Shown: in pieces, positions 1-35,414 of the stretch
Numbering within the stretch: position 1 is the stretch's first letter
Layout: every line of letters begins with the position of its first letter
Assembly: GCA_012520755.1 (NCBI GenBank)
Contig: JAAYNS010000046.1
Coordinates: 1 to 35,414, forward strand
DNA length: 35,414 nt
From: Tissierellia bacterium
GTDB lineage: Bacteria > Bacillota > Clostridia > Tissierellales > Tissierellaceae
Direction of reading: 5' to 3'
Made by a program: the position numbers and the translations under genes
Notes under the pieces: model-generated
The model's input: only the letters and a program-made list of their open reading frames with translations
What the model was told of the DNA's origin: nothing
Database searches by the model: none

Positions 1-27
1 AAAACCCCGAAGTTTTCTTCGGGGTTA
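1..27 (-). terminator. Rho-independent terminator / expression platform of the FMN riboswitch
   Basis: aaccccgaag-aaaa-cttcggggtttt stem-loop with T-run (minus strand), directly 3' of the FMN aptamer. Confidence 0.85.
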
Positions 28-47
28 ATGGCATAACGATTAAATCA

Positions 48-152
48 TCTTCTTCCATCCAGACTGTACTGTCGGCCTTGGAATCACACCAAGTCAACCT
101 TTCGGTTCGCGGGCTTTACCGCCGGTGAGGAATTGCACCTCGCCCTGAAGAT
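48..152 (-). ncRNA. FMN riboswitch (RFN element); regulated gene lies off the left edge
   Basis: Minus strand reads ttcagggcgaggtgcaattcctcaccggcggtaaagcccgcgaaccgaaaggttgacttggtgtgattccaaggccgacagtacagtctggatggaagaag, matching conserved RFN boxes. Confidence 0.95.
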
Positions 153-222
153 ATACTTTATTATATTTTATATTTTTATTATAGGCTATATCTATATGTC
201 TGTCAAGTAATATTACATAATT

Positions 223-1341
223 TTACAGCCCTTTTATTGGTTGAATTGTTACTGTTGAATAGTTTATTATAACCTTTATATAGCCAGTGAGCATTGCATT
301 TACTTCTTCGTCTCCTGTATCAGCTAGTAGGGGATTATCGCCTAATGTCTGTAATTTACTCTTTGTGGCTACAACTATTATATTTTCTTTTCCAACCTTT
401 TTTATTACTTCTCCACTTAATTGTTGGTTGCCTCTTCCAAATATATATCCTTGTCCTCCAATAACAGTGACTATTATCTTGGCTTTATGTCCATTAATAA
501 TTTCTAGAATCTCTCTTTCATTAACATCAGAAGCCACTAACTTTTTATCTTTTACTATGTCAATGCCTAAGAGAGTATTAGTAAGACCTAATTCTTCCAT
601 TACTGGTCTTAGGGTTGATCCTGATCCAATGATAAAATAAGTATCAGGCTCTTTTTCCATTATTTCTATTAACTTTTCAGATATCCCTTCTAATACTTCA
701 TCTTCACTTGCAATACCGCCAGATTTTTGACTTTGTACTAAGTCTGCAATATAGGGAACCTTCATATAGCCATATAGTTTTGCTGTTAATATACCATCCC
801 TAAATGCCTCTTCGTCTATATCCATTACTTCTGCATCTTTTGTATCTAAATTACCACTTTCAATATATTTTAAAGCTAGTTGGCCTGCACTTCTAGGATG
901 ATTTGCATATACACCTGAATGGATTTTCACTCCAGCAGGGATGCCTATAACTGGAATCTTATCCGCAACGGCATTATAAATATTCCTTGCAGTTCCATCT
1001 CCACCAGCAAAAATCAACAAGTCTACTCCATTTTTTAGCATTGCCTTTGCTGCATCTTCTGTATCAATTGGAGATGTAATAGATTTTGGTGTACCTATTA
1101 CTATAGGTTTAAATCCTATTTCTTTTGCAACATCTTCTCCCATCCTACCAGGATAGGTATATATCTTCATCTTTTCTTTTATAGGAGTTAAAACTTTTAG
1201 GGCTGTTTTTGCCTTGAGAGGCGCTTCTTCAACGGCTCCTAACAATCTAGCCTTTTGGAGAATTTCTGGTCCATCAGTTCCCTTTAAACCAACTTTGCCT
1301 CCCATACCCGCTATTGGATTAATAATTAGCCCTACTTTCAT
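223..1341 (-). CDS. ATP-NAD kinase-like family protein (AcoX/NAD-kinase-like)
   Basis: ORF 223..1359; GGDGTARNIYNAV nucleotide-binding motif and NPIAGMGGKVGLKGTDG N-terminus. Start set at internal ATG (MKVGLIINP) at 1341 after a GAGAGGGTG SD-like sequence. Confidence 0.8.
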   Translation of the reverse strand: MKVGLIINPIAGMGGKVGLKGTDGPEILQKARLLGAVEEAPLKAKTALKVLTPIKEKMKIYTYPGRMGEDVAKEIGFKPIVIGTPKSITSPIDTEDAAKAMLKNGVDLLIFAGGDGTARNIYNAVADKIPVIGIPAGVKIHSGVYANHPRSAGQLALKYIESGNLDTKDAEVMDIDEEAFRDGILTAKLYGYMKVPYIADLVQSQKSGGIASEDEVLEGISEKLIEIMEKEPDTYFIIGSGSTLRPVMEELGLTNTLLGIDIVKDKKLVASDVNEREILEIINGHKAKIIVTVIGGQGYIFGRGNQQLSGEVIKKVGKENIIVVATKSKLQTLGDNPLLADTGDEEVNAMLTGYIKVIINYSTVTIQPIKGL

Positions 1342-1374
1342 ATATCCACACCCTCTCAATAATTCTTCTAGTAT

Positions 1375-2124
1375 TTAATCATTATAAATAGGTAATAAGA
1401 TATGGACTTTAGTACCCTCGTTTATCTTACTTGTAATACTTAGACTGCCACCATGCCCTTCCACGCAGTTTTTTGCAATCTTTAAACCAAGTCCAGTACC
1501 ATTAGATTTAGTTGTAAATCTTTCTTTAAATAGTCTTTCTAGATTTTCAACTGATATACCAGAACCTGTGTCTATTATAACAACATTAACAAAAACATTT
1601 GAAGAATCGTTAAATACTTTTACAGTTAAGATACCCTCAGCCTTATCCATTGAATCAATTGCATTTGTTAATATGTTTAAAAAGCATTGGATTAACTTGT
1701 ATTTATATCCATAAACCTTTGATTTTGATTGTATATTTAAATTAAGAACCAGCCTATTATTAATTATATCTGAATCAGAAAATTTATGTTTGACCATGCT
1801 AATAGCTTCATCTACAGTCTCACTAAGTACATGAATACCTTTTTTATTATTGTTAAGCCCCGTTGTAAAATCATAATAATTATTTAAAGCTTCTGTAAAA
1901 TCTGATGTAGCCCTTTTTATACGAGAAAGATAAAGCTTAGTTTCTTCGGATTGTGCCTTTAGCATAGTTAATTGTGTTAAGCCTGAAATAGTAGCTAAGA
2001 TGTTTTTGAAATCATGAAATGCTTCTTCAGAAAACTGAGTAATCATTTCATAGTTATCAAAATTTGTAATATCATTTGTAACCATATTATTGATATTATT
2101 GATACTATCATTCATAATATTCAC
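1375..2124 (-). CDS. Soluble sensor histidine kinase (HATPase_c), no transmembrane segments
   Basis: H-box-like FHDFKNILATISGLTQ; N-box FLNILTNAIDSM; G1 DTGSGIS; G2 GTGLGLKIAKN. ORF track start (2151) runs through the likely SD (aggggggc); GTG at 2124 or ATG at 2115 more likely. Confidence 0.8.
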   Translation of the reverse strand: MNIMNDSINNINNMVTNDITNFDNYEMITQFSEEAFHDFKNILATISGLTQLTMLKAQSEETKLYLSRIKRATSDFTEALNNYYDFTTGLNNNKKGIHVLSETVDEAISMVKHKFSDSDIINNRLVLNLNIQSKSKVYGYKYKLIQCFLNILTNAIDSMDKAEGILTVKVFNDSSNVFVNVVIIDTGSGISVENLERLFKERFTTKSNGTGLGLKIAKNCVEGHGGSLSITSKINEGTKVHILLPIYND

Positions 2125-2152
2125 AACAGCCCCCCTAATTGATTGCTTCAAA

Positions 2153-4291
2153 TCAATACATATCTTGATTAATACCCTTCATACTTAATGATATTCTATT
2201 TCTTGATGTATCTACATCAAGAATTCTAACTTTCACTATATCTCCTACCTTTACTACTTCATTTGGATGTTTAATATAATTATCTGATAATTGTGATATG
2301 TGAATTAAGCCGTCATCTTTAACACCTATATCTACAAATGCACCAAAATCTACTACATTTCTAACTGTTCCATTTAAAGTCATATCTTGTTCTAAGTCTT
2401 CAATTTTCAAAACGTCTTGTCTTAAGATTGGTTTTTGCATTTCATCCCTTGGGTCTCTACCTGGTCTTTCAAGCTCTCTAATAATATCTTTTAGAGTAGG
2501 GATCCCAACTTCTAACTCTTTAGCTATTTGATGAATATCAAAATTTTTATAACCAATTTCAATGAGTTTTTCTGCAATATCATATGATTCAGGGTGAACC
2601 CCTGTATTGTCCAAAGGATTGTCACCATCAGGAATCCTTAAAAAACCTGCAGATTGCTCAAATGTCTTCGGGCCTAATCCTTTTACATTTAATAGCTCTT
2701 TTCTTGATATGAACTTACTATTTTCCTCTCTGTAATCAATAATTGCTTTTGCCACCTTAGTTGATATTCCTGATACATACTTTAATAGTGAAGGACTAGC
2801 CGTATTTAAATCTATTCCTACACTATTTACACAATCTTCAACCACCCCTTTCAGTGCTTCGTCTAGCTTCCCTTGATTTAAATCATGTTGATATTGGCCT
2901 ACCCCAATATGCTTTGGTTCTATTTTAACTAATTCTGCTAAAGAGTCTTGTACCCTCCTGCCTATGGATATGGCTCCTCTTATGGTTACATCCAAATCAG
3001 GGAATTCATTTATTCCAACTTCAGATGCAGAATACACCGATGCCCCTGCTTCACTTACAATTATATAAGATATTTCACCATTAATTTCAAAATTTGTTTC
3101 GTCATTTAATTCCCTAATCATATCTGCAACGACAAATTCTGTTTCTCTGGATGCCGTCCCATTACCTATAGCTATGAGATTAATACCATATTTATGAATA
3201 AATTCTTTTAATTTTGTTTTAGTTTTTTCTATCTGATTTTGAGGTTCTGTAGGATAAACTGTCGTATAATCCAATAACTTTCCTGTTTCATCTAAAACAG
3301 CCACCTTGCATCCTGTCCTAAAACCTGGGTCAATCCCCATGACAACTTTTCCCTTTATAGGAGCTTGCATAAGTAATGGTTTTAAATTCATAGAAAATAC
3401 GTCGATAGCATCATTTTCTGCCTTTTCTGTTAAATTGTTTCTAACTTCTCTTTCTATTGATGGAAATAACAACCTTTTGTAACCGTCTATAATTGCATCC
3501 TTAAGATAGGTGCTTGTTGTACTTAAATTATCTATAATATAATTATCCATTAAGATATTTAGAATTTTGTCTTCATCTAAATGGAGGCCTATCTTTAGCT
3601 TCTTTTCTTTTTCTCCCCTATTTATTGCTAATACTCTGTGGTTTGCAATTGATTTTACTGTTTCCTTATAATCATAATACATATCATATACAGTGTTTTC
3701 CTCTTTATTTACAGCTTGGGAAACTATAACACCTGTATCCTGAGCAATTTTCTTTATAATACTTCTGATATCTGCATCATCAGAAACTATTTCCGCAATT
3801 ATATCCATTGCCCCTGCAAGTGCATCATCTTCCGTTAAGACACCTTTTTCTTCATCAATATATGTATTTATACACAATCTAAAGTCTTCTTCAGATATTT
3901 CTTGTTTCATTATTACCTGGGCTAAAGCTTCTAAACCCTTTTCTTTTGCGATTGTTGCCCTAGTTCTTCTCTTTTGTCTAAATGGTCTATATAAATCATC
4001 GACCCTTTGAAGGGTGTCAGATATCAATATGTCTTCCTTTAACTCGGATGTAAGTTTCCCCTGCTCATCTATTAATCTAATTACTTCATTTTTTCTATCC
4101 TCAAGATTCCTTAAATAATTTAACCTATTAGAAATCTGACGAATTACTGTGTCTTGCATTTCGCCTGTTTGTTCTTTCCTGTATCTGGCTATAAATGGTA
4201 TAGTATTGCCCTCATCTAATAGTTTTATTAGGTTCTCAATATGTTTCGCTTTTAATTTAAACTCGTCAACAAGCACTTTGATTATGTCCAT
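2153..4291 (-). CDS. tex: Tex family RNA-binding transcriptional accessory protein
   Basis: 712 aa; FIARYRKEQTGEMQD N-terminus, GIDPGFRTGCKVAVLD YqgF-like domain, HhH region, C-terminal S1 domain (GTVRNVVDFGAFVDIGVKDDGLIHISQLS). Confidence 0.93.
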   Translation of the reverse strand: MDIIKVLVDEFKLKAKHIENLIKLLDEGNTIPFIARYRKEQTGEMQDTVIRQISNRLNYLRNLEDRKNEVIRLIDEQGKLTSELKEDILISDTLQRVDDLYRPFRQKRRTRATIAKEKGLEALAQVIMKQEISEEDFRLCINTYIDEEKGVLTEDDALAGAMDIIAEIVSDDADIRSIIKKIAQDTGVIVSQAVNKEENTVYDMYYDYKETVKSIANHRVLAINRGEKEKKLKIGLHLDEDKILNILMDNYIIDNLSTTSTYLKDAIIDGYKRLLFPSIEREVRNNLTEKAENDAIDVFSMNLKPLLMQAPIKGKVVMGIDPGFRTGCKVAVLDETGKLLDYTTVYPTEPQNQIEKTKTKLKEFIHKYGINLIAIGNGTASRETEFVVADMIRELNDETNFEINGEISYIIVSEAGASVYSASEVGINEFPDLDVTIRGAISIGRRVQDSLAELVKIEPKHIGVGQYQHDLNQGKLDEALKGVVEDCVNSVGIDLNTASPSLLKYVSGISTKVAKAIIDYREENSKFISRKELLNVKGLGPKTFEQSAGFLRIPDGDNPLDNTGVHPESYDIAEKLIEIGYKNFDIHQIAKELEVGIPTLKDIIRELERPGRDPRDEMQKPILRQDVLKIEDLEQDMTLNGTVRNVVDFGAFVDIGVKDDGLIHISQLSDNYIKHPNEVVKVGDIVKVRILDVDTSRNRISLSMKGINQDMY

Positions 4292-4407
4292 TTAATCAAC
4301 CTTCCTTTAATTAGTATTTAGATAATACCATTTTTTTCTACTACTGTAAATTAATATAATTTACATACAATTTCAAGTAATAATAGATAAAAGATTAGAC
4401 ATTAAAT

Positions 4408-4427
4408 AAAGCCCTATAATAGGGCTT
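4408..4427 (-). terminator. Terminator overlapping the prfB stop codon
   Basis: aagccctattatagggctttattt on minus strand; TAG stop of prfB lies inside the stem. Confidence 0.6.
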
Positions 4428-5521
4428 GGTTTTTTAAATACTCATTTATAAAAATGTCTAAGTCCCCATCCATTACCCTGTAGACATCACCTATTTCAAT
4501 ATTGGTTCTATGATCTTTAACCATACTATATGGGTGAAATACATATGATCTTATTTGGGAACCCCATCCAATTTGCGAATAGTTGCCTTGTAAGTCTTCA
4601 ATCTTTTCCTTCTTTTCCTCTTCTTTTAGCTGTATAAGTTTAGACTTTAACATATTCAGAGCTGTTGCCTTATTCATATGCTGGGATCTTTCTGATTGAC
4701 ATTGAACAGTAATCCCAGTAGGTATATGTGTTATCCTAATTGCTGAATCTGTCGTATTAACATGTTGGCCACCAGCACCAGTTGATCTATAGCTATCTAT
4801 CTTTAAGTCTTTTTCATTTATTTCAACATTTATTTCATCATTAACTTCTGGTATTACATCTATACTTGCAAAAGAAGTATGTCTTTTTCCTGCTGAATCA
4901 AATGGTGAGATCCTAACTAGCCTATGGACTCCCTTTTCTGATTTTAAATAGCCATAAGCATTAAAGCCTTTAATCAATAAAGTTACAGATTTTATTCCAC
5001 CTTCTGTATCAGATAACAGGTCTAGTGTTTCAACCAAAAACTCCTTTGATTCTGCCCATCTTTTATACATCCTAAGGAGCATTTCAGCCCAATCTTGAGC
5101 TTCTAAACCACCTGCACCTGAATGGATTGAGAGTATAGCATTGTTATGGTCAAATTCTCCCTTCAACAAGGCAGATAGTTTGAATTTCTCAGATATTTCT
5201 TCAATTTTTTGCATATATTTATTTATTTCTTTATACTCATCATAGGATTCTTCTTCCATAACTAGTTCAATAATAGTTTCCAAATCCTCTATTTCACTTA
5301 TTAAATCTTCATATTCCTTAATTTTGCTATTACTATTCTTTATTTCTTGCATTATTTTTTGTGCCTTTTCTGGGTCCTTCCAGAAGTCTTCATGATATGT
5401 GGATTGCTCCAAATCAGTTACTTTGTCCTTAAGTCCAGAAAGGTCAAAGTGAAACACCTAATTCTTCAACCATGGTTTTTATTTCACTAAGCCTATTTTT
5501 TACTAAATAAATATCTTCCAT
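4414..5521 (-). CDS. prfB: Peptide chain release factor 2 (RF2), expressed via programmed +1 frameshift
   Basis: GGQHVNTTDSAIRITHIPTGI (GGQ motif). Upstream in another frame: ATG at 5521, MEDIYLVKNRLSEIKTMVEELGVSL then CTT TGA C, then the +1 frame (DLSGLKDKV...) continues the main ORF. Confidence 0.93.
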
Positions 5522-5526
5522 ATAAT

Positions 5527-5655
5527 ACACCACCTTTTTCAATTCACAATTCACAATTCACAGTTTACAATTATTTGGGTCTAGCCTTCGAAGACCAAAC
5601 CCAAGATTCCTCGTTTCACTCGAATGAAAGCTTGCTGACTGGCGACCAAAGGCTT
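5527..5655 (-). repeat. Dispersed intergenic repeat, copy 1 (inverted relative to copy 2 at 14141-14285)
   Basis: Shares caccttttt..aattcacaattcacaattcaca..ttacaattatttgggt.tagccttcgaaga.caaaccc.agattcctcgtttcactc..atga.agctt.gctgactggcgacca.aggc with the reverse complement of copy 2. Confidence 0.85.
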
Positions 5656-5674
5656 ATGATAATAGAATGGATTT

Positions 5675-8431
5675 CTACTTATCCGCGCCACAGCATTTCT
5701 TATATTTCTTCCCACTACCGCAAGGACAAGGCTCATTTCTTCCAACCTTTTTTTCTTTATTGATTACGGTTTTGTTTGCGGAAGAATTTGAATTATTGTC
5801 CATATTTGTAGCTAATGGCTCTGCTACTCTCTTTCTTTGAATCTTCTCTGGGGATTCAACATGGAATAAAAATCCAACTGTATCTTCCCAAATATCTTGA
5901 CTCATTTCTTCAAACATATCAAATCCTTCTTTTTGATATGCTATTACTGGGTCCTGTTGACCATACGCTCTAAGTCCAATACCTTGCCTTAATTGGTCCA
6001 TAGCATCGATATGATCCATCCATTTTCTATCTACTACTTGTAATAGAATGATCCTCTCAATTTCTCTAAAATTATCAGCACCAAACTCTTTTTCTTTAAG
6101 TGCATATTTCTCTTCAATTTTTTCATTTATCAAGTCTATTAATTTTTCTTTAGTAAGAGAATTCTTTTCAACTGATGAAAACACATCTTTATTTAATCCA
6201 AATTGCTTTTCTAAATACTTTTCTAAAGCCTCTACATCCCAATCTTCAATGTTTTTAGATTGTGCTGTATAGAAGTTCACGTTGCTTTCAACTAGTTCTT
6301 TAGCCATTTCTATGATTTGATTTCTTAGATTCTCCCCTTGGAGTACCATCCTTCTTTGGCTATAGATTACTTCTCTTTGTTTATTCATTACATCATCATA
6401 TTTTAAGACATGTTTTCTAATTGCAAAGTTATTTCCTTCGACTTTCTTTTGAGCATTTTCAATGGTCTTTGTAAGTAAAGAATGCTCTAGTGGTTCATCC
6501 TCAGGCATATCCAAAGTTTCTACTAAAGATTGAACCCTTTCTCCACCAAATAACCTCATTAGGTCATCTTCTAATGAAATATAGAATCTGGAACTACCAG
6601 GGTCTCCTTGTCTACCAGCCCTACCTCTTAGCTGATTATCAATACGTCTAGACTCATGTCTTTCCGTACCTATAATATGAAGCCCACCTGCTGCAACCAC
6701 CTTATCATGTTCAAGATCTGTTTCCTGCTTATACTTATCTATTAAAGAGTTATATACCCTTCTTGCCTCAACAACTTCCTCACTATTTGTATCAAAAAAG
6801 CTATCTACGAGTGCTAGTATTTCATCACTATAGCCTTTTTTTATCATCTCTTGTTTTGCCAAATGTTCTGGATTACCACCTAAAACTATATCCGTTCCTC
6901 TACCAGCCATATTTGTGGCTATAGTAACTGCACCAAACCTACCAGCTTGGGCTACTATATCTGCTTCTCTCTCATGTTGTTTAGCGTTAAGAACTTCATG
7001 AGGGATTCCTTCTTTTTTTAATAGTTTAGATAGCTCTTCAGATTTTTCTATTGTAATGGTACCTACTAGTATGGGTTGACCAGTTTTATGTCTTTCTTCT
7101 ATTTCTTTTACAACAGCTCTAAACTTAGCTTGCTCATTTTTATATACGCTATCAGCTAAGTCCTTTCTTATAACTGGCTTATTTGTAGGTATTTCAACTA
7201 CATCCATATTGTATATTTCTCTAAACTCATTTTCTTCTGTTTTTGCAGTTCCTGTCATCCCAGCTAGCTTTTCATACATCCTAAAATAGTTTTGAAATGT
7301 TATTGTTGCCAGGGTCTTTGATTCGCTTCTTACATTTAAATTTTCTTTAGCTTCTATTGCTTGATGTAGCCCATCGCTATACCTTCTACCAAACATTAGC
7401 CTACCTGTAAACTCATCTACAATTACAACTTCTCCATCTTTTACTACATAATCTATATCCCTTTTCATAATTGCTTTAGCTTTCAAGGCATTATTAATAT
7501 GATGTGCAATTTCCATATTAGATGGATCTGATAAGTTTTCAATATTAAAAAAGCTTTCTGCCTTAGCCATACCATTTTCAGTTAAAGATACTGCCCGCTT
7601 CTTTTCATCTATAAGAAAATCAACCGTTTCTTCTTTTATCTCTCTATCAAAAGGATCTAGCTTTTTCTCACCTTCTTCAGGGTCTAAAATTCTACTGCTT
7701 AAATTTTTAACAAAATTACTAGCAATCTCATAAAGTTTTGTAGACTTATCCCCAGCTCCAGAAATAATCAATGGAGTCCTCGCTTCATCTACTAGTATAC
7801 TGTCAACCTCATCAACTATAGCATAATACAGATGCCTTTGAACCATTTCTTCTTTGTAAATTACCATATTGTCCCTTAAATAATCAAATCCAAATTCATT
7901 ATTGGTACCATAAGTAATATCACTATTGTATGCTTCTTTTCTTTCCTCATTTGATATCCCATGTACTATGCATCCAACAGTCAGTCCTAAGTACTCATAT
8001 ACTTTTCCCATCCATTGCTTATCACGTTTAGCTAAATAGTCATTTACCGTTACAATGTGGACACCTTTGCCTGTTAGTGCATTGAGATATGCAGGTAATG
8101 TTGAAACTAAAGTTTTTCCTTCTCCTGTTTTCATTTCTGCAATTCGTCCGTGGTGAAGTATAATTCCACCATAAATCTGAACTGGAAAGTGCTTCATATC
8201 TAATACTCTGTATGAGGCTTCCCTTACTACTGCAAATGCTTCTGGCAACAGACTATCTAATGTTTCACCATTTTCATATCTATTCTTAAATTCTTTTGTC
8301 TTACTCTTTAGCTGGTCTTCACTTAAACCCGCCATCTCTTTATCTAAATCAAGTATTTTGTTAACTAGCGGTGCAATCTTTTTTAGTTCTCTATCGCTAT
8401 ATGAACCAAAAATTTTATCAAATAACCCCAT
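5675..8431 (-). CDS. secA: Preprotein translocase subunit SecA
   Basis: 918 aa; MKTGEGKT Walker [49 protein letters not shown]-terminal SEC-C zinc motif [14 protein letters not shown]. Confidence 0.97.
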
Positions 8432-8532
8432 CTAAACCATCCTTTCAAACAAACTCATATTTATTCTATCACTTATTATAATAAGAATACAATAGTGGCT
8501 TTTTAGTGCATAAAAAAGTTCTTAGTGCATTA

Positions 8533-8562
8533 AAAAGTGCAGGATTTTAACCCTGCACTTGT
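8533..8562 (-). terminator. Terminator between hpf and secA
   Basis: minus strand aagtgcagggttaaaatcctgcacttttt. Confidence 0.75.
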
Positions 8563-8589
8563 ATATACTTTATATAGATTTATTATATA

Positions 8590-9129
8590 TTAATCCTCTG
8601 GTTGAATCAAGCCATAATTGCCATCTTTTCTCTTATAAACCACAGCAAAATCTGATGTTTCAGCATCTGTATATACAAAAAAATTGTGTCTCAATAATTC
8701 CATTTGTAATATAGCCTCTTCTGTCATCATAGGTTTCAAATTAAACTTCTTTCTCTTCACTAATTTTGGTTTTTCCCCTGCATCATCTCCGTTAGTTAGT
8801 GGTACTACATTTTCAAATCTAATTGTTTGATTGTTGTTTTGATATCTTTTTTGCAATTTAGTCTTATACTTCCTTACTTGTCTTTCCAATATATCAACCG
8901 TTTTATCGATTGATGCATACATATCATCGCTTGATTCCTCAGCGCGAAGAATTGTACCAGGTAGGTTTATGGTTACCTCAATTATCTTCCTATTCTTTTC
9001 TGTACTGAATGTAACATTACCTTCAACGTCTTTTTGGAAAAACTTGTCTAGCTTGCTAAACTTCTTTTCGGTTACATCCCTTAATGCCTTTGTTACCTCC
9101 ATATTTTTTCCAGCAAAATTTAATTTCAT
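8590..9129 (-). CDS. hpf: Ribosome hibernation-promoting factor, long form (HPF/YfiA)
   Basis: MKLNFAGKNMEVTKALRDVTEKKFSKLDKFF N-domain; C-domain KRKKFNLKPMMTEEAILQMELLRHNFFVYTDAETSDFAVVYKRKDGNYGLIQP. Start moved to ATG 9129 downstream of GAGGAG. Confidence 0.95.
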   Translation of the reverse strand: MKLNFAGKNMEVTKALRDVTEKKFSKLDKFFQKDVEGNVTFSTEKNRKIIEVTINLPGTILRAEESSDDMYASIDKTVDILERQVRKYKTKLQKRYQNNNQTIRFENVVPLTNGDDAGEKPKLVKRKKFNLKPMMTEEAILQMELLRHNFFVYTDAETSDFAVVYKRKDGNYGLIQPED

Positions 9130-9255
9130 AAACCCAACTCCTCTCATATAAGTCTGATACTTATACTATTTAATATTATAATACCCAAAATTTAACTCAT
9201 TAATAACAAAATATTCATAAAGTTATACCCTTCCTAATTATATTTATTAACAACT

Positions 9256-9310
9256 TGTGAATAATAAGTTTATTTATACCTGTGGATAATGTGGGCAAGT
9301 CTGTGGAAAA
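9256..9310 (-). promoter_or_regulatory. Cluster of DnaA-box-like 9-mers
   Basis: TGTGAATAA (9256-9264), TGTGGATAA (9281-9289, exact TTATCCACA on minus), TGTGGAAAA (9302-9310); same orientation, next to an AT-rich tract. Confidence 0.5.
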
Positions 9311-9440
9311 CTTCAAATCATCGTAAATTATATGTGAATATATTAAAATATTTGTTTTTAATAGTGTATAAGTATATAATTATTAATATATATATGAAGT
9401 AATAATACACAAAACTATACAAAATTAGAGAGGAAGTATC

Positions 9441-10325
9441 ATGTTCAAAAACTGGAAACATAAAATCGGATTACGAACAATCAAAACTGGTATAGCTGTT
9501 GGCCTAAGTATGTTAATAGTTGATTTATTAAATCTACAAAGCCCTCTTTTTGCTGGAATTGGTGCTATTAGCTCTATGCAAAGTTCAGTATCAGAATCTT
9601 TTATATCTGGTAAAATTAGGATGTTAGGTACTTTCGTAGGTGTTGTTGTGGGGATTGTTTTTTCAACATTACTACCTCAGAATTATATCTCTCTTAGCAT
9701 AGGTATTATTCTAACAATATTTATCAACAATTATTTTGGATGGAAAAACTCACTTCAACTTGCCTGTTATGTTTATCTATCTGTTTTCCTTAGTGATTCT
9801 GGAGAAAGGATTCCATATTCTACTTACAGACTTCTATCTACCTTTGTAGGTATAGCTGTAGCAACATTAATAAACTACTTTATAGCTGCACCAGATATTA
9901 GAAAAGAGTTTATAGAACAGAAGAATGATATTTATAAAAAATGTAAGTCTTTAGTTTATAATCTTATTAGTACTAATAAAGAAATTGAATTTGAAGAATT
10001 TACAAGTGACTTAAACAAATTAGAAGAAAGTTTTGATTTATATAAGCAAGAAGTATATTATAATTTTTCGAAGAAAAGAATAACTACCAGTTCAAATGCT
10101 ATTATCAAAATGGTTGAAGAGATTTCTACAGATATACAAACTATGCTAATACTAGATATGAAACCTGTATTAAATGAAGAAAACATAGTATTATTTAGGA
10201 ATCTATACTCAAAGGATTATATTCCTAATACAAGAGTAAAAACAGAGCAAGACATTGTTTATAACTATCATCTCAAAAGAACACTCAATAATTTAACTAA
10301 AATTCGAGACCTACTTAAAGATTAG
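9441..10325 (+). CDS. Aromatic acid exporter (ArAE/FUSC)-family membrane protein
   Basis: N-terminal GLRTIKTGIAVGLSMLIVDLL..SPLFAGIGAISSMQSSVSESF and multiple TM segments, typical of ArAE_1/DUF939-type proteins. Confidence 0.8.
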   Translation: MFKNWKHKIGLRTIKTGIAVGLSMLIVDLLNLQSPLFAGIGAISSMQSSVSESFISGKIRMLGTFVGVVVGIVFSTLLPQNYISLSIGIILTIFINNYFGWKNSLQLACYVYLSVFLSDSGERIPYSTYRLLSTFVGIAVATLINYFIAAPDIRKEFIEQKNDIYKKCKSLVYNLISTNKEIEFEEFTSDLNKLEESFDLYKQEVYYNFSKKRITTSSNAIIKMVEEISTDIQTMLILDMKPVLNEENIVLFRNLYSKDYIPNTRVKTEQDIVYNYHLKRTLNNLTKIRDLLKD

Positions 10326-10361
10326 TTTCATGTTTATTGGAACTAATCTTTAAGTTTTATA
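10314..10361 (+). terminator. Terminator overlapping the stop codon of the ArAE-family gene
   Basis: acttaaagattagtt..aactaatctttaagttttat, long near-perfect stem followed by T-rich tract. Confidence 0.85.
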
Positions 10362-10460
10362 TGTTTTAATGGAAAGCTAGTAACACTTGTAATATAATTA
10401 TAATAGGCTTTACCAACTTAATTAAATATATATTAAGAAAGTTCTCACTTGGAGGGTAAA

Positions 10461-12167
10461 ATGCAAAAATTAGACTATGAATTAATACACAAATTAGATT
10501 TAGATACGACAAATAAGGTTTTCGATTTTATAATTGATGAATATGAAATAGATAATATATTAGATAATCTTAAATCAGATTTTCCTTTTTTAATGGATAA
10601 TGGAAATAAATTAATCCTAAATTCTTGGCTAAGTATAGATTATATACACGATGATGGAAAAACATTTATAGAAAAATTTATTGATTCTAAGCCTAAAAAC
10701 ATAAGCACTTTAGAACGTGAATTTCTTTTATATAAGAAAAACTCCTTTATATCATTATTTGAAGTATTAAATATTGATGACGATTATATATTGGTCCATG
10801 ACTTGTTACAGAATAAGAAATTTGCACTATATGAAAAACTAATGAAGGAGTATTTCAATGAAGGAGATATAGTTTTTGCAAGGATAGGTAAGTTTTTTGA
10901 TAAATGTTCTATTGTTGGAGACATAAGTTTCTTGCCCAAATCTGCAAAAGATATATTTATTGAACAATACCTGTATGATTTTAATTACAAACGAAAAGAA
11001 GAATCTACTTTAATAATTAAGGATTATATTAAGAAGCACTCTATTGAAATTATAAAAATATATAATAATTGTATATTAAGCGTTCTTGAACTAGACGATG
11101 ATTTGAACTTATATCTTTATGATGAACTAAATGACTTTGAAAGCTATTTAGCGAATAAGTCTAATGCCCATGAGATTAAGGAACATATAGCTAATCTACT
11201 AGAATTCTATGATTATTATCTAGCGGAGGATGGTCTTACCTTATATGATCTTAAGGATTTAGATCTTAAAGTATTTTTTGAATTAGCAATAAGGGAAGGA
11301 TTTATTTATTCAACAGAATCTTTAAATTCTTATATTAGCACCTTCAAAAACTATATTCATTTTTTGAGCAAGATAGATAGTGACTTTGAAGAAAAATACC
11401 AGGAAATTAGAAGTATTAGCAATAATAGATTTAAACTTATGGATAAGTTGAACTTTACAGACACACTTTTTTCTATAGATAGAAATTTAGTAAATGATAT
11501 TGAAGATATATTAAATGATACTTCAATATTGTTATTATTAAACTTAGACAAATTCTTAGTTTATTTGACTGATAATAGAATTGAAGTCACCCCAGTAAAG
11601 AAAAAAATTAAAAAGAAATTCTTACCAGAGCTTTGTTTCCTCTTTAATGATGACGAAATAATTGATAGTCTAAATCCTGGGCAAAGAGAATTGGCTCTAC
11701 TTGATTTCTTTTATGAATTAAGCTTAGCTTTGAATTTAATATCAATAAAAGAAGACATTATTATATTAAATAAAAACGGGATAAATTTCCTTAACTTAAA
11801 GGATGAAAAAAAGTTTTCGGTTATTTTAAATTGTGTATGGAAGCATATAGAGAAAATGAATGCTAAAGAACGAATAATGGAGTTCATAAAGGATTTAAAA
11901 AATGGTAAGACCAATGATCTTAAAGACCTCATTTATGAATATCGAGGATCTCCTAAGGAAGCATATCAAATACATGAGTACTTTAAGATTCTTGGCTTAA
12001 CAAAAACCACTTATCTACCTATTTATACTTGGGAAATAAGTAAACTAGGAATGTTCGTACTAATATATTATTATAATAAGGAATTTAAAGATAATAAGAG
12101 TTCAATTATATACCTTAACAATTATAGGGGAAAAATTGTAGAGAGGGAACAATATGGAAAACCTTAA
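10461..12167 (+). CDS. Uncharacterised protein; part resembles the domain found in SEC-C-motif-associated proteins
   Basis: Start at ATG 10461 (the TTG at 10449 overlaps the SD TTGGAGGG). Segment EFLLYKKNSFISLFEVLNIDDDYILVHDLLQNKKFALYEKLMKEYFNEGDIVFARI resembles by eye the beta-rich domain of SEC-C-associated proteins; no SEC-C motif present. Confidence 0.75.
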   Translation: MQKLDYELIHKLDLDTTNKVFDFIIDEYEIDNILDNLKSDFPFLMDNGNKLILNSWLSIDYIHDDGKTFIEKFIDSKPKNISTLEREFLLYKKNSFISLFEVLNIDDDYILVHDLLQNKKFALYEKLMKEYFNEGDIVFARIGKFFDKCSIVGDISFLPKSAKDIFIEQYLYDFNYKRKEESTLIIKDYIKKHSIEIIKIYNNCILSVLELDDDLNLYLYDELNDFESYLANKSNAHEIKEHIANLLEFYDYYLAEDGLTLYDLKDLDLKVFFELAIREGFIYSTESLNSYISTFKNYIHFLSKIDSDFEEKYQEIRSISNNRFKLMDKLNFTDTLFSIDRNLVNDIEDILNDTSILLLLNLDKFLVYLTDNRIEVTPVKKKIKKKFLPELCFLFNDDEIIDSLNPGQRELALLDFFYELSLALNLISIKEDIIILNKNGINFLNLKDEKKFSVILNCVWKHIEKMNAKERIMEFIKDLKNGKTNDLKDLIYEYRGSPKEAYQIHEYFKILGLTKTTYLPIYTWEISKLGMFVLIYYYNKEFKDNKSSIIYLNNYRGKIVEREQYGKP

Positions 12168-14142
12168 AATAAATGACTTTATTAATTATAAATATTTATC
12201 AAATATGAACTTTTCTCCTAATGGAGAAAAGTGTGCCTTTATCGTTCATCAGATGGATACTGATAAAAACTGCTATTTATCTAGTATTCATCTAATAAAT
12301 AGTGATAAGCAAATTCAAAATATTACTAGTTTAGACCAGGGAAAATCATATCTCTGGAAAACAGATAAATCCATATTATTTCCTTCAATAAAGGATGAAA
12401 AGGATAAAGAAAGAAAGAAAAGAGGAGAGATTTTCACTAGCTATTATCAAATATGCCTAGATAGTGGAGAAGTAGAAAAAGCCTTTGAAATACCCCTAAA
12501 TGTTAATGATATCAAGAAAATTGATGATGATAACTATCTTATGACAGCTATAATAAATCCAGGCCATAAAGAATTTGAAGACCTTTTTGAAACAAACAAT
12601 GATATGGAGCTAAAGGAAACAGATAAAGACAAGAGTTTTCAGATACTAGATGAAATACCTTTTTGGTCTAATGGAGAAGGTTATAATAATAAAAGAAGGA
12701 GTATTTTATACTTATATAATGTAAGTACCGAAAAACTAAGTAGGATTACAGATCTATTCTCAAATATTAATCATTATGCATTAAACAAAGACAAAAGTTA
12801 TATTGTATTTATTACATCTTCCTATATAGATAAAATGAGCACAAAGACTAGTTTAAATATTTATGATATAAAAGAAAACAAATACGAGAAAATCTCCCCC
12901 TTTAGAGAATTCGATTATAGCTATTGTGAGTTTTTGGAGGATAAAGTCTTATTTATAGGAAATAATATGAAATCACATGGACTTAATGAAAATTCAAATA
13001 TTTATATTACAGACTTTACCGGTAGTTTTCCAAAGAAGATTTCAAATTCTGATTATTCCTTCTGGAACTCCATTGTAAGTGATTGTACATATGGTGAAAC
13101 AAGGGATATAAAAATTGATAATGACTTTCTATATTACATAAGTACAGAAAAATCAAACTCATTTATATATAAAATAGACATTCATGGAAATACAAAAAGA
13201 TTAACTGCTCCTAAGGGTACTGTTGATGATTTTGACATCTCAGATGGTAAACTATACTTTATAGGTATGAGAGGGCTGAAGCTTCAAGAAATATATGAAC
13301 TAAATAGGCAAGAATTTCAATTGACTAATTTTAATACTTGGATACATAAAAAGAAGAAAATATCTAAGCCTGAAAAAAAATTTCTACCTTTAGATAATGG
13401 AAGTCTATTAGAGGGTTGGGTTTTAAAACCAGTTGATTTTGTAGAGGGAAAAAAATATCCTGCTATTCTAAATATCCACGGTGGCCCAAAAACTGCCTAT
13501 GGTGAAATATTCTCTCACGAAATGCAGTGTTGGTCTAATAATGGTTATTTTGTATTCTATTGTAATCCTAGAGGAAGCGATGGATATGGTGATGAATTTG
13601 CTGATATAAGAGGAAAATATGGCACAATTGACTATGAGGACATAATGAATTTTACTGATTTGGTTTTGAAAAACTACCCAGCTATAGATAAAAATCTACT
13701 TGGGGTAACTGGCGGTTCCTACGGTGGTTTCTTAACAAACTGGATTATTGGTCATACTTCAAGATTTAAGGCTGCAGTTTCTCAAAGAAGCATTTCAAAT
13801 TGGATTTCTTTTTTTGGAATGAGTGATATAGGATATTTCTTTACTAATGACCAAATATCAAGCAATCCATGGGTTAATTTCGAAAAACTATGGTTCCATT
13901 CACCTCTTAAGTATGCAGACAATGTAACTACCCCTACATTGTTTATACACTCTGAAGAGGATTATAGGTGTCCCATCTCAGAAGGATTACAAATGTTTAC
14001 TGCCTTAAAATACCATGGGGTTGATTCCAGACTAGTAGCCTTTAAAGGAGAGAATCATGATCTTTCTAGATTAGGAAAACCAAAGAACAGAATCAAAAGG
14101 TTGGAGGAAATAACCACTTGGTTTGATAAATACTTAAAGTAG
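12154..14142 (+). CDS. S9 family peptidase (dipeptidyl aminopeptidase/acylaminoacyl-peptidase type)
   Basis: 662 aa; N-terminal beta-propeller-like region; catalytic GGSYGGFLTNW; HSEEDYRCPISEGLQMF; C-terminal GENHDLSR. Overlaps upstream ORF by 14 nt. Confidence 0.92.
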   Translation: MENLKINDFINYKYLSNMNFSPNGEKCAFIVHQMDTDKNCYLSSIHLINSDKQIQNITSLDQGKSYLWKTDKSILFPSIKDEKDKERKKRGEIFTSYYQICLDSGEVEKAFEIPLNVNDIKKIDDDNYLMTAIINPGHKEFEDLFETNNDMELKETDKDKSFQILDEIPFWSNGEGYNNKRRSILYLYNVSTEKLSRITDLFSNINHYALNKDKSYIVFITSSYIDKMSTKTSLNIYDIKENKYEKISPFREFDYSYCEFLEDKVLFIGNNMKSHGLNENSNIYITDFTGSFPKKISNSDYSFWNSIVSDCTYGETRDIKIDNDFLYYISTEKSNSFIYKIDIHGNTKRLTAPKGTVDDFDISDGKLYFIGMRGLKLQEIYELNRQEFQLTNFNTWIHKKKKISKPEKKFLPLDNGSLLEGWVLKPVDFVEGKKYPAILNIHGGPKTAYGEIFSHEMQCWSNNGYFVFYCNPRGSDGYGDEFADIRGKYGTIDYEDIMNFTDLVLKNYPAIDKNLLGVTGGSYGGFLTNWIIGHTSRFKAAVSQRSISNWISFFGMSDIGYFFTNDQISSNPWVNFEKLWFHSPLKYADNVTTPTLFIHSEEDYRCPISEGLQMFTALKYHGVDSRLVAFKGENHDLSRLGKPKNRIKRLEEITTWFDKYLK

Positions 14143-14285
14143 CAATACACAAGGGCGGCCTCTGGTCGCCAGTCAGCGAAGCTGTCATTGGGAGTGAAAC
14201 GAGGAATCTCGGGTTTGATCTTCGAAGGCTAAACCCAAATAATTGTGAATTGTGAATTGTGCATTGTGAATTTAAAAAGGTGGTA
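14141..14285 (+). repeat. Dispersed intergenic repeat, copy 2 (inverted relative to copy 1 at 5527-5655)
   Basis: gcctctggtcgccagtcagcgaagct..ggagtgaaacgaggaatctcgggtttgatcttcgaaggctaaacccaaataattgtgaattgtgaattgtgcattgtgaatt..aaaaaggtgg; near-identical to reverse complement of copy 1. Confidence 0.85.
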
Positions 14286-14289
14286 TATA

Positions 14290-15204
14290 ATGAAAAACTT
14301 GTTAAAAAAATTGCTAAAACATAAATTCATTATATTCATAGATAATTTTCTCTATAGGATTAAGAGTAATAATGTCTTTGCTATTAGTGCTCAGCTTTCA
14401 TATTTTTTATTTCTTTCCTTATTCCCATTTTTAATTGTATTTCTAAATATATTAAGCTTTGTGTCTATTGTTAGGATGGATATATTATATAGCTTTATAC
14501 AATATCTGCCACTTGATGTGCAAAATATCATAAGCAATTTCATAAAAGACTTAGCTATAGATAGTAGCAAGGGGCTTCTTTCTATTGCAGCTATAGCTGG
14601 TATATGGACTGCTTCTGCAGGAGTGACACCAGTTGTTAAGGCTATAAATAGGGCCTATGATTATGAAGAAACAAGATCATATTTTAAGCTCAAGGCTATA
14701 TCCATTGTTTTTACTATTGCTTTGAATTTATTGCTATTATTAGTTTTTATTACATTAGTTCTAGGTGAGTTTATTGGTAAAGAGCTCTTTAATTTTCTTG
14801 GTATAGCTCATATATTTGTAGATATATGGAGCAAAACAAGATTAATAATTCCAGTAGTCTTTATGATTATTATCTTTGCATTATTGTATAAGTATAGCCC
14901 ATGCCTAGTTCATAGAAAGAGAGTCAAGCTTCGCAGAGCAATCCCTGGCGGATTATTTACTACATTTGGTTGGATTTTAACATCTAATATCTTTTCTATC
15001 TATGTCACCAATTCAAACAAGTTTTCAACAACTTATGGTAGTTTAGGAGGCTTAATTGTCCTTTTAATCTGGCTATACATTTCCAGCATAATAATAGTTC
15101 TTGGCGGTGAATTCAACGCTACTCTTGAATATTTCAGAAAAAACAATTATAAAGTTGATAGTAAAAGGAGTATTATCGTAAAAACACTTAATAAACCTTC
15201 TTAA
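14290..15204 (+). CDS. YihY/virulence factor BrkB family membrane protein
   Basis: NNVFAISAQLSYFLFLSLFPFLIVFLNIL; GIWTASAGVTPVVKAINRAYDYEETRSYFKLKAISIVFTIALN; YGSLGGLIVLLIWLYISSIIIVLGGEFNA. ORF-track start (14245) lies in the repeat; ATG 14290 follows AAAAAGGTGG. Confidence 0.92.
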   Translation: MKNLLKKLLKHKFIIFIDNFLYRIKSNNVFAISAQLSYFLFLSLFPFLIVFLNILSFVSIVRMDILYSFIQYLPLDVQNIISNFIKDLAIDSSKGLLSIAAIAGIWTASAGVTPVVKAINRAYDYEETRSYFKLKAISIVFTIALNLLLLLVFITLVLGEFIGKELFNFLGIAHIFVDIWSKTRLIIPVVFMIIIFALLYKYSPCLVHRKRVKLRRAIPGGLFTTFGWILTSNIFSIYVTNSNKFSTTYGSLGGLIVLLIWLYISSIIIVLGGEFNATLEYFRKNNYKVDSKRSIIVKTLNKPS

Positions 15205-15851
15205 ATTGTCTTACTTGATGTCAAGGCTAAAGCAGTAATAGCCTTAGCACCATTTTTATTTAAGGTTTTTGAACACTCATTAAATGTGGCACCAGTTGTT
15301 AATATATCATCTATTAACAATATCCTTTTTCCTGTTATTTCTTCTGGCTTCTTAATAGAAAAAGACTCTCTTAAATTATTAAGCCTTTGTATTCTATCAA
15401 GTGTGTTTTGCTCTCTTGTCCATTTTTTCTTGATTAAATTTCCCCTTGATATAGGTATATTAAGTTCTTTAGAAATATAAGTTGCCAAAAGCTCAGATTG
15501 ATTATAGCCTCTAATAGCTTCTTTTCTTCTATGTATTGGTATAAACATTATTAAATCAATCCCTTCTATGCCCTTTTCCTTAATCATACTAATGATGAAT
15601 TTTGAGAAAGGCTTATACAAATAACTCTTTCTATTAAACTTAAAATCATGCATTAGTTCTCTCAAATATCGATTATAGGTCAGAGCATAAAACACCCTAT
15701 CTATATATAAAGAGTCAATTTCCACTTCTTTATAGACGAAATCAAGCTTTTCATAACATTGTGTACATGTAAATGATTTTAAATAGGGGGTTTTTTCTTT
15801 ACAAAGATAACATAGTTGTCTTGTTGGAAATAATAGGCTTTTAATACTCAT
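15201..15851 (-). CDS. comFC: ComF family protein (phosphoribosyltransferase-like, ComFC)
   Basis: CYLCKEKTPY..CTQCYEKL zinc motif; GYNQSELLA; ILLIDDILTTGATFNECSKTL PRPP motif. Confidence 0.88.
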   Translation of the reverse strand: MSIKSLLFPTRQLCYLCKEKTPYLKSFTCTQCYEKLDFVYKEVEIDSLYIDRVFYALTYNRYLRELMHDFKFNRKSYLYKPFSKFIISMIKEKGIEGIDLIMFIPIHRRKEAIRGYNQSELLATYISKELNIPISRGNLIKKKWTREQNTLDRIQRLNNLRESFSIKKPEEITGKRILLIDDILTTGATFNECSKTLNKNGAKAITALALTSSKTI

Positions 15852-15862
15852 AATTACACCTC

Positions 15863-18079
15863 TTAGTCTAAGAATAGGTTTAAATATTCCTTAATCTTTC
15901 TGTCTAAAGAGGAATATCGTTTTGCAATTAAATTATTTTTTATCATCATATACATATATCTTTCTTCTCCAACTAAAACTACTAAGCTTCTAGCCCGTGT
16001 AATTGCAGTGTATAGTAGATTTCGTGTTAAAAGCATGGGTGGACCTGAAGAAATAGGCATGATAACCACAGGAAACTCACTTCCTTGTGATTTATGAACT
16101 GTAGTCGCATAGGCTAATCTTAATTCATCTAATTGTTTAAAATCATATTCTACTTCTTTTTCCTCATCAAATATAACTTTTAGTATTCCTTCTTCATTAT
16201 CTATATCAATTATATATCCAATATCACCGTTAAAGACGCCTTCACCCTTATCTATTTCTATCCCACTATGGAGTATCTTCCATTCTAACTTATAATTATT
16301 TTTAATTTGCATTACCTTATCCCCGACCCTAAAGATTTCGCTCCCTACTTGTTTTTCATTTCTTCCTTTAGATTTAGGATTTAATATTTGCTGAATCTCT
16401 TTATTAAGGGAGATAATTCCAAGTTCTCCTTTTTTCATAGGAGTAAGTATTTGGATGTCTTTTTGGGAATCAAATCCATAGAATTGAGGTAGTCTAGTCT
16501 TAATCAAGTCCATTAGTGTCTGTAGTATAAAATTTGAATTGTTTTGTGATATAAAGAAAAAATCCTTGTTTTTTTCATTTAATATAGGACCTAGTCCTTT
16601 GTTTATTCTATGGGCATTTACAATAATCATACTTTCTTCTGCTTGTCTAAATATTTCATCTAATACAACAACTTTTATAGACCCAGAACTTATTATATCC
16701 TTTAAAACATTACCTGGTCCTACTGATGGTAGCTGGTCTACATCTCCTACTAGTATCAATCTAGTACCAGGATTTATAGCTTTCAATAAATTATTCATCA
16801 AAAGAATATCTATCATTGAAGCCTCATCAATAATAACAAGATCAGCTTCTATTGGGCTTTCTTCATCCCTAGTAAAGCCTAATTCTTCTTCAATAAAAGA
16901 CATCTCCAGAAGTCTATGGATGGTCTTTGCCTCTTTTCCTGTTGTTTCACTCATTCTTTTTGCTGCTCTTCCTGTCGGTGCTGCTAATACAACTTCAAGA
17001 CTCAAATTATCACAAATTGTTATTATGGCATTGATAATGGTTGTTTTCCCTGTTCCAGGTCCACCTGTTATGACCATCATGCCATTTTCAAGTGATTCCT
17101 TAATTGCAAGCTTTTGCTTGTCTGCAAAAGTAATATTGCTTTCTATTTCTATGTTTTCTATTTCCTTATCTATGTCAATGTCTAATTCATCAAAATCTAC
17201 ACCTGCTAGGTCTACCACTTTTCTCGCTACATTATTTTCTGCTAAATGATATGGGGCATAGTATACATCAATTTGATTATCCTTGTTTATTAAATAGAAG
17301 TTATTTTTTAATGCCAGCTCTCTGACTCCATCTTCTAGTTTCTCTACATCAGCATCCAACAATTTTGAAGTCTTATTTATAAGTTCCTCCTTTGGTAGAT
17401 AACAATGTCCCTCTGATGCACATTCCATCATTACAAATTTTAATCCTGCTTCTATTCTATAAGGAGAGTCAGGATTAACACCCATTTTTTTTGCGATATT
17501 ATCTGCTGTTTTAAAACCAATCCCATGAACATCTTCAGATAGCCTATATGGATTCTCACTTACTACTTTTATGGTCTCTGTTCCGTACTTTTTATATATC
17601 TTTATTCCATTATTAATAGATATATCATATTGTTGTAGATATACCATAATATCTCTTATTTCCCTTTGTTCGTCATATGCTTCAACAATTCTCTTAAGTT
17701 TCTTATCTCCAATACCTTCTACTTCTTTTAGTCTCTCTGGATTATACTGGATAATATCGAGGGAATCTAAACCGAATCTATCAACAATTTTTTTAGCAGT
17801 TTTAGGACCTATACTTGGAATTAATCCAGATGATAGATAGTTTTCTATTCCTTTAAGTGTAGATGGTAATACCGTTTTTATGGAAGTAAAGCTAAACTGC
17901 TCACCATATTTATCATGAAATATAAGGTCTCCTTCTAAAGATACATTTTCCTCAATATTAATAAAAGGAGCATAACCAACTATAGTTATGTCACCATCAG
18001 ATGTGTTTAACCTACCAACAGTATATCCATTTGTTTCATTTCTAAAAATGATTTCTTCTACTATTCCTTCAATAACCAC
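15863..18079 (-). CDS. recD2: SF1B ATP-dependent helicase, RecD2/YrrC-like
   Basis: GGPGTGKTTIINAI Walker A, VIIDEASMIDILLM, GDVDQLPSVGPGNVL, TVHKSQGSEFPVVIMP; N-terminal HhH region. Start likely GTG 18079 after TTGGAGG. Confidence 0.93.
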   Translation of the reverse strand: MVIEGIVEEIIFRNETNGYTVGRLNTSDGDITIVGYAPFINIEENVSLEGDLIFHDKYGEQFSFTSIKTVLPSTLKGIENYLSSGLIPSIGPKTAKKIVDRFGLDSLDIIQYNPERLKEVEGIGDKKLKRIVEAYDEQREIRDIMVYLQQYDISINNGIKIYKKYGTETIKVVSENPYRLSEDVHGIGFKTADNIAKKMGVNPDSPYRIEAGLKFVMMECASEGHCYLPKEELINKTSKLLDADVEKLEDGVRELALKNNFYLINKDNQIDVYYAPYHLAENNVARKVVDLAGVDFDELDIDIDKEIENIEIESNITFADKQKLAIKESLENGMMVITGGPGTGKTTIINAIITICDNLSLEVVLAAPTGRAAKRMSETTGKEAKTIHRLLEMSFIEEELGFTRDEESPIEADLVIIDEASMIDILLMNNLLKAINPGTRLILVGDVDQLPSVGPGNVLKDIISSGSIKVVVLDEIFRQAEESMIIVNAHRINKGLGPILNEKNKDFFFISQNNSNFILQTLMDLIKTRLPQFYGFDSQKDIQILTPMKKGELGIISLNKEIQQILNPKSKGRNEKQVGSEIFRVGDKVMQIKNNYKLEWKILHSGIEIDKGEGVFNGDIGYIIDIDNEEGILKVIFDEEKEVEYDFKQLDELRLAYATTVHKSQGSEFPVVIMPISSGPPMLLTRNLLYTAITRARSLVVLVGEERYMYMMIKNNLIAKRYSSLDRKIKEYLNLFLD

Positions 18080-18213
18080 TAAAAAAACCTCCAATACAAT
18101 TATTGTATCAAATTTTATTATCTATTACTATTATTGATTAATTGACAATTATAAAAGCCTCTCTTATATAGTTTTCCTATAATAAAAAAGGCCTTTATGA
18201 AATCATCTAATCC

Positions 18214-18369
18214 TTATTTAATAGCTGATATTACTTTAGACAATTCATTAATACTAATTGTTAGTTCATCAAGCTTACCTTCTATTCTAACCAACAAGTA
18301 AACAGATATTACTATTGGAAAGCCTAGGTTTGCAATAGTGGAAAACAATTGTTCCATGAATTGTTCCAT
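18214..18369 (-). CDS. YvrJ family small protein (51 aa; absent from supplied ORF track)
   Basis: Translated by hand: MEQFMEQLFSTIANLGFPIVISVYLLVRIEGKLDELTISINELSKVISAIK*, preceded by GGAGGTG; matches YvrJ pattern (NxGFPIxxSxYLLxRxExKLxxL). Confidence 0.88.
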   Translation of the reverse strand: MEQFMEQLFSTIANLGFPIVISVYLLVRIEGKLDELTISINELSKVISAIK

Positions 18370-18442
18370 AATTTCACCTCCATGTTAATTCACAATGCAC
18401 AATGAAACAGTGAGTGTGTATTTTTATCATTTTTCGTTTATA

Positions 18443-18468
18443 CATTTAAAGGGCCTTTCGGCCCTTTC
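18443..18468. terminator. Short hairpin between DUF2922 and YvrJ genes
   Basis: aaagggcctttcggcccttt. Confidence 0.5.
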
Positions 18469-18469
18469 T

Positions 18470-18691
18470 CTATTCAAAGTCAAGTTCATTGATATTAGTA
18501 GTTATTACCCTAGCTCCACTGACAGCGATAAAATCACCTTCCTTTGATGCAAATACATTTTGAGTAATTACACTTTCCATTGCAGCCTGTATTTCACTTG
18601 GCAACAAATCTGTTTTAGGATCATCTAGACTAATTCTAGCCACCTTGTTCGCAGTATCTAAAAAATCCATTTCTAATTTGGTCTTATCCAT
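18470..18691 (-). CDS. DUF2922 family protein
   Basis: MDKTKLEMDFLDTANKVARISLDDPKTDLLPSEIQAAMESVITQNVFASKEGDFIAVSGARVITTNINELDFE; start at ATG 18691 after AAAGGTGGTG. Confidence 0.85.
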   Translation of the reverse strand: MDKTKLEMDFLDTANKVARISLDDPKTDLLPSEIQAAMESVITQNVFASKEGDFIAVSGARVITTNINELDFE

Positions 18692-18808
18692 ATATTTCAC
18701 CACCTTTCTTATTTAGCTAATAGCTAATAACTAATAGTTAAGAGTTAAAACATAAAATCTTATCTAATCCTTTTATACCTACTAGTTTTTAGTTCTTAGC
18801 TATTTTTT

Positions 18809-19030
18809 CTACTCTTCTGTTAATGTTGTTTCTTCTACTTTTTTTACATTCAATAATGGTTTGTTTTGAAGTCCAGCTAACTCAGTTGCAGCTAGATGAA
18901 GATTGTCATCTAAAGCAGTTGCTTTTACATTATTAAATGTCTTAGATGTTGTTTTTTGTTTGCCATCCACGATACCTGCATCTAATTCTAATTTTAAAGC
19001 CATTTTTTCTTTCTTACTAACTATAGCCAT
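18809..19030 (-). CDS. DUF1659 family protein
   Basis: MAIVSKKEKMALKLELDAGIVDGKQKTTSKTFNNVKATALDDNLHLAATELAGLQNKPLLNVKKVEETTLTEE; ATG 19030 after GGGGGTG. Confidence 0.82.
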   Translation of the reverse strand: MAIVSKKEKMALKLELDAGIVDGKQKTTSKTFNNVKATALDDNLHLAATELAGLQNKPLLNVKKVEETTLTEE

Positions 19031-19155
19031 TTTTTCACCCCCTTTTTTAGCTAATAGGTAAGAGGAATAAGTAATAGGAATTGGTATTTTCCTTAATATC
19101 TTCATACCTCTTAATTTACATATAAAATTATGATGACTTTTTTACTATCCAAAAA

Positions 19156-19198
19156 CAAAAAAGACAGATTAATTTTATAGAATTAACCTGTCTTTTTG
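19156..19198. terminator. Terminator-like inverted repeat between metK and DUF1659 gene
   Basis: aaaaagacagattaattttatagaattaacctgtcttttt. Confidence 0.75.
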
Positions 19199-19276
19199 TT
19201 TAGTTCTTAGTTCTTCACTTAATACAAAATAAGGGGAGACCAAAGGTCTACCCTAGCTGTTACCTATTCCCTTTAC

Positions 19277-20461
19277 CTATATCCCCGCGTCTTTCTTTAA
19301 GCTTTCCGCTTTATCTGTCTTTTCCCAATTTACATTTAGATCTTGTCTTCCAAAATGTCCATAGGAAGAAAGTTGTCTATATATTGGTTTTCTTAAATCC
19401 ATGTCACGAATAATTGCTGCTGGTCTTAGGTCAAAGTGTTTTTGGACTAATGCTTCAATCTCATTATCAGAAATTTTTCCTGTTCCAAAAGTATCTACAT
19501 ATATGGATAATGGTCTAGCAACACCTATAGCATAGGCTAATCCAACTTCACATTTATCAGCTATTCCTGCTGCAACTATATTTTTAGCTACATATCTTGC
19601 TGCATATGATGCTGACCTATCTACTTTAGTACCGTCTTTACCTGAAAAAGCTCCACCACCATGTCTCGCATAGCCGCCATAAGTATCAACTATGATTTTT
19701 CTACCTGTTAATCCAGAGTCACCCATTGGTCCACCAATAACAAATCTACCCGTAGGATTGACAAAATACTTTGTATCTTCATCTAACATATCTGGAGACA
19801 CAACTTCATTAATAACATGTTCGATAATATCTTTTCTAATTTGATCCAAGTCCACATCAGAGCTATGTTGTGTAGACACTACAATGTTTTCAATTCTTAC
19901 AGGCTTATTATCATGATACTCTATAGTAACCTGAGTTTTGCCATCTGGTCTTAGATAGGTAAGAATGCCTTGTTTTCTCACATCTGCAAGTCTTTTAGCA
20001 AGTTTATGAGCTAAGGATATTGGCAATGGCATCAGTTCCTCAGTTTCATTACATGCGTAACCAAACATCATTCCTTGGTCCCCCGCCCCTATTAAATCTA
20101 GCTCATCATCACTATTTTCCTTTTTCTCTAAAGCCTTATTAACTCCTAATGCTATATCAGGAGATTGCTCATTAATTGCTGTTAAAACAGCACATGTTTC
20201 TGCATCAAAGCCATACTTAGCCCTGATATATCCAATATCAGTCACTGTTTGTCTTACAATTTTTTGTATATCAACATAACAGTCTGTTGTAATTTCGCCT
20301 GTTACCATCACTAAACCAGTGGAAACCATTGTCTCACAAGCAACTCTAGCAGCTGGATCCTTTTCTAAAATAGCATCTAGAATAGAATCTGATATAGCAT
20401 CACAGATCTTATCTGGATGACCTTCTGTTACAGACTCAGAAGTAAATAACCATTTTTTCAT
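19277..20461 (-). CDS. metK: S-adenosylmethionine synthetase
   Basis: [67 protein letters not shown]. Confidence 0.98.
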
Positions 20462-20510
20462 TTAATATCCTCCTATTTGATTTATGTTTATTATCTAGTT
20501 TTATCTATAT

Positions 20511-20699
20511 TTTGGTGTTTGTTGCGTATTATCAATCATCAATTTTCAGTTATTATATGTTTCTTTAATACTAAACTGGTTACGCAGTCAAACAACTCAA
20601 ATCTATTTGCTCCCTATCGCTCGCATAGATTTGGTGTTTGTTGCGTATGACCTACCATCGATTTGTTGAGAAATTCATTCAACAAATCGGGTTAGGTCA
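20511..20699. repeat. Two adjacent inverted-repeat hairpins plus a 19-nt direct repeat in the metK leader
   Basis: tttggtgtttgttgcgtat at 20511-20529 and 20630-20648; imperfect palindrome tacgcagtcaaacaactcaaatctat...atagatttggtgtttgttgcgtat (20581-20648); palindrome tgacctaccatcgatttgttga...tcaacaaatcgggttaggtca (20649-20699). Confidence 0.75.
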
Positions 20700-20702
20700 A
20701 CA

Positions 20703-20729
20703 TAAAAAGCCCTTCCAAAAGGAAAGGCG
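20703..20729 (-). terminator. Terminator of the SAM-I riboswitch
   Basis: minus strand gcctttccttttggaagggcttttta. Confidence 0.88.
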
Positions 20730-20741
20730 CAATAATCATTC

Positions 20742-20858
20742 ACCACCTCATCTTCCAGAATTAACGACATCCTGTGGGATTTAGCACCTTTGTTTAAAAC
20801 AAGGTTGCCGGATATCATAGGGCCCATTCCCTCCATCACTCTTAATAAGGTTACATTA
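20742..20858 (-). ncRNA. SAM-I (S-box) riboswitch upstream of metK
   Basis: minus strand cttattaagagtgatggagggaatgggccctatgatatccggcaacc...aaggtgctaaatcccacagg...agatgaggtgg matches S-box consensus. Confidence 0.95.
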
Positions 20859-20983
20859 AGATTTTTATTAAATTATATTTCTATACCATTTTAGCATAAT
20901 GTATATGTATAGTCAAATTATTCTGAAACCCATTTAAATTAACGAAATTTCATTAATTTAGGTGGGTTAGTTTAATAGCTACT

Positions 20984-22582
20984 CTATTTTTCTACAATAA
21001 GTGGTCTCATCATGTCATAGTCTTCATGTTCAAGTATATGGCAATGCCATACGTACTCACCAGTGTGCTCCTTAAAGTGCATAACAATTGATGTTACCTG
21101 GCCTGGTTCTGTCCTAACTACATCTTTAGGTCCCTTTTCATAATTCAATGGTGGAGTTAAACTATCAATATCAAACTTATAGTTTCCATCTTCATCGAAA
21201 TCATCATCAGTATATACTTTCCTTCCTAATATCTCAAAGTGTACTAAGTGAACATGAATAGGGTGAGGAAAATCAAAGGTATTTACTATATGCCATATTT
21301 CAATAGTATCTATTTTCGGTCTTTCAGTAGCTGGATCACTCCACATCTTATTATTTAATAAGTGCATAGCTCTGCCATAATGATCTGTAGTTTCGCCTAG
21401 TACCAAAGTTCTCTCTTTTGCAGCTAAGGCAGGGTTAATTTTATGTGTCGGCATTAGATTGTCAGGTATGGTACTTCTGTCTGAAGATTTTAAATTTTTA
21501 TCTACCTTAAATTTTAATACCTGATCAGTTCCAGGACTAGGAGGGGCTGCACCATCATTTAATAGTATTATCTCTTCTCCTTCATATTTAGAAAAGTCAA
21601 TAATTAAATCTATTCTTTCAGCTGGTTCTAGAATAAAAGATCTAATATCTACAGGATGTTCTAATAATCCTAAATCAGTTCCAATCTGATGGAATATCCC
21701 GTCATTGCTTAATTTTAATTCATAGGCACGTGTATTTGAACCATTTAATATTCTGAATCTATATTTACGAGGTTCTACTCTAAGATAAGGCCAAATCCTT
21801 CCATTTACAACTATGGTATTACCAAAGAAAAAAGAAGGCGTAGATGGAATAGGGAAATCAACTGGCGGAGTTGCATTATCAGGATAGAATAATGAACCAT
21901 CCTCATTAAAGGACTTATCTTGAATCAGAATAGGTATTTCATATTCATCCTTTGGAAGATTGAGTCTTTCCTCCAAAAAATCTCTTATGATATAGAATCC
22001 TGCTAATCCTGCATATACATTTAATCTAGTAATTCCTATTGCATGATCGTGATACCATAGCGTAGCCCCTGGTTGATGATTAGTATATTCATAAACTTCT
22101 CTTGTATATTTCTGCCCAACAAATTTGTTGTCTCTTGAATACCATGCTTCTGGATATCCATCACTATCAGCTGCTACTCTAGCTCCATGAAGATGAACTA
22201 CTGTTCTTACATCAGGAGTATCTGACGTTCCATGAAGAGTACGATCTATTGGAAGAATATGTTTATTTGGTAATTTGTTCTCCCATTTAATTCTAACATG
22301 GACATCCTTAGGAACCTCTATTGTTGGACCAGGGTAGGTTCCATTATATCCAAAAAAGGTAGTCAAAGGAAAGTACTTATGAAATCTGTGTTGTCTCTCC
22401 CTCATTTGAATTTTGTAAAATGATTCTTCATCATATGAATGATAACACTCTTCTGTAGGCCTTACTACTTTTGGTATTGGCATTGGATCCACAAATTTAG
22501 GGATAGTAGTAGGATCCGATGGGTCTATCATAATCTTTGATGTATCGAGTTTTTGAGGAAAGTTTTCTTGATAATAAATCAT
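20984..22582 (-). CDS. Multicopper oxidase, CotA laccase/bilirubin-oxidase type
   Basis: HLHGARV, WYHDHAIGITRLNVYAGLAGFY, HPIHVHLVHFEILGR, HCHILEHEDYDMMRP copper motifs; no signal peptide evident. ATG 22582 after GGAGGTG. Confidence 0.93.
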   Translation of the reverse strand: MIYYQENFPQKLDTSKIMIDPSDPTTIPKFVDPMPIPKVVRPTEECYHSYDEESFYKIQMRERQHRFHKYFPLTTFFGYNGTYPGPTIEVPKDVHVRIKWENKLPNKHILPIDRTLHGTSDTPDVRTVVHLHGARVAADSDGYPEAWYSRDNKFVGQKYTREVYEYTNHQPGATLWYHDHAIGITRLNVYAGLAGFYIIRDFLEERLNLPKDEYEIPILIQDKSFNEDGSLFYPDNATPPVDFPIPSTPSFFFGNTIVVNGRIWPYLRVEPRKYRFRILNGSNTRAYELKLSNDGIFHQIGTDLGLLEHPVDIRSFILEPAERIDLIIDFSKYEGEEIILLNDGAAPPSPGTDQVLKFKVDKNLKSSDRSTIPDNLMPTHKINPALAAKERTLVLGETTDHYGRAMHLLNNKMWSDPATERPKIDTIEIWHIVNTFDFPHPIHVHLVHFEILGRKVYTDDDFDEDGNYKFDIDSLTPPLNYEKGPKDVVRTEPGQVTSIVMHFKEHTGEYVWHCHILEHEDYDMMRPLIVEK

Positions 22583-22603
22583 CTCCACACCTCCATTATA
22601 AAA

Positions 22604-22638
22604 AATATCACATATTATATTATGTAATATGTGATATT
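22604..22638. promoter_or_regulatory. Perfect 14-bp-arm inverted repeat in the leader of the multicopper oxidase gene
   Basis: aatatcacatatta-ttatatg-like 7-nt loop-taatatgtgatatt, immediately upstream of the SD. Confidence 0.6.
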
Positions 22639-22814
22639 AAGGTGTATCTAATATCTTCACATTAACCAACATCTTATCTATTATCTTTTTAAATGGAGGG
22701 ACAAAGGGACAGGTAGGAGACCACTTAAAAAAGTTTGAAAAAATAATTAAAATAAAAATATATTCTTTAGAACTATTGACTATATCTTGTTATTGTCTTA
22801 TAATATAACCACAA

Positions 22815-22913
22815 TATATAGTATGAAATCAGGGGAAGTCAGGTGGAAATCCTGCACAGAGCCGCTACGGTAAACTACTGAGCTAGTAAGTCCGAATGCC
22901 TGCCAATACTACT
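22815..22913 (+). ncRNA. Cobalamin (B12) riboswitch upstream of nrdG-nrdD
   Basis: tagtatgaaatcaggggaagtcaggtggaaatcctgcacagagccgctacggtaa...gtaagtccgaatgcctgccaatacta: conserved GGTG-AAATCC-TGC and GCCGCTAC core, B12-box-like AAGTCCGAATGCCTGCC, closing P1 tagtat/atacta. Confidence 0.88.
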
Positions 22914-22967
22914 TAACACTTTAAACTTCTTCGTTGCTAGGAGGTGGTGTAGACCATATTTTGGTGG

Positions 22968-23008
22968 TGCCATGCCCTTTTGAAACGGGACATGGTTTTT
23001 TATTTTTG
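22968..23008 (+). terminator. Terminator of the nrdG leader riboswitch
   Basis: gccatgcccttttgaaacgggacatggttttttattttt. Confidence 0.88.
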
Positions 23009-23020
23009 AGGGGGAATTTG

Positions 23021-23719
23021 ATGAATATAGCAGGAATAACAAAATTAAGTTTACTTGATTATCCTAATCATCTAGCCTGTACTATTTTTACGCCTGGTTG
23101 TCAATTCCGATGCCCCTTTTGCCACAATGGTAAATTAGCCCTTGCTAAAGCAAATTTAGCAACTAATTTTGATAATACTGAAGTTTTAAGATTCCTTGAA
23201 AAGAGAATGGGAATACTTGACGCAATATGTATTAGTGGCGGAGAGCCGTTATTGCAAGATGGTTTAGAAGATTTCATTAGAACAATTAAAAACATGGGAT
23301 ATTTAATTAAATTAGATACAAATGGATATTTACCAGATAGGTTGGAGTATTTACTTAAATTGGAACTCCTTGATTATGTAGCTATGGATATTAAAAACTC
23401 CCCTAATCGTTATGCTGAAACATGTGGTATTGTTGGAATCAATCTTGACACTATTTCTCGAAGCATACAGATACTTCAAGATTCTTCTATATCCTATGAA
23501 TTTAGAACAACAGTGGTCAGGGAATTTCACAGTACTAAGGATATTAGACATCTTAGTAATTGGAATTTAGGCGAGGCAAGATTATATCTCCAAAGTTTTC
23601 AAAATTCTAATGACCAGCTCTGTCCAAGGCTTCATGGCTATAATCCTCAAGAAATGAATAGATTATGTGACGATGCACGCAACAAAATTCCAGGCATCAG
23701 AGTACGTGGCTTAAGTTAA
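23021..23719 (+). CDS. nrdG: Anaerobic ribonucleoside-triphosphate reductase activating protein (radical SAM)
   Basis: TPGCQFRCPFCHNG (CxxxCxxC), CISGGEPLLQ. ORF track start 22934 falls in the leader; ATG 23021 follows GAGGGGGAA. Confidence 0.92.
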   Translation: MNIAGITKLSLLDYPNHLACTIFTPGCQFRCPFCHNGKLALAKANLATNFDNTEVLRFLEKRMGILDAICISGGEPLLQDGLEDFIRTIKNMGYLIKLDTNGYLPDRLEYLLKLELLDYVAMDIKNSPNRYAETCGIVGINLDTISRSIQILQDSSISYEFRTTVVREFHSTKDIRHLSNWNLGEARLYLQSFQNSNDQLCPRLHGYNPQEMNRLCDDARNKIPGIRVRGLS

Positions 23720-23747
23720 ATATTTTCTTATAAATTACTTAGAAGGG

Positions 23748-25832
23748 ATGAAAAATATGTATAAAGTACTAAAAAGAGATGGTTCAATTGTTGATTTTCA
23801 GTTTGAAAAAATTTCTAATGCTATTATTAAAGCTTTTGAAGCTCAAAAATGTGAGTACATTCAAGATGTAATTGATTTTATGACTCTAAAAGTTACCGCA
23901 GATTTTTCGAATAAAATACACAATGGTTATATTGGCGTTGAGGATATTCAAGATAGTGTGGAGCATGTTCTGATTCAGGCAGGATATTCAAATATTGCAC
24001 GTGCTTATATTCTTTACCGAAAGAAACATGAAAACATACGTGAAATTAAATCCACAGTTTTAGACTATAAAAAACTAGTAAACAGTTATGTTAAAATAGA
24101 CGATTGGCGTGTTAAAGAAAACTCTACCGTAACATACTCCGTAGGGGGATTGATCTTAAGTAACTCTGGGGCAATTACAGCGAATTATTGGCTTTCAGAA
24201 ATTTATAATCAAGAAATTGCAGATGCTCACAGAAATTGTGATTTACACATCCATGATTTATCCATGCTGACAGGATATTGTGCAGGCTGGTCTCTGGGTC
24301 AATTGTTATTAGAAGGTTTAGGCGGAATCCCAGGTAAAATAACTTCCTCTCCCGCAAAGCATCTTGCAACACTATGTAATCAAATGGTGAATTTTCTTGG
24401 AATTATGCAAAATGAGTGGGCAGGTGCACAAGCTTTTTCTTCATTTGATACATACTTGGCTCCATTTGTAAAAGTTGATAATCTAAGCTATGAACAAGTT
24501 GAAAAATGTATTGAATCTTTCATTTATGGTGTAAATACACCGAGTAGATGGGGAACTCAAGCACCATTTTCTAATATTACTCTAGATTGGACAGTGCCTA
24601 GTGATATGGCAGACAAACGTGCCATCGTTGGTGGAGAGGAGATGGATTTTTGTTATGGAGATTGCCAAGCTGAAATGGATATGATCAATCGTGCATTTAT
24701 TAATATTATGATTAAAGGTGATGCTGAAGGTAGAGGTTTTCAATATCCTATTCCAACATATTCAATAACAAAGGATTTTGACTGGTCTGAAACGGAAAAC
24801 AACGAGCTGTTATTTACTATGACTGCAAAATACGGTACCCCTTATTTCTCAAACTATATTAATAGTGATATGGAACCAAATGATGTTCGTAGTATGTGTT
24901 GTCGCCTAAGACTTGATTTACGTGAACTTAGAAAAAAAGCTGGTGGATTCTTTGGTAGTGGAGAAAGCACTGGGTCAATTGGTGTCGTAACAATCAATTT
25001 ACCACGAATTGCTTATCTATCTGAAAATGAACAAGAGTTTTACAATCGTCTAGATCAGCAAATGGATTTAGCTGCTAAATCACTTGATACAAAAAGAAAG
25101 GTACTTAAGAAACTGTTAGAAGCTGGACTTTATCCATATACAAAAAAATATCTTGGTACATTTGAAAATCATTTTTCAACTATAGGATTAATCGGGATGA
25201 ATGAAGCGTGTCTAAATTCCAAGTGGCTAAAATGTGATCTGACAGAATCTAAAGGTGTAGAATTTGCTAAAGATACTTTAAATCATATGAGAGAAAGACT
25301 ACAAATGTATCAGGAACAATATGAGTGCCTTTTTAATCTTGAAGCCACTCCTGCAGAATCAACCACCTATCGCTTGGCAAAACATGACACTGAACAATTC
25401 CCGGGTATCATTACTGCAGCTAAGAACGGGACAACTCCATATTATACAAATAGTACACATCTACCTGTAGGATATACTGACGACATCTTCGAAGCATTAG
25501 ATGTTCAAGACGAGTTGCAAACCCTTTATACTTCAGGAACTGTTTTTCATGCATTTCTCGGTGAGAAAATGCCTAGTTGGAAAAATACAGAACGTCTAGT
25601 ACGCACTATAGCTGACAACTATAAATTGCCTTATTTCACAATATCACCGTCCTACTCAGTCTGCCCTGAACACGGCTATCTCAATGGCGAACAGTCTATT
25701 TGTTCATTTTGTGGGAAACCAACTGAAGTCTATAGTAGGATAACAGGTTACTATCGCCCTGTACAAAATTGGAATGAAGGAAAGGTTCAAGAATTCAAGG
25801 ATAGACTAGTCTATCAACAAAAATCTCAATAA
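23748..25832 (+). CDS. nrdD: Anaerobic (class III) ribonucleoside triphosphate reductase
   Basis: 694 aa; ATP-cone N-terminus; HDLSMLTGYCAGWSL; C-terminal CPEHGY...CSFCG zinc site and SRITGYYRPVQNWNEGK glycyl-radical region. Confidence 0.96.
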   Translation: MKNMYKVLKRDGSIVDFQFEKISNAIIKAFEAQKCEYIQDVIDFMTLKVTADFSNKIHNGYIGVEDIQDSVEHVLIQAGYSNIARAYILYRKKHENIREIKSTVLDYKKLVNSYVKIDDWRVKENSTVTYSVGGLILSNSGAITANYWLSEIYNQEIADAHRNCDLHIHDLSMLTGYCAGWSLGQLLLEGLGGIPGKITSSPAKHLATLCNQMVNFLGIMQNEWAGAQAFSSFDTYLAPFVKVDNLSYEQVEKCIESFIYGVNTPSRWGTQAPFSNITLDWTVPSDMADKRAIVGGEEMDFCYGDCQAEMDMINRAFINIMIKGDAEGRGFQYPIPTYSITKDFDWSETENNELLFTMTAKYGTPYFSNYINSDMEPNDVRSMCCRLRLDLRELRKKAGGFFGSGESTGSIGVVTINLPRIAYLSENEQEFYNRLDQQMDLAAKSLDTKRKVLKKLLEAGLYPYTKKYLGTFENHFSTIGLIGMNEACLNSKWLKCDLTESKGVEFAKDTLNHMRERLQMYQEQYECLFNLEATPAESTTYRLAKHDTEQFPGIITAAKNGTTPYYTNSTHLPVGYTDDIFEALDVQDELQTLYTSGTVFHAFLGEKMPSWKNTERLVRTIADNYKLPYFTISPSYSVCPEHGYLNGEQSICSFCGKPTEVYSRITGYYRPVQNWNEGKVQEFKDRLVYQQKSQ

Positions 25833-25854
25833 ACCTAGTTTTATTATAGGTAAA

Positions 25855-25880
25855 GAAAGGGGGCAATATGTCCCCTTTAT
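25855..25880 (+). terminator. Putative terminator after nrdD
   Basis: aaaggggg caatatgt ccccttt stem; weak T-tract. Confidence 0.5.
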
Positions 25881-26004
25881 ACTACAAATATATTCTTTAT
25901 CAACAAATCAATTCTTGAAGCCATCATTCCTAAGGAGTATAGCAAATACGCTATAAAGCATATGTTCTAAAGATTTTAGTATATATTAGCAGAATTTAAA
26001 AATC

Positions 26005-26040
26005 AACCCAAATTGTAACAATATTATTCAAATTTGGAAA
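26005..26040 (-). terminator. Putative terminator of the NifH/NifD-like operon
   Basis: minus strand ccaaatttgaataatattgttacaatttgggttgattttt. Confidence 0.5.
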
Positions 26041-26062
26041 ACACTGATTTGTTTTTTGTTTC

Positions 26063-27655
26063 TTAGGAATCCAACCATTTTTCCTCCCACTCAAATTGCC
26101 AGTTAAACATTTTTTCTTCTTTATAAAACCTACCACTAATTAAAGGATACGGTGCCGATAAAAAATCTACATCTTTTTGAGCAAAGTCTAGTATGGATTT
26201 AAAAATCGGATCTCCAATCCAATACTTATGGTTTTGTGCAATACCGGCTAGTTCATCTTCTGTAGTGATGCTGTGGATTTTAATATTTAAAAATATTTTT
26301 TCATAAAACTTTTGCAATCTATATTCAGGATCATAAATATAAATTTTACTCATCATACCAAATCTCTCATATAAATCTTGTGATATTGAAAGACTCATCA
26401 TGGGATCACCAATGATACCGAAACTTCTATCTGATAAATCCTCTGGAAACTTAACCTTATCAAACATTATTTTGTCCTTACCAAAATTATCTGATATAAT
26501 TCTGTATTGAGATTTTGATAAAGGGAAGCCAAATACAAGTGGAATATTTAATTTTTCTGATAAAGTAGTAGCACCTTGATATCCCTCTGAAGAGACACAC
26601 CATATATCGGATACTTCTGTAATTTCTCTGCTCTTCGGAGTATAAAAAATGAAACTTCTGTCTTTACACATATTCTTCAAACGCTCTATTACAATATCTT
26701 TTTCTGGTAAATTCATAGAATTCCAACCAAAAACCAAAGTTCTTTTAATTTTTGAGTTTTTAATATAACTTTGTGGATCTTGTGTTAGTTTATTAAGTAG
26801 TATCCAAGTTCCTAATGGTCCGGCCAAGTCTCCTGAACCTCCAAAATATATGATATTCTCTCTTTCATCAGCAATAGATTTTCCATCCATACCTATATAT
26901 TGTGGAATTGGCGAAGTAATCAAATATAAGGGTTCTTCCTGAATTTCATCCAAAACTTCTCCTATTTTACCTCTTAGTGGAGCTTCCAAACCAAAAATAG
27001 CATCTAGATGGCTAAAACGTGTATAATACCCTTCTTGATTCTTGTCAATACATTCATGATTAAGTAAAGTTTTACCGCAGCCTCCTGGAGATACAAATAT
27101 TGTATGACCTCTCTTTACAAACTCTAAGCTTGCAATCTGTATGTTTTCTGTTGCCAATGGTGGGAGATAACCCATTCTAGGCCTTGTCTCGGTTGGATAA
27201 TTAGCTGGTGTAGATTCTAAAAATTCAATGAGAGCCTCTCTAGATTTAGAAATATTTCTTACTAAGGGGCCTCTAGAAACTACAATAACCCTCTTGTTAG
27301 GATCCTTCTCCAACTCCTCTTTTAAAGGGAAATAATCTTCATTTGTTAGCACGTCCATACATGAAATATAAATAACAATATTCTTAAAGCCACTTTTCTC
27401 AATCTTCCTTTTCATATAATCATACCTACTAGAGCTAATCCCCATGACATACTCCGTCTCCTGTATTACAATGGGTAAAAAACGATCTGTAGCATTGTTA
27501 CTTAATACTGTAAAATATATCCCCCTTAGGCAAGTCCCACTTCCTACACCAACTAGAAGAACCTCCTTTCTTTTGAAGATCAGAATAGGCATAGAGGCCA
27601 TTTCTTTACCTGGACAATCTTTATATTTGATCATTTCCATAGTATTATAATTCAT
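26063..27655 (-). CDS. Nitrogenase component 1-like (Oxidored_nitro) protein, single-chain with an extra N-terminal Cys-rich half-module
   Basis: Residues ~170-530 follow component-1 layout (FVSPGGCGKT for HGPxGC, RFSHLDAIFGLEAPLRGKI, IIYFGGSGDLAG, IGDP); residues ~8-140 repeat the same N-terminal pattern (CPGKEM, GVGSGTC, ETEYVMGISSSRYDYMKRKI, YISC). Start ATG 27655 after GAGGGGG. Confidence 0.82.
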   Translation of the reverse strand: MNYNTMEMIKYKDCPGKEMASMPILIFKRKEVLLVGVGSGTCLRGIYFTVLSNNATDRFLPIVIQETEYVMGISSSRYDYMKRKIEKSGFKNIVIYISCMDVLTNEDYFPLKEELEKDPNKRVIVVSRGPLVRNISKSREALIEFLESTPANYPTETRPRMGYLPPLATENIQIASLEFVKRGHTIFVSPGGCGKTLLNHECIDKNQEGYYTRFSHLDAIFGLEAPLRGKIGEVLDEIQEEPLYLITSPIPQYIGMDGKSIADERENIIYFGGSGDLAGPLGTWILLNKLTQDPQSYIKNSKIKRTLVFGWNSMNLPEKDIVIERLKNMCKDRSFIFYTPKSREITEVSDIWCVSSEGYQGATTLSEKLNIPLVFGFPLSKSQYRIISDNFGKDKIMFDKVKFPEDLSDRSFGIIGDPMMSLSISQDLYERFGMMSKIYIYDPEYRLQKFYEKIFLNIKIHSITTEDELAGIAQNHKYWIGDPIFKSILDFAQKDVDFLSAPYPLISGRFYKEEKMFNWQFEWEEKWLDS

Positions 27656-27668
27656 TATGCCTTCCCCC

Positions 27669-28478
27669 TCATAACCCAAGTACTACCCTTTCCAATTCTT
27701 CATCTTCCATTGGCTTTGCATGATAATATTCGGTTTGGGTTAAAATCTTTCTTCCTAGTGTAGTTAAAATTTGTGCTGTTTCTGATTCAGGTGAATCTTC
27801 CCCAAGGCATCTGCCTAACTTTTCTGCCTTGGCAAAGAGTTCATCCCTTGGTATTTTTACAATTACAGGCAATTCAACTGCATCTGAAAATCTCTGTATC
27901 CGTTTATCCTCCTCCATAAGACCTCGAGAATTATAAATGATACCACCACAACGTCGATCCTTTTCTCCATAGTTTGATAAACCTCTTAATATATTGTTTG
28001 CAGCATAAATTGACATAAATTCCCCCGATGTAACAATGTATACTGCATCAGAATTTTCCTTCCTCAGGGGCATGGCAAATCCTCCACATACTACATCCCC
28101 TAGTACATCATATAAAACCATTTCATAATCCTCATACCTAATACCCATATCATCTAGAAGCTCAAGTGTCAGCAATATTCCTCTTCCTGCACATCCTACC
28201 CCTGGCTCTGGTCCTCCTACTTCTACACAATCAATATCATTAGCCCCCTTGAAAATCAAGTCAGACAATTTATAATTATTAGGAACCACTCTTCTCATAT
28301 ATTCAAGAACCGGTTCAATTTTTTTACCATTGAGCAAAAGACGAGTTGAGTCATGTTTTGGATCACAACCTATTTGCAATACTTTTTTCCCTTCATAGCC
28401 TAATGCATAGGAAATATTTGATGAAATTGTAGACTTTCCTATGCCTCCTTTGCCATAAATAGCAATTTTTCTTGTCAT
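27669..28478 (-). CDS. NifH/BchL/CfbC-like nitrogenase iron protein
   Basis: GKGGIGKSTISSNIS P-loop, IGCDPKHDST, GVGCAGRG and YDVLGDVVCGGFAMP (both [4Fe-4S] ligand Cys motifs). Confidence 0.93.
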   Translation of the reverse strand: MTRKIAIYGKGGIGKSTISSNISYALGYEGKKVLQIGCDPKHDSTRLLLNGKKIEPVLEYMRRVVPNNYKLSDLIFKGANDIDCVEVGGPEPGVGCAGRGILLTLELLDDMGIRYEDYEMVLYDVLGDVVCGGFAMPLRKENSDAVYIVTSGEFMSIYAANNILRGLSNYGEKDRRCGGIIYNSRGLMEEDKRIQRFSDAVELPVIVKIPRDELFAKAEKLGRCLGEDSPESETAQILTTLGRKILTQTEYYHAKPMEDEELERVVLGL

Positions 28479-28503
28479 AGTACCTCCATTTTATTGTTCT
28501 GTA

Positions 28504-29184
28504 TTAGTCATAAATTTTTCCTTCCTTTAATTTTATCACCCTATCAGCAAATAAATTTACTACCTCTTTATCATGAGAAATAAATAGATATGACATATTA
28601 TTCTTGTTTTTTATTTCTTTTAATAGATACAATATCTGTGCTTGAACAGAGATATCTAACATTGATGTAGCCTCATCTAGAATAAGTATCTTTGGTTCTA
28701 ACAGGAGTGCTCTTAAAATAGATAATCTTTGAATTTCTCCACCACTTACTTGATGGGGATATCTTTTTAAGATTGTATTATCTAATTTTAAATCGTTTAA
28801 CAGCTCTTCAATTCTATTTTCTTTATCCTTTAGTATTATATTAAAATTTTTTAAGGGTTCAATTATGCTTTTACCTAATTTTATAGATGGGTCAAAAAAG
28901 GAACTAGGTTTTTGTGATATAAGCTGTATATCTTTTCTATAGGGTTTAAATTCTTTCTTATTTAATTTAGATAGATCTACACTATTATAAACAATAGACC
29001 CACTATCTGCTTTTTCCAAGCCTAAGATCAACCTAGCAATAGTTGTTTTGCCACATCCACTAGGTCCCATGAGTGCTAGTATTTCTTCGCTTTCAAGAAG
29101 AAAGTTAATATGGTCAAGTACTAGCTTTTTATTTGCACGAAATCTATTAGAGTAAGTTTTACTAATATTCATTAATTCAATCAT
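28504..29184 (-). CDS. ABC transporter ATP-binding protein (peptide/nickel family, DppF/NikE-like)
   Basis: GPSGCGKTTIARLILGLE; VSGGEIQRLSILRALLLEPKILILDEATSMLD. Confidence 0.93.
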   Translation of the reverse strand: MIELMNISKTYSNRFRANKKLVLDHINFLLESEEILALMGPSGCGKTTIARLILGLEKADSGSIVYNSVDLSKLNKKEFKPYRKDIQLISQKPSSFFDPSIKLGKSIIEPLKNFNIILKDKENRIEELLNDLKLDNTILKRYPHQVSGGEIQRLSILRALLLEPKILILDEATSMLDISVQAQILYLLKEIKNKNNMSYLFISHDKEVVNLFADRVIKLKEGKIYD

Positions 29185-30115
29185 AGAGAAAGCACCTTAC
29201 CTTCCTGCTATTTGCATGATATAAATCAGGGTTCTCTACTTTACATCTATCCATAACAAACTTACATCTATCATAAAACCTACAGCCTATTATATCTTCT
29301 GTTGGTGATGGTGCCTTTCCTATCATAGGCTTCATTCCATTTTCAGGCAATGATTCAAAAAAACCAATAGTATATGGGTGCATTGGCTCTGATATTATAT
29401 TACTTCCTATTTCAATTACTTCCCCACTATACATAACTATTAATTCATCACAAAAATCTTTTACTAAATTTATATCATGAGTAATAATAATCATTGAATC
29501 TATTCCCTGTTCTTTAATCCTATTAAATACTTCGATTATGTCTTTTTGAACTTCTTTATCTAATCCCTTTGTTGGTTCATCAGCTATTAGCCAATAAGGA
29601 TTAGTAGCTATATGTATTGCCGTTAGCACCCTTTGTTGCATTCCTCCACTTAGTTGGAAGGAGTAGGAGTTTAAAATTCTATCTATATCTTCAAAGCCAA
29701 AAGATTCAATCAATTTTCTGGCTTTATTTTCTATATCGTCTTTGTCTTTGTAAATTAGATTTAATGATTCTTCTATTTGATTTTTTATCTTTCTAATAGG
29801 ATTTAGGGATTCGCTAGGGTTTTGAGGAATATAGCCAAATACTTTGCCTAAGTATTTCTCTCTTTCCTTTTTTCTTAGATTTTGGATATTTTGATTGCCG
29901 TAGTGAATATTTCCTTTCACAACTGCATAATTAGGCAATAATCCTAATATGCCTAGTGCTAATACACTTTTACCGCATCCTGTTTCACCAACAATACCTG
30001 TGATTTTATCTTTTTTAATTACTAAATCTGTACTTCTAAGTGCCTTAACTTGTTGTCCTCTCGTATTAAATTCTACTTGAAAATCTTCTAATATTAAATC
30101 TGAAATCTGGGTCAT
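29177..30115 (-). CDS. ABC transporter ATP-binding protein (peptide/nickel family, DppD/NikD-like)
   Basis: GETGCGKSVLALGILGLL; LSGGMQQRVLTAIHIATNPYWLIADEPTKGLD; C-terminal CRFYDRCKFVMDRCKVENPDLY oligopeptide extension. Confidence 0.94.
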   Translation of the reverse strand: MTQISDLILEDFQVEFNTRGQQVKALRSTDLVIKKDKITGIVGETGCGKSVLALGILGLLPNYAVVKGNIHYGNQNIQNLRKKEREKYLGKVFGYIPQNPSESLNPIRKIKNQIEESLNLIYKDKDDIENKARKLIESFGFEDIDRILNSYSFQLSGGMQQRVLTAIHIATNPYWLIADEPTKGLDKEVQKDIIEVFNRIKEQGIDSMIIITHDINLVKDFCDELIVMYSGEVIEIGSNIISEPMHPYTIGFFESLPENGMKPMIGKAPSPTEDIIGCRFYDRCKFVMDRCKVENPDLYHANSRKVRCFLYD

Positions 30116-30933
30116 ATTATTTCCTCACTCCTTCCGTCAAAAATATCTCTTAAAAAATCCCCTATAGTATTTATAGACATTAGAGTAATAAATATAAAAA
30201 ACCCTGGAATTATTAGTAAATGAGGATAACTTCTATAATATAGTCTTGCATCATTTATCATTACACTCCAGTCTGGAGTAGGTGGTTGAACCCCTAAACC
30301 TAAAAAGCTTAATGCTGCTACTGATAATATAGCTCTGCCTGTCCTTATTGCAAATAAAACTATAATATTAGGAAGTATATTAGGTATAATGTGTTTTAAA
30401 ATTATAGATAAATCACTACTGCCTAAACAAATCATGGCTTCTATGTATGGTTCCTCTTTGACTTTTAATATTTCTGTTCTTATTATTCTAGAAAAACCTG
30501 CCCATGATGTTATACTTAAAGCTAGTATTAAATTCTTTATATTAGGACCTAATATTCCAGCAATTGCTATGGTAAAACACATTTCTGGCAGTGCTTGAAA
30601 TATGTTTGTTACCGAAGTAAGTAAATAATCTATAGTGCCACCATAATATCCTCCTATGATTCCAACTATAGTTCCAATTAGCATTGATATTATAGTAGCA
30701 AATAAAGCTATTACAATTGATGTTTTTGCACCATGAATTATCCTGCTTAGTAAATCTCTACCTAAGGCATCTGTGCCCAATTTATATTCTGCACTTGGAC
30801 CTTCAAGCCTTCTAGATGAATCTTGAACATTTGGATCATAAGGTGCAACATAAGTTGCAAATATGGAACTAAATATAATTATTGCTAAAATTAATATGGA
30901 TAAAGCGCCTGATATCTTTCTTCTAATTTTCAT
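30112..30933 (-). CDS. ABC transporter permease (DppC/NikC-like)
   Basis: LGTDALGRDLLSRIIHGAKTSIVIAL; AALSFLGLGVQPPTPDWSVMINDAR. Confidence 0.94.
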   Translation of the reverse strand: MKIRRKISGALSILILAIIIFSSIFATYVAPYDPNVQDSSRRLEGPSAEYKLGTDALGRDLLSRIIHGAKTSIVIALFATIISMLIGTIVGIIGGYYGGTIDYLLTSVTNIFQALPEMCFTIAIAGILGPNIKNLILALSITSWAGFSRIIRTEILKVKEEPYIEAMICLGSSDLSIILKHIIPNILPNIIVLFAIRTGRAILSVAALSFLGLGVQPPTPDWSVMINDARLYYRSYPHLLIIPGFFIFITLMSINTIGDFLRDIFDGRSEEII

Positions 30934-31873
30934 AACTATCAGCTCCTATTCTTATTTTAGGATCAATAATTATGGATACTATATCGATTAAAGTTGTTAC
31001 TAGTACAAAGACAAATCCTGTAATCAATACATAGGCTTGCAAATAAGGAAAATCTTTTAAATAAATAGATTCAATAGCATAGCTACCGATTCCAGGTAAT
31101 GCAAATATAGTTTCAATAACCGCAGAACCACCTAAAATAGAACCCATAAAATTAGCTAATAGTGTTAATATTGGCAAAATAGAGTTTGGTAGTATGTTTC
31201 TAATATATAAATTAAATTTAGATATCCCTTTTGATTTAAGTGCTAGATAATATTGTTTTCCGAATTCTTGTATCATAGAAGATCTCATAACTCTTGCTGT
31301 AGTTGCTATGGTTACAAGAGATAGAGAAAAAGCTGGCATAAGCATATGTTTCCATCCACCGTTACCAGATGTTGGTAACCATCCAAGAATCTCTGAAAAG
31401 AACAAAATAAATAAAAGAGCCAACCAAAAATTAGGTAAGCTCAGCATAATATTGTTCATTAAATTAATAGAACCATCTATTAAAGTATCTTTATATATAG
31501 CTGATATGATGCCTAAACTTATACCTAAAAAACTTGTTATGCCTATGGAGTATAGAGCTAACTTAACAGTTATTGGGAGTTTTCTCCGAATCATTTCCGA
31601 TACTGATTCATTACTAGAGTATGATTCTCCAAAATCACCTTTTAATACACCTTTTATCCAATCTAGATACTGAATATAAACTGGTTTATTTAAACCCATT
31701 TCTTCTCTTCTTTGCTCAATTTGTTCAGATGTAGGACTGTAGTTTCCGCCTCTGCTTAATGATAATTCAGCTGGATCTCCTGGAGTTATTAGCCCCAGGA
31801 GAAAAGTAATTATTGTTATTCCAACTAATACTATAAAAAGAGACTTCATTCTTTCTATAATATATTTTTTCAT
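30923..31873 (-). CDS. ABC transporter permease (DppB/NikB-like)
   Basis: GDPAELSLSRGG...MGLNKPVYIQYLDWIKGVLKGDFGESYSSNESV; ARVMRSSMIQEFGKQYYLALKSKGI; VIETIFALPGIGSYAIESI. Confidence 0.94.
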   Translation of the reverse strand: MKKYIIERMKSLFIVLVGITIITFLLGLITPGDPAELSLSRGGNYSPTSEQIEQRREEMGLNKPVYIQYLDWIKGVLKGDFGESYSSNESVSEMIRRKLPITVKLALYSIGITSFLGISLGIISAIYKDTLIDGSINLMNNIMLSLPNFWLALLFILFFSEILGWLPTSGNGGWKHMLMPAFSLSLVTIATTARVMRSSMIQEFGKQYYLALKSKGISKFNLYIRNILPNSILPILTLLANFMGSILGGSAVIETIFALPGIGSYAIESIYLKDFPYLQAYVLITGFVFVLVTTLIDIVSIIIDPKIRIGADSYEN

Positions 31874-31874
31874 A

Positions 31875-33476
31875 TTATTTAGTCCATTCTACTTCTGGTA
31901 ATTCCAATCCATAAAGCTCTGCATTGTAATTTGATAGTTTATTACTATAACCCATTATATTTACGTCATTAAATAAAGGGAAGACAGGATAGGTAGTTGT
32001 TGATAGTTCTTGTACTTTATCATAAATTGTTTCAAGATTGTTAACATCTAATTCTTTATTTGCAGACTCCATTAAATTATTTACTTCCTCAATATCATAA
32101 CCTAAACTGTAATTTTTATTGTGGTCTCCTGAAGTAAGCATAAATCTTCTAAATATAGTTGAAGGCTCTCCATTTGATAAACCTTGCTGAAGTCTAGCAA
32201 ATCCAAAGTCTCCCTCTTTAAGTCTTTCTCTTAAAACAGAATACTCCATAGGTTGTATAGTAACATCTATTCCTATTTCAGCTAACCAAGGTGCTATTAA
32301 TTCTGCTTCTGTTTTTTGTGTTGGATCATTTCCATTTATTAAAAATTCTGTCTCTAATCTTTCTTCTCCTAGAACCTCTTTAGCTAACTCTTTGGCTCTT
32401 TCCATATTTTCTTCAACTGGATATTCTTTATAAAAAGGAGTTGAGTAGTTTAATATATTTGTTGTTGGGCTTCCATATCCAAAGTAAACTATATCTACTA
32501 TGTCTTGGCGATTTAAAGCTAAACTAATAGCTTCTTTTAATCTGATATCATTAAATGGTTCCAGTTCACCATTTGTAACTAAAAATCTAATCATAGTAGA
32601 TTTAGATTCAGCGATTAAAAAATTGTCATCTTTCTTAAGTTCTTCAGCTAAGGCAGGTGTCAATGAATCCAAATCTAATGTTCCATGAATTTCTCCTGCT
32701 TTTAAAGCGGAGTATCTCGTATCTACATCTGGTATAGATCTAACCTTTATAGATTTAGCTTTGGCACTTTCTCCCCAATAATCTTCATATCTTTCTAATA
32801 AAACATAATCATCTTTTTGGTTATCTACAATTTTAAATGGACCAGTTCCCATTGCAATTCCATTAAAGTTTCCTTCTTCATCAAAATTTTCTGGGCTGTA
32901 GATTGCACTTCCCCAGTTTATCATTCTATACAATTGAGTTGGCTTAGATTCATCAAAAACTAATTTAATATTATAATCATCAATTTTCTCATAAGAAACT
33001 AGCCCCGGATAATGTGAATCAATATCTAATGGATAGTATGATGAAGGTTTTATCCCTAAACTCATTCTATCAAAATTTGCTATAACAGCATCTGCATTAA
33101 ATACTTGTCCATCATGAAATGTTACACCTTCTCTTAATTTAAATATCCACTCTTTGCCATCCTCAGACATTTCCCAGTCCTCAGCTAGAGAAGGAAGAGG
33201 CTCTCCATTTTTGCCTTGTCTTATGAGTGGTTCCCAAACATAAAGAATTGAACTACAATAGTAGCCATCCTCTTCTCCAGGAGCTAAATGTCTTTTACCT
33301 GCTAATACAATTGTTTCATCTTCATCTACTACTTGAATTGTTTCGTTTACAGCTTCTTCTGTGCTACTTTCATCTAAAACCTCATTATTGTTCTGACATC
33401 CTGTTAATGTCAATGATAATACTAATGCTAAAAGCAAGAAAATTCTTAAACTTTTTTTGTTAAACATGTTTAACAT
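31875..33476 (-). CDS. ABC transporter substrate-binding lipoprotein (family 5, peptide/nickel type)
   Basis: Lipobox ALVLSLTLTGC; LAEDWEMSEDGKEWIFKLREGVTFHDGQVFNADAV; C-terminal NikA-like TTYPVFPLFNDVNIMGYSNKL. Confidence 0.92.
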   Translation of the reverse strand: MLNMFNKKSLRIFLLLALVLSLTLTGCQNNNEVLDESSTEEAVNETIQVVDEDETIVLAGKRHLAPGEEDGYYCSSILYVWEPLIRQGKNGEPLPSLAEDWEMSEDGKEWIFKLREGVTFHDGQVFNADAVIANFDRMSLGIKPSSYYPLDIDSHYPGLVSYEKIDDYNIKLVFDESKPTQLYRMINWGSAIYSPENFDEEGNFNGIAMGTGPFKIVDNQKDDYVLLERYEDYWGESAKAKSIKVRSIPDVDTRYSALKAGEIHGTLDLDSLTPALAEELKKDDNFLIAESKSTMIRFLVTNGELEPFNDIRLKEAISLALNRQDIVDIVYFGYGSPTTNILNYSTPFYKEYPVEENMERAKELAKEVLGEERLETEFLINGNDPTQKTEAELIAPWLAEIGIDVTIQPMEYSVLRERLKEGDFGFARLQQGLSNGEPSTIFRRFMLTSGDHNKNYSLGYDIEEVNNLMESANKELDVNNLETIYDKVQELSTTTYPVFPLFNDVNIMGYSNKLSNYNAELYGLELPEVEWTK

Positions 33477-33520
33477 CTAATCCCTCCAATAAGTATTTAG
33501 ATTATAAAAAACAATATAAA

Positions 33521-33548
33521 ACCAACTCTTATGAACCGTAAGAGTTAG
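33521..33548 (-). terminator. Terminator of the cobalamin riboswitch upstream of the SBP gene
   Basis: minus strand aactcttacggttcataagagttggttttat. Confidence 0.8.
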
Positions 33549-33549
33549 G

Positions 33550-33645
33550 CTTTATGAATAGGTATCCAGACTTAGTCTTTCGACATCACTGTAGCGGCAC
33601 TGTGAAGGATTTTCACCTTACTTCCCCTCTGTAGTTTATTTAATC
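33550..33645 (-). ncRNA. Cobalamin (B12) riboswitch upstream of the ABC-NifH/NifD-like operon
   Basis: minus strand actacagaggggaagtaaggtgaaaatccttcacagtgccgctacagtgatgtcgaaagactaagtctggatacctattcat: GGTGAAAATCC..CACAGTGCCGCTACAGTGA core and AAGTCTGGATACCT B12-box-like element. Confidence 0.9.
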
Positions 33646-33735
33646 TTATTATAATTATATATGAAACCTATATGCAAAGCAATACATACAAAATTAAATT
33701 ATTTTCTCCTAATGAAACTTCTTCATAGCATATCC

Positions 33736-33921
33736 TTATTTTTTCAACAAATAATTTACACGAAAATTACTTACCATCATAATAGATAAAGCTAGAATAA
33801 GTAATAAATAGAAGGTAATAAAACCTTCTGTAAACTGGCTTTGTAAATAACTATTAATAAGCAGAGCTGTTGCTGTAATAAATCCTGATGCAGTAATAGG
33901 TAAGCCAGTAAAATATACACA
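33736..33921 (-). pseudogene. C-terminal remnant of a phosphatidylserine synthase (PssA)-like gene
   Basis: VYFTGLPITASGFITATALL...LLLILALSIMMVSNFRVNYLLKK resembles the C-terminal third of PssA (F.G.P...G...L..YLMVS....P..KK); CDP-alcohol phosphotransferase motif absent. Confidence 0.6.
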
Positions 33922-33928
33922 ACCTGGG

Positions 33929-33968
33929 AAATAAATAGTCAAGAGGTCTCCTCTTGACTATTTATTTT
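33929..33968. terminator. Terminator-like perfect palindrome overlapping the ArAE stop codon
   Basis: aaatagtcaagaggtctcctcttgactatttatttttttc. Confidence 0.75.
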
Positions 33969-34929
33969 TTTCATATTCTTTAACAAAACGCATTTTCACT
34001 GAAACCAAATCTTCCAGCGAATAAAGATATTGATGCAAGGCAATTCTATTTTGAAGTTGGTCATGTGTAGGTGGAAGCTCTGCTACATGAGTAAAATGAT
34101 GTTTTATTTCTTCAAGTATTATCATTTGAGATTCACAAGCATTCAATATTTTAGTGTTGTTGACAATGTTTTCAGTGAAATTCTTTAATAACTCTACTTC
34201 TTTTTGCTTTAAAAACTTAAGTTTAATAAACTTTTGCATAGTCCTGACTGTATAATATTGTTGCTTTCGCATAATGAAATATTCAACATAATAATTATTT
34301 TGTTGAATATAATAGCTATTCATATACTTGTAAGCTCTAGCCTTACCCTTAGACAAAATTTCATCTAATTCTACTAATTGTCCCACCATTAATTCTGCCT
34401 GATGTTCATTTATCAAACATTTACCCATGTTTTTAAAAATAGAATCAAATAGGTTTTCAGTTTGTTTTTGATATTCAATTAATTCTTTTTCAATGTCTAA
34501 AATAAAGAAGTTAATAACCAAAGCCACTAAGATACCTAGAAACATTAGTCCAAATTCATTTAACAAAATAGGAAGGGATATTTCCTCTAGAGAATATATA
34601 TGCATAACTAATACTATATTTAGCACAATGGCAATCTCAGTATTAAATTTATACATTAAAAAAGTAAATATTAAAATATAAAGTCCAAATACTCCTAAGG
34701 AAAAACCAAATATAGTAAATAATAAAGAAGAAATTCCTAAGGAAACTATTGCCGCCAAAAGACGAGTAGCTGCCAGTTTAATAGATTGTTTCTTATCCGA
34801 TAACATGCTTACAACCACAATAGTTGCTACAGAGCTATAAAATTCCATCTTTAAAGCCTTGGCAATTAGGATTGCAAATACTACCCCTATGGTTGTTTTC
34901 AAACTCATTATAATTTGTTCCCTTAACAC
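33958..34929 (-). CDS. Aromatic acid exporter (ArAE/FUSC)-family membrane protein with ArAE C-terminal-like domain
   Basis: MSLKTTIGVVFAILIAKALKMEFYSSVATIVVVSMLSDKKQSIKLAATRLLAAIVSL; C-terminal helical LHQYLYSLEDLVSVKMRFVKEYEK. Start GTG 34929 or ATG 34908. Confidence 0.78.
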   Translation of the reverse strand: MLREQIIMSLKTTIGVVFAILIAKALKMEFYSSVATIVVVSMLSDKKQSIKLAATRLLAAIVSLGISSLLFTIFGFSLGVFGLYILIFTFLMYKFNTEIAIVLNIVLVMHIYSLEEISLPILLNEFGLMFLGILVALVINFFILDIEKELIEYQKQTENLFDSIFKNMGKCLINEHQAELMVGQLVELDEILSKGKARAYKYMNSYYIQQNNYYVEYFIMRKQQYYTVRTMQKFIKLKFLKQKEVELLKNFTENIVNNTKILNACESQMIILEEIKHHFTHVAELPPTHDQLQNRIALHQYLYSLEDLVSVKMRFVKEYEKNK

Positions 34930-35337
34930 TTCTACCCCCTCTTTCTAGCCAAGGGGACAATTTGAATCCACCCTTTGGCGTCTGCTTTCTATAAATTTGC
35001 ATCCTTGAAAATTGTCTTGCTTTCCAATTATCCTTCTATTCCCCACTTCCCATCTTCTGCCCCTAGTCCAGAAACTTACATCTACCAAATCCCAGTGGAT
35101 GAGTTGTTTTTCCATTATTTATTTTCATTAGTCATATACCCTAATTTTCATCTGGCTAACTAGGATATGTAATTCTTTGTTAGATTATTACATAATTTTA
35201 TTATCTTTTAACCTATTATTTAAAATATAGGACTTTGTTTAATTGGCGAGTTGTAAAATATATTTAAAAAAGTACTTGCAAAATTTAATTATTTGGGCTA
35301 TACTATAATAGTTGACTCAAGACAACATATTAAAAAT

Positions 35338-35414
35338 CGGGGTGTAGCGCAGTTTGGTAGCGCACGTGGTTTGGGACCATGGGGCCGGGGGTTCGAATCC
35401 TCTCACCCCGACCA
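35338..35414 (+). tRNA. tRNA-Pro (anticodon UGG)
   Basis: cggggtg acceptor, D-arm gcgcagtttggtagcgc, anticodon stem-loop cgtgg tttggga ccatg, T-arm ggggg ttcgaat cctct, caccccg acca with encoded CCA. Confidence 0.96.

Follow-up and report, generated by a model that had tools for sequence, protein, structure and literature searches.

Sets of nitrogenase-like genes that come with ABC transporters occur widely among anaerobic Firmicutes, and no function has been assigned to them. In the known enzymes NifH sits over the pseudo-twofold axis of alpha and beta, at their first domains and above the interface cluster, and in known relatives domain I of alpha provides ligands to the cluster and forms part of the face on which NifH docks. 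NifH-driven reduction of tetrapyrroles has precedents in DPOR, COR and CfbCD (PMC11423573); of these, DPOR (BchL/BchN-BchB) uses a cross-subunit [4Fe-4S] site to which BchN contributes three Cys and BchB one Asp (PMC11423573). Dos Santos et al. (2012) described a nitrogenase-like clade (Mlab_1040/1039 and Dhaf_1539/1540) that has two subunits and is linked to ABC transporters and, separately, fusions of NifH to a NifE-like chain (PMC3464626). We analyzed a 35,414-nucleotide stretch of DNA from a Tissierellia bacterium (the window) that encodes a protein of a different build, in which domain I of an alpha-type subunit is fused to a beta-type subunit. The window protein shares the component-1 fold with DPOR, which has two full subunits. 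With the clade of Dos Santos et al. it shares the C88- and C154-like Cys of alpha, the C95-like Cys of beta, a NifH-like partner and linkage to an ABC transporter, and in the loci studied alphas of that type align with module 1 and betas with module 2; that clade, however, has two full-length subunits encoded by two genes. In CfbCD (Ni-sirohydrochlorin a,c-diamide reductase), too, one component-1 gene stands next to a gene for a NifH-like protein, and CfbC is the best NCBIfam model for the NifH-like protein of the window, but CfbD forms homodimers from one full module and lacks the extra alpha domain I. The NifH-NifE fusions resemble the window protein in being gene fusions within nitrogenase-like sets, although the chains that they join are different ones.

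Features of the operon and of the fused protein in the window
Feature	Coordinates	Strand	Evidence or remark
AdoCbl (cobalamin) riboswitch aptamer heading the operon	33516..33652	-	RF01482, 53.9 bits (gathering 50), E 7.7e-8, full length
NikA/DppA/HbpA-type (SBP_bac_5) substrate-binding lipoprotein	31875..33476	-	PF00496 279 bits; TIGR02294 NikA 187 bits, cut-off 393
NikB-like permease	30923..31873	-	NCBIfam Opp2B 315.7 bits, cut-off 350
NikC-like permease	30112..30933	-	NCBIfam Opp1C 282 / NikC 280 bits, under cut-offs
NikD/OppD-like ATPase	29177..30115	-	NCBIfam search
NikE-like ATPase	28504..29184	-	NCBIfam NikE 217 bits
NifH-like ATP-dependent reductase, 269 aa	27669..28478	-	PF00142 301 bits; NifH/CfbC models 316/319 bits, under equivalog cut-offs
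Fused nitrogenase component-1-like protein, 530 aa	26063..27655	-	ORF call, homologues, Foldseek to nitrogenase/DPOR chains
Module 1, residues 1-150, alpha-type component 1 domain I	27206..27655	-	separate 153-aa gene in G001; invariants common to full-length alphas; NifE profile match
Module 2, residues 163-530, complete beta-type component 1	26066..27169	-	PF00148; separate 358-aa gene in G001; alignment to betas
Cys14 codon, NifD-C62-like position	27614..27616	-	among reduced homologues in the window only
Cys42 codon, NifD-C88-like	27530..27532	-	invariant
Cys99 codon, NifD-C154-like	27359..27361	-	invariant
Cys193 codon, NifK-C95-like	27077..27079	-	invariant in module 2 / beta

The fused protein is a tandem of an alpha-type domain I and a complete beta-type subunit, a real and well-defined new architecture within a known superfamily. 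Its coordinates, strand and quoted motifs had been given correctly in a first-pass annotation made from the letters alone. The reading frame opens with an ATG at 27655, with GAGGGGGAAGGCATA just upstream, and its stop ends at 26063; the ribosome-binding site is strong and overlaps the 3' end of the NifH-like gene. The window protein scored 23.1 bits with PF00148, below the gathering score of 28.6 that was passed by its homologues (77.5 bits in Acetobacterium bakii, 92.5 in L025 and 30.5 for the separate beta of G001). Since this match begins only at residue 190, which is profile position 15, canonical component 1 starts near residue 163 with some 160 residues ahead of it; the tandem proposed in the first-pass annotation was confirmed, with the start of its second module moved from residue 171 to near 163. 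In a Smith-Waterman comparison the two modules of the window scored 27, as did shuffled sequences (248 of 500 shuffles as high), and the repeat therefore rests on profiles and structure. Aligning a profile of module 1 and full-length alphas to one of module 2 and betas by hhalign gave a probability of 92% (E 6e-7) and paired C42 with C193 and ISCMD with TSPIP, in line with the repeat of the component-1 pattern that had been proposed. Compared with NifE, NifD and BchB, the module 1 profile matched NifE with E 6e-9, so the likeness of residues 1-150 to the component-1 cluster domain held as well, and the module 2 profile matched NifE (E 8e-28) and BchB (E 6e-18). Module 2 fits the three Rossmann-like domains of the component-1 fold by profile and Foldseek, and module 1 corresponds to domain I only. 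A phmmer search of the PDB with the window protein alone as query returned no match, and a Pfam search of the window's own genome gave nothing above threshold.

AlphaFold2 gave a modest model of the window protein (pLDDT 66.5, pTM 0.61) and a good one of the A. bakii homologue (pLDDT 81.9, pTM 0.85). In both models one order of strands and helices occurs twice and is followed by two more domains, and their Foldseek hits were chains of nitrogenase, DPOR and NifEN, with E values as low as 4e-10 and 5.5e-14. Alpha fragments were omitted from the alignment used for folding because, when added to the fused alignment, they were misplaced across both modules.

The origin of module 1 is apparent from its relatives. 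In a Tissierellia MAG of the same family (G001) the two modules are adjacent genes of 153 and 358 aa that follow the NifH-like gene; in G737 the alpha is an intermediate of 273 aa, comprising domain I and part of the remainder; and other Clostridia have, as counterparts homologous to module 1, the N-terminal parts of full-length alphas (mostly 410-450 aa, about 420), which are common and have a beta gene after them. Module 1 is therefore an alpha subunit from which domains II and III have been lost, joined to an intact beta. The idea of a minimal single-chain heterodimer mimic, put forward in the first-pass annotation, was strongly supported, with a reduced alpha as its first half and a beta as its second. 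Fused homologues occur in Eubacterium callanderi, in A. bakii, A. wieringae and A. dehalogenans and at L025/L036; the fused form was present in 8 of the 40 genomes searched around Acetobacterium, in G848 and G1003, two Bacillota genomes from another family of that phylum, and, among the loci fetched from a class sample of 391 genomes, in three genomes only. No relative was found in the viral contigs or the plasmids searched. In the second of two alpha trees all ten reduced alphas formed one branch (support 100/99) apart from 20 full-length alphas. The first tree placed the split alpha of G001 nearer the Eubacteriaceae fusions than the window (96/76), the second left its position relative to the fusions open, and neither settled the order of fusion and fission; in the beta tree long branches prevented a firm placement of the window's beta-type module. 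The family thus displays a stepwise reduction of alpha, from about 420 aa through 273 and 153 aa to the fused form. This graded loss shows that domain I is the indispensable part of component 1 and suggests what a minimal scaffold for nitrogenase-type electron transfer consists of.

Module 1 contains exactly the three Cys that had been reported, C14, C42 and C99, and module 2 keeps a Cys at the GGC position (C193) with Pro at the other two (P165 and P249), also as reported; its further Cys, C202, C330 and C353, are not conserved. Calling module 1 Cys-rich is apt in relative terms only, with three Cys in about 150 aa against four in 370. Across nine reduced proteins the invariant Cys are exactly C42, C99 and C193, and across fifteen aligned module 1 or alpha sequences C42, R44, G72, C99 and D107 are invariant; R44 and the RG motif also persist across very divergent reduced homologues. 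C14 is missing in the other fused proteins and has a counterpart in some full-length alphas only. The proposal that module 1 supplies three ligands and module 2 the fourth is therefore not general, the conserved set being two plus one: the site could comprise four Cys in the window and three Cys with another ligand elsewhere. Dos Santos et al. (2012) noted the same pattern of two alpha Cys and one beta Cys in the Methanocorpusculum and Desulfitobacterium pairs and drew attention to DPOR, in which an Asp serves as ligand (PMC3464626, section 11); DPOR itself differs from the reduced family in the share taken from each subunit. The window also deviates in module 2 at four positions that are invariant in the other eight reduced proteins, with E170 for D, Q173 for G, G273 for T and D276 for F, perhaps reflecting an altered substrate that matches its altered importer.

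The fused gene is the last of seven tightly packed genes, after those for the NikA-, B-, C-, D- and E-like proteins and the NifH-like protein. The latter has the P-loop GKGGIGKS and the cluster Cys motifs GCAG and VCGGF, which fits the features of Group IV nitrogenase-like reductases. Assignment of the importer to the NikABCDE nickel system failed, the NikA, NikB and NikC equivalog models scoring 187, 300 and 280 bits against cut-offs of 393, 447 and 358, and the PDB relatives of its binding protein are heme-binding protein A, DppA and NikA. At the other loci with a shortened alpha (reduced loci) the usual partners are a NifH-like ATPase and a BtuFCD-like importer, in place of which the window has its NikABCDE-like one. 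The order in Eubacterium, Acetobacterium, G001 and G737 is riboswitch, NifH-like gene, fused or split component 1, and BtuF-, BtuC- and BtuD-like genes, and the nearest models for the importer permease at reduced loci are BtuC. Importer genes adjoin all reduced loci examined, and a NifH-like gene is adjacent and in the same operon at most. G848 lacks the riboswitch and has, besides BtuFCD-like genes, a siderophore-type TonB receptor adjoining the fused gene. In G1003 the fused gene (L106, 7579-9291, minus strand) ends an operon of riboswitch and BtuFCD-like genes; a search of this 99% complete genome found no NifH-like gene, the best PF00142 match scoring 56 bits, and NifH may thus be dispensable there.

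The riboswitch of the window lies 39 nt ahead of the first gene, and the operon is very probably under B12 control. This link is unexpected and new and goes beyond the content of the first-pass annotation; among the papers searched none tied nitrogenase-like proteins to cobalamin riboswitches, and we know of no B12 control of DPOR. A cobalamin riboswitch heads the operon at 12 of 13 reduced loci, counting that of G001 at 49.0 bits (gathering score 50), compared with 1 of 30 full-length loci, at many of which the scan covered only about 600 nt upstream of NifH (Fisher p 1e-8; 2e-5 with 7 lineages as units). This sets the reduced loci apart from the clade of Dos Santos et al., the single positive full-length locus (L027, from Acetobacterium) encoding a pair whose alpha is of the other type. 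Relative to B12-regulated BtuFCD corrinoid uptake operons, with which they share the riboswitch, the BtuC-like permease and the BtuF/IsdE-like binding protein, the reduced loci add a nitrogenase-like enzyme.

The riboswitch of L027/L085 (989-1171, plus strand; G336, genus Acetobacterium) is strong (100.5 bits) and heads a full-length alpha/beta pair of the PGTHCP-like type with BtuFCD-like genes next, possibly an independent B12 link. In G737 two cobalamin riboswitches flank a gene for a transporter-like protein of 352 aa that adjoins the reduced operon (L104, 9418-11027, minus strand), and an ORF that resembles this gene occurs close to the locus of A. bakii (L046, 13961-15007). The window itself has a further B12-class riboswitch at 22816-22909 (plus strand; AdoCbl-II 35.3 bits, gathering 36.5; RF00174 29.9), directly ahead of genes for an NrdG-like activase and NrdD (22934-25832), the anaerobic ribonucleotide reductase genes thus being under apparent B12 control.

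The genome of the window (1.92 Mb, 96% complete) gave no match to CbiC, CbiD or CbiJ, encodes a PduO-type adenosyltransferase and has cobalamin riboswitches ahead of CbiP, a BtuC-like permease, CobT and another Opp/Nik-type importer; from its gene content it looks like a corrinoid salvager. A role of the fused protein as a replacement for CbiJ in corrin-ring biosynthesis was rejected for the window, as the three Cbi proteins were not found. On contig C59 of the same genome (L091, 675-6873), a cobalamin-riboswitch-led operon for an Opp/Nik-type importer ends in a CbiF/CobM-like tetrapyrrole methylase gene (181.5 bits, under the cut-off), which suggests that SBP_bac_5 importers are tied to tetrapyrrole enzymes in this organism.

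Our best explanation for the whole, to which we give an even chance, is a minimal NifH-driven component 1 that reduces an imported corrinoid under B12 control. When cellular B12 is low, the importer of the operon would bring in a corrinoid or related cobalt tetrapyrrole. The NifH-like dimer would dock on the pseudo-twofold face of modules 1 and 2, and ATP hydrolysis would send single low-potential electrons to a [4Fe-4S] cluster between the modules, predicted to be held by C42, C99 and C193 together with C14 in the window and a non-Cys ligand elsewhere. Such electron transfer to an inter-module cluster is probable. By keeping alpha domain I, the protein would have retained the docking face and cluster site and discarded the alpha active-site cavity, and the sole remaining full cavity, in module 2, would give one substrate site per chain. 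There the corrinoid might be reduced from Co(II) to Co(I) for an adenosyltransferase, for example, or lose an axial ligand reductively. A corrinoid is the likeliest substrate, as suggested by the riboswitch and the importer, and we rate it somewhat below an even chance; we hold only tentatively that this is the smallest known nitrogenase-type catalytic component and uses ATP to drive the reduction of imported corrinoids (B12 forms). If true, corrinoids would be one more class of tetrapyrroles on which nitrogenase-like enzymes act. The conservation of no more than three Cys, the four departures in module 2 of the window and the modest confidence of its model count against this explanation, and G1003 is an exception to it.

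The Nik/Opp/Dpp-family importer of the window and the TonB receptor of G848 make a metal chelate possible as substrate. In the main rival to corrinoid reduction, which we consider unlikely, the enzyme would act on a chelate or metallophore taken up by the importer and free its metal (Co, Ni or Fe) by reduction, and repression by B12 would reflect the supply of cobalt for B12. The importers belong to the Nik/CntA/Opp class in the window and to the BtuFCD/FecBCD superfamily elsewhere, which suits such a substrate, as does the metal transport that Dos Santos et al. (2012) proposed to be coupled to such genes (PMC3464626). With CbiC, CbiD and CbiJ not found, however, the window's genome would have no cobalt need for de novo B12 synthesis, and reductive release of a metal would seldom require nitrogenase-level potentials. 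The loss of alpha domains II-III, the failure to find a NifH-like gene in G1003 and the conserved residues missing from module 2 of the window would all suit a non-catalytic scaffold or sensor descended from component 1, but this is improbable given three Cys, R44 and the RG motif that are invariant across very divergent homologues and a NifH-like gene in the operon at most reduced loci.

Riboswitch control, seen both for this operon and ahead of NrdG/NrdD, would also be expected of a B12-independent enzyme that stands in for a B12-dependent one once B12 runs short; the importer genes at every reduced locus examined point to uptake instead, and we regard a stand-in as very improbable. We give least credence, hardly any, to a CfbD-like homodimer with module 1 as an unrelated N-terminal extension. 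Module 2 is about the size of CfbD, and CfbC is the best model for the NifH-like protein (319 bits); the CfbC cut-off of 402 is not attained, though, and module 1 matches domain I of NifE/NifD and the N-termini of full-length alpha partners and is a gene of its own in G001. Because the riboswitch-controlled sub-branch is found in cultured acetogens (Eubacterium callanderi and Acetobacterium), the function is directly testable.

The window contains two more riboswitches, both on the minus strand: a SAM riboswitch (20745-20851) ahead of the S-adenosylmethionine synthetase gene (19277-20461) and, at the left end, one for FMN (43-156).
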